Positions 1-42,460 of a DNA stretch of 42,460 nucleotides are shown piece by piece. The stretch spans positions 1 to 42,460 of the forward strand of contig JAAWTG010000021.1 of the NCBI GenBank assembly GCA_022801925.1, read 5' to 3'. Below the pieces are notes generated by a model. That model was not told the DNA's origin. It worked only from the letters and a program-made list of their open reading frames with translations, and ran no database searches. The position numbers were made by a program, and so were the translations under genes. The DNA is from Clostridia bacterium. GTDB lineage: Bacteria > Bacillota > Clostridia > RUG12999. How positions within the stretch are numbered: the first letter of the stretch is position 1; every line of letters starts with the position of its first letter.

Positions 1-140
1 CCTAAAACGGATGATATTTTGAGCAGATTTTGGTGCGGAGGATGCAGATAGGCTGGCGCCTACGGGAGACGACAATCCGAAAGATGCCAAAATATCGCCA
101 TTTTAGGCGGGTTCAAATTGGAAGCGTCAGGCTAAGCGAA

Positions 141-188
141 GGAGAGCCGAACCATGCACGGTACATGGAATTCGACTCTCCTTTATTT
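141..188 (+). terminator. possible intrinsic terminator in host DNA
   Basis: An imperfect hairpin pairs GGAGAG, CGAA and CATG with CATG, TTCG and CTCTCC, and is followed by TTTATTT. The bulges and interrupted T-tract make it a moderate candidate only. It would end rightward transcription entering from the left edge. Confidence 0.3.
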
Positions 189-217
189 ACAGTATTTTCC
201 TGTTTACCATCTGACCC

Positions 218-239
218 AAAAGGCGCGTGCGCTTTTTTT
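218..239. terminator. possible terminator downstream of sod
   Basis: A short GC-rich dyad, GCGC-GT-GCGC, is flanked by AAAAG on the left and seven T on the right. It lies about 30 bp past the stop of the leftward superoxide dismutase gene and could work in either direction. The very small loop makes it uncertain. Confidence 0.35.
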
Positions 240-269
240 GAAGGAAAAGAGTACACTCTGTATTTACCT

Positions 270-905
270 TCAAGCAGAAGGGGACTGAATTGCTTTTAGA
301 TAATTTTTTTCTGCTTTGTTCCAATCCAGCACAGAAAACCAATTGTTAATATAGGCGCTGATGTCGGCAGGATAGGGGAAAAAATAGGCGTGTTCCCAGA
401 CGTCTAACGCAAAAATACATACAGAGTTACTGATGCGTGGAATTTCATAATTTTGGGTAATGATAATATGTAAACTGCCGTCTTGCTCTGCAATCAACCA
501 CACCCAGCCGGCGCCCAACACATTAAGGGCAGCCTGTTTGACAATATCCTGTAAGTTGGAAAGAGAACCGTAACTGTTATCAATTTGTTTTGCAAGCCTG
601 CCGCTTGGCGGCGTGGGTGAACCGCAAAGAGTGCAAAAAAATAATTCATGTGTATAGACGCTGCCGGCATAATATTTGATGTTATTTACTACAGTAGTAG
701 GTAAATTGATTTTTCCGGTTATAAGCTGCATTAAAGACCATGATTGATACATCGGATACTGTGTTAGCAAGTAGTTCAGCGTTTGTAAATCCTGTGAGTA
801 AATTTTATCATAATGCACATATAATGTATCCGGATCACAATGTGGGACCAAAGCAATATAGTCGTAAGGTAAAGGGGCGGGTTGGAACGGATATTGGGCA
901 AACAT
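270..905 (-). CDS. sod: superoxide dismutase (Fe/Mn family)
   Basis: This 211-residue protein has the length and layout of cytosolic Fe/Mn superoxide dismutases, which convert superoxide to oxygen and peroxide. All four metal ligands can be placed: His31 (VHYDK), His86 (THELFF), and Asp168 and His172 in the C-terminal signature DVWEHAYF. The N-terminal hairpin is more divergent than in classical enzymes: the usual second and later His residues of the HHxKHH block are replaced (HYDKIY). The central GG of the His86 region reads AGSVYTH. The gene is host DNA, transcribed away from the prophage. It is probably intact, and the choice between Fe and Mn cannot be made by eye. Confidence 0.85.
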   Translation of the reverse strand: MFAQYPFQPAPLPYDYIALVPHCDPDTLYVHYDKIYSQDLQTLNYLLTQYPMYQSWSLMQLITGKINLPTTVVNNIKYYAGSVYTHELFFCTLCGSPTPPSGRLAKQIDNSYGSLSNLQDIVKQAALNVLGAGWVWLIAEQDGSLHIIITQNYEIPRISNSVCIFALDVWEHAYFFPYPADISAYINNWFSVLDWNKAEKNYLKAIQSPSA

Positions 906-1092
906 GGCACTCAGTCCTTTCTAGCTATTATTTCATACTACAGTTTATGCAGAGCAAAGGACTTTTGCCACAAAACCGCATGGAACACAAGAAGGAACTG
1001 GGGAGTAGTCTTTGCGGCTTGTTTGACGTTTCAGCGGAAAGTGGTAGAAAAAATGGTAGAAAAACAGAAAACGGCAACAGTAGACAAAAAAC
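906..1092. other. host intergenic region, nothing recognised
   Basis: This stretch lies between the start of the superoxide dismutase gene and the terminator behind the truncated tRNA. Overlapping open frames in both directions run through the hairpin and the tRNA and are not credible genes. Together with the att region it makes up the gene-free interval 906-1301. Confidence 0.5.
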
Positions 1093-1127
1093 AAAACCGC
1101 CTGAAACGTACATTTCAAGCGGTTTTT
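1093..1127 (-). terminator. intrinsic terminator of the tRNA-Lys transcript
   Basis: On the minus strand, AAACCGC pairs with GCGGTTTT and TGAAA/TTTCA extends the stem, followed by TTTTGTTTTTT. It sits immediately after the CCA end of the tRNA-Lys fragment, where the host tRNA transcript would stop. This supports the leftward orientation of the tRNA and places the host side of the junction on the left. Confidence 0.75.
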
Positions 1128-1130
1128 GAG

Positions 1131-1175
1131 TGGTGCGCCATTAGGGGGTCGAACCCTAGACACCCTGATTAAGAG
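1131..1175 (-). tRNA. 3' part of tRNA-Lys(CTT), truncated at the anticodon loop
   Basis: Read on the minus strand, the order is anticodon loop CTCTTAA, 3' anticodon stem TCAGG, variable loop GTGTC, T arm TAGGG-TTCGACC-CCCTA (five perfect pairs), acceptor ATGGCGC, discriminator A and encoded CCA. The matching 5' halves are absent: a CCTGA anticodon stem would be expected just upstream, but the sequence there is GAGGA, and no GCGCCAT acceptor strand follows within tRNA distance. The fragment is therefore not a functional tRNA. It is the duplicated 3' end left behind when a phage integrates into a tRNA gene. Confidence 0.85.
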
Positions 1176-1177
1176 TC
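1131..1177. other. attL: attL, left prophage-host junction
   Basis: The att core is the tRNA-Lys 3' segment from the anticodon loop to CCA. Host sequence and the tRNA terminator lie to its left and the integrase gene 125 bp to its right, the usual geometry for a tyrosine-recombinase prophage. The exact crossover cannot be fixed without the right junction, and no second copy of the segment occurs in the window. Confidence 0.8.
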
Positions 1178-1184
1178 CTCTTTT

Positions 1185-1305
1185 GTACGGTATTTTAAAT
1201 CTGTATATAGCTGTAAAATAGCGTAAATAAAGACTTTTTCGATTGTGCATGATAATTCGTGTATATATAAAATCGTGACAAACTACCGTACTATTACCGT
1301 ACTAT
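1185..1305. repeat. putative integrase arm-type sites
   Basis: An 11-bp word, TACCGTACTAT, is repeated twice head to tail at 1284-1294 and 1295-1305. Its core TACCGTAC occurs inverted (GTACGGTA) at 1185-1192. These copies lie between the att core and the integrase stop, and the last overlaps the stop codon. Arm-type binding sites of lambda-like integrases are typically short repeats at this place, so this is a reasonable inference, but no binding motif is known for this integrase. Confidence 0.5.
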
Positions 1306-2441
1306 TCTAATAGAGATACGGTTTCACGTTTTAGATTAGAAGAGACATGACTATAGATGTCTAATGTAATTTGTATAGATTTATGTCCCAGTAGTTCAGA
1401 CACCGTTTTTATATCCGCACCTTTTTCGAGCAATCTCGTGGCAAAACTATGTCGCATGGAATGTACGGTTAAATGTGTAGTTATATTTGATTTTTTCAGT
1501 AGGCTATTAAAGGCACGATATATATTTCGTTTGGACAATGGCGTTCCAGCGGTTGAATAAAAAACAAAAGGTGAATTTTTTTTGTTGTTTAATTTCTGTA
1601 CACTAACGCACTGTATAGCCTTTGCAGTAAGCGGAATTTCTCTTTTTCCACTGTCGGTTTTTGTGGTGTTTATAATAGTCTTGCTTTTTCGCTCCGGATT
1701 GTCATAATCATTTACAACAGATATGCTTTTATTGATATTTACTGTTTTGTTTTCAAAGTCCACATCACTCCACGTTAAAGCGAGCATTTCGCCTAAACGC
1801 ATACCAGTATTAAAAGCAAATACGAATAAATTTTCAAATGTAGTTTCACTATTGCAGTTTGATAAAAACTGATTCTGCTCCTCTTTGGTGAAAGCCAACG
1901 ATTCGCGCGGTGCTTTTTTAGGAACCTGAACGCCGTCACACGGATTTTGATACAAGATATTAGCTGAAACGGCTTGTTTACAAGCTTGAGATAAAGTTAT
2001 GAATACCTTTTTAACTGATGATTGACTTAGCCCCTCTTTGGCATTCAGCCCCTTTTCAGAAATATCATTTATGAATTTTTGAATGATAATAGGATTTAAT
2101 TTATCAAGTTTATAATGCCCTATTTTGGGGACTATATAGCGGTCTATGCTGCCCTTGTACATATCATATGTGGTCGGCTTGATGGAATTTCTTTTATATG
2201 TGTCAAGCCAAAACGAAACCCATTCGCCCACTGTATAGTCGGAAGGATTGGTTAACAAATGGCAGTCGTTCTTATATTTCAAGTCATTGATTTTCTTTTG
2301 AAGCTTGTCTTTGTCCATGCTAGATACGGTTTTTTTGATACGTTTTTTATTTTCATCATAGCCTATTGTGATCTCACATACCCAAAGACCATTTTTTCGC
2401 TGATAGATTGTTCCTTCTCCGTTCATTCTGCGCTTAGCCAT
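1302..2441 (-). CDS. int: tyrosine recombinase, phage integrase
   Basis: This 379-residue site-specific recombinase integrates the phage into tRNA-Lys. The N-terminal AP2-like arm-binding region (about 8-60) is followed by a SAM-like core-binding domain (about 70-170) and the catalytic domain. Arg215 (NTGMRLGE), Lys261 (TKTDSGKR), His327 and Arg330 (HSMRH), His353 (LGHKS) and the Tyr363 nucleophile (DIYSH) complete the active site. The start MAKRRMNGEG is chosen because AAGGAG lies just upstream; the open frame extends 28 codons further but without a ribosome site. It is transcribed toward attL, adjacent to it, as in most Bacillota prophages. Confidence 0.95.
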   Translation of the reverse strand: MAKRRMNGEGTIYQRKNGLWVCEITIGYDENKKRIKKTVSSMDKDKLQKKINDLKYKNDCHLLTNPSDYTVGEWVSFWLDTYKRNSIKPTTYDMYKGSIDRYIVPKIGHYKLDKLNPIIIQKFINDISEKGLNAKEGLSQSSVKKVFITLSQACKQAVSANILYQNPCDGVQVPKKAPRESLAFTKEEQNQFLSNCNSETTFENLFVFAFNTGMRLGEMLALTWSDVDFENKTVNINKSISVVNDYDNPERKSKTIINTTKTDSGKREIPLTAKAIQCVSVQKLNNKKNSPFVFYSTAGTPLSKRNIYRAFNSLLKKSNITTHLTVHSMRHSFATRLLEKGADIKTVSELLGHKSIQITLDIYSHVSSNLKRETVSLLE

Positions 2442-2486
2442 TGTCAAATCACTCCTTTCACAAAAGAATATTGAAAGAATGCTGTA

Positions 2487-2539
2487 TGTGGGCGTAGTTA
2501 CTATATACCATAAATTGATATACACTAATTACGCCCACA
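2487..2539. promoter_or_regulatory. 14-bp inverted repeat upstream of int
   Basis: TGTGGGCGTAGTTA at 2487-2500 and TAATTACGCCCACA at 2526-2539 form an inverted repeat with 13 of 14 pairs matched. The 25-bp AT-rich loop between them (TATA-like words) is where an integrase promoter would lie, about 50-100 bp upstream of the int start. The GC-rich arms stand out in AT-rich surroundings. It may be an operator or an excisionase site; as a stem-loop it lacks a T-tract, so it is not a normal terminator. Confidence 0.5.
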
Positions 2540-2628
2540 CATTATTTCTGTGTCATTACTCATAGTGTCAGCCCCTTTGATGTTTAATAATTTCTGCCTA
2601 TGCCCTTTGGGGGTGTTTTAGTTAGTCA

Positions 2629-3804
2629 TTAACCACCGTTACGAGTACAATGTTTACATTTCGGTAAGTTTGCTACCTCCGAAATATCGTATACTTTAAC
2701 ATTTGCATTATTAACAATGCTTTGGCAGTTACGTCTGGTGTGGTAGACGGATCCGCTAGGTGCGACCCATACTATTTGACCTTGCGGAACAACCGCTTTT
2801 GCTGCTGGTTGCTCTGTAGGTGCCTGTGTTGGCTGCGGTGTTGCAGGTGGTTGATACGGCGTAGCTGCTGGTTGCTGTTGTACCTGATTAGTACCGTCAC
2901 TGCTGCCGGAACCGCCGGAGTAACTTCCGCTTGAATTACCGCCGCTATTGCTATTTCCCGAACCACTACTGTTGCTTCCTGAGTTCGGCGGCGTAGTCGC
3001 TTGCGGAACTTGCGGATTTTCCGCTGCGCCTTCCGTTGGATTTTCTGTCTGTTCTGCCGGTTGCGGTGATTCTGTTATGCTTGCCGGTACAATATCTCCG
3101 TGTGGTATCATATATCCTGCAAGGAGAGAGCCACACATACAGATAGCGATTAGTCCAGTTGTAATATATGTCCTTGGTTTATGTAGATGTTTTGTAATTC
3201 CGTTAAACCTCTTTTGCACCTTATATTTTCGGATAAATGATGAAAATTGTTCAATGATTTTCTTTTCTTCGTCCACGGTAATTGTATCGGAATTTCCATT
3301 GATTTTCTCTGAAATAATATTAGCGTCCATACGGCTTAGATACGTAAGTTTCTCAATCTCGCTTGCCGCTGTTATGCCACACTTCTTTAAAATCAATGGT
3401 TGCGATAGCAAATATAGCATAAATTCATCAGCTTCGGTCTCTTGCCTTGCTGTTAATACTGGGTCTTTTGATTGTCCAAATACCTTATAACATGTATGTT
3501 TTAATGCTACATGCCCAATTTCGTGAGCTATAGTGCGAACTTGATCTTCATAGGATAGATTACTATTGTAAAAGATGTATATTTCACCAAAATCACTTCT
3601 ACACGCGAATCCGTTCGCTTGGTCAACCATGTATTCCAGCTTACATTCTTGTATTAGATTTGCTCCTTCCTGATAAGTATTAATTTCCCACCCCCTCATA
3701 CTACATATTTCATAGAGCGTATCGCGTTCGATTGGAAGTTCCGTGATTCTCTGTTTTTTACTGGTCATAAATTTGTACACCAGCATTTCAACGTTTCTCC
3801 CCAT
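2629..3804 (-). CDS. membrane-anchored ImmA/IrrE-type metallopeptidase with external C-terminal domain
   Basis: The N-terminal 200 residues match phage ImmA/IrrE zinc peptidases, which cleave XRE repressors to induce the prophage: HEIGH at 94-98 supplies two zinc ligands and the general base, and Glu124 in the ETEADEF segment is the likely third ligand. Unlike ordinary ImmA (about 130-180 residues), this 391-residue protein continues into one hydrophobic segment (about 213-232). A low-complexity Pro/Ser/Gly/Gln linker (about 240-340) follows, then a short Cys/His domain (about 340-391) with YHTRRNC and CKHC. The topology implies a cytoplasmic protease tied to an extracellular sensor-like module. 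GGGGAGG precedes the ATG. The gene lies directly downstream of the XRE repressor gene, its presumed substrate; that link is inferred. Confidence 0.8.
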   Translation of the reverse strand: MGRNVEMLVYKFMTSKKQRITELPIERDTLYEICSMRGWEINTYQEGANLIQECKLEYMVDQANGFACRSDFGEIYIFYNSNLSYEDQVRTIAHEIGHVALKHTCYKVFGQSKDPVLTARQETEADEFMLYLLSQPLILKKCGITAASEIEKLTYLSRMDANIISEKINGNSDTITVDEEKKIIEQFSSFIRKYKVQKRFNGITKHLHKPRTYITTGLIAICMCGSLLAGYMIPHGDIVPASITESPQPAEQTENPTEGAAENPQVPQATTPPNSGSNSSGSGNSNSGGNSSGSYSGGSGSSDGTNQVQQQPAATPYQPPATPQPTQAPTEQPAAKAVVPQGQIVWVAPSGSVYHTRRNCQSIVNNANVKVYDISEVANLPKCKHCTRNGG

Positions 3805-3925
3805 TATGTACCTCCCCTTTACTACATATTATTTGTACTCTTTTGTTTTGTGCCCACAAAATTAGCACCTCCTTGGGCATAGACAGGGGAGTTATTTAAT
3901 TTTATCCGCTCTTTTGCACAAATAT

Positions 3926-4324
3926 TTAGTCCTCCAAATGTTTCAGCATTTGTCGGTGCAATACTTTTTTTAATTCCATTAAATCGTCAAATTCTTTTTT
4001 GGGCATTTCAATAGTTTCGTTTTCTCCGCTAGACCCTTGCACGCTAATAAGGACAGTGTCAGGATTTTGTGGTTTACGTAACAGTTCCTTTGCCCGTTCC
4101 CGTGTAATATTCATGTTTGGCATAGGGTGCGGGTCGTCTGTACGACCTAATAAGTAATCTGTCGTTACGTTAAAAATATCTGAACATTTTAAAAGACTAG
4201 TATTATCAATTTCATATTTTTCATTTTCCCATCCAGATAATGTAGCTTGTGTTATCCCTAGCTGTTCTGCCAATTGTTGTTGGCTTAATCCATCTTTTTT
4301 GCGTAGTTCTTTTAGTCGTAACAT
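3926..4324 (-). CDS. XRE-family repressor, CI-like
   Basis: This 132-residue protein has an N-terminal helix-turn-helix (about 5-60; LSQQQLAEQLGITQATLSGWE) typical of phage lysogeny repressors, then LLGRTDDP and a short acidic C-terminal part. It lacks a LexA-type peptidase domain, so it cannot cleave itself. That fits control by the neighbouring ImmA-type protease. A TTG directly precedes the ATG, and ATG is taken as the start. Transcription is leftward from the promoter at 4357-4385, back to back with the Cro-like gene. The acidic tail could be the cleavage or dimerisation part. Confidence 0.85.
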   Translation of the reverse strand: MLRLKELRKKDGLSQQQLAEQLGITQATLSGWENEKYEIDNTSLLKCSDIFNVTTDYLLGRTDDPHPMPNMNITRERAKELLRKPQNPDTVLISVQGSSGENETIEMPKKEFDDLMELKKVLHRQMLKHLED

Positions 4325-4356
4325 CAAATCACCATCTTTTTATAAGTTGTATTTAT

Positions 4357-4385
4357 ATTATAAGACATATTTATATTTTTGTAAA
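4357..4385 (-). promoter_or_regulatory. leftward repressor promoter
   Basis: On the minus strand, TTTACA (4380-4385) and TATAAT (4357-4362) are 17 bp apart, a near-consensus sigma-70/SigA promoter about 33 bp before the repressor start. The -10 box lies inside the 13-mer TATAATATAAATA, which also covers the -10 of the opposing promoter. Confidence 0.8.
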
Positions 4386-4433
4386 GTGAATTTCCGTATT
4401 TTAGAAAAAAATAAAGAAAATTTATAAAAAGTA

Positions 4434-4462
4434 TTGACAATAATATAAAGTTAGTTTATAAT
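4434..4462 (+). promoter_or_regulatory. rightward early promoter
   Basis: TTGACA (4434-4439) and TATAAT (4457-4462) have a 17-bp spacer and match the SigA consensus perfectly. The promoter lies 30 bp upstream of the Cro-like start and should drive the whole early operon. Inverted arms ATAAAGT and ACTTTAT flank the -10 region and may be operator half-sites. Confidence 0.9.
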
Positions 4463-4492
4463 ATAAATATACTTTATAAAGGAGATGCAAAA

Positions 4493-4687
4493 ATGAATGG
4501 TATAGAATTTAGACGAAAAAAAGAAAACATAACACAATCTCAATTAGCAGAGAGACTTGGTGTATCACAAGCAAATATTTCTCAATGGGAAAACGGTGAA
4601 GCGTTTCCACGTGCAGACAAACTTCCTGCTTTAGCTGAAGCATTAAATTGTACAATAGATGATTTGTTTGAAAATAATTCAGCCTAA
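4493..4687 (+). CDS. Cro-like XRE regulator
   Basis: This 64-residue protein is almost entirely one helix-turn-helix domain (ITQSQLAERLGVSQANISQWE) with the ending CTIDDLFE usual in small phage XRE proteins. AAGGAG lies 8 bp before the ATG. As the first gene of the rightward operon, opposite the repressor and sharing its operator region, it fits the Cro role of shutting off repressor synthesis. The function is inferred from position and size. Confidence 0.85.
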   Translation: MNGIEFRRKKENITQSQLAERLGVSQANISQWENGEAFPRADKLPALAEALNCTIDDLFENNSA

Positions 4688-4706
4688 AAAATCCGCCCAT
4701 GCGGAT
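4686..4706 (-). terminator. leftward intrinsic terminator behind the cro-like gene
   Basis: ATCCGC-CCAT-GCGGAT forms a perfect 6-bp stem preceded on the plus strand by six A and followed by no T-tract. It is therefore an intrinsic terminator only on the minus strand, where the hairpin is followed by TTTTTT. It would stop antisense transcripts before they reach the lysogeny switch. Confidence 0.6.
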
Positions 4707-4730
4707 ATAGGAGAAAAGGAGGAATGAAGG

Positions 4731-5048
4731 ATGAACACCGCAGTCGACCTAAATGAATTTATCCGTGATTACAAAAGTCGTAACAGAAAATCGCCACAAA
4801 TTGAAGATGTACAATATATAAGCGTGAATGAGTATGCCGAGCGTACCAAAAGGTCTCCTGTCACAATTAGGGCAATGTGTAAACGTGGCGAAATTGAGGG
4901 AGCAATCAAGGACGGAGCATTGTGGCGCATACCAATCAAAGAAAGTACAGAAACGATAAAACTGAAAGAGGAAAATCTCAAACTTGCAAGAGAGAACGCT
5001 GCACTACGCGATAGACTTGGTTGCGTGAAAGCATTACTGGAAATGTAG
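4731..5048 (+). CDS. helix-turn-helix protein with coiled-coil tail
   Basis: This 105-residue protein has a central MerR/excisionase-like helix-turn-helix (about 27-65: YISVNEYAERTKRSPVTIR, then a GEIEGA wing and LWRIP). A C-terminal heptad-rich helix (about 70-105) should dimerise it. Such proteins in this position are often excisionases or early regulators. The separation from int by the switch region leaves the role open. AAAGGAGG precedes the start. Confidence 0.65.
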   Translation: MNTAVDLNEFIRDYKSRNRKSPQIEDVQYISVNEYAERTKRSPVTIRAMCKRGEIEGAIKDGALWRIPIKESTETIKLKEENLKLARENAALRDRLGCVKALLEM

Positions 5049-5067
5049 TAGAAAGGAGCGTCCCAGA

Positions 5068-5187
5068 ATGAACAAACTTAAAGAACTCACTATGCAGCTA
5101 ATCGCAGCGCAGGAGCGTGGGGATAGGCGGGAATGGAAGAAACTAGCTGGACAGATTGCGGAGATGGAAGGAGAGAGTGACAAATGA
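5068..5187 (+). CDS. small hypothetical phage protein
   Basis: This 39-residue reading frame (MNKLKELTMQ... to SDK) follows GAAAGGAG and ends in an ATGA overlap with the next gene, so translational coupling is likely. It is helical and charged, with no recognisable domain. Too short to classify; the start and overlap support it being real. Confidence 0.55.
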   Translation: MNKLKELTMQLIAAQERGDRREWKKLAGQIAEMEGESDK

Positions 5188-5609
5188 TAACCATAAAAAA
5201 GCCGGAGGATATGGAAAAATATTATGACAAGGAAACAAATACATATCGGTTTGTGGATAAAAATGGATTTCGTGAGGATGTAACGATAAAGTTCAATATT
5301 AATATTGATAGTAATATCTATGCGTGGAACATTAACGCGTGGAACATTAACGCGTGGAACATTAACGCGGGGAACATTAACGCGTGGAACATTAACGCGG
5401 TGGACATTAACGCGTGGAACATTAACGCGGGGGACATTACCGCAGGGGACATTAACGCGGGGGACATTAACGCAGACCATATATTATATTATGCCGTATG
5501 CATAGCGTATGAGTCTTTTAAATGTAAGTCAGTCAAAGGTCGCCGCATAAACGCCGTGCATATGTGTCTGGACGGAGATATTGAGTATAAAGGAGGAGAC
5601 GGGGAATGA
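5184..5609 (+). CDS. tandem 5-residue repeat protein
   Basis: This 141-residue protein has a charged N-terminal part (1-45), ten 5-residue repeats (about 47-96) of the type A-W/G-N/D-I-N, and a C-terminal domain with YYAVC, a KGRR motif and CLDG. The regular Ile every five residues with Asn/Asp before it suggests a pentapeptide-like right-handed beta-helix, although the small residue is not in the classical position. Relatives with different repeat numbers are common in clostridial prophages as far as I recall; no function is established. It overlaps both neighbours by ATGA-type junctions. Confidence 0.7.
   Translation: MITIKKPEDMEKYYDKETNTYRFVDKNGFREDVTIKFNINIDSNIYAWNINAWNINAWNINAGNINAWNINAVDINAWNINAGDITAGDINAGDINADHILYYAVCIAYESFKCKSVKGRRINAVHMCLDGDIEYKGGDGE
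5322..5471 (+). repeat. ten 15-bp tandem repeats in coding sequence
   Basis: The unit GCGTGGAACATTAAC is repeated ten times with a few substitutions (GGG for TGG, GAC for AAC). All units are multiples of three bases, so gain or loss of units keeps the frame and only changes protein length. Confidence 0.9.
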
Positions 5610-5788
5610 AACGAAAACGCGGTAAAAAGAAAAACATAGTTCCAATGTGTGAAAATTGTGAAAATTTTATTCCGATTGGCGAGGGAGACCATATTTGCAT
5701 AGCTGGAATGCCTATAATTGTAGTTGAGGAATATACACCAACGGAAGACTATTTTTGGTGTAAAGGAAAGAGGTTTGAAGCATTATGA
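5606..5788 (+). CDS. small Cys-rich phage protein
   Basis: This 60-residue protein has a basic N-terminus (KRKRGKKK) and the cysteines CENC, C at about 31 and C at about 52, compatible with a small zinc-binding fold. It overlaps the preceding and following genes by four bases, so it is part of a translationally coupled run. No function is assigned. Confidence 0.6.
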   Translation: MKRKRGKKKNIVPMCENCENFIPIGEGDHICIAGMPIIVVEEYTPTEDYFWCKGKRFEAL

Positions 5789-6312
5789 GCAAGAAATATG
5801 AATTTACCGGAGAGACAAAGGATATTTATGGTGTAACAGTACATCAAATCAGGGCATTGCGAGATTTCGGAGATGTAAAAGCGGGAGATATCGGCGGCTG
5901 GATAGAGAGCGAGGAAAACCTATCGCATAACGGAACGGCATGGGTATACGGCAATGGTGTGGTATGCGACAGTGGTAGGGTATGCAACAATGGTGTGGTA
6001 TGCGACAGTGGTAGGGTATGCAACAATGGTGTGGTATGCGACAGTGGTAGGGTATACGGCAATGGTGTGGTATGCGGAAAAATGCAAGTTGAGAATAACA
6101 GACAAATCCTTATGGTCGATTATATCGGCAGCCGTTACGGGAGCATTACATTTGCAAATGACACAGATGGCAATATAGCGGTAGCGTGCGGCTGTTTTTA
6201 CGGTACGATAGGCGAATTTGCAGCTAAGGTAAAAGAGAAACACAGAAGCAGCATATATGCAAAGGAATATGAAGCAGCGATAGAGCTTGCGAAAATACAT
6301 ATCATGAGGTGA
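5785..6312 (+). CDS. hexapeptide-like beta-helix repeat protein
   Basis: This 175-residue protein has an N-terminal segment with RALRDFGDVKAGDIGGWIE and NLS, a pattern seen in clostridial phage proteins that lead into hexapeptide repeats. About seven hexads alternate NGVVCD and SGRVCN (about 56-98), consistent with a left-handed beta-helix. A mixed C-terminal domain (about 100-175) with Cys-Gly-Cys follows. The abundant cysteines at the same hexad position would line up as a ladder on one face. Function unknown. It neighbours another repeat gene. Confidence 0.65.
   Translation: MSKKYEFTGETKDIYGVTVHQIRALRDFGDVKAGDIGGWIESEENLSHNGTAWVYGNGVVCDSGRVCNNGVVCDSGRVCNNGVVCDSGRVYGNGVVCGKMQVENNRQILMVDYIGSRYGSITFANDTDGNIAVACGCFYGTIGEFAAKVKEKHRSSIYAKEYEAAIELAKIHIMR
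5953..6077 (+). repeat. 36-bp tandem repeats, three and a half copies, in coding sequence
   Basis: The 36-bp unit encodes two hexads (NGVVCD, SGRVCN). Units run 5953-5988, 5989-6024 and 6025-6060, then a partial unit to 6077. The near-identity of the copies indicates recent expansion, and the length is a multiple of three. Confidence 0.9.
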
Positions 6313-6316
6313 TATT

Positions 6317-6490
6317 ATGACAACAGCGAACGCCATATTTTATGCGGTATACATACCGCTGGTGATAGGGATATATGCAGCATGGGTGGTAGGGAGCTAT
6401 CGGGAAAGGCGGCAGCGAATGGAATCCGGCGTATATTATATTAGCCGGAGGACGCTGAGGCGGATAGAAAGGGAGGCAAAGCGGATATGA
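6317..6490 (+). CDS. small single-span membrane protein
   Basis: This 57-residue protein has one hydrophobic segment (about 5-26, IFYAVYIPLVIGIYAAWVV) followed by an Arg-rich tail. AGGTGAT precedes the ATG, and the stop overlaps the next start (ATGA). No family is recognised. It could be an accessory membrane peptide, inside-positive by the basic tail. Confidence 0.55.
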   Translation: MTTANAIFYAVYIPLVIGIYAAWVVGSYRERRQRMESGVYYISRRTLRRIEREAKRI

Positions 6491-6687
6491 AAGATTTTGT
6501 ATTTGTTCCAGTGAAAGATTTTAAATGGTCGGAAGCTGACGGAACATACTATATCATTGATTTAAATGAAATCGAAGTGTGTCCGTGCGACTATAGCTTT
6601 ACAATTGATGAAGTATTTGAAATGCGGGAAACGCCTGGTATCTATATCGCATACAAAGAAAAAAGCCCGTGCGGGAACACGGACTAA
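6487..6687 (+). CDS. hypothetical early protein
   Basis: This 66-residue acidic protein (FVFVPVKDFKW, CPCDYSF, PGIYIAY) has no recognisable family. It overlaps the previous gene by four bases. Its last codons lie inside the leftward terminator at 6659-6682, so the C-terminus KSPCGNTD is partly dictated by that hairpin. Confidence 0.5.
   Translation: MKDFVFVPVKDFKWSEADGTYYIIDLNEIEVCPCDYSFTIDEVFEMRETPGIYIAYKEKSPCGNTD
6659..6682 (-). terminator. leftward intrinsic terminator at the end of the 6487 gene
   Basis: CCGTG (6667-6671) pairs with CACGG (6678-6682) around a 6-base loop. On the minus strand the hairpin is followed by GC then TTTTTT. There is no T-tract on the plus side, so it should not affect the early operon itself. 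Confidence 0.5.
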
Positions 6688-6747
6688 GTTATGAAGCTAT
6701 CTATATTATAACACAAAAATATGAAAAGTCAAGAAAGGAGAATCATT

Positions 6748-7119
6748 ATGGATTTAGAAGTAAAAACAATCTCAATTGTAGACATTGCAAATGGTGCGCT
6801 GAGGGAGCAAATAGACCATGAAATGACGAATATCATGGAAAACATTGCAGATTTGAACACACCATGGAAACCAGCGCGAGAACTTACCATCAAACTTAAA
6901 TTTACAAGCAGCGAGGACAGGGAAAAAGTTAATGTCGTAGCAGATGTAAAGCCTAAACTGCAACAGTCCAAACCGATTGAAAGCCAGTTTTATATGGGAC
7001 GTAGAGGGAATGAATTTGAAGCGGTTGAGGTTGGAAAAACAATGCCAGGTCAAATCAGCATCGATGGCGAAATTGAAGCAACGCATGTTCTGCGGCTACC
7101 AAGCCGTGAAGCGATATAA
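6748..7119 (+). CDS. phage protein of the 'replication terminator' family
   Basis: This 123-residue protein has IANGALREQIDHEM at the N-terminus, NTPWKPARELTIKLKF in the middle and a TMPGQISIDG ending. These match small clostridial phage proteins annotated as replication terminator protein. I know of no experimental support for that name. AAAGGAG precedes this ATG; an upstream in-frame ATG at 6721 lacks a ribosome site. It sits just before the DUF2303-like gene, a common pairing. Confidence 0.6.
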   Translation: MDLEVKTISIVDIANGALREQIDHEMTNIMENIADLNTPWKPARELTIKLKFTSSEDREKVNVVADVKPKLQQSKPIESQFYMGRRGNEFEAVEVGKTMPGQISIDGEIEATHVLRLPSREAI

Positions 7120-7138
7120 AATTTAGGAGGTATTTATT

Positions 7139-7852
7139 ATGTTAAAAGCATTAGCAGAGTACATTGTGGAGCAAAGCAAACCGTATCGAGAGAAAATCGG
7201 CACAGGAGAATACAGCGACAAGGGGCTTTCGCGTATTGTCCAGCCGACAGCAAAAGCCCTGTGCACATCAACCCTACATAGCGTAGTTGACTATCTAAAA
7301 AATGATGTTGACAACGTTACAAGTGGAAAGGTCATTATACACATTGAAGGAGCAAGAGATGTAACACTTTATCACGAATTGAACGATGACAAAAACCGTG
7401 AAAGTTTTATCAGTGTAAGCCCTGCATTGCCTAATGTGAGAATTGGGGACTATATTGGTCTTGAAGATTTTGGAATTATGTTACGGTCAATGTTTGTTCA
7501 GAGCGATACGACATATGCACTGCTTAAAATTTGCGGAAATATTACAGATGAAAACGCGCTGAAATATCAAGATGATGGTGTAAGCCAAACGGTTACGGCG
7601 CGAACGGGAATTGCGAGAGTGGAACAGGTTGACGTGCCGAATCAAGTAAAATTGCAGCCGTTCCGTACATTTGCGGAAGTGAAACAGCCAGAAAGTGAGT
7701 TTGTATTCCGCTTGAAAAAATCAGGCGAAAATATCTACGCTGGAATTTTTGAAGCAGATGGTGGCGCATGGAAGCTGGAAGCAATTAAAAGAATAAAAGG
7801 GTATCTTGAAAAAGAGTTGTCCGGCATGGATAACATTGTAATTTTAGCATAA
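7139..7852 (+). CDS. DUF2303/YfdQ-like phage protein
   Basis: This 237-residue protein has the layout of YfdQ/DUF2303 phage proteins: an N-terminal helix, a YHELNDD region, a central acidic stretch, and a C-terminal RLKKSGENIYAGIFEADGGAWKLEAIKRIK segment. The resemblance is by general pattern, so it is tentative. TAGGAGG precedes the start by 7 bases. It lies upstream of the recombination and replication genes. No biochemical role is established for the family. Confidence 0.5.
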   Translation: MLKALAEYIVEQSKPYREKIGTGEYSDKGLSRIVQPTAKALCTSTLHSVVDYLKNDVDNVTSGKVIIHIEGARDVTLYHELNDDKNRESFISVSPALPNVRIGDYIGLEDFGIMLRSMFVQSDTTYALLKICGNITDENALKYQDDGVSQTVTARTGIARVEQVDVPNQVKLQPFRTFAEVKQPESEFVFRLKKSGENIYAGIFEADGGAWKLEAIKRIKGYLEKELSGMDNIVILA

Positions 7853-7860
7853 TTGGCATA

Positions 7861-7886
7861 AAAAAAGCCCCGCATTATAGCGGGGC
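7861..7886 (-). terminator. leftward intrinsic terminator
   Basis: GCCCCGC-ATTATA-GCGGGGC is a perfect 7-bp GC stem. On the minus strand it is followed by TTTTTT (7861-7866 on plus is six A). On the plus side only A-rich sequence follows. It is the strongest of the leftward terminators inside the rightward operon. Confidence 0.7.
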
Positions 7887-7937
7887 AAAACAAAAAACCT
7901 TATAATTATAATACACCCGGAAAGGGGATTTGTCAAG

Positions 7938-8150
7938 ATGAAATGGCATAAAAGGTTGAAATATGCTATCTGCGAGGCTATTTGCCGGTGGTGCGAATGG
8001 GTGCGGCAGATGGTTTGTGATGAACCTACATATGAAGAATTAGAGGAGCGAATATTTGACCTAGAATGCGAGAGAGAGAATTTGAAGGAGGACAATTATT
8101 TTTTAACGGAAGAAAATGACTGGATGGCGAGAAAGGGCGGGTATAGATGA
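7938..8150 (+). CDS. hypothetical coiled-coil protein
   Basis: This 70-residue protein is Trp/Cys-rich at the N-terminus (CRWCEWVRQMVC) with a Glu-rich helix (about 30-62) forming a likely coiled coil. AAAGGGGA lies upstream. It ends in an ATGA overlap with the next gene. No family is recognised. Confidence 0.5.
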   Translation: MKWHKRLKYAICEAICRWCEWVRQMVCDEPTYEELEERIFDLECERENLKEDNYFLTEENDWMARKGGYR

Positions 8151-8347
8151 AGCTGGTAAATGAGATTGCTGCACTCAGCCTAGACATTGCCAATATAGAT
8201 GAAGAAATCGATAGTCTATATGCCAGACGGAAGGAATTAAAAGCCGAACGGGCAAAAAAAATAGAGCGACTGAAAGAATTGACGAGGCAGGGAAAGACGT
8301 TGGAACAGTTGGAAGAAATGGAAAGGAGTGAATCAAATGGCGGATAG
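8147..8347 (+). CDS. small coiled-coil protein
   Basis: This 66-residue protein is an almost continuous heptad helix (IAALSLDIANIDEEIDSLY through LEEMERSE) and probably an oligomer. It is translationally coupled to the preceding gene and overlaps the next start by 11 bases. No functional assignment. Confidence 0.55.
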   Translation: MKLVNEIAALSLDIANIDEEIDSLYARRKELKAERAKKIERLKELTRQGKTLEQLEEMERSESNGG

Positions 8348-8531
8348 TTTTGTTTTGGAGGTCTACAGAACAATACAGGGAAGTAGTCGCCCTATTGTCA
8401 GACTGGACAATGAAGCCTATATGAGACTCAACGAAGCGAAAACAGCAACGGGATTGCCGGTAACGCAAATTGCGTCCGAAGCTATAAAATACGCACTGGA
8501 TCGCATGGAAATAAAAATTATCAATAGATGA
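8337..8531 (+). CDS. small ribbon-helix-helix-like protein
   Basis: This 64-residue protein resembles CopG-type DNA-binding proteins: a beta strand with PIVRLDNEAYMRLNEAKTAT, then a helix with ITQIASEAIKYAL-like spacing. The start ATG-GCG is set by AAAGGAG; an in-frame GTG at 8328 overlaps that ribosome site and is less likely. It lies directly before the Sak4-like ATPase gene and could regulate the block, but that is speculation. Confidence 0.5.
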   Translation: MADSFVLEVYRTIQGSSRPIVRLDNEAYMRLNEAKTATGLPVTQIASEAIKYALDRMEIKIINR

Positions 8532-8545
8532 AGGAGGAGAGCAGT

Positions 8546-9181
8546 ATGGGAATACCTGTTTTAATTTTAGGAGAGAGCGGCAGCGGGAAAAGTACCAGCT
8601 TGAGAAATTTTGAGCCTGATGAAGTTGGAGTTTTTAACGTGGCGGGCAAACCACTACCATTCCGAAAACAATTAAAAACGGTGGATACAAATGATTATAA
8701 CAAAATCTATGCGGCGTTACAGAATGGGTCTTTAAAAACTTACGTTATAGATGACAGCCAGTATCTCATGGCGTTTGAAATGTTTGCGCGCGCAAAAGAA
8801 ACCGGATTTGCGAAATTTACAGATATTGCAGTAAATTTTCACAGCCTGTTGCAATTTATTATTAACGGATTGTCGAAAGATACTATTGTGTATTTTATGC
8901 AGCACACAGACCAAACCGATACGGGTAAAATTAAGGCAAAAACATGCGGGAAAATGATAGACAATCAGTTGACTTTGGAAGGGCTTTTTAGCATTGTACT
9001 GATGGCGCAAACGGACGGCAAACGACATTATTTTGTAACGCAGTCGGACGGACATACAACCTGTAAAAGTCCCATGGATATGTTCGAGCCGGAGATAGAT
9101 AATGACCTAAAATTCGTGGACAAAACAATTCGCGAATACTGGAATTTGAATAAAAATAAAAAAGGAGAAGATGAACAATGA
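8546..9181 (+). CDS. Sak4-like RecA-fold ATPase
   Basis: This 211-residue AAA/RecA-type ATPase has a Walker A at the very start (GESGSGKST, residues 9-17) and a Walker B ending TYVIDD (about 67-72). It also has a QHTDQT region and a late TDGKRHYFVTQSDG strand pair. The short P-loop-first layout matches phage Sak4 proteins, which support single-strand annealing recombination with an SSB encoded next door. AAGGAGGA precedes the chosen ATG. The following SSB-like and nuclease genes make a recombination module. A general phage NTP-binding role is the alternative. Confidence 0.7.
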   Translation: MGIPVLILGESGSGKSTSLRNFEPDEVGVFNVAGKPLPFRKQLKTVDTNDYNKIYAALQNGSLKTYVIDDSQYLMAFEMFARAKETGFAKFTDIAVNFHSLLQFIINGLSKDTIVYFMQHTDQTDTGKIKAKTCGKMIDNQLTLEGLFSIVLMAQTDGKRHYFVTQSDGHTTCKSPMDMFEPEIDNDLKFVDKTIREYWNLNKNKKGEDEQ

Positions 9182-9747
9182 AAAAATTTGAAGGATACGA
9201 AAAAGCAAGAGTAATGACAGACAGAGAGCGGCTGCCGATTGGCGGGTACGTCGTGAAAATTTTGGACGCGGAAGAACTTACATATAGCTGGGGAAGCGTA
9301 TTGGCAATTAGTATTGATATTGAAGAAGGGGAATATAAGGGATATTATCAACAAGACTATGACCTGCAAAATCAAGAGGATAAAAAATGGAAAGGTGTAT
9401 ATCGCTTAAGCATACCAAAAGAAGACGGTAGTGAGATGGACGAATGGAGTGCAAATATCTTTAAGACAGCAATTGCCGCAATAGAAGATAGTAATACCGG
9501 ATATCATTGGGACTGGGACGAAAAGAAATTAAAAGGAAAGGTCGTTGGAGCGTTATTCCGCAATAAAGAATATGAATTAAACGGAGTGAGAGGATTTTTC
9601 ACGGAATGTAGTGGTTTCCGTCCGGTGGAGATTATTAAAAGCGGTAAATTCAAGGTGCCAAAAGATAAGCTATTGAAGAAAAAAGAGGAGCCGGTATCCG
9701 GATTTACTCCTGCGACAATGTTTGACGATGACGACTGCCCATTCTGA
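9178..9747 (+). CDS. DUF669-like single-stranded DNA-binding protein
   Basis: This 189-residue protein resembles phage DUF669 proteins, which occupy the SSB position: GGYVVKILDAEE, then a beta-rich OB-like core with GYYQQDYD, and GKVVGALFRNKEY. It ends in DDDDCPF, a close copy of the acidic SSB tail tip (DDDIPF) that docks replication and recombination partners. It overlaps the Sak4-like gene by four bases, as expected for an annealing pair. Confidence 0.7.
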   Translation: MKKFEGYEKARVMTDRERLPIGGYVVKILDAEELTYSWGSVLAISIDIEEGEYKGYYQQDYDLQNQEDKKWKGVYRLSIPKEDGSEMDEWSANIFKTAIAAIEDSNTGYHWDWDEKKLKGKVVGALFRNKEYELNGVRGFFTECSGFRPVEIIKSGKFKVPKDKLLKKKEEPVSGFTPATMFDDDDCPF

Positions 9748-9763
9748 GATATGGGGTGATGTC

Positions 9764-10300
9764 ATGAAATATACCAATTTTGAAATACGGCGTATGCTAA
9801 ACAGCATGATTATTTTAGTAGATACCAGAGAGCAAGACACACCGACATATCGTAAGCGTTTGGAGGGGTTCGGCTGCCCCTCCGAACGGTATAAATTAGA
9901 TTATGGAGACTATAGTGCAGCATATACGGACGAAAACGGCGAAAAGGTTTATATCAATAAAATTGTTGCAATCGAGCGAAAAATGAATTTAGATGAATTG
10001 TGCGGTTGCTTTACGAAAGGACGACAACGTTTTGAACGGGAATTCATAAGAGCGAAAAATGACGGTGCAAGAATCCATTTGCTGGTAGAGGGTGGAAACT
10101 ATGAAAAGATGTTTGGCGGAATGTATAGAAGTCTTTTAACGCCGGACGCGTTGACTGCGAGTTATCTTGCATGGTCGGAACGGTACAATCTGCAACTGCA
10201 TTTTTGCCGCGAAGAAACTACGCCAAAACTAATCTATAAAATACTCTATTACGCACTAAAAAATCATCTTGAAAATTTAGAAGGTGATATGATTGCGTAG
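9764..10300 (+). CDS. ERCC4-domain nuclease
   Basis: This 178-residue protein has the XPF/ERCC4 nuclease signature: VDTREQ (about 19-24), LDYGDYS, and the catalytic-type VAIERKMNLDEL, matching the GDxnERKxxxD core. RQRFEREF and LLVEG follow. Phage members are structure-specific nucleases in replication or recombination. The start with GGGGTGAT is preferred over the in-frame ATG 14 codons upstream, which lies inside the preceding gene. Confidence 0.75.
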   Translation: MKYTNFEIRRMLNSMIILVDTREQDTPTYRKRLEGFGCPSERYKLDYGDYSAAYTDENGEKVYINKIVAIERKMNLDELCGCFTKGRQRFEREFIRAKNDGARIHLLVEGGNYEKMFGGMYRSLLTPDALTASYLAWSERYNLQLHFCREETTPKLIYKILYYALKNHLENLEGDMIA

Positions 10301-10829
10301 GGAATACATAGATACAATTACAGACCAAATCCGCATGGAAGATATATTCGGCAAGTATGGATATAAACCAAATAAGGCAGGATTTATTTGTTGTCCGCTG
10401 CACGGAGAGAGAACCCCATCTTTAAAGCCGTATCAAGACGGGAAAAAGTGGAAATGTTTTGGCTGCGGTGAGGGTGGCAGTGTGATTGATTTTGTGATAA
10501 AGCTATATAACCTCGGATTGCAGGAAGCAATTACAAAAATCAATTATGATTTTGCACTGGGATTGCCACTAGGACAACGCTTGTCGGTTCGCCAGCAGCA
10601 AAAAATCCGACAGAAAGAGCGCGAACGGAAGAAACGGCAAGAAGCCGAAAGAATGGCGGCAGAAGAAAAGGAACGCCATTATTGGAAAGTTTGGGATGAA
10701 TGGATTAGACTGGATCAGAACCGCATAAAATACGCACCTAAAACCGAAGATGAAGAATGGCATCCGTTATACGCTGAAGCACTCATGAAATTACCATATC
10801 AAAATTATTTAATTGACTGTCTGGAATGA
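10293..10829 (+). CDS. CHC2 zinc-finger primase-like protein
   Basis: This 178-residue protein begins with the DnaG-type CHC2 zinc ribbon: CCPLHGERTPSL (about 30-41), KWKCFGCGEGGSVIDFV (about 50-66). After the finger comes a long charged helix (QKERERKKRQEAERM), and no TOPRIM domain is present. It could be the zinc-binding part of a split primase working with the DUF927 protein that follows. The start is TTG at 10293, set by AAGGTGA; it overlaps the nuclease gene by 8 bases. Confidence 0.7.
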   Translation: MRREYIDTITDQIRMEDIFGKYGYKPNKAGFICCPLHGERTPSLKPYQDGKKWKCFGCGEGGSVIDFVIKLYNLGLQEAITKINYDFALGLPLGQRLSVRQQQKIRQKERERKKRQEAERMAAEEKERHYWKVWDEWIRLDQNRIKYAPKTEDEEWHPLYAEALMKLPYQNYLIDCLE

Positions 10830-10843
10830 AAGGGGGATAGGAT

Positions 10844-12679
10844 GTGAATGAAATAGTAATACCGGAATACACCAAAAGAGATTTTTTAGCAACAACAGCC
10901 CCCTTTGAATGGTTGTACCAGTATCGGAATAACAAGCTGCAAATGAAACAATTAATTGAGCGAATGAGAGAACGCGCCGGAGCGGTTGGCGTTAAAAATT
11001 TTGTTAGTCTGTATAAAGCATATTTGGAAATGATGTCATCTAAAGACGGCATCATAGCGGATAACACAACAGATTTCGAGGGTCAGGAACTAGAACTTGA
11101 CTGCGGGTCCTGGTATTGTGATGATTTGGGCATTACAGGCACCGATAAAATGGGGTTTGAAATTGTCGCCTGTAATCATCCAATCATGCCAGTGCAGCGT
11201 TTAGTCAATATTGATTCCGGCATTGAAAAATTAAAGTTGGCATACCGGAAAAATAAACAGTGGCGCTACATCATCTCTGACAAAAAGACGCTTGCAAGCA
11301 ACAATTCCATCTTGCAGCTTGCGGATTACGGAGTAGCAGTGAACAGTGAAAATGCAAAATATCTTGTGCGATATTTAACGGATATTGAACATCTGAACTA
11401 CGACAAAATTGAAGAACTAAATTCTGTAGGTCGGCTGGGCTGGATTGATAATTATGGATTTAGTCCATATGTAGAGGATTTAGTCTTTGACGGAGACCTA
11501 ACATTTAAACATTTTTTTGAAAGCGTTGGAGAAAAGGGTAGCTACGAAAAATGGTTAGATCTTGCGAAAGAGATACGCTGCGGAGGCATATGCGCTCGTT
11601 TAATGCTGGTTGCTAGTTTTGCCAGTGTCCTTGTTAAGCCGTGCTGCGCACTGCCATTTTTTGTGCATTTATGGGGCGGCACAGAGACAGGTAAGACTGT
11701 TGGTTTGATGTTAGCAGCAAGTGTGTGGGCAAACCCCAAAATGGGCGAGTACATACATACTTTTAACAGCACATCAGTAGCGCAGGAGTTGTCCGCAACA
11801 TTTGTTAACTCTCTTCCGTTGATATTGGATGAACTGCAAATTATTAAAGACCGGAAAGACTTTGACAACATCATTTACATGCTGAGTGAGGGAGTGGGAC
11901 GCAATCGCGGACAAAAAACGGGAGGACTGCAAAAAGTTGGTAGTTGGCAGAACTGCATATTAACAACGGGAGAAATGCCAATCAATAGCGGCGCCAGTGG
12001 TGGTGGGGCGGTCAACCGTATTATAGAGGTAGATTGCAAAGATATACGGTTATTTGACGACCCTGTCAACGTTGCAGATACACTTAAACATAATTATGGT
12101 TTTGCTGGCAGAATGTTTGTGGGAAAGCTGATGGAACAAGATAACATGGACTATGCAATACAAGTCCAAAGAGACTTTTATCGTGAATTATCCATGGGCG
12201 AAACAACAGAAAAACAGGCAATGGCAGCCAGTGTAATTTTAGCGGCTGATAAATTGGCAAATGAATGGATTTTTAAGGATGGAAACACCTTGTCTGTAAA
12301 AGATATTGAGCCATATTTGTCTACAAAACGGGATGTATCAGTCAATGAGCGTGCATTGGAATTCCTGTATGAGTACATTTCCATAAATCAACACCGATTC
12401 CGAAATGATGAATACAGCGAGGTATGGGGCGCGATGGATGACGGATACACGTACATCATAAAAGCGCAGTTTGACAAAATCATGAAGGATGAAGGATATA
12501 ACCCTACAGCGTTTTTGAGTTGGGCGAAGCAGCGTGATTATATTACATGTGCACCAAATCGAACAACAAAGTCAAAACGTGTTCAGCAAAAAACTTGTCA
12601 TTGCGTATGGCTGAAAAACGTTATAAATACTGAGGATATGACGGATGAGGAGCGAGAATCGTTTCCATTTGACCTGTAA
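10844..12679 (+). CDS. DUF927-type replicative helicase/primase-associated ATPase
   Basis: This 611-residue protein has a DUF927 core with the Walker A GGTETGKT (about 278-285) and a Walker B LILDEL (about 325-330). Phage DUF927 proteins follow primase zinc fingers and are taken as replicative helicases. The start is GTG, set by AGGGGGA; the ATG overlapping it is out of frame. Its stop is followed at once by a dense iteron array, so the protein or a partner may act there. Origin binding is inferred from position only. Confidence 0.75.
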   Translation: MNEIVIPEYTKRDFLATTAPFEWLYQYRNNKLQMKQLIERMRERAGAVGVKNFVSLYKAYLEMMSSKDGIIADNTTDFEGQELELDCGSWYCDDLGITGTDKMGFEIVACNHPIMPVQRLVNIDSGIEKLKLAYRKNKQWRYIISDKKTLASNNSILQLADYGVAVNSENAKYLVRYLTDIEHLNYDKIEELNSVGRLGWIDNYGFSPYVEDLVFDGDLTFKHFFESVGEKGSYEKWLDLAKEIRCGGICARLMLVASFASVLVKPCCALPFFVHLWGGTETGKTVGLMLAASVWANPKMGEYIHTFNSTSVAQELSATFVNSLPLILDELQIIKDRKDFDNIIYMLSEGVGRNRGQKTGGLQKVGSWQNCILTTGEMPINSGASGGGAVNRIIEVDCKDIRLFDDPVNVADTLKHNYGFAGRMFVGKLMEQDNMDYAIQVQRDFYRELSMGETTEKQAMAASVILAADKLANEWIFKDGNTLSVKDIEPYLSTKRDVSVNERALEFLYEYISINQHRFRNDEYSEVWGAMDDGYTYIIKAQFDKIMKDEGYNPTAFLSWAKQRDYITCAPNRTTKSKRVQQKTCHCVWLKNVINTEDMTDEERESFPFDL

Positions 12680-12684
12680 TCGGC

Positions 12685-12876
12685 GTAACCACTGTAACCA
12701 GTGTAACCACTGAAAACATAAGCTTTTATATAACTAAACATATATACTCTAAAAGTTATATAGTGTATTTGTGCTATAAGGAGTATTGCTAAAAAGTGGT
12801 TACAGTGGTTACATGCCCATGATACGCGGCTTTCAGGTGGTTACGTGACTGGTTGCACCATGGTTGCAGTGGTTAC
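12685..12876. other. putative replication origin with opposed iterons
   Basis: Three 9-bp iterons (GTAACCACT, GTAACCAGT, GTAACCACT) are packed head to tail at 12685-12711. The reverse form AGTGGTTAC occurs at 12795-12803, 12804-12812 and 12868-12876, with shorter or degenerate copies at 12837-12844, 12848-12856 and 12859-12867. Between the two sets lies a strongly AT-rich stretch (12713-12794) with its own inverted repeat TATATAACT/AGTTATATA. Opposed iterons around an AT-rich unwinding segment, right after the helicase gene, are what a phage origin looks like. Function is inferred. Confidence 0.7.
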
Positions 12877-12895
12877 GTTCCATAGGAGGATAAAG

Positions 12896-13138
12896 ATGGA
12901 TATAGTAAAAAATGTAAAACAACTTATCTCACAATCTATAAAACAAATTCACCAAAATTCAGACCCCGCCCCTATATTATATCGGTTTGAACAGAATTTG
13001 CAAGAGCTAAAAAGCAAATTGCCGGAAAATCAACGTGAGGCATTAGAGGATTATGCAAGGAAAGTGTGGCTTCTGTACGACGAATTTTTAACAAGCGTAG
13101 AAAATGAAGATGAAAGAATGCTAGAGGTGCTGATGTGA
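12896..13138 (+). CDS. small helical phage protein
   Basis: This 80-residue helical protein (VKNVKQLISQ, PILYRFEQNLQELKSKLPE, WLLYDEFLTS) has no recognised family. TAGGAGG sets the ATG; the open frame extends upstream through the iterons, which are not considered coding. Its final ATG-TGA overlaps the GTG of the next reading frame. Confidence 0.55.
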   Translation: MDIVKNVKQLISQSIKQIHQNSDPAPILYRFEQNLQELKSKLPENQREALEDYARKVWLLYDEFLTSVENEDERMLEVLM

Positions 13139-13313
13139 ATAGTCAATATAAAGAGACAACTGTTTGGAGATGTTTACAATGCGGGCGTATTCTGCGGACT
13201 GAGGGGGGCTAAAACGCCACGCAGAAAAATGCAAATATAGCGTTGCACCTATAGAGGGACAACTGTCTATAGAGGATTACGCAAAACCAATAAAGGTTTG
13301 TTCGGCAGAGTAG
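13135..13313 (+). pseudogene. small C2HC zinc-finger protein split at GGGGGGC
   Basis: From GTG 13135 the frame gives WRCLQCGRILRTEGG and then stops at 13210. The -1 frame from 13209 continues LKRHAEKCKYS...VCSAE to a stop at 13311. Joined, the two halves make a coherent C-x2-C...H-x3-C zinc finger of about 59 residues. The junction is the heptamer G-GGG-GGC in the exact X-XXY-YYZ phase for -1 slippage, directly before the stop. It is therefore a broken gene, a sequencing indel in a G6 run, or a programmed frameshift. Confidence 0.6.
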
Positions 13314-13343
13314 CAGGACAGGTATTGATGGAGGGGATATGAT

Positions 13344-13997
13344 ATGGATAAGATAATACTTGATTTATGCGGCGGCACAGGGTCATGGAGTAAGCCGTAC
13401 AAAGATGCAGGATATGATGTGAAATTGATTACCTTGCCCAAATATGATTTATTCGACACACACACACACACACGAATAATTGAATTCAGGAACAACTTTA
13501 CAGAAGAAATTGAAGCAGTGAACGCTGATAAAGTTTATGGGATTTTAGCAGCCCCCACTTGCACTATGTTTTCACTTGCCCGGACAACTGCGAAAACACC
13601 ACGGGATTTTGAAAGTGGTATGAAATTAGTGAAAAAATGCCTTGAAATTATTTGGTTTTGTAGAACCTCCAATGATTCAGCGTTGAAGTTTTGGGCTTTG
13701 GAAAATCCGCAAGGATATTTAAGGCAGTTTTTAGGCAGACCGCCGTTTACATTTTCCCCAGAAGAATACGGGGAAAATTACACAAAGAAAACCGATATTT
13801 GGGGATATTTTAATAATCCAAAGAAATCCCCTTATAAACTTTCGCGTGATGATAAATTGCGAACACACATAAATAACAGAGTTCTTCCGGAATTACCTGA
13901 TGATTACATAATGCCTAAAGGTTGGAGTAGACAAGCGGCAAAAAGAAGTATGACAAGTAAACGATTCGCAGAAGCATTTTTTAAAGCAAATAAATGA
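13344..13997 (+). CDS. phage DNA (cytosine-5) methyltransferase
   Basis: This 217-residue protein has motif I DLCGGTGSWSKPY (7-19) for SAM binding, a motif IV-like loop with Cys73 in APTCTMFS, and ENPQGYL (120-126) as the motif VI equivalent. Phage members usually read PPC at motif IV, so Thr72 before the cysteine is unusual. A GWSRQAAKRSMTSKRFAEAFF ending carries the final conserved segment. It probably protects phage DNA or alters host methylation. An (AC)9 tract inside the gene (13456-13473) could make expression switchable. Confidence 0.75.
   Translation: MDKIILDLCGGTGSWSKPYKDAGYDVKLITLPKYDLFDTHTHTRIIEFRNNFTEEIEAVNADKVYGILAAPTCTMFSLARTTAKTPRDFESGMKLVKKCLEIIWFCRTSNDSALKFWALENPQGYLRQFLGRPPFTFSPEEYGENYTKKTDIWGYFNNPKKSPYKLSRDDKLRTHINNRVLPELPDDYIMPKGWSRQAAKRSMTSKRFAEAFFKANK
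13456..13473 (+). repeat. (AC)9 dinucleotide tract inside the methyltransferase gene
   Basis: Nine uninterrupted AC dinucleotides encode the THTHT stretch. A change of one unit would shift the frame after about residue 43 and remove the catalytic cysteine. The present length leaves the gene open. Confidence 0.9.
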
Positions 13998-14007
13998 GGT
14001 GAACAAC

Positions 14008-14370
14008 ATGGATAAAATATGCAAAAAATGCAAACACGGATATCCACATGTAGAGTGTGTAAATTGCGGGTCTAAGCATTGGCATTTTGTGCCGAAACAT
14101 GAGGATAAAAAGTTGAGACCGCTAACAAAAACGGAAATTGAACAGAGGTTTACGGACAATGTTGCAGTATATGTGCGTATTGGTGACGATAACCAACTAA
14201 TACCTGCAATATTGGACACAACAGACCGTGGTAGTTTTGCGATATGGTGCAGCGACTCAAAAGAGTGGTTATGTATAAGCAGCTACGGAGACAGGTGGGT
14301 GGCGTATGATTATTCAGGCGGGGAGCCGGTGTGTGGGAAAGAATTTGAAATGCAGGAGGGAATAGAATGA
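14008..14370 (+). CDS. zinc-finger phage protein
   Basis: This 120-residue protein has an N-terminal knuckle CKKCKHG, then CVNCGSKHWH (about 16-25), likely binding one zinc, and a beta-rich C-terminal part (VAVYVRIGDDNQLIPAILDT, YDYSGGEPV). GAGGTGA precedes the start. The stop overlaps the next ATG. No known function. Confidence 0.55.
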   Translation: MDKICKKCKHGYPHVECVNCGSKHWHFVPKHEDKKLRPLTKTEIEQRFTDNVAVYVRIGDDNQLIPAILDTTDRGSFAIWCSDSKEWLCISSYGDRWVAYDYSGGEPVCGKEFEMQEGIE

Positions 14371-14535
14371 TTGAAACGGTAGAAAAATGTCCAGAGTGCT
14401 GTAAAAAAAATAAAAACAAAATATAGTTTTGACGAACAAGGGGAAACAGAGCGCATTATAGAGTGTCCATATTGCAAATTTTATGAACATTTTGCTTATG
14501 GGGCACATTACGGCAGGAGTGGGTACATAAAGTGA
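14367..14535 (+). pseudogene. zinc-ribbon protein split at an A8 tract
   Basis: The ATG frame gives MIETVEKCPECC and ends at 14426. The +1 frame carries on with YSFDEQGETERIIECPYCKFYEHFAYG to a stop at 14533-14535. Removing one A from the run 14403-14410 joins them into a CPxC...CPYC zinc ribbon of about 55 residues. The ATGA coupling to the previous gene is intact. The state could be an inactivating indel, an assembly error, or a site corrected by transcriptional slippage on A8. Confidence 0.6.
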
Positions 14536-14571
14536 CGAAAATGCCATGGAAAAAGAATTGGAGGGAACAGA

Positions 14572-14943
14572 GTGAAATCAATTAAAGAAGCTTTAAATAT
14601 CGACCAAAAATGGACACCGGAACAAGCGAGGAATGATATAGAAAGATATGTTCTGCGCCGCGAACTACCGGCGGTAAAGTCGGCAGCATTGGCGGTAATG
14701 GCGCTCGAAAAGCAGATACCAAAAAAGCCGCATGGTTGTTATCCGATTTATTTTTGTCCCGTTTGTCAAAAAATCAAGCACATACATTTGCAGGGAAAAT
14801 ATTGCCCGGATTGCGGTCAAGCGTTAAACTGGGGAAGTGATGAGGGCAAGATTGGGGAAAATTGGATACAAGAAGCGCGAAATATGTGGCAAGACGGCAC
14901 CGCCAAAAGCAATTTTGAAGATGAACAGGAGGGCAGAAAATGA
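14572..14943 (+). CDS. zinc-ribbon phage protein
   Basis: This 123-residue protein has an N-terminal helical part (WTPEQARNDIERYVLRREL), then two cysteine pairs FCPVCQK and YCPDCGQAL (about 62-83) forming a zinc ribbon. A C-terminal tail follows (about 84-123). The start is GTG, set by GGAGGGA. It is followed at ATGA overlap by the next gene. Ribbons like this are frequent in phage accessory genes and bind nucleic acid or proteins; the role here is unknown. Confidence 0.6.
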   Translation: MKSIKEALNIDQKWTPEQARNDIERYVLRRELPAVKSAALAVMALEKQIPKKPHGCYPIYFCPVCQKIKHIHLQGKYCPDCGQALNWGSDEGKIGENWIQEARNMWQDGTAKSNFEDEQEGRK

Positions 14944-15155
14944 ATGAACGTGAAAGATTGATAGAGTTAATGGGCACTACGCTTTTTGGAAATTTATGCA
15001 ATCATTGCGGAGCTGATAAGTCAAGGGAACGGGAAAAAGTATTAGAAATAACTGCAGACTACCTGATTGCAAATGGCGTGGTAATGCCGCCGTGCAAACT
15101 TGGGGATACGGTATATGTAGCAGAATCAGCACTAAGGGAAATGACCAATGTTTAA
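14940..15155 (+). CDS. small Cys-containing phage protein
   Basis: This 71-residue protein has CNHCGAD (about 20-26) and an ending PPCKLGDTVYV that recurs at the start of many phage accessory proteins. It starts within the four-base overlap of the previous gene and ends 8 bases inside the next. No function is assigned. Confidence 0.5.
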   Translation: MNERERLIELMGTTLFGNLCNHCGADKSREREKVLEITADYLIANGVVMPPCKLGDTVYVAESALREMTNV

Positions 15156-15597
15156 CATAGGCGACACAGTAACCGTATATTATGCCGGATATATGCCGCA
15201 TGAGGACGTTGTGCGGGCGGTAACGCCTTATGGCATGATACAGGTTGGCAATGATTGGTATAGGGCGGACGGGTGGTTGAGTAACGACGGGGCAGGCTGG
15301 ATTGAGGAGGGTGTAATGACTGTATTAAAACAAGAACTTGAAATTACAGAAAAGGCGGGTTATTTTTTGCCAGGAAACATAATAAAACCGTTGACGGTGG
15401 CGGAGCAGAACGGTAATCTTGTACTATATTTTCAGACGGACGTAGACCCGCTCGAAATTAGCAAAAGTCCAAAGAAGTACATACAGATATTTATTGTCGG
15501 CACGGGAAGAAAAGGGGATAATATCATATACGCCGATTACCTAGGGACGGTTGTAATGTCATATGGGCTTGTGTGTCATTGTTACATAAGACAATAA
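15148..15597 (+). CDS. hypothetical beta-rich phage protein
   Basis: This 149-residue protein begins with an SH3-like stretch (FNIGDTVTVYYAGYMPHEDVV) and carries a second half PLTVAEQNGNLVLYFQTD that resembles short stand-alone phage proteins. It may be a fusion of two small modules. AAGGGAA precedes the start. No function is recognised. Confidence 0.5.
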   Translation: MFNIGDTVTVYYAGYMPHEDVVRAVTPYGMIQVGNDWYRADGWLSNDGAGWIEEGVMTVLKQELEITEKAGYFLPGNIIKPLTVAEQNGNLVLYFQTDVDPLEISKSPKKYIQIFIVGTGRKGDNIIYADYLGTVVMSYGLVCHCYIRQ

Positions 15598-15614
15598 AAT
15601 TGAGGAGGTTTATA

Positions 15615-16052
15615 ATGCCAAGGATTGATAAACGAATAAAAGGATTTATACTTTGGGAGTTAGAACACTACCCAGAAAGTAAACAACAGATTGAACAATA
15701 CAGAAATGACATTATAACCGCAAAAGATTATACGATAGACGGGCAGCCGCGCGGGACTGATACAGGAGACCCGACAGCGCGAAAAGTGGAGAAGATAGAA
15801 AGAAGCGCATACATAAGGCAAACGGAACAAACGATTGAAGCGATTGAGCGCGTTCTGAATCGACAGCCGCCGGAAAAGATAAAAGCGATTGACCTGATGT
15901 ATTGGCGTGGGACGCATACGGCAGCCGGTGCGGGAATGGAAGTGGGAGCCGTCGAAAGAACGGTCTATAGATGGATTGACAAGGTGGTAATTTCAATCGC
16001 GAAAGAGTTAGGTTATATAACATGTCAAAAAGGTGTCAAAAATGAGGGGTAA
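15615..16052 (+). CDS. ArpU/RinA-like late transcriptional regulator
   Basis: This 145-residue protein has an N-terminal YPESKQQIEQY helix, the motif DGQPRGTDTGDPTA (about 43-56), a coiled segment, and a C-terminal sigma-like helix-turn-helix with YWRGTHTAAGAGMEVGAVERTVYRWID. This pattern is typical of the ArpU/RinA-type regulators that turn on packaging and structural genes. GAGGAGG sets the start. It stands last in the early operon, just before the intergenic control region at 16053-16378, which is where such a regulator would act. Confidence 0.75.
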   Translation: MPRIDKRIKGFILWELEHYPESKQQIEQYRNDIITAKDYTIDGQPRGTDTGDPTARKVEKIERSAYIRQTEQTIEAIERVLNRQPPEKIKAIDLMYWRGTHTAAGAGMEVGAVERTVYRWIDKVVISIAKELGYITCQKGVKNEG

Positions 16053-16113
16053 ATCCGTGTTATAATGGTACTGTGGATAAATGGGGTAACTGCAATTATC
16101 TATTATCCTCCAT

Positions 16114-16148
16114 AAAAAATAGCCGCGCCCTTCTCCTTTCAGCGCGGC
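16114..16148 (-). terminator. leftward intrinsic terminator
   Basis: GCCGCGC (16122-16128) pairs perfectly with GCGCGGC (16142-16148). On the minus strand the stem is followed by TATTTTTT. It is the fourth hairpin of this design inside rightward DNA. Confidence 0.65.
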
Positions 16149-16156
16149 AGAACATA

Positions 16157-16182
16157 AGCGGCTCTTGATGGGTCGCTTTTTT
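16157..16182 (+). terminator. rightward terminator ending the early operon
   Basis: AGCGGCT pairs with GGTCGCT (five Watson-Crick pairs and two wobbles) and six T follow. It lies about 105 bp after the late-regulator stop and should separate early from late transcription. The remaining part of the gene-free interval 16053-16378 holds the opposite-facing terminator and the promoter described at 16265-16323. Confidence 0.65.
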
Positions 16183-16264
16183 GATACACGAATAGAGCCG
16201 GACTTAACAATTGCCGGAGGTAGGGGCGGCGGGTAAATAGTCATTTTGTATATTTCTAACAAAA

Positions 16265-16323
16265 GACGAGTCGTCATTTTGTGAAAAATGCCACTTGAAA
16301 AACGAGTCGTCATGTGTTATACT
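16265..16323 (+). promoter_or_regulatory. candidate late promoter with two GACGAGTCGTC-like dyads
   Basis: TTGAAA (16295-16300) and TATACT (16318-16323) are 17 bp apart. The word ACGAGTCGTCAT occurs twice, at 16266-16277 and within the spacer at 16302-16313, 36 bp apart centre to centre; with the flanking G the first is an 11-bp dyad. The spacing puts one copy between the -35 and -10 and one upstream, suggesting regulation by a dimeric protein. GTCGG/CCGAC can pair further downstream in the leader. Confidence 0.7.
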
Positions 16324-16378
16324 ATAGTCACAGGGTCGGGAAAGAAACAAGCCGACAAAATGAAAGGAGATATACAAA

Positions 16379-16630
16379 ATGAGATTTTACAACGAGGAAA
16401 CTAAAAAATTTTTGAATGTAAGCATGGTGGACGAAAGAACAGGGAATGACTATTCGCAAGATTTAATTGATGTGACAGACTGGAAATATGATGAAGAGAA
16501 AGAAGCGTACTTATATGATGAAAAACACCCTGAGTTTGCACTGATAGAATGGTTAAATAATATAGCAGAGTACGGAGAAGCAGAAGGTTATGAGTATGCA
16601 AATATTGAGGTGTTATATGAGTGTGCGTAA
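16379..16630 (+). CDS. small acidic protein, first gene after the late promoter
   Basis: This 83-residue acidic protein (MRFYNEETKKFLNVSMVDE, YEYANIEVLYECA) has no recognisable domain. AAAGGAGATATACAA gives a strong ribosome site. It overlaps the AbrB-like gene by 14 bases, suggesting a pair with linked roles; nothing in the sequence identifies a toxin. Confidence 0.5.
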   Translation: MRFYNEETKKFLNVSMVDERTGNDYSQDLIDVTDWKYDEEKEAYLYDEKHPEFALIEWLNNIAEYGEAEGYEYANIEVLYECA

Positions 16631-16790
16631 GGTATTAAATATAATGTTCGCAAAGGCGGGTAGTGGAAGTATAACGACAAGAGTTACATTGCCGATAAGC
16701 TGGATTAAAAAAATGGGACTATCGCCGGATAACAGGCAAGTAACAGCAGAGTTTGACGGGAAGAAAATAACGATTACAAAGGCAGATTAA
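16617..16790 (+). CDS. AbrB/MazE-like DNA-binding protein
   Basis: This 57-residue protein has a swapped-hairpin pattern (GSITTRVTLPISWIKKMGL, then VTAEFDGKKITITK), as in AbrB/MazE-type transition regulators and antitoxins. The start at 16617 is preferred because GAGGTG lies 4 bases upstream; a start at 16644 (MFAKAG) is possible. It is overlapped by the preceding acidic gene and followed by a strong terminator. It could bind the dyads near 16265-16313. Confidence 0.6.
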   Translation: MSVRKVLNIMFAKAGSGSITTRVTLPISWIKKMGLSPDNRQVTAEFDGKKITITKAD

Positions 16791-16796
16791 TATTCA

Positions 16797-16830
16797 AGAG
16801 CACTCCTTAAAATTGGGGTGTTCTTTTTTT
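16797..16830 (+). terminator. strong terminator before the small terminase gene
   Basis: AGAGCACTCC pairs with GGGGTGTTCT (eight pairs and two wobbles) around an 8-base loop, then seven T. No promoter is visible between it and the terminase small subunit start 18 bp downstream. Confidence 0.8.
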
Positions 16831-16847
16831 ATTGGGGGTGATGAGTG

Positions 16848-17240
16848 ATGAGTAAACAAAACCAAACAAATACAATATTGACAAACGAGCAAATACAAGC
16901 GGCGGAACTGTTGGCAGACCCTAGTTATAAAGGGACGCGAAGCGCAATTATAAAAAAGGTTGGTGTGTGCCGCACAACATTTTATGATTGGTTTAAAAAT
17001 CCGGATTTTGTGAACTACGTCAATAGCCTGATTGACGCATACACAGACGCTGAGTTAGCAGTTGTATGGCGTGCTTTAATCAATAAATGCAAAGCCGGAG
17101 ACACGCAGGCAATCAAGCTGTATTTTGAACTAAAGGGCAAATACAAACAAGAGGTAAAACAGGAGATAGATGTCAACACTATGGGCGTTATTCTGCTGCC
17201 GGAAATCAAGGAGGATAGTGATGTATCAGCCGATATATAA
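16848..17240 (+). CDS. terminase small subunit, phBC6A51-type
   Basis: This 130-residue protein has an N-terminal helix-turn-helix (ILTNEQIQAAELLADPSYKGTRSAIIKKVGVCRTTFYDWFKN) of the phBC6A51 kind, then helices ending GDTQAIKLYFELKGKYKQE, the usual oligomerisation end. It recognises phage DNA for packaging. GGGGGTGATGAGTG sets the ATG. It overlaps the next gene by 20 bases. The large subunit is about 9 kb downstream, after the capsid genes, which is unusual. Confidence 0.8.
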   Translation: MSKQNQTNTILTNEQIQAAELLADPSYKGTRSAIIKKVGVCRTTFYDWFKNPDFVNYVNSLIDAYTDAELAVVWRALINKCKAGDTQAIKLYFELKGKYKQEVKQEIDVNTMGVILLPEIKEDSDVSADI

Positions 17241-18885
17241 GCGAGCAAAGAGCAATAGCCGCATTATGACGAGTGCGTTTAAAGGGTTAAACCGAGCGGA
17301 CGCGGGCGGAGAAGATGAGTTTGTCGACATGCAAAACCTTTCCAGCGACCACTATCCCTATTTGTCCCCTCGAAAATCGCGAACGGAAATATGCAGTCAA
17401 AACAATATCAAATATTTTATTGCGCCGCAGCTTATACCGGAACAGGAGATAACAGCATTTACGGGAGTTGCAGGGGCGGAGTTTTATTATAACGGTGTTG
17501 CAGTACCAAAAGATTCCGGCGTGACGATTGACCCAGATACAAAAAAGTGTCTGATAGATTACAATGGGTATATTCTGATATTTCCCGATAAGTTATACTA
17601 CTGCTATACAGCCCAAGAAGAACACAAACTCAAGCACATTGAGACTGGCTATAGCAACGTAAGTTTGTCGTTCAGCGCGGCGGGTAGCAATAATGACAGT
17701 ACGCTGGTTAATAAAGTGACAAAAACAGGCGGCTGGTCGGAATTTAGAGTTGGTGACAGTCTGACGATTAACTGCGAAATAATGGCAAACAATACGGTAT
17801 CCATTGACAGCAAGTATGATGACGTGAGCGACAGCAAAATCATGTCTTGCGTGGTGGAGGCAGTTAGTGGTAATGAAATGACAATCAAATGCGTGTCACG
17901 TCTGGGCGTGAAGCTTCCGGTGGAAGCCGGTAATAATATAAGGGGCAGTATTCGCAAAGCCATGCCAAATATTACGCGGGCGTGTGTCTGTAATAACCGT
18001 GTGTTTGGTGTAGACGCGGCAGGCGAGATGATTTATGCGTCCAAATTGGCAGATTTTAAAAATTGGAACGTTTTTGAGGGGCTATCGACGGATAGTTGGT
18101 ATGCACAGGTTGGGACAGATGGGCGATTCACGGGTATTGTAACGTATAACCAGTCTGTCGTGGCATTTAAAGATAATTATATTCATCTTGTCTATGGAGA
18201 CGCACCAACCAATTACAGAGTAACACATCAGATAGCGAAAGGTTGCATTGACGGTGATAGCATTGCGGAGGTATCAGGTAGTTTATATTTCCTTTCTTAT
18301 GATGGGATTTATAAATACAGCGGCGGAACACCGTTGTGTATTTCGGACAAGGTTAATAGGCGTTATTCGGCGGGGGTCGGTGGATTCGATGGCAGAAAAT
18401 ATTATCTGTCGGCAAAGAACACAGAAACAACCGAGTTTTTAGTATTTGATACAAAATACAATGTCTGGCATAAAGAGGACGATTTAAATGTTGGGTGGTT
18501 TGTGCGATACAATGACGGACTATATGCAGCGAGTACAAACAAGATTATCCGGCTGAACGCCGGAACTGAAACAGTGGAGTGGACGGCAGAATCTATCAAG
18601 TTTAGGGATAACACTACGACAAAACGCAGCGTCAACGACATGTATTTCCGTGTGGTGTTGGAGCCTGATAGTAAAGTAGAGGTATACGCCCGATATGATG
18701 ATTATGATTGGCTTAAATACGGAACACTGGAACCGAGCAATAACGGACATACGGTTATGCGTGTGCCTGTTAGGTTTGCGTCAGCCGACCATTACCAATA
18801 TAAGTTGGTTGGGCACGGCAATGCTATTATAGAGTGTGTGGAACGTAAAATATATGTTGGTGGAAGCAATCAGAATAGATTTTAA
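17221..18885 (+). CDS. DNA-stabilisation protein, P22 gp10-like
   Basis: This 554-residue protein has a beta-propeller type pattern with repeated aromatic/Gly strands: DEFVDMQNLSSDHYPYLSPR, FEGLSTDSWYAQVGTDG, IVTYNQSVVAFKDNYIHLVYG, GSLYFLSYDGIYKYSGG, KYNVWHKEDD. It resembles the family around P22 gp10, which plugs the head after packaging and joins the tail. GGAGGATAGTG precedes the ATG. A general tail-hub role is the alternative; the family match is by pattern. Confidence 0.65.
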   Translation: MYQPIYKRAKSNSRIMTSAFKGLNRADAGGEDEFVDMQNLSSDHYPYLSPRKSRTEICSQNNIKYFIAPQLIPEQEITAFTGVAGAEFYYNGVAVPKDSGVTIDPDTKKCLIDYNGYILIFPDKLYYCYTAQEEHKLKHIETGYSNVSLSFSAAGSNNDSTLVNKVTKTGGWSEFRVGDSLTINCEIMANNTVSIDSKYDDVSDSKIMSCVVEAVSGNEMTIKCVSRLGVKLPVEAGNNIRGSIRKAMPNITRACVCNNRVFGVDAAGEMIYASKLADFKNWNVFEGLSTDSWYAQVGTDGRFTGIVTYNQSVVAFKDNYIHLVYGDAPTNYRVTHQIAKGCIDGDSIAEVSGSLYFLSYDGIYKYSGGTPLCISDKVNRRYSAGVGGFDGRKYYLSAKNTETTEFLVFDTKYNVWHKEDDLNVGWFVRYNDGLYAASTNKIIRLNAGTETVEWTAESIKFRDNTTTKRSVNDMYFRVVLEPDSKVEVYARYDDYDWLKYGTLEPSNNGHTVMRVPVRFASADHYQYKLVGHGNAIIECVERKIYVGGSNQNRF

Positions 18886-18897
18886 GGAGGAATTTAT

Positions 18898-19722
18898 ATG
18901 GCAGGAATACATATTCCTTACCCACAGAAGAACTATAGTACAGAACAAGACGTAGAGGAATTACAGAACATTTTTACAGACTTTATCAATAAGTTCCAAT
19001 GGCTGATTGGGAATCTGGATACGCAAAATGTAATAGAAGCGCGCAGTGTCAAAGCGCAGAATATTGACGTGACACAAGCACAGATTAAGGACGCACAAAT
19101 CGGCAGCCTAAAAGCAGATAAACTGTGGGCAGGCACAATTGATTCGGGAAAAGTCAGTATAAAAGAAAAAGACAGCAACAAAACAATTGATATTACAGGG
19201 TCATACATACATTTCGAGGAAAACGGCAAAGACCGTGCTGGAATGGGATATTTACCAGACGGAACGTTTGTATTTTACATCAACGACCCATCAGGACAGC
19301 AAGTGCAAATCGGGTTGGATAGCGATGGGAACGCAATCTTCCGTGGGGACGTAGTGGGCGGTAGTATTACATCAGATACCACGATTGATGTGACTACGGA
19401 CGCAACAATCGGGAATAAGCTGATACTCAAAAATGATGATGTTGTAGGCGGGACTATATCAGTGTATGAAGGGGCAGATACAGCACCAACGCTAAATATC
19501 CGCGCGGAAGGGTCACGACCGATTATGATTTCCACCGGAACCGGAACTACACAATTTCAGTGCGACGCAAGCACAACCTATGTGCGCGGAAAAAATGAAT
19601 TGCGGTTGGGAACTACGGATGGGAATGATAAGGTATACATCAATAATAAACTAGCAGCAACCGCCGAAGACATAGAAACAGCAATTAGAAATCATGTTCA
19701 GCAATATCATTCAGAAACTTGA
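18898..19722 (+). CDS. tail fibre / minor structural protein
   Basis: This 274-residue protein has an N-terminal coiled coil (TEQDVEELQNIFTDFINKFQWL), a stretch of short repeats (ARSVKAQNIDVTQAQIKDAQIGSLKADKL) typical of trimeric fibre shafts, and a beta-rich C-terminal part. It is probably an elongated trimer at the tail. AAGGAGG sets the start. No receptor-binding motif is recognised. Confidence 0.6.
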   Translation: MAGIHIPYPQKNYSTEQDVEELQNIFTDFINKFQWLIGNLDTQNVIEARSVKAQNIDVTQAQIKDAQIGSLKADKLWAGTIDSGKVSIKEKDSNKTIDITGSYIHFEENGKDRAGMGYLPDGTFVFYINDPSGQQVQIGLDSDGNAIFRGDVVGGSITSDTTIDVTTDATIGNKLILKNDDVVGGTISVYEGADTAPTLNIRAEGSRPIMISTGTGTTQFQCDASTTYVRGKNELRLGTTDGNDKVYINNKLAATAEDIETAIRNHVQQYHSET

Positions 19723-19777
19723 TAAGTAAAAAAACAACCTCCAAATTTGTGCAAAGTGACGAAATGTGAAATATCTC

Positions 19778-19817
19778 TTGACTTTTGCCAGACATAAATA
19801 TATAATTGTGCCAGACA
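19778..19817 (+). promoter_or_regulatory. promoter of the RHH-antirepressor module with repeated TGCCAGACA
   Basis: TTGACT (19778-19783) and TATAAT (19801-19806) have a 17-bp spacer. The 9-mer TGCCAGACA occurs twice, at 19786-19794 inside the spacer and at 19809-19817 downstream of the -10. Direct 9-mers 23 bp apart bracketing the -10 suggest autorepression by the RHH protein encoded next. Confidence 0.8.
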
Positions 19818-19835
19818 AAAGAAAGGAGGGAAGGC

Positions 19836-20009
19836 ATGTCGCCTAGAACTGGTAGACCAACTAATAATCCGCGACCTAATAAAATTAGTATACGCATTAG
19901 CAATGATGACAAAAAAACAATAGATTCGTATTGCGAACAGGAAAATATAAATATGACGGAAGCTATTAGCCGCGGAATTAAAAAGTTGGAACGCGAAATA
20001 AAAAAGTAA
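19836..20009 (+). CDS. ribbon-helix-helix repressor (Arc/Mnt-like position)
   Basis: This 57-residue protein has a basic N-terminal arm (SPRTGRPTNNPRPNK), then an ISIRISNDDKKTIDSYCEQENINMTEAISRGIKKLE ribbon-helix-helix. AAAGGAGGG sets the start at this ATG; an upstream in-frame extension overlaps the operator. It precedes an antirepressor gene, which is the arrangement of Arc and Mnt before ant in P22. It probably represses the antirepressor in the lysogen. Confidence 0.75.
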   Translation: MSPRTGRPTNNPRPNKISIRISNDDKKTIDSYCEQENINMTEAISRGIKKLEREIKK

Positions 20010-20042
20010 CGGGAACCTCCCAACCAAGAGCAATTCCCGTTA
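20007..20042. repeat. inverted repeat at the end of the RHH gene
   Basis: TAACGGGAA (20007-20015, including the stop codon) pairs with TTCCCGTTA (20034-20042) around 18 bases. There is no T-tract on either side. It may form an mRNA hairpin between the repressor and antirepressor genes. Confidence 0.55.
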
Positions 20043-20056
20043 CCAACACCACACCA

Positions 20057-20087
20057 GAGGTATGATAAATCCATTATATCATACCTC
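20057..20087. repeat. inverted repeat in the antirepressor leader
   Basis: GAGGTATGATA (20057-20067) pairs perfectly with TATCATACCTC (20077-20087) around 9 bases. It lies 32 bp before the antirepressor start. With no T-run it is more likely a stability or regulatory hairpin, or an operator, than a terminator. Confidence 0.6.
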
Positions 20088-20118
20088 CGGTAAAAAATCA
20101 AGCTTGGAGGAATGAAAA

Positions 20119-20961
20119 ATGCGTGAAATGGTATTGGTAAATAGGCAATCAATAGACGTTAAAGAGTACGAAGGAAAAAGAGTGGTAACCTTCAAAGATG
20201 TTGACAATGTACATGATAGACCAACAGGAACTACAAGAAAGGCGTTTCACCGAAATAAAAACCGCTTTTTATGCGGCGTTGATTACTTCGTCCTTCAAAG
20301 GGACGAAGCCCAACAATATGGCTATACTGCTCCTAATGGTCTTATATTTTTAACGGAAAGCGGCTATCTAATGATTGCAAAAGTATTTGATGATAGTCTT
20401 GCATGGAATGTTCAGCGCGAACTTGTAAATAATTATTTCAATCAAGTGCAGAGCGTATCCCAGCCGACCACCAATTACACCTATAACAACCGTCCGGTCG
20501 TAACGATACGGCAGATAGCGGAGCATTTGAGAATCAGCGTACAGACCACACAAAACCGTTTTAGACTGCATAAAAATGAATTTACCTACGGTACAGAATA
20601 TGAAATCCTATACGGCTGCAACATGGAGCAATTCAAGGCGCAAAACGCAGGATTCAGCGGTATCAGTAAATTAACGGTTTTCACGCCCAAAGGAGCGCGG
20701 CGAATGCTGGAACTTTGCAAACAGTGTCAACAGGTTAAAGCGATTCCGGCAGCAGACAAAAATGCGAAAGACAGCGCGAAAAAGCAGGAATTAACAGACG
20801 TAATGAATCGGCGTTTAATTGCAATTCATACTTTGGTGGATATGGTAACACATTCTAAGAATCCACAAGATACATATTGCTTTGCTAAAACTTTGGATAT
20901 GCTGATTCTTTCAATGTATGCAAAAACTCTTAAATTAGAGGAAATATGTCAAGCGAAGTAA
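20119..20961 (+). CDS. ORF6N-domain antirepressor
   Basis: This 280-residue protein has an N-terminal ORF6N domain (about 5-110: VNRQSIDVKEYEGKRVVTFKDVD, FHRNKNRFLCGVDYFVLQ, LIFLTESGYLMIAKVFDD). A second similar block (about 125-200: YNNRPVVTIRQIAEHL, NRFRLHKNEFTYGTEYEIL, TVFTPKGARRMLELC) suggests an internal duplication. ORF6N/KilA-N proteins act as antirepressors that release prophages. GGAGGAATG precedes the ATG. It lies within the late region, controlled locally by the RHH repressor. Confidence 0.75.
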   Translation: MREMVLVNRQSIDVKEYEGKRVVTFKDVDNVHDRPTGTTRKAFHRNKNRFLCGVDYFVLQRDEAQQYGYTAPNGLIFLTESGYLMIAKVFDDSLAWNVQRELVNNYFNQVQSVSQPTTNYTYNNRPVVTIRQIAEHLRISVQTTQNRFRLHKNEFTYGTEYEILYGCNMEQFKAQNAGFSGISKLTVFTPKGARRMLELCKQCQQVKAIPAADKNAKDSAKKQELTDVMNRRLIAIHTLVDMVTHSKNPQDTYCFAKTLDMLILSMYAKTLKLEEICQAK

Positions 20962-20995
20962 ATAAACCAGTTACCAAATAGAAAAATAAATATTA

Positions 20996-21025
20996 GGCGC
21001 CCACTCATGTGGACGCCTTTTCTAT
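20996..21025. terminator. terminator between the antirepressor and the leftward cargo gene
   Basis: GGCGCCCAC and GTGGACGCC pair around TCAT (one C-A mismatch) and TTTT follows on the plus strand. On the minus strand the hairpin is followed by TAATATTTATTTTT. It can serve both convergent genes. Confidence 0.75.
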
Positions 21026-21579
21026 TTACACTTCTCAACTAGCCATGGTTGTAATACTGTATTGTACCACTCTAGTTCAGGGCAGCCGTCTGTATGGTGC
21101 GGATAGGTTTCAAAAAATACTTCATCCCGCCAACTTATTTTGTATGAATCATCATCTTTCATAGTAAATGCGTAATTGCCTTTATATTTTTTGTAGATAT
21201 CGCGTGTTAAAACGTAATATTTCCCATTAACAAAATTTGTACTAATACCATCATTAGATTCCTTAGTTGGGTCATAATCCTCTGCTGGGAAAGCAGTAGG
21301 AGTAACAGACGGTTCCGGCGTAGCTTCTGTAGTGACAACCGCTTGTGAGCCGTCCCAGTCTACAGACACGCCTAAGATATCGCCCATAGCGCGTAGTGGC
21401 AAATATGTACGTTCTTCAATGGTAACGACAGGCATATCCAATGAGACAGGAGAGCCGTTCACCACAACAGGGAAGTCTGCTTCCGTGGCGGTGAATGTAC
21501 GATTCCCAGCAATAGCAATGGTTCCAGTTAACACAGAGCCGATAACAATGCCCGTGATAAGTTGTTTGTAAGATTTCAT
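21022..21579 (-). CDS. secreted protein with copper-amine-oxidase-type stalk domain
   Basis: This 185-residue protein has a lysine-initiated signal sequence (MKSYKQLITGIVIGSVLTGTIAIAG). A stalk domain (about 30-85) follows, with VVNGSPVSLDMPVVTIEERTYLPLRAMGDILGVSVDWD, the usual copper amine oxidase N-terminal-like pattern of clostridial surface proteins. After a short Pro/Thr linker comes an uncharacterised part (about 105-185; HHTDGCPELEWYN). AAGGAGG sets the start. Being leftward with its own promoter in a rightward structural operon, it looks like a cargo gene expressed in the lysogen. Confidence 0.75.
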   Translation of the reverse strand: MKSYKQLITGIVIGSVLTGTIAIAGNRTFTATEADFPVVVNGSPVSLDMPVVTIEERTYLPLRAMGDILGVSVDWDGSQAVVTTEATPEPSVTPTAFPAEDYDPTKESNDGISTNFVNGKYYVLTRDIYKKYKGNYAFTMKDDDSYKISWRDEVFFETYPHHTDGCPELEWYNTVLQPWLVEKCK

Positions 21580-21604
21580 GATGTCATTCCTCCTTTGTAG
21601 GTTT

Positions 21605-21633
21605 ATGATACCATGATTACATAATAAAGTCAA
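21605..21633 (-). promoter_or_regulatory. promoter of the leftward cargo gene
   Basis: On the minus strand TTGACT (21628-21633) and TATCAT (21605-21610) are 17 bp apart, ending 26 bp before the start codon. It lies in the short gap before the portal gene. Confidence 0.75.
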
Positions 21634-21651
21634 TAAGGAGAGTGAAACACA

Positions 21652-23499
21652 ATGGAAGATAATCAGCTAATTAAGATACGTGCAGCCTATGAGCAGTACA
21701 CGCACGAGAAAGGCAAGCTGGACGACATCATTATCGAGAACAATAGATGGTTCAGGCAACAGCAACACAACCACAATGCGCAGAAAGAGCCGAAGCAGCC
21801 AGACGCGACAAGCGGATACATATTCAGCGCAATCAACGTCAAACATGCCGACGCAATGGACAACTACCCTGAAATTAACGTGCTGCCGCGGGAAGAAGCA
21901 GACCAAACGACAGCCAAGACCTTAACAAGTATCCTACCTTGTGTAATGGAATTATGCGGATTTAAAAAGGTTTATGCGGATTGCTGGTGGCAGAAATTAA
22001 AGACGGGAACAGGGGTATACGGTGTATTTTGGAATCCCGAACTACAAAACGGATTGGGAGACATTGAAATAAAAAAGGCAGGATTGCTGAATCTTGCATG
22101 GGAGCCTAATGTAGACAACATTCAGGACAGCAAATATCTGTTTTACACCTACTACATGGATAAGGACGCATTTGTGGAGCAATACGGCAAGGAAAAGCTG
22201 GACGGCAGTGAGGATTTAACAGGGGTGTCCATCAAGTCATATAAGGACATGCCGCAGCAGCAAAGACAAGAAAAAATGCGCGTGGTGGACTGCTACTATA
22301 AAGAGGATAAGAAAGTCCACCTGCTGAAATTCTCCGGTTCCAATATTTTGCAAGATAGCAAGGAGAAGCAGCCGGAAGGACTATATGAACATGGCATGTA
22401 TCCGTTTGTATTTGATGTGATGTTCCCGAATGAGGACAGTCCGGCAGGGTTTGGTATTATAGATGTTGTCAAAAGTCCGCAGGCATATATAGATAAAATA
22501 GATTCTATCATTTCGGAGAATGCAATCGTTACGGGTAAAAAGCGGTGGTTCATTAAAGACAACGGTGGCGTGAATGAAGATGAATTTTTAGATATCAACA
22601 ATCCGTTGGTACATGTGGCAGGAAACTTAGATGAATACAATATGCGTGAGATACCAGATAGCGCAATGCCGAATTACATCATTGAGCACCGTGTGAATAA
22701 AATCAATGAACTGAAGGAGGTTGCGGGAAATCGGGACTTCCAGCAAGGTGGTACGTCAAACGGCGTGACAGCGGCAAGTGCAATCAATGTATTGCAGCAG
22801 GCGGGTGACAAACTCACCCGCGATATGGTAAATGCGTCATACGAATCTTACAAGGATATTGTCTACATGTGTATTGAGTTGATACGGCAATTCTATGATT
22901 TGGAGCGCAGATTCCGCATTATAGGCGAAAATGGAGAAGCGGAGTTTGTACCGTTTTCCAATGCGACGATGAAACCGCAGCCGGTGGATAGCGTGCTTAA
23001 TCAACCGGAGATGGCTGGACTTCCGGCAGAAGATGGAATGGCGCAGGAGCAAACGGAGAATACCATGCTGCGCCGACCAGAATTTGATATATCGCTCACT
23101 GTGCAAAAGGCGAATCCGTTCAACAAAGCACAACAAAACCAAACTATATTAGAGATATGGGGTGCAGGGTTCTTCAATCCACAAAACATTGATATGGCAT
23201 GTATGGCATTGGATTTTATGCAGTTTGATGGCAGTGATGAAATCGTGGCGAAGCTGCGGGAAATGGGCGGTTTACAACAGCAGATGGCTGGGTTGCAGCA
23301 GCAGCTACAGCAAGCACAGGCGCAGTTGCAGCAGATGGGACAACAAAACCAGCAATTGCAAGCACAAAATCAGCAGATGAACCAGCAAGGACAGCAATTG
23401 CAAGCAGCTTACCAGCAGGCAGCAGGAGAAGCACAAACGAACGCGGCGAAATTGGCGCAAGTTGAACAGGCTCTTAGTCAAGGAATGGGAGGTATATAA
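21652..23499 (+). CDS. portal protein, P22-like
   Basis: This 615-residue protein has the portal layout of short-tailed phages: NRWFRQQQ, SGYIFSAINVKHADAMDNYPEINVLPRE, then a long alpha/beta core. A Gln/Met-rich helical C-terminus (about 545-615, GLQQQMAGLQQQLQQAQ-type) recalls the P22 portal barrel. It forms the dodecameric ring through which DNA is packaged and ejected. AAGGAGAGTG precedes the ATG. There is a 151-base gap to the antisense gene start, so its transcript must come from readthrough across the terminator at 20996 or an unseen promoter. Confidence 0.8.
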   Translation: MEDNQLIKIRAAYEQYTHEKGKLDDIIIENNRWFRQQQHNHNAQKEPKQPDATSGYIFSAINVKHADAMDNYPEINVLPREEADQTTAKTLTSILPCVMELCGFKKVYADCWWQKLKTGTGVYGVFWNPELQNGLGDIEIKKAGLLNLAWEPNVDNIQDSKYLFYTYYMDKDAFVEQYGKEKLDGSEDLTGVSIKSYKDMPQQQRQEKMRVVDCYYKEDKKVHLLKFSGSNILQDSKEKQPEGLYEHGMYPFVFDVMFPNEDSPAGFGIIDVVKSPQAYIDKIDSIISENAIVTGKKRWFIKDNGGVNEDEFLDINNPLVHVAGNLDEYNMREIPDSAMPNYIIEHRVNKINELKEVAGNRDFQQGGTSNGVTAASAINVLQQAGDKLTRDMVNASYESYKDIVYMCIELIRQFYDLERRFRIIGENGEAEFVPFSNATMKPQPVDSVLNQPEMAGLPAEDGMAQEQTENTMLRRPEFDISLTVQKANPFNKAQQNQTILEIWGAGFFNPQNIDMACMALDFMQFDGSDEIVAKLREMGGLQQQMAGLQQQLQQAQAQLQQMGQQNQQLQAQNQQMNQQGQQLQAAYQQAAGEAQTNAAKLAQVEQALSQGMGGI

Positions 23500-23552
23500 A
23501 CATGATATATCCGGCAAGACCACCTTAGTGGACAAAAACAAATTCATATGAA

Positions 23553-23585
23553 GCGTTTATCCGAAAGGGTAGGCGCTATTTTTAT
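23553..23585 (+). terminator. terminator after the portal gene
   Basis: AGCGTTTATCC and GGGTAGGCGCT form an 11-bp stem with wobbles capped by a GAAA tetraloop, followed by ATTTTT. No promoter is visible before the next gene, so it is presumably partial or antiterminated. Confidence 0.75.
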
Positions 23586-23614
23586 GCACTTTTTTAAGAA
23601 AGAAGGAATGAAAC

Positions 23615-23899
23615 ATGGCAGAAACAAAGAAAACGGCAGCAGAAACAAAGAAAACGGATTACGCACATGAACTGGCAGACCTGATGTTGCCAATCAACAC
23701 GGCGAATCCCAAGGACGATACTTTGACGGTTATCATCAACGGAGAAGCAACCGTCATTCAACGCGGTAAACAGGTCAAAATTCCGCGTTACAAATATGAG
23801 GTAATTATGAACGCGGAAGAACAGAAATTACGTGCATACCGCAGGAAACAAGAAGCGGAAAAAATGACAGCCAAGGCGCAGGGCGCACAGGCAATCTAA
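23615..23899 (+). CDS. small head-region protein
   Basis: This 94-residue protein has a Lys/Thr-rich repeated start (ETKKTAAETKKTD), then TLTVIINGEATVIQRGKQVKIPRYKYEVIMNAEEQ. This last pattern is seen in small clostridial phage proteins between the portal and the scaffold. The function is unknown. GAAGGAATG precedes the ATG. Confidence 0.55.
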   Translation: MAETKKTAAETKKTDYAHELADLMLPINTANPKDDTLTVIINGEATVIQRGKQVKIPRYKYEVIMNAEEQKLRAYRRKQEAEKMTAKAQGAQAI

Positions 23900-23934
23900 T
23901 TTCGTTCTCCATAGAACGCTAGGAGGAATTATGT

Positions 23935-24801
23935 ATGGAAATTACCAACGCAATGACAAACGAATCCGTGAACGTTGGCGCGGAAGCAGAACCTTCCACC
24001 GGAACAGCCGGCGGCGTAACAGGCGAAGATTTATTCGCACAATATGAATCGGGCGCAAGTATTGAAGATTTAAATGGACTGCTGGCACGGGAACCCGCCC
24101 AGCCGGAGGAACAGCAGGAAGAAGCAGAGCCGTCAGCGGTGGAAGAACCGGTTCAGGAACCGGAGCCGCAGCAGGAACGGCTATTTACACAGGCAGAAAT
24201 GAACCGCATTATCGGTCAGAGAATCCGAGAACCGCAGGACAAATATTCGGCATTGCTGGACGATTTGGAAGTGGTGATGGGTGTAGACCGCAGTCAAGCA
24301 GCGGAAGCAGTGCGGCAGAGCCGGTTAGAAGTTGAGGCACAGAAGCAGGGTGTGGAAGATGTCGAACTATATGCGCAGAAAAAGCAGCTGGAACAGCAGC
24401 GGGACGCTATGCAGCAGCAACAGTATTATGACCAGCTTGCAAACGACATGGACAGGCAGCGGCGGGCAGCAGGGATTGATGATACGACCTATGACGCTAT
24501 GCTGGACAATCCGCAGTTCATTGCAACTGCAAGGAGTTTATATGACAATCCGGTAACGCGAGAAAACGCACTGCAAACAGCCTATAATGCGTTGTATTTT
24601 GACGACATTTTAAAACAGCGCGTAAAAGATGAAAAAGAAAAAATTGTATCCAACATCAAAGCCGGACAGGAACGTGTGTCGGAAGGCGCAATGCAAAAGA
24701 GCGCGAATGCGTCCGCCAAGATTGACGTGTCCAAGTTGACAGACGCGCAGCTTGAAGAATACGCAGAGCGTGCCCGTTCCGGCGAAAAGATTACATTTTA
24801 A
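23935..24801 (+). CDS. scaffold protein
   Basis: This 288-residue protein is acidic, Glu/Gln-rich and mostly helical: an N-terminal disordered half (about 1-85), FTQAEMNRIIGQRIREPQDKY, then long helices ending DAQLEEYAERARSGEKITF. Its place just before the capsid gene and its composition mark it as the assembly scaffold. A small hairpin CGTTCT-CCAT-AGAACG (23903-23918) lies just before AGGAGGAATT and may modulate translation. Confidence 0.75.
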   Translation: MEITNAMTNESVNVGAEAEPSTGTAGGVTGEDLFAQYESGASIEDLNGLLAREPAQPEEQQEEAEPSAVEEPVQEPEPQQERLFTQAEMNRIIGQRIREPQDKYSALLDDLEVVMGVDRSQAAEAVRQSRLEVEAQKQGVEDVELYAQKKQLEQQRDAMQQQQYYDQLANDMDRQRRAAGIDDTTYDAMLDNPQFIATARSLYDNPVTRENALQTAYNALYFDDILKQRVKDEKEKIVSNIKAGQERVSEGAMQKSANASAKIDVSKLTDAQLEEYAERARSGEKITF

Positions 24802-24816
24802 GGAGTGAATTTATCT

Positions 24817-26013
24817 ATGCCAGAAATGAATTTAAACACCACGTATTCTCCGGGACTATCGCCGGAGATGAAAACCTTTTATGACAAAACACTACTCAAA
24901 GAAGCGCGCCCCAATTTGGTACATGCACAGATGGGACAGAAGCGGAATATCCCGAAAAACGGTGGCAAGACCATTGAATTTCGTGGATATACGGCACTGC
25001 CGAAAACTTTGATACCGCTTGAGGAGGGTGTAACGCCGAATGGCAGCAGCTTGAATGTAAAAACCATTACGGCAACAGTAGAACAATATGGAGATTATGT
25101 TGCATTATCCGACATGATTATGACGACGGCAATCGACAACAATCTGGTGGAAGCAAATGAATTGCTGGGTGCACAGTCCGGTGAAACGCTTGACCGTTTG
25201 ACCGCCGAGGTGATTAACAGCGGAACAAATGCTCAATTTGCAAATGGCAAGTTGTCCAGAAGTACGCTGGCGACTGGTGATGTGTTGACGGTTGAGGAAA
25301 TCAAAAAAGCAGTCCGTACGCTAAAACGGTTTAATGTAAAGAAAATCAAGGGAGATTATGTTGGTATTATCCACCCTGATGTATCTTACGATTTGACAAG
25401 CGACCCTGCATGGGAAAACGTGAAAACATATTCCGACCCGAAAGATTTCTACGCGGGTGAAATCGGTCGGATTCATGGAGTGCGTTTTGTGGAAACAACA
25501 GAAGCACTCATTTTCTACGGGGATATTGCGACAGACGTTCCAACGCTGACGGTTGCAAAAGTGGAGGGCGACAAGATTTATGTAGAAGAAGCAGTCGCAT
25601 CTGCACAGGCGACTGCCCTTGCCAGCAAAACAGTAATTGCAAAAGGTAAAAAGCTGACGATTACATCAGCAACAGCAGGCGAAGGTGGCGAAGCAGTTCT
25701 CACCATGTCAGAAACGGTTCCGGCGGATATTGTGCCGAAAACCACTATTTATGGTGGAACCGGTGCAGCAGATGGTCGTCCGGTCTATTCCACATTGATT
25801 GTAGGCGCAAATGCCTATGGTGTAATTGACCTTGCAAATGGTGGTATTCAGACCATCACTAAACAGCTTGGCAGCGCGGGAACAGCAGACCCGCTCGACC
25901 AGAGAGCAACAACAGGCTGGAAAGCGGCACATGCGGCAGTGATTTTGTCACAGGAAGCAATGGTACGCATTGAAAGTGTATCCAGTAATGACGCAACGCC
26001 GCCGACGAACTAA
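24817..26013 (+). CDS. major capsid protein, N4-gp56-type
   Basis: This 398-residue protein opens with NTTYSPGLSPEMKTFYDKTLLKEARPNLVHAQMGQKRNIP, has the KTIEFRGYTALPKTLIPLEEGVTPNG strand region, and an HPDVSYDLTSDPAWENV segment. This is the pattern of N4-gp56-type capsid proteins (HK97 fold). A Glu/Gly-rich inserted domain (about 230-310) is more variable. The ATG is preferred over the in-frame GTG at 24805, which lies inside the AAGGAGTG ribosome site. A strong terminator follows. Confidence 0.85.
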   Translation: MPEMNLNTTYSPGLSPEMKTFYDKTLLKEARPNLVHAQMGQKRNIPKNGGKTIEFRGYTALPKTLIPLEEGVTPNGSSLNVKTITATVEQYGDYVALSDMIMTTAIDNNLVEANELLGAQSGETLDRLTAEVINSGTNAQFANGKLSRSTLATGDVLTVEEIKKAVRTLKRFNVKKIKGDYVGIIHPDVSYDLTSDPAWENVKTYSDPKDFYAGEIGRIHGVRFVETTEALIFYGDIATDVPTLTVAKVEGDKIYVEEAVASAQATALASKTVIAKGKKLTITSATAGEGGEAVLTMSETVPADIVPKTTIYGGTGAADGRPVYSTLIVGANAYGVIDLANGGIQTITKQLGSAGTADPLDQRATTGWKAAHAAVILSQEAMVRIESVSSNDATPPTN

Positions 26014-26073
26014 AGAAAAATTAATATAAATTCTCGTTGTTCATCATTTAAAGAAACATTCAAAGGGTCACAG

Positions 26074-26099
26074 CAAGAGGGGTTTTCCCTCTTGTTTTT
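26074..26099 (+). terminator. strong terminator after the capsid gene
   Basis: CAAGAGGG and CCCTCTTG pair perfectly around a short GTTTT loop and are followed by TTTTT. A second perfect hairpin, TGCAGGA-ATCG-TCCTGCA, occurs at 26101-26118, directly before the terminase large subunit leader. Confidence 0.85.
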
Positions 26100-26141
26100 G
26101 TGCAGGAATCGTCCTGCATAGGAACAAAGGGGGAAACAGAT

Positions 26142-27521
26142 ATGAATGTTATATGGAAACCGCAGCCCAGACAAGCGGAGTTTTTAAGCCGTCCGGAAGA
26201 TGAAGTATTATACGGTGGTGCGGCAGGCGGAGGAAAGTCTGACGCACTGCTTGCGGAGGCACTTAGGCAGGTGCATATTCCACATTATCGGGCAATTATT
26301 TTCCGAAAGACCTATCCGCAATGCGCGGAGTTGGTAGACCGTTCCAGACAAATATATCCGTTCGCTTATCCGGGAGCAAAATATAACGGGCAGTCGCACT
26401 GCTGGACATTTCCGTCAGGGGCAAAAATCTATTTTGGCAGTATGCAGCACACGCAAGACCGCATTAATTATCAGGGGAAGCATTATGATTTTGTTGGGTT
26501 TGATGAATTGACGCATTTCAAATGGGAGGAATATTCTTATATGTTCAGCCGAAACCGCCCCGGCGGTTCGGGTACGCGCTGTTATATCCGTGCAACATGC
26601 AACCCCGGAGGAATTGGACATGGGTGGGTGAAGGAGCGGTTTATTGCAGGGAAGGAACCTATGAAAACCTATACGGAAGAAATTAACGTAAATGGGAAAA
26701 TCCTCAAAAAAACAAGGACATTTGTTCCGTCTACAGTGTTTGACAACAAAATCCTGCTGGACAATGACCCTAATTACTTGGCGAGCCTTGCAGCCATGCC
26801 GGAGGCGGAAAAAAAGGCATTGCTTTACGGGGATTGGGACAGCTTTTCAGGACAGGTGTTCACGGAATTTCGCAACAACGCGGAAGGGTATATCAATCGC
26901 AAATGGACACATGTCATAGAGCCGTTTGATATTCCGAGTTGGTGGCGGCGGTACCGCAGCTTTGACTTTGGGTACAGCAAACCGTTTTCGGTAGGCTGGT
27001 GGGCGGTTGACGGAGAAGGCAGGGTATACCGATACCGTGAATTATACGGCTGCACAAGTGAGCCGGATACCGGCGTGAAATGGACGGTGCCGGAAATGGC
27101 GCGGCAGATAAAGGAAATTGAAGATACCTATGAAAAGGGAAACACCATTTTTGGCATTGCCGACCCTGCCATATGGGACGTGCGCTATGGCACAGAAGCA
27201 AGTCCGGCGCAGCAGCTTGAGAAATTCGGTATCTATTTTGACAAAGGGGATAACAGTCGTCTTGCCGGAAAAATGCAAATGCATTACCGGCTGGAGTTTG
27301 ACGAAGACGGTTTCCCGATGATGTATGTATTCAATACCTGTAAAGCGTTTATTCGCACGGTACCGTCGTTGATTTATGACGAAACCAAGACGGAGGACGT
27401 TGACACGGCAGGAGAGGATCACGTCTATGATGAGAGCCGTTATTTCTTGATGATGAATCCTATCAAGTCGAAAAAGGCGACAAAGAAACCAACGAAACCT
27501 ACGGGGCCATTAGATTTATAA
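26142..27521 (+). CDS. terminase large subunit
   Basis: This 459-residue protein drives DNA packaging. The ATPase part has Walker A GGAAGGGKS (25-33), Walker B FVGFDE (117-122) and a CNPGG motif. The nuclease part begins near 250 with DFGYSKPFSVGWW and contains GIADPAIWD, carrying acidic metal-binding residues. GGGGGAAACAG precedes the ATG; the upstream in-frame ATG overlaps the hairpin. Normally this gene starts the late operon beside the small subunit; here it follows the capsid. Confidence 0.9.
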   Translation: MNVIWKPQPRQAEFLSRPEDEVLYGGAAGGGKSDALLAEALRQVHIPHYRAIIFRKTYPQCAELVDRSRQIYPFAYPGAKYNGQSHCWTFPSGAKIYFGSMQHTQDRINYQGKHYDFVGFDELTHFKWEEYSYMFSRNRPGGSGTRCYIRATCNPGGIGHGWVKERFIAGKEPMKTYTEEINVNGKILKKTRTFVPSTVFDNKILLDNDPNYLASLAAMPEAEKKALLYGDWDSFSGQVFTEFRNNAEGYINRKWTHVIEPFDIPSWWRRYRSFDFGYSKPFSVGWWAVDGEGRVYRYRELYGCTSEPDTGVKWTVPEMARQIKEIEDTYEKGNTIFGIADPAIWDVRYGTEASPAQQLEKFGIYFDKGDNSRLAGKMQMHYRLEFDEDGFPMMYVFNTCKAFIRTVPSLIYDETKTEDVDTAGEDHVYDESRYFLMMNPIKSKKATKKPTKPTGPLDL

Positions 27522-27534
27522 GGAGGGAATTTTT

Positions 27535-29307
27535 ATGGCATACAATGTGAAAAATCAAGACGATTTCAACAAATTAAATCCGCAAGACAAAATATCCTAT
27601 CTGGGGCAAAACCAAAACAGCGACATTTACAAAAATGAATTAAATCGTGTGAACGGTATTTTGGGACAGGATCCGAACGATGCCGGCGCACTGGACTGGT
27701 ATTCCAGAGTACAGGCGGCAAATAGTGGCGTGGATACAAATACGATTAATAACAATACCTATGACCCGACAAGATGGCAATATCAGAATCCGGCAAACGG
27801 CGTTGGCATTCGCAACACTATGACGAATGGAAATGGACTTAGAATGGATAACAGTAAAATCGAGTGGCGCGATAACCCGAATGGGCTTGGCACAGTTACC
27901 TATGACGGTAAGGATTTCATGCAAGCGAACAGCGTAAATAACGGAACCAGTTATGCAGCGAACGCGAGCGATATTTACCGCTCCGCGATAGATTATTGGA
28001 AGGGAACGCCAAATGAAATTGTGGACACAACGAGTTATGTATCAAACAGCGGTTTGCCGTTTAATGTGGATTGGCAAAATGGGAAAGTTCTGATAAATGG
28101 TATAGCAGGAACGCCGGCGTTTGAAATTGACGGAAATTCCTATATGTATAAAAACGAATTGGACAACATCATTGCACAGGCAATGCAAAATAACGGATTA
28201 CAAAAAGGCGCGGATATTTGGCAAAGGTACGAAGATAAATATACCCCGATGACGGACGCACTGCTGGATAAAATCGTGAACCGGAAAGAGTTTGATTATG
28301 ACCCCGAGCAGGATATTGTCTATCGTGCATACCGCGACCAATACAACCGCGAAGGCGACAAGTCTTTGCGAGATACTATGGGGAACATGACAGGGCTGAC
28401 AGGCGGGTTTGTAAATTCGGCAGCAGTGACGGCAGGCGCACAGGCGGAACAACAGTGGAAAGATGCGCTGATGGATAGAATCCCTGAATTGGCACAGATA
28501 GCCTATGACCGCTATGTCGGCGATTACAATATGAATCGCAACGCGCTCTCCGATGTACAGAATCAACATGCGCAGGCATTTCAACGCGAATACGGCGTAA
28601 ACCGCGATAATATATCCGACCTCCGCTATAACAATGCATTAGATGTGGAACGGAATGATAAGAATTATGATAGAGGGCGACAAGAACGGCTTGACAATGA
28701 AGAAAATACACGGTATTGGTATGAACAGCAAAAGGATAACAATAGATGGCAGGCGGACGAATCCTATAGATGGGCTGGATTTAACGACCAAAGTAACCTG
28801 AATTGGGCAAATTTTGACCGCGAAAATATTCAGTATGACCAATTGCGCGTTGATAATGCTTTGACAAATGCGCAGCGGCGAGGGTATTTCCTGCAAAGTG
28901 AAGCAGACCTTTTAGGTGTTCCGACCAGTGCAGACCCGTGGAACTACGACAAGACGGCATTACGAATCCAAAATGATGCACAGAAAGATTATTTGGCATA
29001 CCAATACGCATTACAGAATCGGTATAAATCAAGCGGTTCCGGTTCCGGCAGCAAGAAAAGTTCCGGTGGAGAATATGAAGGAGATGAACTTAGTGCGGAA
29101 AGTAAAAAACTGCAAAATGAGGTTGATATGAAATTAAAAAATACATATGGAATTGGAATTAATCAAGTAAGTGCTGAAACAAAGGCTGGAATGATAATAT
29201 CCAGCAATTATCCAGATGAAGTGAAAGACGAACTACTAACAGCAATGTCAATTCCTGATAGCGTGATAGACCAAGTGATTAAAGACCATCAGCGGCGCAG
29301 CCGATAA
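27535..29307 (+). CDS. probable internal/ejection virion protein
   Basis: This 590-residue Asn/Gln/Tyr-rich protein has a central stretch with DPEQDIVYRAYRDQYNREG, LRDTMGNMTGLTGGFVNSAAVTAG and a long NYNMNRNALSDVQN-type repeat region with many Arg/Asp/Asn heptads. Proteins with the TMG-x-TGG motif are common near packaging genes of clostridial phages. The position between terminase and the giant protein fits an ejected internal protein; this is inferred. Confidence 0.45.
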   Translation: MAYNVKNQDDFNKLNPQDKISYLGQNQNSDIYKNELNRVNGILGQDPNDAGALDWYSRVQAANSGVDTNTINNNTYDPTRWQYQNPANGVGIRNTMTNGNGLRMDNSKIEWRDNPNGLGTVTYDGKDFMQANSVNNGTSYAANASDIYRSAIDYWKGTPNEIVDTTSYVSNSGLPFNVDWQNGKVLINGIAGTPAFEIDGNSYMYKNELDNIIAQAMQNNGLQKGADIWQRYEDKYTPMTDALLDKIVNRKEFDYDPEQDIVYRAYRDQYNREGDKSLRDTMGNMTGLTGGFVNSAAVTAGAQAEQQWKDALMDRIPELAQIAYDRYVGDYNMNRNALSDVQNQHAQAFQREYGVNRDNISDLRYNNALDVERNDKNYDRGRQERLDNEENTRYWYEQQKDNNRWQADESYRWAGFNDQSNLNWANFDRENIQYDQLRVDNALTNAQRRGYFLQSEADLLGVPTSADPWNYDKTALRIQNDAQKDYLAYQYALQNRYKSSGSGSGSKKSSGGEYEGDELSAESKKLQNEVDMKLKNTYGIGINQVSAETKAGMIISSNYPDEVKDELLTAMSIPDSVIDQVIKDHQRRSR

Positions 29308-29320
29308 AGGAGATGAAAGT

Positions 29321-32300
29321 ATGGGACATTTCTTAGAGAGGGTAGAGCGCGGAACAGTACCGGATAAATTAACGCAAAATCCGAGAGAGCGTAATGTACG
29401 TACTATGCAAGATATTGTTGCGGACAACGAGCGGGAAGGCGTTAAAATGCCGTCTGTCCATGGCGAGATTGCAGGTAAAAGCGGAAAGAAAACAACACCG
29501 CAGAAACAGCAATCAAAAAATATTTTTGCACTCTCAAACAATCCGGTTAAAGCGGTAAAAGGAATAGAAAACAGCATTGCGCTATATGAAAATTTACGCA
29601 ATAAGTATGGACAGTCACGAATAAAGAAAAATGACGCTAAAAACGAAAAAGGTAAAGCTGATTCATCTAATATGGATTTAAGTGCATGGAACGTATGGAA
29701 AAACGGAATACGGCAACTATTCAGCAATCCGTGGTATGTCAATTCTAATGAAAATCTTGGGGTAGCGAGAAACCTTGCAAAGTCAGCAATCGACCAATCC
29801 ATTGACAGCTCGGTGAAACGGGAATATACCTCCCGACCAGGCGAAATAATAGAAACAAGATGGAGCGGTAAAACATATGGCGTAGACCGCAATAACAACG
29901 GCAAACTGGACACATTTGAAGTGGAATCAGGGTCAAATCCGTTTAATAATTTTTATTATACCTTAGCAAAACCTGCGGCAGTGGCAGCAAAAGACTCTTT
30001 GATAGCCGGCGGTCACGCTTTCAATAAAGGGGTCTATTCTCTTGCTGCTGGAGTGGGAGATTATTTATATAATTTAGGAAGAGCGGGAAAAGCTGCCGTT
30101 GAACAAAAGAATCCTTTTGCCAAAGTAGAATTAAAAATGCCATTGGGCGATAGTGCACCAATACAAAACATTAAAAACAATGCAAACACAGCGGCAGAAC
30201 GCGCAAACCAATCAGCAGGATATTTTGGAACAGTTGGAGAATTTACAAATCAGATTACGCAATCTGCTGCACAAATGGCACCTTCATTAGCAGCTGCTTA
30301 TTTAACAGGTGGACAGTCTGCTTCTGCTGATTTATCACGTGCAGGTATGACGGCGTTTGAAAAGGCAACACAATTGCTGAAACTGCCCAAACATATGATA
30401 CCTACTTTTTTATCTCAAGCGGGTCAATCGTATAATGACGCACTGGAACAGACAGGAGACCCGACAAAGGCATTGGAATATGGCATTATAAATGGATATT
30501 TGAACGCTTTAATTGAGCAGGGCGGCGTACAAGAAGGAGTTGCCACAGGTTCGTTAAAAGATACAGCAAAACAAAGCGCATGGGACTTTGTGAAGGATAA
30601 CATGCTTGAAGAAGGTGTTGAAGAAATTACACAGAACGTAACGGAAGGTGCATTACGGAAAATGATGGTAGACCCATCCGCGCCGTTATTCAGTGTGCAG
30701 GACGAAAATGCTGTCATAAATCCGAAACGGGATTTATACGCCGGAGCAGTCGGCGCGGTGGCTGGCGGATTGTTCGGTGGCGCGAATAAAGCGATGAGCA
30801 ATCTTGCAAATGCTACAAATCGCTCTACAAGCAGCGCACAAAACAGATTAGCGGAAGATGTTGTAACTACGCCGGAAATAGACACTAATACACGAACAAA
30901 TATAAATTTGCAAGAAGATGTTTCAACACCACCGCAAAACCAGTCCCATATACAAGCAGAGACACAAACATCTGTAGCAATAAAAGAAGGAAATTTGATA
31001 ACTAGTTATACAGCAGACGGTCAACCGATTAATACAAAATATGCTGTTGTGGAATCTAGTGACATAATTGCTTCTCATGATGAGTCAGGAAATGTCAATC
31101 CTGCATATCCGCAGGAATTACAACCGCGTGACCGTGAACGTACCGCGTCACAACTACAAGTACAAAAGATTGCGAATAATCTACAACCGGCAATGTTGGG
31201 TGAAAATACGCTGGTGTCTGCTGGTGCACCCGTTGTCGGAAGCGATATGGTAGTAGAAAGCGGAAATGGAAGAACAGCGGCGTTACGTCAGGCATATAAA
31301 GGAGAAAAAGGAGCGTCGTACAAACAGTGGCTTGTAGAGAATGCAGAACAATTCGGAATTCGTCCGGCAGATGTTGAAAATATGAATCAGCCTGTTTTAG
31401 TACGGGTACGGGAAGGGGCAGAAAATAGAAGTGCATTTACACAGATGGCAAATGACAGTGGCGTTGCAAGCATGGGAGCGACAGAGACGGCGGCTCAGGA
31501 CGCGGGGAGATTAACACCGGAAATGCTGTCGTCATTTCAGCCATCTGAGGACGGAACAATCAATAATAGCGGTAATACCGGATTTATCGCACAGTTTGTT
31601 GAAAATGTGATTCCGCAGTCGCAGCGAGGTGAATATATTACAGCAGATGGGAAATTATCCCAAGCGGGTGTAAACCGCGTCAAAAACGCTTTGTTCTATA
31701 AAGCATACCAAGATTCGCAGCTTATGAGTCTGCTTGCAGAAGAAACAGACAGCAATATCCGTAATGTGACAAATGCCATGATAAAAGCTGCACCGGAATT
31801 CGTGAAATTGCAGTCACGCATTGATTCCGGTGATTTGTCAAACTCCAATATACCTAGTGATATAGCTGCCGTTGCAAAAACCATGAAAGATATTAAAGAT
31901 GGTAATATACGTGGAATCAGCACGGCAGAAGAATTGCTTGCACAAACAGCGTTGGACAATAACGGTTTAACGGATTCACAGCGTGAAATTCTATCCGCTA
32001 TTGCTACGCCGGACGAATCAGGAAAAGTCATGATGAAAAGTTCTGCGAAAATGGGAAGATTCTTTACAGAGGTAGCAAGAACATTAAATGCGCAAGAAGG
32101 AGCCGCACAAACCACATTAGTTGATATGCCTGAACTAAGCACCGCAGACGTTATACAGCAGGCAAAAAATAATGCTGAATATGATGAACGGCTGGAAACA
32201 CAGACCATTGACCGTGCAGCACGTGCACAGGAAGGAGCTGCACAGACAACACAGCAGCAAATGCAAGAAAAGAAGCAGCGTGTAGAGAAGGTCGGAAAGG

Positions 32301-35300
32301 CGATTGGTAGGAAGGTTGAATGGTATAACGACCAAAGCGACCCAGTTCATGCAAACCAAAACGGATACTATAAAGACGGTGTCATTCACATTAATGAAAA
32401 CGCTCAGAATCCATATATGACGGTATTGGGACACGAAAGTTTTCATTCATTGAACGCAAAAGACAGGGCGGCAATCATAAATTTTGTGAAAGAGAATACC
32501 AATGTGGAGAGTGCGGACTTTCAGCGATACCGGGACGAACGGCGGCGGGCATACACACAGGAATACCAGAAGCAAAACCGTTTGTTTTCGGATTGGGATT
32601 TCTGGGAGGAATACGCAGCGGACAACATGGAGAACTTCTTTCAGGATGAAACCTTTGTAAATAAACTGGCGCAGAAAAATAAAGGTACGACACAACGGCT
32701 TTTGGACACATTACGCAGTATATGGGAGAAAATCAAAGGTGCATTTTCACTGAAACGCGACCCTAGCAACGTGAATGCGTGGATGAAATCCAAAGGCAGG
32801 TTTATACCAAAGCATTATTCTATTGGTATGAATGAAGCAGGTTTGTCCTCCGGTATGACGGACGCTCAATTCAAAAAAATAGAACGCATGTTTGAAAAGG
32901 CATTGGGAAATGAACTGGATAGCGGGGTAGATGGGAAAACAAGGTATAGTGTTGAGACATTGCCGGACGGAAGAAAATATGTGCAAGCAGATAGGCAGGT
33001 AATTACAGGAAATGACCCTGGGCAATGGGCAAAGCAGGTAGAGCAGTACATCAATAATGAAATACGGCAAGGAAAAGATGTCACTGTATACGGTGCGGAC
33101 GGTGACCCGCTGACATTAACAGGTAAGACCGCATGGAAAGGCGCATATCGTAATCAGAATTTAACTTCTGACAGACAATATGCAACTAAATTAAGAGCGG
33201 AAACACATATTGATGAACTTGCTGAGGTGTCAAGACGATTTGGAAAACCTGTGCCAGATAAAAACAATAAACACGGAAAATTTGCCGATAAAGGCTGGCA
33301 GTACAGAACAGCTTACTTTATGGACAATGACGGAAGATATTATCAGATGCGTATCTCAACCGCAATGAATGACGCTGGGAACATAGTATATAACATAGGT
33401 GAAATAAAAGAAAGAAGCAATCCAGTTTACGGCTCTTCCACAAATAGCGGCGCTCTGAATAGGACTGCTTCTTCTGATACAAACACTATAACACAGAATC
33501 AAGATTCTGTCAATAGTAGTATATCAGATTCCGCACAAAATGATACAGAAAAACCATCTATGAAAACGTCCAAATTCTATGACAGCACACAAAATACAGA
33601 CGCGCTGAATACGCAGACAAAGGAAGCGATTGCAGAGCAAGCGGAAGCATTTGAATATGAAGGAATCAGCAATAAAGAGACGATTCAAAAAGCCTTGAAG
33701 GAATTCCAAAATAATCCACTGAAAACCGCGTCACATTTTCTGACAACATCTCCCGAACGGGTGAGAACGAAAGATATTGCGACAGGTTTCGTTTTGCTGC
33801 AAAAATATCAGGAAGTGGGAGATTTTAATTCCGCTGTTGAGGTTGCAAAAAAACTACGCGAGATTGGGACACAAAAAGGACAGGAGGTACAAGCGTTTTC
33901 CATTCTGAACCGTTTAACGCCGGAAGGAATGCTATATTATGCACAGGGAGAACTGGACAGCGCATTGGAGATTATCGGTAAAAAAAAGGGGCAAGAATGG
34001 CTGGACAAGAATCGGGATAAATTTAAACTGACCGATGATGAAGCAAAGTTCATTGTAGATTCCATGAAACGCGTACCGAATATTCAAGATGAACGACAAC
34101 GAAAAGTCATTATCGGCGAAGTGCAAAAACTGGTTCAGGAGAAAATGCCGAAGAAGTTATCGGAGACTGTTGCAGATGATTTGCGGGCATGGCAGCGGGT
34201 TTCTATGCTGCTCAACCCTAAAACGATTGTGACGCGAAATGCCGGTGCCAATGCGATTATAGCGCCGGTTCATTTGGCAAGTGAAGCAATCGGCAGCGGT
34301 CTTGATAAGCTGGTTTCAAAGGCAACCGGAGTTCGCACTACAACACTGCCTAATGCTAAAAATTTAGGAAAAGGTTTTGTAAAAGGCGGGTACGACAGTT
34401 TTGACGATTTCAGGCGCGGCATTAATACACGCGATATACAAAATGACCGGTTCAATATCAGTTCCGGTCAAGCATTTCGCGGTAAGAATCCGATATCAAA
34501 AGCTATGCGGGGACTTGACCGCGTTACATCTTATTTGTTGGATACCGGTGACCGTCCGTTTTTTGAAGCATATTTTTTGGACAGTATTAATGGACAAATG
34601 AAGGCAAATAAGGTGGACAAACCGACTGCCGACATGATAGATATTGCCACGCAGTCCGCACTGGAAAAAACATGGCAGGACGATAATGCAGTTACTAATT
34701 CCATGAAGAAGATAAAACAAGGACTGAACTTGGGAATGAAATTCGGTCTTGGGGATATCGTTGTACCGTTTATCAAAACACCTGCAAACTTGGGAAAAGC
34801 ATTGGTCGATTTCAGCCCTGTAGGTTTTACAAAAGGGTTGGTTGTAGACGGAACAAAGTTAATTCAGGCACAAAAACACGGGACGCTTACACCACAAATA
34901 CAGAGAAAATTTGTAAACAATGTTTCTAAAGGAATTGTTGGAATGCTGATGTATGCCGGTGCGTATGCATTAGCTTCTTCCGGTTTCTTGACCGGCAGCG
35001 ATAAAGAGGACGACAAAGACGCAAGAGCGTTCAAACGAAATGTGCTTGGTGAGAATCAATATGCGTTCAAACTAGGTAACAAAACCTATACATATGATTG
35101 GGCGCAGCCGATTGGCGGCGTTATGGCAATCAGCGCGGATATTGCAAATAAAAATGTAAACGGAGAAAGCGCAATCAGCGTTATCACAAATGCGTTGGCG
35201 GCAGGTGGAAACACATTGTTTGAGCAATCTGTTTTAACAGGTGTGGCAGAATTTTTCAAAAATGCAGATGATGGACTTGTCGCGGCGTTTCAAGGGGCAG

Positions 35301-36481
35301 CCGGAGATATTCCGGCACAGGCGGTTCCAACGCTGCTCAAGCAGATTTCGGACTACATAGACCCGGTAAAACGCAGCACGTATGACCCTGACAAATTGCA
35401 GCAGTCCTTGAACACAGGTATTGCCAAAATTCCAGGATTGGAAAAGAAATTGCAGCCGTCCGTAGATGTATTGGGGCGTGACGTAAAACGATACGGCGGA
35501 GAAAATAATTTGTTCAACGTATTTTTAAATCCGGCAAATGTCAATGTAGCAAACCCAACGCCGGAATTGCAAGAAGTGTGGAAGGTGTTTGAAGATACGC
35601 AGGATACGGGCGTTTTCCCCAAAGTAGTAGGAAATTCTATTACAAATAAAGGTATGAAATACGTTTTGTCTGCCGAGGAAAAAACAGATTATCAACGGAC
35701 ACTTGGAGAGGAAACAAACAAAGGTTTGAAGGAGTTGATGTCAAGTAAAGGCTATAAATCCGCGAGTGCGGCAGATAAAGCAGAATATATCAAGACCATT
35801 ATTGCGAATAGTGACAGCAAAGCAAGAAAAGAACTGCTCAAGAAAAAAGGTGTGACAGACACAATAGAAGATTTTAAAAATGATATTTCCAACAAAAAGA
35901 AATACTATTCCATATGGGACGATGTGGAACCGAGTGATGTCGGGAAACAGGCAAAGGGGAAATCAATCGGACAGGTATCATCCGTAGTGAATGCGCTGTC
36001 AAAGAAAAGCAAGCTAACGCCGAATGTCATATCTGGCATCACCAAGTACATAGATGAAATAGAGAAGCGCAGCCCTAATGCGGTGGACAAAGAATTGTAT
36101 CGGTTAGGAGTGTTAAAGGAAGACTACACCGACACAGAAGATGGGGATATGGACGTAACAACCGGATATATGTCTATGTTTACATACACTGATGATGGGC
36201 AGAAATATTCCATTAATGTGAATTATTCCGATATGCCGCAGATTATGCGTGAAATAGAAAAGGAAACCTACAAGCAAATGGAACGGCTGATAAACAATCA
36301 GTATACTTCTAAGAAAAAGAAAACCTATGGACAGCGGTATACTTACAAAAATGCGAGTGCAGACCAAAAAATCAAATGGGTCAACGAAGTGCGGACTGAT
36401 GTGAAGAATGAGTTTAAAAGTAAGTATTCACGAAAATATGGCGTGACGAAGGTTCCAAATAAATTAAAGAAGGTGAAATAA
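29321..36481 (+). CDS. 2386-residue polyvalent virion protein
   Basis: This giant protein combines several modules. Residues about 565-860 resemble the DdrB-like ParB-fold domain (VVESGNGRTAALRQAY near 645-660). Residues about 1000-1150 are a zinc metallopeptidase with HESFH at 1038-1042, and about 1205-1370 a compact beta-rich domain (DGRYYQMRIS). After about 1600 comes a long mostly alpha region with a hydrophobic segment near 1871-1893. Such domain collections match the polyvalent proteins ejected with phage or conjugative DNA (DdrB, peptidase, LPD38-like parts). AAAGGAG precedes the ATG. Its stop overlaps the next start. Confidence 0.75.
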   Translation: MGHFLERVERGTVPDKLTQNPRERNVRTMQDIVADNEREGVKMPSVHGEIAGKSGKKTTPQKQQSKNIFALSNNPVKAVKGIENSIALYENLRNKYGQSRIKKNDAKNEKGKADSSNMDLSAWNVWKNGIRQLFSNPWYVNSNENLGVARNLAKSAIDQSIDSSVKREYTSRPGEIIETRWSGKTYGVDRNNNGKLDTFEVESGSNPFNNFYYTLAKPAAVAAKDSLIAGGHAFNKGVYSLAAGVGDYLYNLGRAGKAAVEQKNPFAKVELKMPLGDSAPIQNIKNNANTAAERANQSAGYFGTVGEFTNQITQSAAQMAPSLAAAYLTGGQSASADLSRAGMTAFEKATQLLKLPKHMIPTFLSQAGQSYNDALEQTGDPTKALEYGIINGYLNALIEQGGVQEGVATGSLKDTAKQSAWDFVKDNMLEEGVEEITQNVTEGALRKMMVDPSAPLFSVQDENAVINPKRDLYAGAVGAVAGGLFGGANKAMSNLANATNRSTSSAQNRLAEDVVTTPEIDTNTRTNINLQEDVSTPPQNQSHIQAETQTSVAIKEGNLITSYTADGQPINTKYAVVESSDIIASHDESGNVNPAYPQELQPRDRERTASQLQVQKIANNLQPAMLGENTLVSAGAPVVGSDMVVESGNGRTAALRQAYKGEKGASYKQWLVENAEQFGIRPADVENMNQPVLVRVREGAENRSAFTQMANDSGVASMGATETAAQDAGRLTPEMLSSFQPSEDGTINNSGNTGFIAQFVENVIPQSQRGEYITADGKLSQAGVNRVKNALFYKAYQDSQLMSLLAEETDSNIRNVTNAMIKAAPEFVKLQSRIDSGDLSNSNIPSDIAAVAKTMKDIKDGNIRGISTAEELLAQTALDNNGLTDSQREILSAIATPDESGKVMMKSSAKMGRFFTEVARTLNAQEGAAQTTLVDMPELSTADVIQQAKNNAEYDERLETQTIDRAARAQEGAAQTTQQQMQEKKQRVEKVGKAIGRKVEWYNDQSDPVHANQNGYYKDGVIHINENAQNPYMTVLGHESFHSLNAKDRAAIINFVKENTNVESADFQRYRDERRRAYTQEYQKQNRLFSDWDFWEEYAADNMENFFQDETFVNKLAQKNKGTTQRLLDTLRSIWEKIKGAFSLKRDPSNVNAWMKSKGRFIPKHYSIGMNEAGLSSGMTDAQFKKIERMFEKALGNELDSGVDGKTRYSVETLPDGRKYVQADRQVITGNDPGQWAKQVEQYINNEIRQGKDVTVYGADGDPLTLTGKTAWKGAYRNQNLTSDRQYATKLRAETHIDELAEVSRRFGKPVPDKNNKHGKFADKGWQYRTAYFMDNDGRYYQMRISTAMNDAGNIVYNIGEIKERSNPVYGSSTNSGALNRTASSDTNTITQNQDSVNSSISDSAQNDTEKPSMKTSKFYDSTQNTDALNTQTKEAIAEQAEAFEYEGISNKETIQKALKEFQNNPLKTASHFLTTSPERVRTKDIATGFVLLQKYQEVGDFNSAVEVAKKLREIGTQKGQEVQAFSILNRLTPEGMLYYAQGELDSALEIIGKKKGQEWLDKNRDKFKLTDDEAKFIVDSMKRVPNIQDERQRKVIIGEVQKLVQEKMPKKLSETVADDLRAWQRVSMLLNPKTIVTRNAGANAIIAPVHLASEAIGSGLDKLVSKATGVRTTTLPNAKNLGKGFVKGGYDSFDDFRRGINTRDIQNDRFNISSGQAFRGKNPISKAMRGLDRVTSYLLDTGDRPFFEAYFLDSINGQMKANKVDKPTADMIDIATQSALEKTWQDDNAVTNSMKKIKQGLNLGMKFGLGDIVVPFIKTPANLGKALVDFSPVGFTKGLVVDGTKLIQAQKHGTLTPQIQRKFVNNVSKGIVGMLMYAGAYALASSGFLTGSDKEDDKDARAFKRNVLGENQYAFKLGNKTYTYDWAQPIGGVMAISADIANKNVNGESAISVITNALAAGGNTLFEQSVLTGVAEFFKNADDGLVAAFQGAAGDIPAQAVPTLLKQISDYIDPVKRSTYDPDKLQQSLNTGIAKIPGLEKKLQPSVDVLGRDVKRYGGENNLFNVFLNPANVNVANPTPELQEVWKVFEDTQDTGVFPKVVGNSITNKGMKYVLSAEEKTDYQRTLGEETNKGLKELMSSKGYKSASAADKAEYIKTIIANSDSKARKELLKKKGVTDTIEDFKNDISNKKKYYSIWDDVEPSDVGKQAKGKSIGQVSSVVNALSKKSKLTPNVISGITKYIDEIEKRSPNAVDKELYRLGVLKEDYTDTEDGDMDVTTGYMSMFTYTDDGQKYSINVNYSDMPQIMREIEKETYKQMERLINNQYTSKKKKTYGQRYTYKNASADQKIKWVNEVRTDVKNEFKSKYSRKYGVTKVPNKLKKVK

Positions 36482-37206
36482 TGCTGATAACAGAAATTCT
36501 GCAAAAGACGGACAGCCTATATCCGAACCATTATTCCAGAGAACAAAAACTGGATTGGTGTTATGAGGTGACAGCGGCGATTGCCGAGACGGTAAATAAA
36601 GTCTATGATGTCTATACTATGTTGGGCGGACAGGAAGATTATTTCCTTCCGCCTAATATTTTAATGGAAGATATCCGACATATTTACGTGGACGGCAGAA
36701 AGTACACAAAGGTGGATAACCGGTCATTCTGCGAGATGATTCCGAAAAATGCAAAGGAAATCAGAATCGTCTATAAAAGGCGGTGGCTGCCATATCGGGA
36801 GATTGTTTTAGAAGATACCTATACCTTTGGAACAGACCGGATTTTAGTACCCGAACATGATTTTATTATCGGTGACAATTTGAATGTAACAATAGATGGA
36901 CAAACCATAAACTGCAATGTGCTTGACCTAGAGGGCGACGATGTAATCACCAAGGACGATACGTTCACAGCCGGAGAAAAAAGAGCGAAAATCGAACTGG
37001 TATTACTGGACGAGACAATTCCACCGCCGCCGTATGATTCCATGTATATTGATTACGTGATAGGCAAGATTGCCTATTACCAGAATGATATGGACGAATA
37101 CAACAAACAAATGACGGCGTATAATGACAAACTATACGATTATAGTTTGTGGTACAAGCAAACAAACCCAATAGACCAGTCATTGCGGTTTGTGAACAAA
37201 TGGTAA
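36481..37206 (+). CDS. head-tail connector-like protein
   Basis: This 241-residue protein begins MLITEILQKTDSLYPNHYSREQKLDWCYEVTAAIAETVNKVY, the pattern of adaptor proteins joined to the portal ring. A beta-rich middle (about 85-175) and a Tyr-rich helical C-terminus follow. The TAATG overlap couples it to the giant protein. A tail accessory role like P22 gp4 is the likeliest, with the alternative of another virion protein. Confidence 0.55.
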   Translation: MLITEILQKTDSLYPNHYSREQKLDWCYEVTAAIAETVNKVYDVYTMLGGQEDYFLPPNILMEDIRHIYVDGRKYTKVDNRSFCEMIPKNAKEIRIVYKRRWLPYREIVLEDTYTFGTDRILVPEHDFIIGDNLNVTIDGQTINCNVLDLEGDDVITKDDTFTAGEKRAKIELVLLDETIPPPPYDSMYIDYVIGKIAYYQNDMDEYNKQMTAYNDKLYDYSLWYKQTNPIDQSLRFVNKW

Positions 37207-37217
37207 GGAGGGATAGA

Positions 37218-39056
37218 ATGAGTAAATTAAATTTAGGAAGAAAACAATACCGAGGGGAAAGTGGAAGCTTTGCACAGGAATACGTGGATAAGCAGCTAGG
37301 GAAACACAAAAATGATGTTCCGCTCGACCATGCAGATGAAAGTGTGACAGAGGAAAAATTGGCAGCGGAAGCAGTAACGGAAGAGAAGATTGCAGACAGT
37401 GCCGTGACGGATGAAAAGATTGGAAGCAGGACGATAGATAACCCAGCAACAGAAAATGGGACTGAAACCGGCTTGCTGACAGCATTATTGAATCGTATTA
37501 CGCAGGCAATTCGGACGCAACGAGAAGAAACCCAAATGGCATTAGGCACCAAGGCAGACAAGCAAACGGCGGAAGGAGGATTTTCGGGAGGTCGCGGAGC
37601 AGAAGCGTATAGAGGTGGTGCGGTCGGACGTGACGCAATGGCGAAAGGCGGCGGAGCAGTAGGAGATGGAGCAAAAACGACAGATGGATTTGCAGGAGGG
37701 AAAAATGCAGAGACAGCATTCTTCGATTATGAAACTGGCGATTCGTATTACATTGACGCAGTTCAGCTAGGAACTGGACTAAACATCAATCCAAAGACGC
37801 TACAGATTTACGACCATCAATTGCTTGACGCAGATGGTCATATACCGGACGACAGAATGCCGCAACTGGATACAAAGGTGGACAAAGTAGCAGGAAAGGA
37901 CTTGTCTACAAATGACTACACTACAGCAGAAAAAAAGAAAGTAGGAAGTGTTGAAACTTATGACATAACTATTGGAACTACTTTAAGTGGTCATACCGCC
38001 GATACGGTGGACTTTTTATGCAATGGTGTCAATGACACCGAAAAAATAAGAGAAGCATTTGCGTCTTTACCAGAATATGGTGGAAAGGTCTTGATTCTGG
38101 GTGGGGAATACAATCTGAACTATGCGACACCTAACGGATATAAAGGCATAAACATTGAAAAACAAAATGTAGAAGTATATGGAGAAAATGGGAAAACAGT
38201 TATCAATAGGATGTTTTCGCATTCCTCTACTAATTATATGATTTACTTTTCGGGAAAGAAATTATCTCTTAATAACATTACGCTTAACGGAAACAAAGAA
38301 ACATACTCTAATTCAAGTTGCCGTTGCATTAACTGCATAAATAATGAAAATCATGTGGAGGAAGTAATTATAAATAACTGCATCTTTTTAAATATTGCGT
38401 ATGAGCCGGTATCAATATTTAGTTATGGTAGTATCGTTTTTACAGGAAATAAACTCATAAATTGCGGCAGCAGTGGCGTATGCGCACGAGGGGAAAGCGA
38501 TGTTATAATTAAAAACAATACCTTTGAAGAATGTACGGGAGGTATTACTGTGGCTGGAACTTCAAAAAATGCTTTGCTTGAAAATAATAAACTGAATGGC
38601 TGTGGTATCGGTTGCGGTAGTTCATCTGGAAGTGCAACATCATATCCGAAAAATGTGATATTATGTAATAACATTATCACGAATGGTACAATAGGACTTT
38701 CTGGTGTTAATACTTACCGCAATGCGAATGATTGTTATATAACAATATGTGGTAATGTGATTGTTAATGACGGAACAAAAGACGGTATAACAGCTCGAAG
38801 TTTAAAATTTATAACAATATGCGGAAATACAATCAAAAATGCAAAAAAAGGAATTTTGTGTGAAAACGCAACTAATATAACTATAAATAATAATATATGC
38901 GTAAAAGGTGACGGAACAGAAAGCGATTATGCAACGGATGAATATACTATATACCTTAATAATAGCAACAGTTGCATAGTTTCAAATAATATTATAAGCG
39001 GAAAAGATGTAGCTGATTCCGGGACGAGTAACATAAAAGAAAATAACAAGTTTTAG
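37218..39056 (+). CDS. beta-helix tail spike
   Basis: This 612-residue protein has an N-terminal virion-binding helical part with repeated AVTEEKIADSAVTDEKI heptads, a Gly/Ala-rich segment (about 115-170), and a right-handed parallel beta-helix (about 265-600). The helix shows repeated asparagine-ladder turns such as NNTFEECTGGI, NNKLNGCGIG, NNIITNGTI and ISNNIISGK-like coils, as in pectate-lyase-type spikes. It probably recognises and may cleave a surface polysaccharide. AAGGAGGG sets the start; upstream in-frame codons lie in the previous gene. Confidence 0.8.
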   Translation: MSKLNLGRKQYRGESGSFAQEYVDKQLGKHKNDVPLDHADESVTEEKLAAEAVTEEKIADSAVTDEKIGSRTIDNPATENGTETGLLTALLNRITQAIRTQREETQMALGTKADKQTAEGGFSGGRGAEAYRGGAVGRDAMAKGGGAVGDGAKTTDGFAGGKNAETAFFDYETGDSYYIDAVQLGTGLNINPKTLQIYDHQLLDADGHIPDDRMPQLDTKVDKVAGKDLSTNDYTTAEKKKVGSVETYDITIGTTLSGHTADTVDFLCNGVNDTEKIREAFASLPEYGGKVLILGGEYNLNYATPNGYKGINIEKQNVEVYGENGKTVINRMFSHSSTNYMIYFSGKKLSLNNITLNGNKETYSNSSCRCINCINNENHVEEVIINNCIFLNIAYEPVSIFSYGSIVFTGNKLINCGSSGVCARGESDVIIKNNTFEECTGGITVAGTSKNALLENNKLNGCGIGCGSSSGSATSYPKNVILCNNIITNGTIGLSGVNTYRNANDCYITICGNVIVNDGTKDGITARSLKFITICGNTIKNAKKGILCENATNITINNNICVKGDGTESDYATDEYTIYLNNSNSCIVSNNIISGKDVADSGTSNIKENNKF

Positions 39057-39071
39057 TAAGGAGACGATATT

Positions 39072-39458
39072 ATGATACTGTTTAGACTTCAGGGAGATAG
39101 AATACAGATTTTGCGTTGGAAATTATCTTATACAGATGAAAACGGAGAAAAACAGACACGTTATGAATTAGATGAAGCCAATATTAAAACTGAAAAAGAG
39201 GAACTCGAAAAAACAGGCGCAACCAATTTTGAAATAGAAAAAATGGACACAAAAGATGTTGACTGGTTGGAAGGAATTATAATTCCGGATAAAAAAATAG
39301 AAGCTGCAACCAAGATATGGGAAATGGGTCAAGAAGCATATGTGGCGCAGAAAAATGCGTTGACTGTGGAACAACAGCTTATGCTGACACAACTCAGGCA
39401 GCAACAGACAATTGACGCGCTGATTATGGCGCAACTAGGAGGTGCAGAGAATGTTTGA
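39072..39458 (+). CDS. tail-associated small protein preceding XkdX
   Basis: This 128-residue protein has an N-terminal beta part (ILFRLQGDRIQILRWKLSY) and a helical C-terminus rich in Gln (LMLTQLRQQQTIDALIMAQLGG). Such proteins routinely stand between spike genes and XkdX. TAAGGAGACGATATT precedes the start. It overlaps XkdX by 8 bases. The function is unknown. Confidence 0.55.
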   Translation: MILFRLQGDRIQILRWKLSYTDENGEKQTRYELDEANIKTEKEELEKTGATNFEIEKMDTKDVDWLEGIIIPDKKIEAATKIWEMGQEAYVAQKNALTVEQQLMLTQLRQQQTIDALIMAQLGGAENV

Positions 39459-39573
39459 GAATTTGAAATATCTTTATGAAAAAGGATTGCTAAATGCGGC
39501 GGAACTGGATAGAGCCGTAGGACTGGGCTGGATTACACAGGAGCAGAAAACGGAAATCACGAAGGAGGACTAA
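39451..39573 (+). CDS. XkdX-family protein
   Basis: This 40-residue protein (MFENLKYLYEKGLL, ELDRAVGLGWITQEQKTEI) has the XkdX pattern: an N-terminal YxxG helix and a W/KITxEQ helix. XkdX is a small protein near tail genes of Bacillota phages, without a known role. TAGGAGGTG precedes the ATG. Confidence 0.75.
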   Translation: MFENLKYLYEKGLLNAAELDRAVGLGWITQEQKTEITKED

Positions 39574-39576
39574 TAT

Positions 39577-40287
39577 ATGAAGGTATGCATTGATGCGGGA
39601 CATGGCGGAAAAGACAGCGGCGCGGTGGGAAGCAAGACGCACGAAAAATGGATTGCGCTTGATGTGGCAAGCCGTGTGGCACAAAAGCTGCAAAACAGCG
39701 GAATTGATGTGGTAATGACGCGGGACAGCGATTACTTTGTAGAGTTGGCGGAGCGGGCGAAAATTGCCAACAATGCGGGAGCAGATATGTTCATTTCCGT
39801 TCATTGTAACAGTGCGGTCGAAAGCGCACGCGGGACGGAGGTATGGTGCTATCCGGGAGCAGCAGAGGATGGGAGATTGGCAAAGTCTATCCATGACAGG
39901 CTGGTGGAGCGCACCGGTTTGAAAGACCGCGGCGTGAAAGAAGAAAACTATGCAGTGCTGCGCTTGAGCCGCTGTCCTGCCGCCCTGGTGGAACTAGGAT
40001 TCATTAGCAATCCTCAGGAAGAACAAACTATGATGGGATTTGATTATCAGGACGCGGCAAGCACAGCGATTGTAGAAGGAATTAAGGAGTTCGCAGGAAT
40101 AAAGGAGGTACAACCGGTGAAAGAACAGAAATTGAGTTATGACAATACAGTGGACAACATGCTACAAGACGGAATCATCACAACAGAAAACATGGCAAAT
40201 TGGGAAAAGTTTTTAAACGGGCGGGAAACACCTAAACCGGAATATGTACGGACAGTGTTAGACCGTTATCATGAAAAAGTAAAGTAA
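39577..40287 (+). CDS. endolysin, N-acetylmuramoyl-L-alanine amidase (Amidase_3)
   Basis: This 236-residue protein opens with the zinc amidase motif DAGHGGKDSGAVG (His9), has Glu23, His76 in ISVHCNS, and the catalytic Glu139 in VELGFISNP. It cleaves the bond between MurNAc and L-Ala of peptidoglycan. The C-terminal 45 residues (DGIITTENMANWEKFLNGRETPKPEYVRTVLDRY) resemble a small cell-wall or dimerisation motif found in clostridial endolysins. GAAGGAGG precedes the ATG. The holin follows close by. Confidence 0.9.
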   Translation: MKVCIDAGHGGKDSGAVGSKTHEKWIALDVASRVAQKLQNSGIDVVMTRDSDYFVELAERAKIANNAGADMFISVHCNSAVESARGTEVWCYPGAAEDGRLAKSIHDRLVERTGLKDRGVKEENYAVLRLSRCPAALVELGFISNPQEEQTMMGFDYQDAASTAIVEGIKEFAGIKEVQPVKEQKLSYDNTVDNMLQDGIITTENMANWEKFLNGRETPKPEYVRTVLDRYHEKVK

Positions 40288-40301
40288 TGGAGGGTGCCAA
40301 G

Positions 40302-40592
40302 GTGAAAGTGGATATTATTGTATTGCTTGGAGCGATTGGAGCACTATCAGGTATTATCTTTTCTTATATCGGTTATCAACGCGGCAAAAATAAGGATACG
40401 AAAAATGAAGGTGAAAATACAGGCGTATTGATAAGCGATGTAGGATACATAAAAGCCGGCGTAGACGACCTAAAAAAAGAACAGCGAGAGACAAACAAAA
40501 GTGTAAATGCCTTATCGGAACGCGTCACACGAGTGGAAGAAAGTACAAAACAGGCACATAAAAGGATTGACGGATTGGAGGAAAAAACATGA
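40302..40592 (+). CDS. holin-associated membrane protein with coiled coil
   Basis: This 96-residue protein has an N-terminal membrane segment (about 4-20, IIVLLGAIGALSGIIFSYIGY), a charged linker and a C-terminal coiled coil (about 45-96). GGAGGG places the start at this GTG; the ATG at 40287 lies in the endolysin stop and lacks a site. Its topology mirrors the 40762 protein, with membrane segment first and coil last. It probably assists lysis. Confidence 0.55.
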   Translation: MKVDIIVLLGAIGALSGIIFSYIGYQRGKNKDTKNEGENTGVLISDVGYIKAGVDDLKKEQRETNKSVNALSERVTRVEESTKQAHKRIDGLEEKT

Positions 40593-40759
40593 AAGAACGA
40601 ATGAATAAATTATTGACGGTAAAATCCATCATGACACTGCTGATTACGGCGGTGTTTTGTTATTTGGCAGCAGTGGGACGAATTATGCCAGACCAGTTTA
40701 TTGTAATATTCACAACGATAGTCGGATTTTACTTTGGAACGCAGAAAGTGAAGGAATAA
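40589..40759 (+). CDS. putative holin
   Basis: This 56-residue protein has two short hydrophobic segments (about 14-29, IMTLLITAVFCYLAAVG, and 36-49, QFIVIFTTIVGFYFG) with a basic N-terminus and a KVKE tail. The size, topology and position next to the amidase fit a small class II holin. The ATGA overlap couples it to the previous gene. Confidence 0.65.
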   Translation: MKERMNKLLTVKSIMTLLITAVFCYLAAVGRIMPDQFIVIFTTIVGFYFGTQKVKE

Positions 40760-40761
40760 AA

Positions 40762-40986
40762 ATGCTTGACAGGGATACAGAAAAAAGAATTGATGAACGA
40801 TTTTCTCGCATTGAAGATATGTTTGCTGAACAGCGTAGAGATTACAATGATATAAAAGATAGAATTGCGGATTCTAATGAGCATATTGTTAAAGGGTTTT
40901 TCGAGAACAGACGATTTATGTGGGGAATTATGTTTTCCGTAATAGGAGTTGTTGCGGCAGCAGTTATCGCAATTATAGTGGGCTAA
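40762..40986 (+). CDS. XhlA-like coiled-coil membrane protein
   Basis: This 74-residue protein has an N-terminal helix (DTEKRIDERFSRIEDMFAEQRRDYNDIKDRIAD) and a C-terminal membrane segment (about 53-73, MWGIMFSVIGVVAAAVIAIIV), as in XhlA-type lysis accessory proteins. AAGGAA precedes the ATG; an open frame upstream overlaps the holin gene and is not taken. It is the last gene of the late operon. Confidence 0.6.
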   Translation: MLDRDTEKRIDERFSRIEDMFAEQRRDYNDIKDRIADSNEHIVKGFFENRRFMWGIMFSVIGVVAAAVIAIIVG

Positions 40987-41000
40987 TTCAAAATAACAAA

Positions 41001-41033
41001 AGCGGGGCGCGTTATTGTGTCCCGCTATTTTGT
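41001..41033. terminator. late operon terminator
   Basis: AGCGGG and CCCGCT pair around a 14-base loop and ATTTTGT follows on the plus strand. On the minus strand the stem is followed by TTTGTTATTTTG. It ends the rightward late transcript. Confidence 0.75.
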
Positions 41034-41048
41034 AAATTAAAAGAGAAA

Positions 41049-41075
41049 ACCTGAAGAGTATTATCATCTTCAGGT
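41049..41075 (-). terminator. terminator of the right-end leftward genes
   Basis: ACCTGAAGA and TCTTCAGGT form a perfect 9-bp stem around 9 bases. On the minus strand TTTTCTCTTTT follows. It lies about 100 bp past the zinc-finger gene stop and would end its transcript. Confidence 0.75.
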
Positions 41076-41172
41076 CTCCAATATAATTGTTTATCCTACT
41101 TAAGATAAACTATACACAAACAAATATAGTATAACACATTTATGCATGATTATCGTCAGACATTTAAAAATG

Positions 41173-41631
41173 TTACGTTTTTCCTTTTTTTCTGTAATAT
41201 GATTCTCTCCATCTTTGGTTACGCAACTCCCTCCTGCACTGCTCAGAACAAGTTTTTCTTGGTTTTCCATCAGGGTCAAAACTCTTCCCGCATACAATAC
41301 AAATCTTTCGTTTTTCGCGTCTTTTTATTGATTTCTTTCTGTTTATATTGTCTCTATTTTTGTGATAGTATTCCTTTCCCTGTTTACGGTCATTTGCCAA
41401 AATTGCAGAAGGGGCGCATTTCTCACAGTATTTTTGTAAACCAGATTTAACTGTATATACATTCCCACATATCAAGCATTTGTCCTTACTTCCGATAGGT
41501 CTAGCTGCCCCATTCCGCTTATTTAATCGGCTGCGTTCTTTTGCTATTTCTTTTCTGCAATTTGAGCACCATTTTGCACGAGGCCCACCTAAAAATGATA
41601 CGCCGCAAGGACATGTATGTTTTGTTATCAT
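41173..41631 (-). CDS. multi-zinc-finger protein
   Basis: This 152-residue basic protein has four or more cysteine pairs arranged as zinc knuckles: CPCG with CSNC (about 7-25), CLICGNVY with CEKC (about 52-72), and CIVCGKSF with CSEQC (about 110-131). Regions between are Arg/Lys-rich. It would bind nucleic acid. Such proteins are frequent at the ends of clostridial prophages, of unknown function. GGGAATG precedes the ATG. Confidence 0.6.
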   Translation of the reverse strand: MITKHTCPCGVSFLGGPRAKWCSNCRKEIAKERSRLNKRNGAARPIGSKDKCLICGNVYTVKSGLQKYCEKCAPSAILANDRKQGKEYYHKNRDNINRKKSIKRREKRKICIVCGKSFDPDGKPRKTCSEQCRRELRNQRWRESYYRKKGKT

Positions 41632-41660
41632 ATTTTATCATTCCCTTTGTTCAAAAGGAT

Positions 41661-42389
41661 TTATTCTACCCTTATTTTAACTATTCCGCTCGCTATATTT
41701 CCGGCTTCTATTCCTTTTTCTTCCAGTTCATTTTCGAGGTGTATTGCATTCCATTCATCAACGCGTACTTGCACACAAGTATATTCCTTGACATATCGTC
41801 TCCCTAATGCTCCACCTATAGACGTTACATACTTTCCACTTATTTTATCTTTGCTAATATGATATTTTTCGCATATTTCGTCAAATTCTTCTTGTTCTAT
41901 TTTTCGACCAATCTTAATATTGTACCCCTTTCTGGGTACGCAGCCAGCCATCAAGTATTCAAAGTCTAACTTACAAATACGCACACCCGCGTTAGGTGCT
42001 CTAAATTCAATCGTTTTTTTTAGCGGTTTTAATTGCCTTGATAACGGCTCGTTCGGTACAACGGTGTGCTTTGTTAATATAAAATACAAGCCGTCAACTT
42101 CTATTGCCATTTTATTTGCCGAAGCACAGAAAAATAGTTTGTCAACTATTAATTTGTCATCTTCCCACTCAAAATCATTATCATTGATACTATCTGCCGG
42201 ATTCATTAAATCGTCAACTGTCGTGTCTAATGCTTCCGCTATTTTTACTAACGTCCCAGCCGCTATCCCTTCTATTTTGCGAATTCCGTTTTCGATGTCC
42301 GCAATATAGGTGTTTGATTTGCCGATTTTTTTACCAAGTTCCTCTTGCGTGAGTTTTGCTTCTCTGCGTAATTGTCTAATCGTATTCAT
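41661..42389 (-). CDS. XRE regulator with unknown C-terminal domain
   Basis: This 242-residue protein has an N-terminal helix-turn-helix (LTQEELGKKIGKSNTYIADIENG, about 13-35) and a short linker. A C-terminal domain of about 170 residues (LIVDKLFFCASANKMAIEVDG, VRICKLDFEYLMAG) shows no family I can name. GGAG precedes the ATG. The palindrome at 42443-42460 lies 54 bp upstream. It is a second regulator, far from the int-side switch. Confidence 0.7.
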   Translation of the reverse strand: MNTIRQLRREAKLTQEELGKKIGKSNTYIADIENGIRKIEGIAAGTLVKIAEALDTTVDDLMNPADSINDNDFEWEDDKLIVDKLFFCASANKMAIEVDGLYFILTKHTVVPNEPLSRQLKPLKKTIEFRAPNAGVRICKLDFEYLMAGCVPRKGYNIKIGRKIEQEEFDEICEKYHISKDKISGKYVTSIGGALGRRYVKEYTCVQVRVDEWNAIHLENELEEKGIEAGNIASGIVKIRVE

Positions 42390-42442
42390 TTTGTCAACTC
42401 CATTCCGTTTTTTTATCAGTAAGATTTTGATTAGTAGCTAAA

Positions 42443-42460
42443 CTACTATAATTATAGTAG
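42443..42460. promoter_or_regulatory. perfect 18-bp palindrome, probable operator
   Basis: CTACTATAATTATAGTAG is a perfect 18-bp palindrome ending at the window edge, with TATAAT inside on both strands. A further TAGTAG half-site stands at 42432-42437. It is upstream of the leftward XRE gene and probably its operator and -10 region. Confidence 0.65.

Follow-up and report, generated by a model that had tools for sequence, protein, structure and literature searches.

One protein encoded in the window, the whole stretch of 42,460 nucleotides of a Clostridia bacterium contig that was analysed here, is confirmed as an M78 (ImmA/IrrE) protease followed by one membrane helix, a disordered spacer and a C-terminal Cys/His domain, and its gene adjoins a repressor gene in a prophage. 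The protease is predicted to lie inside the cell and the C-terminal domain outside. The same order of parts was found in at least 33 distinct M78 proteins, mostly from Clostridia, so that the window protein is not unique, and the fused membrane-spanning ImmA design is apparently both recurrent and undescribed. We put at about even the chance that the arrangement represents a membrane-spanning form of the ImmA/ImmR (IrrE/DdrO) module, like BlaR1/BlaI in its logic, that is triggered from outside.

Architecture of the protease

The reading frame of the protein begins at an ATG in the ORF list of the window (Table 1). Its first 200 residues are covered by a match to the Pfam M78 profile PF06114 (E 6.5e-7; 29.6 bits, with a curated cut-off of 22), and an M56 peptidase match was absent from the Pfam results up to E 1. 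The original prediction, made from the sequence by eye, had described an intact HEIGH site, a single transmembrane segment, a 100-residue low-complexity spacer and a small external Cys/His domain. The active site is indeed intact, with E122 and E124, downstream of the motif, invariant in an alignment with viral M78 proteins, and there is one hydrophobic stretch, at residues ~215–233. The spacer is present and disordered, but its length is ~109 residues. The small domain also held up, in that charge bias predicts it to be outside, and can now be specified as an Ada-like module with a His and three Cys (H-C-C-C).

In an AlphaFold2 model most of the protease part had a pLDDT above 90, helices spanned residues 188–207 and 210–228, residues 234–341 were structureless and the C-terminal domain was small (residues 344–387; pLDDT ~75–86); in the full-length alignment behind the model, just two further proteins had the complete architecture. 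When the modelled protease part was compared with PDB chains, PprI/IrrE occupied ranks 1–4 at a probability of 0.99, though with E values of 0.02–0.06.

Table 1. Positions of the protease gene, its parts and the lysogeny region in the window.
Feature	Position	Strand	Evidence or remark
62-nt attachment core, 3' part of tRNA-Lys(CTT)	1116..1177		identical to start of host contig C83
Tyrosine integrase	1302..2441	-	PF00589, E 1.2e-38
M78 protease with membrane helix and predicted outer domain, 391 aa	2629..3804	-	ORF, PF06114, AlphaFold2 model
Predicted outer Ada-like H-C-C-C domain, residues 342–391	2632..2781	-	invariant ligands, domain model, fold and profile matches
Low-complexity disordered spacer, residues 234–341	2782..3105	-	pLDDT mostly <50
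Single transmembrane helix, residues 215–233	3106..3162	-	hydropathy, charge bias; model helix 210–228
HEIGH zinc-protease motif, residues 94–98	3511..3525	-	H, E and H invariant in relatives
HTH (Xre) repressor, 133 aa, presumed substrate	3926..4327	-	PF01381, E 6.7e-17
Two operator-like sites TATAAR-N5-TTTATA	4341..4375		overlap leftward promoter
Leftward promoter-like site TTTACA-17-TATAAT	4357..4385	-	11/12
Rightward promoter-like site TTGACA-17-TATAAT	4434..4462	+	12/12
Two operator-like sites TATAAR-N5-TTTATA	4444..4478		overlap rightward promoter
Cro-like HTH gene, first of rightward transcript	4493..4687	+	PF01381, E 5e-17

The C-terminal domain is predicted to be outside the cell

The topology prediction that had been called for was run, and it placed the protease on the cytoplasmic side of the membrane and the C-terminus on the extracellular side. 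The 20 residues preceding the helix of the window protein include six K/R and no D/E, and the 20 that follow it include no K/R and three D/E. Among the 33 relatives, K+R was higher before the helix than after it in 31 and tied in two when 15 residues were counted on each side (means of 4.1 and 1.1 per 15 residues, respectively). The same C-terminal domain is also widespread on non-M78 proteins that start with a signal peptide, a lipobox or a membrane helix; such a segment lay within the first 60 residues in 46 of 52, a tally that covers proteins with some hydrophobic segment ahead of the domain and no others. The external position is thus predicted from two independent lines, the charge bias and the occurrence of the domain on exported proteins.

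The outer domain resembles the N-terminal zinc domain of Ada

The candidate ligands of the domain in the window protein are H355, C360, C383 and C386, in the pattern GxxYHx4C...CxxC. The Gly, the His and the three Cys are invariant in the aligned members, distant relatives included, and the set is therefore no chance motif. PF02805 (Ada zinc-binding) matched 7 of 17 relatives (best E 1.7e-5), with no match to the window's own domain. A model of the domain (pLDDT 80) had four E. coli Ada N-domain entries at ranks 1–4 of 350,542 chains, matches that are weak in absolute score (E 0.55–1.3), and the best structural alignment, to the Ada DNA complex 1u8b, reached a Z of 3.4. A sequence profile of the domain likewise placed four Ada chains first (E 0.025–0.07), with its PC-x2-C part aligned with Ada. 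The Ada N-domain is held by four Cys ligands, of which Cys38 is reactive. The invariant set here is one His and three Cys instead of four Cys, and the His seems to stand in place of Cys38, which makes a methyl acceptor unexpected. By these sequence and model comparisons, the outer domain is probably an H-C-C-C module of the Ada-like kind, its zinc binding being putative.

Other proteins that carry the domain were also compared. Among 57 non-M78 proteins the partner was a metallo-beta-lactamase in 12, an SNase in seven and a non-specific endonuclease in two, and the remaining partners include other outside domains. These partners suggested DNA binding; the mean net charge, however, is +1.2 for M78-linked domains and +5.2 for the other copies (P = 1e-8). 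DNA binding common to all copies is doubted, the M78-linked ones being far less basic. As a separate observation, the domain is common at the C-terminus of secreted proteins (L098–L112, L190–L227 and L242–L250), often joined there to ComEC-like metallo-beta-lactamases or SNase nucleases; Pfam has no dedicated family that describes it well.

The architecture is recurrent and may be inherited as a unit

Relatives were gathered with a five-relative profile over 391 genomes of the class, a further search of the phylum and other retrievals, which carried out the originally proposed search for the same domain order. Since the profile itself contained the outer domain, a control retrieval was made with PF06114 alone. 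It returned 66 HExxH ORFs, three of which, the window protein among them, have a helix after the active site; the outer domain was present in all three. The other 63 had neither helix nor outer domain, consistent with the premise that ImmA-like proteases are normally soluble. Three zinc-ribbon proteins without a helix in this control fitted just a looser motif. Among the proteins collected, 33 had both parts and none had the helix or the outer domain alone.

Both parts are kept across ~25% identity. The spacer is not conserved in length, ranging from 7 to 109 residues. Nearly all members group together in a tree of the protease part, and a constraint to one clade was not rejected (p-AU 0.74). 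Several independent fusions were considered, as L091 and L092 lie apart in the free tree, yet the single clade was not rejected. The coupling of helix and domain may therefore reflect common inheritance.

Single-protein scans of viral and genome contigs, and tblastn against phages, returned nothing; the relatives came from the whole-genome search. A plasmid collection yielded a Monoglobus pectinilyticus protein 77% identical to one relative (L188) and annotated as an ImmA/IrrE family metallo-endopeptidase. No NCBIfam model for the whole architecture was found, nor was a published description of the fused membrane-spanning form in the open-access literature, subscription papers being outside the search.

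Partner genes and genomic settings

The window represents a prophage whose integration site is tRNA-Lys: an intact tRNA-Lys(CTT) gene is present on the host contig whose start is identical to the attachment core, and the window also encodes portal, terminase and capsid genes. Repressor, protease and integrase genes follow one another in that order on one strand; the integrase starts at the ATG at 2441, with the open frame extending to 2525. Four TATAAR-N5-TTTATA sites lie between the repressor and the Cro-like gene and nowhere else in the window (six strand matches observed, 0.02 expected). From its sequence, this arrangement is a lysogeny operon with a predicted four-operator divergent switch. 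The repressor had been predicted to lack a self-cleaving domain, and in Pfam it matched HTH families alone. Three further genes of the prophage were noted: an ORF6N-domain protein (20119–20961, + strand; PF10543, E 2.6e-19), possibly a phage antirepressor and a second route of induction; a protein (5184–5609, + strand) in which a 10-residue unit (INAWNINAWN-like) recurs many times with little change, the DNA being repetitive as well; and a second, larger HTH protein of 242 aa at the right end of the contig (41661–42389, - strand), whose C-terminal part is unassigned.

At least 26 of the 33 members have an HTH gene directly upstream. In further cases it is obscured, by an overlap in L092, by one intervening gene in L072 and by contig ends in L006 and L115, and it is absent from that position in at least one member, L067, for which 13 kb of upstream sequence was available; phage-like structural genes adjoin L067. 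HTH_3 matches were obtained in 15 of 18 scanned partner proteins, and the self-cleaving S24 domain did not occur among the matches listed. An IAAYGG/VAAFGG-like segment in the C-terminal part of partners L015, L041, L055, L060, L063, L071, L230, L233 and others may be a region of protease recognition or cleavage. An A-[YFK]-G-like segment occurred in 7 of 25 partners as against 1.1 expected by shuffling, the pattern having been chosen post hoc; the claim of a cleavage motif was dropped, as the repressor of the window has just a loose equivalent, ISVQG.

The settings of the relatives are mixed. Two (L015 and L188, the latter the same protein as that of L072) are in IMG/VR, and L069, L071, L072 and L086 adjoin integrases or recombinases, whereas L068, L070, L084 and L085 lie among ordinary chromosomal genes. 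A chromosomal subgroup (L077, 4562–6348; L076, 2569–5106) adjoins genes for YukD-like, ThiF-like, zinc-ribbon and vWA proteins, a neighbourhood that would suit control of a type VII-like or ubiquitin-like cluster. L075 (6521–7507), which is closely related to the window protein, is encoded close to a Mu-F-like head protein showing a weak match of the copper amine oxidase N-terminal type. The host genome (G000) itself encodes a second membrane M78 protein with the outer domain on contig C57 (L097, 2720–3682). It has its own HTH gene, and two further genomes of the genus have near-identical copies (L066 and L114); crosstalk between this pair and the prophage pair is possible. Of the proposed role in prophage induction, the presence of a genuine lysogeny switch is supported. 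A phage-only function is rejected because many relatives are chromosomal and one is in the host genome; the design is therefore general, with phages among its users.

Discussion

How an outside signal could reach the repressor

The inducers known for ImmA-type switches act mostly within the cell (DNA damage, ssDNA, zinc release and Rap proteins). A membrane-spanning ImmA protein, if it works as proposed here, would open prophages to direct input from outside. An extracellular event that affects the zinc-type domain (ligand binding, a chemical change or shedding) would alter the clustering or the freedom of the tethered protease, which would then cut the HTH repressor; loss of the repressor would derepress the early rightward promoter. 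There are precedents. ImmA cleaves ImmR (PMC10233336). Cleavage of DdrO by PprI requires ssDNA, the activator, and a monomer-dimer exchange (PMC10904395), and the membrane protease BlaR1/MecR1 relays an outside signal (PMC7593790). A long disordered spacer, as modelled, speaks against a simple mechanical or allosteric transfer from outer domain to protease. Because its length varies from relative to relative, a signal would more probably be passed on by clustering or release than by rigid pushing, and the variation would fit clustering, release or mere tethering. We regard it as possible, at a little less than an even chance, that M78 single-pass receptor-proteases arose separately from BlaR1 and that temperate phages and chromosomal operons in Clostridia use them to cut a cytoplasmic repressor, in a single step, upon an outside signal.

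Mere tethering is the main competitor. Helix and outer domain would then just hold the protease at the membrane or wall, away from the repressor, and the trigger would be intracellular, for example ssDNA, zinc release or DNA damage, as in the soluble ImmA/IrrE proteins. The triggers known for the family are indeed intracellular (PMC10904395, PMC7907104, PMC10233336), the range of spacer lengths suits a loose tether, and cell-wall-binding repeats accompany the outer domain in two of the 57 non-M78 proteins. If tethering were all, however, the four candidate metal ligands would not have to be so strictly conserved and a helix by itself would suffice, yet every helix-bearing M78 protein collected has the domain. 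We consider this explanation rather unlikely. That the domain is specifically a sensor of metal or redox state, with zinc held by the H-C-C-C site and its loss or oxidation outside the cell as the signal, is improbable in our estimate: the candidate ligands are invariant, activation of IrrE through zinc and ROS or oxidation is established in Deinococcus (PMC7907104) and an oxygen alarm would presumably benefit anaerobic hosts, but secreted enzymes keep the same ligand set, where a structural role is simpler.

Sensing of DNA outside the cell by the Ada-like domain would accord with its nearest fold and with the nuclease or metallo-beta-lactamase partners of 21 of the 57 other proteins. The charge of the M78-linked copies argues the other way, although the window's own copy has a net charge of +4, and we hold such sensing to be more improbable still. 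Least probable of all is that the HTH-M78 pair is an addiction module and not a signalling switch. Such pairs are sometimes annotated as toxin-antitoxin systems, and a case has been proposed in Brucella (PMC10538038); here the pair belongs instead to an operon of the kind typical of lysogeny, complete with operators and an integrase, and a related immRA pair, when tested, gave contrary evidence (PMC10233336).

Were the outside-triggered reading correct, the task that BlaR1 performs, passing an outside signal to a repressor through proteolysis, would have been solved independently a second time, and viruses as well as bacterial gene clusters could be switched on by an outside agent. The design is directly testable, having 33 homologues spread over prophages and chromosomes and an outer domain with a clear set of four ligands.

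Comparison with known systems

The arrangement shares with ICEBs1 ImmA/ImmR and with ImmAR prophage switches the M78 protease, the HTH gene directly upstream and the regulation of a mobile element, and the adjoining repressor here likewise shows no self-cleaving domain. The ImmA proteins described are soluble, a property that is usual and not defining; the window protein adds one helix, with a predicted inside-to-outside topology, a long spacer and the outer H-C-C-C domain. PprI/IrrE with DdrO in Deinococcus has the same M78 fold and protease-repressor logic, but IrrE is cytosolic, has a GAF-like sensor domain and lacks a membrane part. CapP/CapH of CBASS also pairs an M78-type protease with an HTH repressor, and the window protein has a weak capP match (E 1.9e-7); no membrane helix or outer domain is known in CapP/CapH, and no CBASS genes were found in the window. 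The Ada N-terminal zinc domain works inside the cell, whereas its counterpart here is predicted to be outside.

Pneumococcal ImmAR prophages, compared here by description, offer the closest parallel among published ideas. Their lysogeny modules include szaL and spaL, separate genes for surface zinc proteins, and SzaL affects prophage induction, acting apart from ImmAR (PMC12637031). In both cases a zinc-type protein outside the cell is tied to an ImmAR lysogeny module, but in the window the outer domain is fused to the protease itself. The logic proposed here is that of BlaR1/BlaI and MecR1/MecI, which combine an inside membrane metalloprotease, an outside C-terminal sensor and a repressor as target. 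BlaR1 and MecR1 belong to the unrelated family M56 and have a beta-lactam-binding sensor, whereas the protein described here would reach the same arrangement from family M78.

Follow-up and report, generated by a model that had tools for sequence, protein, structure and literature searches.

The closest described counterpart of the locus reported here is the Rep-ori module of SaPI and PICI elements. According to PMC7581432, the C-terminal domain of SaPI Rep recognizes iterons located immediately 3' of the rep gene, and PMC6092414 reports that plasmid replication is driven by the Pri-Rep-ori segments of SaPIbov1, SaPI1, and EfCIV583 and that in the origins of gram-negative PICIs an AT-rich region always lies between two sets of iterons. 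The primases of SaPIbov1 and SaPI5 belong to the AEP family (PMC7581432). Cch2 can be likened by description, because its C-terminal domain binds iterons 3' of its own gene, although it comes from a different helicase family and three AAGTG repeats are present in its putative origin. The alpha protein of the satellite P4, likewise compared by description, is both initiator and helicase and works at a cognate origin of its own; however, its initiating helicase and primase are fused in one protein (PMC7145576).

The window analysed here, i.e., the whole stretch of 42,460 nucleotides from contig JAAWTG010000021.1 of a Clostridia bacterium, is a prophage; its genes include those for an integrase, a P22-type portal, capsid, and terminase. 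The intergenic segment at 12680–12895 is very probably its replication origin, a putative theta-type origin of the SaPI/PICI Rep-ori kind. As in SaPI and PICI modules, a homologous DUF927 (MCM-like) Rep helicase with a C-terminal winged helix is encoded, an origin-like array lies directly 3' of the helicase gene, and an AT-rich region separates two facing iteron sets. In contrast to these elements, the window encodes portal, capsid, and terminase and is a complete prophage rather than a satellite; in addition, its primase-like gene specifies a short CHC2 zinc ribbon instead of an AEP-type protein, and its iteron word differs. The placement of a SaPI-type putative origin inside a complete prophage is based on the fold matches of the helicase together with the SaPI/PICI literature on Rep-ori. 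A preliminary description of this DNA had proposed a candidate phage origin, a reading now strengthened by this precedent and by the arrays downstream of most helicase relatives, and had noted that no established origin with this iteron word was known; among the established origins found, the latter holds for the exact word, yet the architecture has a precedent that the description left unnamed.

Prophage setting and layout of the array

The genes described here upstream of the array are all on the + strand, and encode a Sak4-like annealing ATPase (8528–9181; phrog_2872), a probable single-strand DNA binding protein, SSB (9178–9747; phrog_378), an ERCC4-type nuclease (9764–10300; domain and PHROG matches), and a short CHC2 zinc-ribbon (DnaG N-terminal domain) protein (10293–10829; domain match). 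The CHC2 protein is only 178 aa long and a TOPRIM domain was not detected in it; in THSA-485A, the DUF927 helicase is annotated with such a domain fused to it. Next to the array is the gene of the DUF927 MCM-like helicase itself (10844–12679; 611 aa), a predicted self-loading initiator identified by Pfam matches to DUF927 and HTH_56, a PHROG primase/helicase match, and the folds of 8tch and 5dgk. The HTH_56 winged helix, residues 499–586 (12338–12601), is the predicted iteron reader based on Pfam and the partial Mantel test described below, and the H3-wing loop and β-wing, residues 569–590 (12548–12613), contain the covarying residues 569, 571, 572, 576, and 585.

An AlphaFold model of the helicase (mean pLDDT 88.7) matches SaPIbov1 Rep (8tch) with Z 34.2 over 455 residues at an rmsd of 5.3 and SCCmec Cch (5dgk), which has the same DUF927 helicase fold and a related C-terminal domain, with Z 30.5; the next fold matches are MCM proteins at Z of about 13. 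The relation to SaPIbov1 Rep and Cch is also seen by sequence, and a Foldseek comparison with viral predicted structures returned mainly other DUF927 or helicase/primase proteins. Elsewhere in the prophage, the ORF at 5184–5609 contains approximately nine pentapeptide-like units in tandem, each of five residues and of the WNINA/GNINA type, the ORF at 5785–6312 contains repeated NGVVCDSGRVCN-like units, and the product of 29321–36481, a locus beside the P22-type portal genes, is 2386 aa long and includes a ddrB-like ParB domain.

The putative origin comprises the whole 216-bp gap between the helicase stop at 12679 and the next ATG at 12896, an architecture kept in relatives. The array was reported to follow the DUF927 helicase gene directly, and indeed begins 5 bp beyond the stop codon and is located before both the ribosome-binding site (12884–12889) and the ATG of the downstream gene. 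Three head-to-tail iterons of 9 bp, L1 GTAACCACT (12685–12693), L2 GTAACCAGT with one mismatch (12694–12702), and the left-proximal L3 GTAACCACT (12703–12711), are read on the + strand. They face six copies on the − strand, namely the exact right-proximal R1 (12795–12803), the exact R2 (12804–12812), R3 with one mismatch (12836–12844), the degenerate copies GCAACCAGT with two mismatches (12848–12856) and GCAACCATG with three (12859–12867), and an exact distal iteron (12868–12876). This arrangement of three forward 9-mers against three exact and three weaker inverse copies agrees with the preliminary description. It exceeds chance, as a 6-mer found seven times on both strands of the gap was matched by 0/2000 dinucleotide shuffles. 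When the host genome was searched with up to two mismatches, the five best matches to GTAACCACTGTAACC were all inside the array, and no other cluster of this word was seen in that genome. GC skew exhibits no clear switch at the array, which counts against an origin, and no intrinsic terminator was found in 12680–12895.

The iteron groups are separated by an AT-rich core of 83 bp (12712–12794), the probable melting region, with an AT content of about 76% vs. 59.5% in the surrounding 2 kb. The earlier claim of an AT-rich core of about 80 bp with its own inverted repeat stands, and the 9-bp repeat TATATAACT/AGTTATATA (12727–12735/12754–12762) is real but not significant alone, since it is reached by 21/300 shuffles. 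Beyond that claim, the core and the spacer among the right iterons hold elements conserved in relatives: a left core element GCTTTTATATAACTAAA (12722–12738, + strand), counterpart of the family motif C(C/T)TATATAG.GA; a right core element (12771–12783) that reads CTCCTTATAGCAC on the − strand and corresponds to the family motif CTTACGCGCGAGA/CCTATATAGG; and a spacer element ATGCCCATGATACGCGGCTTTCA (12813–12835), with proximal and distal right iterons on either side, which corresponds to spacer words conserved in relatives and is similar to AACCCGCATGATAAGCGGCTTTCAG of THSA-485A.

Conservation downstream of related helicases

A locus search with the single window protein yielded no relative, and an alignment was used as the query instead; in total, 181 helicase loci were assembled, drawn from phage records and whole genomes as well as from viral and bacterial contigs. 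At least two copies of an exact 7-mer on each strand, within 400 bp past the helicase stop, were found in 147/179 relatives, compared with 16/895 shuffles and 1/537 upstream coding segments subjected to the same opposed 7-mer test. A strict template of paired iterons, a core of 50–135 bp, and paired inverse iterons fits 126/180 loci with a median core of 89 bp at 70% AT; the 54/180 relatives that miss it were counted against the origin reading. Several of the settings of the template, the anchoring, and the identity cut-offs were chosen while looking at the data. The preliminary description had named an absence of iterons near homologous helicase genes as the outcome that would speak against an origin; instead, opposed arrays are located directly downstream of most relatives. 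Facing arrays occur in the named phages phiRg507T2 (of R. gnavus), Roseburia Jekyll, THSA-485A, and FP_Epona. The SaPI-like PT1028 follows the general plan as well: straight after its DUF927 gene, GTTCCC iterons face each other over about 85 bp of AT-rich core. For several distant HTH_56 proteins beside recombinase-like genes, no array was seen by eye, and a single left-type iteron after the spacer, common in relatives, is absent from the window; both observations weigh against the origin reading.

The architecture is conserved among relatives, whereas the iteron word is not. Anchoring yielded 58 different 7-mers, and because some of these are not anchored on GT, the number of real iteron words is about 50; conservation is confined to the GT at the start (about 1.2 bits each), whereas positions 3, 4, and 7 are nearly information-free. 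The iteron 15-mer alone was considered as a diagnostic and rejected: its matches in viral contigs are often on the same strand and not shown to be origins, and 8/32 examined 15-mer loci encode this helicase family, and therefore the word alone is not diagnostic. Opposed GTAACC arrays are also present in the viral contigs L030, L056, L067, L122, and L126, where no relative of the DUF927 helicase was found in the DNA covered; in these, a different initiator possibly uses a word of this kind.

Elements inside the array are common across the family independent of the iteron word. A or T tracts adjoin the iterons in family cores, CTATATA is present in 53/108 cores (4.6 in shuffles), CTTACGCGCGAGA-like elements occupy the right arm, and the mean inverted repeat measures 7.4 vs. 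6.3 in shuffles. The spacer word AAATCAA occurs in 21/106 (2.3 expected), and the spacers of staphylococcal PT1028 and of clostridial phages have the ATCAATGGTTT word in common. A hairpin in the spacer of the right iterons was also considered and rejected: the mean folding z of −0.38 is weaker than the −1.00 of core controls, and inverted repeats are at the level of shuffles (5-mers, 0.25 vs. 0.23). What the spacers conserve is words and not base pairing. In L302, L308, L195, and their relatives, the words of the spacer that parts the proximal from the distal right iterons run in one or the other orientation depending on the locus, without pairing potential.

Statistical coupling of the iteron to the helicase wing

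The DNA-binding part of the helicase was approached by a partial Mantel test, in which pairwise iteron difference was compared with the difference of each helicase domain while the whole protein was held constant. Only HTH_56 was significant among the domains (0.174, p = 0.001, p-values being approximate because the loci are related), and the motor gave −0.124. At the level of single residues, Arg at position 585 accompanies A at iteron position 4 in 37/45 cases and Glu accompanies G in 21/22, while Arg569 occurs with G in 22/25. Excess mutual information is highest for residues 585, 572, 569, 576, and 571, falling from 2.22 to 1.27 against a background of 0.34 (sd 0.31, max 1.43); these top residues, which are located in the H3-wing loop and the wing, were picked by covariation itself. 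Per-column mutual information alone is noisy, with high z for conserved motor residues too, and weight was therefore put on the partial Mantel test, matched pairs, and a distant-neighbour test. The covariation is partly phylogenetic, a concern that these three tests lessen. The window helicase is atypical at two of the covarying residues, with His585 and Ala569.

A selection of residues independent of this covariation is offered by TcpK of plasmid pCW3, which is seen bound to oriT in 5vfx and whose β-wing binds tandem 9-nt boxes at the conjugation origin, with R71, R75, N82, and Y84 as DNA-contact or mutated residues (PMC6137059). The C-terminal domain of the helicase resembles TcpK (5vfy) in fold, with Z 11.7 over 88 residues, whereas the profile alignment is weak (E 0.33) and sequence alone does not establish homology; moreover, TcpK is a free-standing dimer of the conjugation relaxosome and is not fused to a helicase. 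Its four residues align with 572, 576, 583, and 585, respectively, after a 5-residue numbering offset inferred from the residue names in the paper. In the distant-neighbour test, helicases less than 65% identical over residues 101–480 were compared at iteron positions 3–7. The nearest neighbour by residues 572, 576, 583, and 585 has 0.58 of these positions in common, vs. 0.40 for random C-terminal residues (60 draws; sd 0.04, max 0.52). Recognition-helix residues give 0.38, and all distant pairs give 0.33, the chance level. Statistically, iteron specificity thus appears to be carried by the wing and the H3-wing loop and hardly by the recognition helix, and the covariation supports the predicted binding of iterons by the C-terminal domain of the Rep-type helicase.

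Probable function of the array and proposed exchange of the wing

If the iterons were operators through which the helicase or another phage protein regulates the downstream gene, and not an origin, it would be fitting that the array abuts the ribosome-binding site of that gene and that one promoter-like match is found in the core. This match is at chance (one found, 1.0 expected), however, and an operator does not call for facing arrays, an AT-rich core whose length hardly varies, or conserved inner elements. In addition, the iteron word changes together with the DNA-binding domain of the helicase itself, and for the homologous SaPI system replicon function has been shown by experiment (PMC6092414). 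Regulation in place of replication is hence quite unlikely, although autoregulation by the helicase may be a side role of the array. Recombination, packaging, or partition could also be served by the array, with helicase adjacency reflecting module order only: repeats are used in many such sites, and TcpK, with a wHTH similar to the C-terminus of the helicase, recognizes 9-mers in tandem at an origin of conjugation (PMC6137059). Against such a role, which we regard as most improbable, stand the position of the array directly after the helicase gene across diverse phages and bacterial contigs and the tracking of the word with the C-terminal domain of the helicase and not with its other domains.

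The helicase might, alternatively, be purely replicative, with a host initiator such as DnaA opening the origin, and DnaA is indeed used at many phage and plasmid origins. With TTWTNCACA as the only consensus tried, no box is present in 12680–12895, the nearest being about 3.2 kb away, and the nine matches in the window are at chance level (mean 6.9). Furthermore, PMC7581432 states that SaPI Rep and Cch2 use C-terminal domains to recognize their origins, which are cognate or putative, and there is very little to recommend an opening by DnaA.

For an origin of the Rep-ori kind, the following mechanism is proposed. Copies of the helicase (10844–12679) would bind the 9-bp iterons via the β-wing of the C-terminal HTH_56 domain; because the iterons to the left of the AT-rich core point towards those to its right, and vice versa, two helicase rings are proposed to assemble head to head. 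The core would then melt, the rings would load and unwind outward, and the forks would be completed by the phage CHC2 protein, the SSB, and host polymerase. With an origin of this kind, SaPI-type replicons would no longer be confined to staphylococcal islands but would include phages and prophages of many Clostridia, and a sequence rule for locating such origins would be available. The choice of an origin by a self-loading MCM-like initiator, and the evolution of that choice, would likewise become a testable question.

It appears reasonably likely that DUF927 initiators of clostridial phages read their iterons via a TcpK-like β-wing, with a partly readable code of residues and bases, and that wing and origin are exchanged as a cassette. 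If this is true, related phages re-code their origins while the motor is kept, and the location of the origin directly behind the C-terminal coding region may be explained by the ability of both to move together. Close relatives such as L302 and L298, which are 95% identical over residues 101–498 and have different iteron words, lend themselves to an exchange of the residues and bases named above. Since near-identical motors can carry different wings with different iterons, the wing and the adjacent origin look like one exchangeable specificity cassette, and the identity profiles suggest co-transfer of both by recombination. Among motor-matched pairs (identity 0.68–0.92), same-word and different-word pairs are about equal up to approximately residue 480, beyond which they separate by 0.10–0.16 to the C-terminus. 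The DNA identity of L302 and L298 falls from 0.8–0.9 to 0.5–0.6 about 200–300 bp before the stop and is low through the origin, whereas that of the same-word pair L298/L299 stays at 0.8–0.9 across the stop and over the initial 200 bp beyond it.
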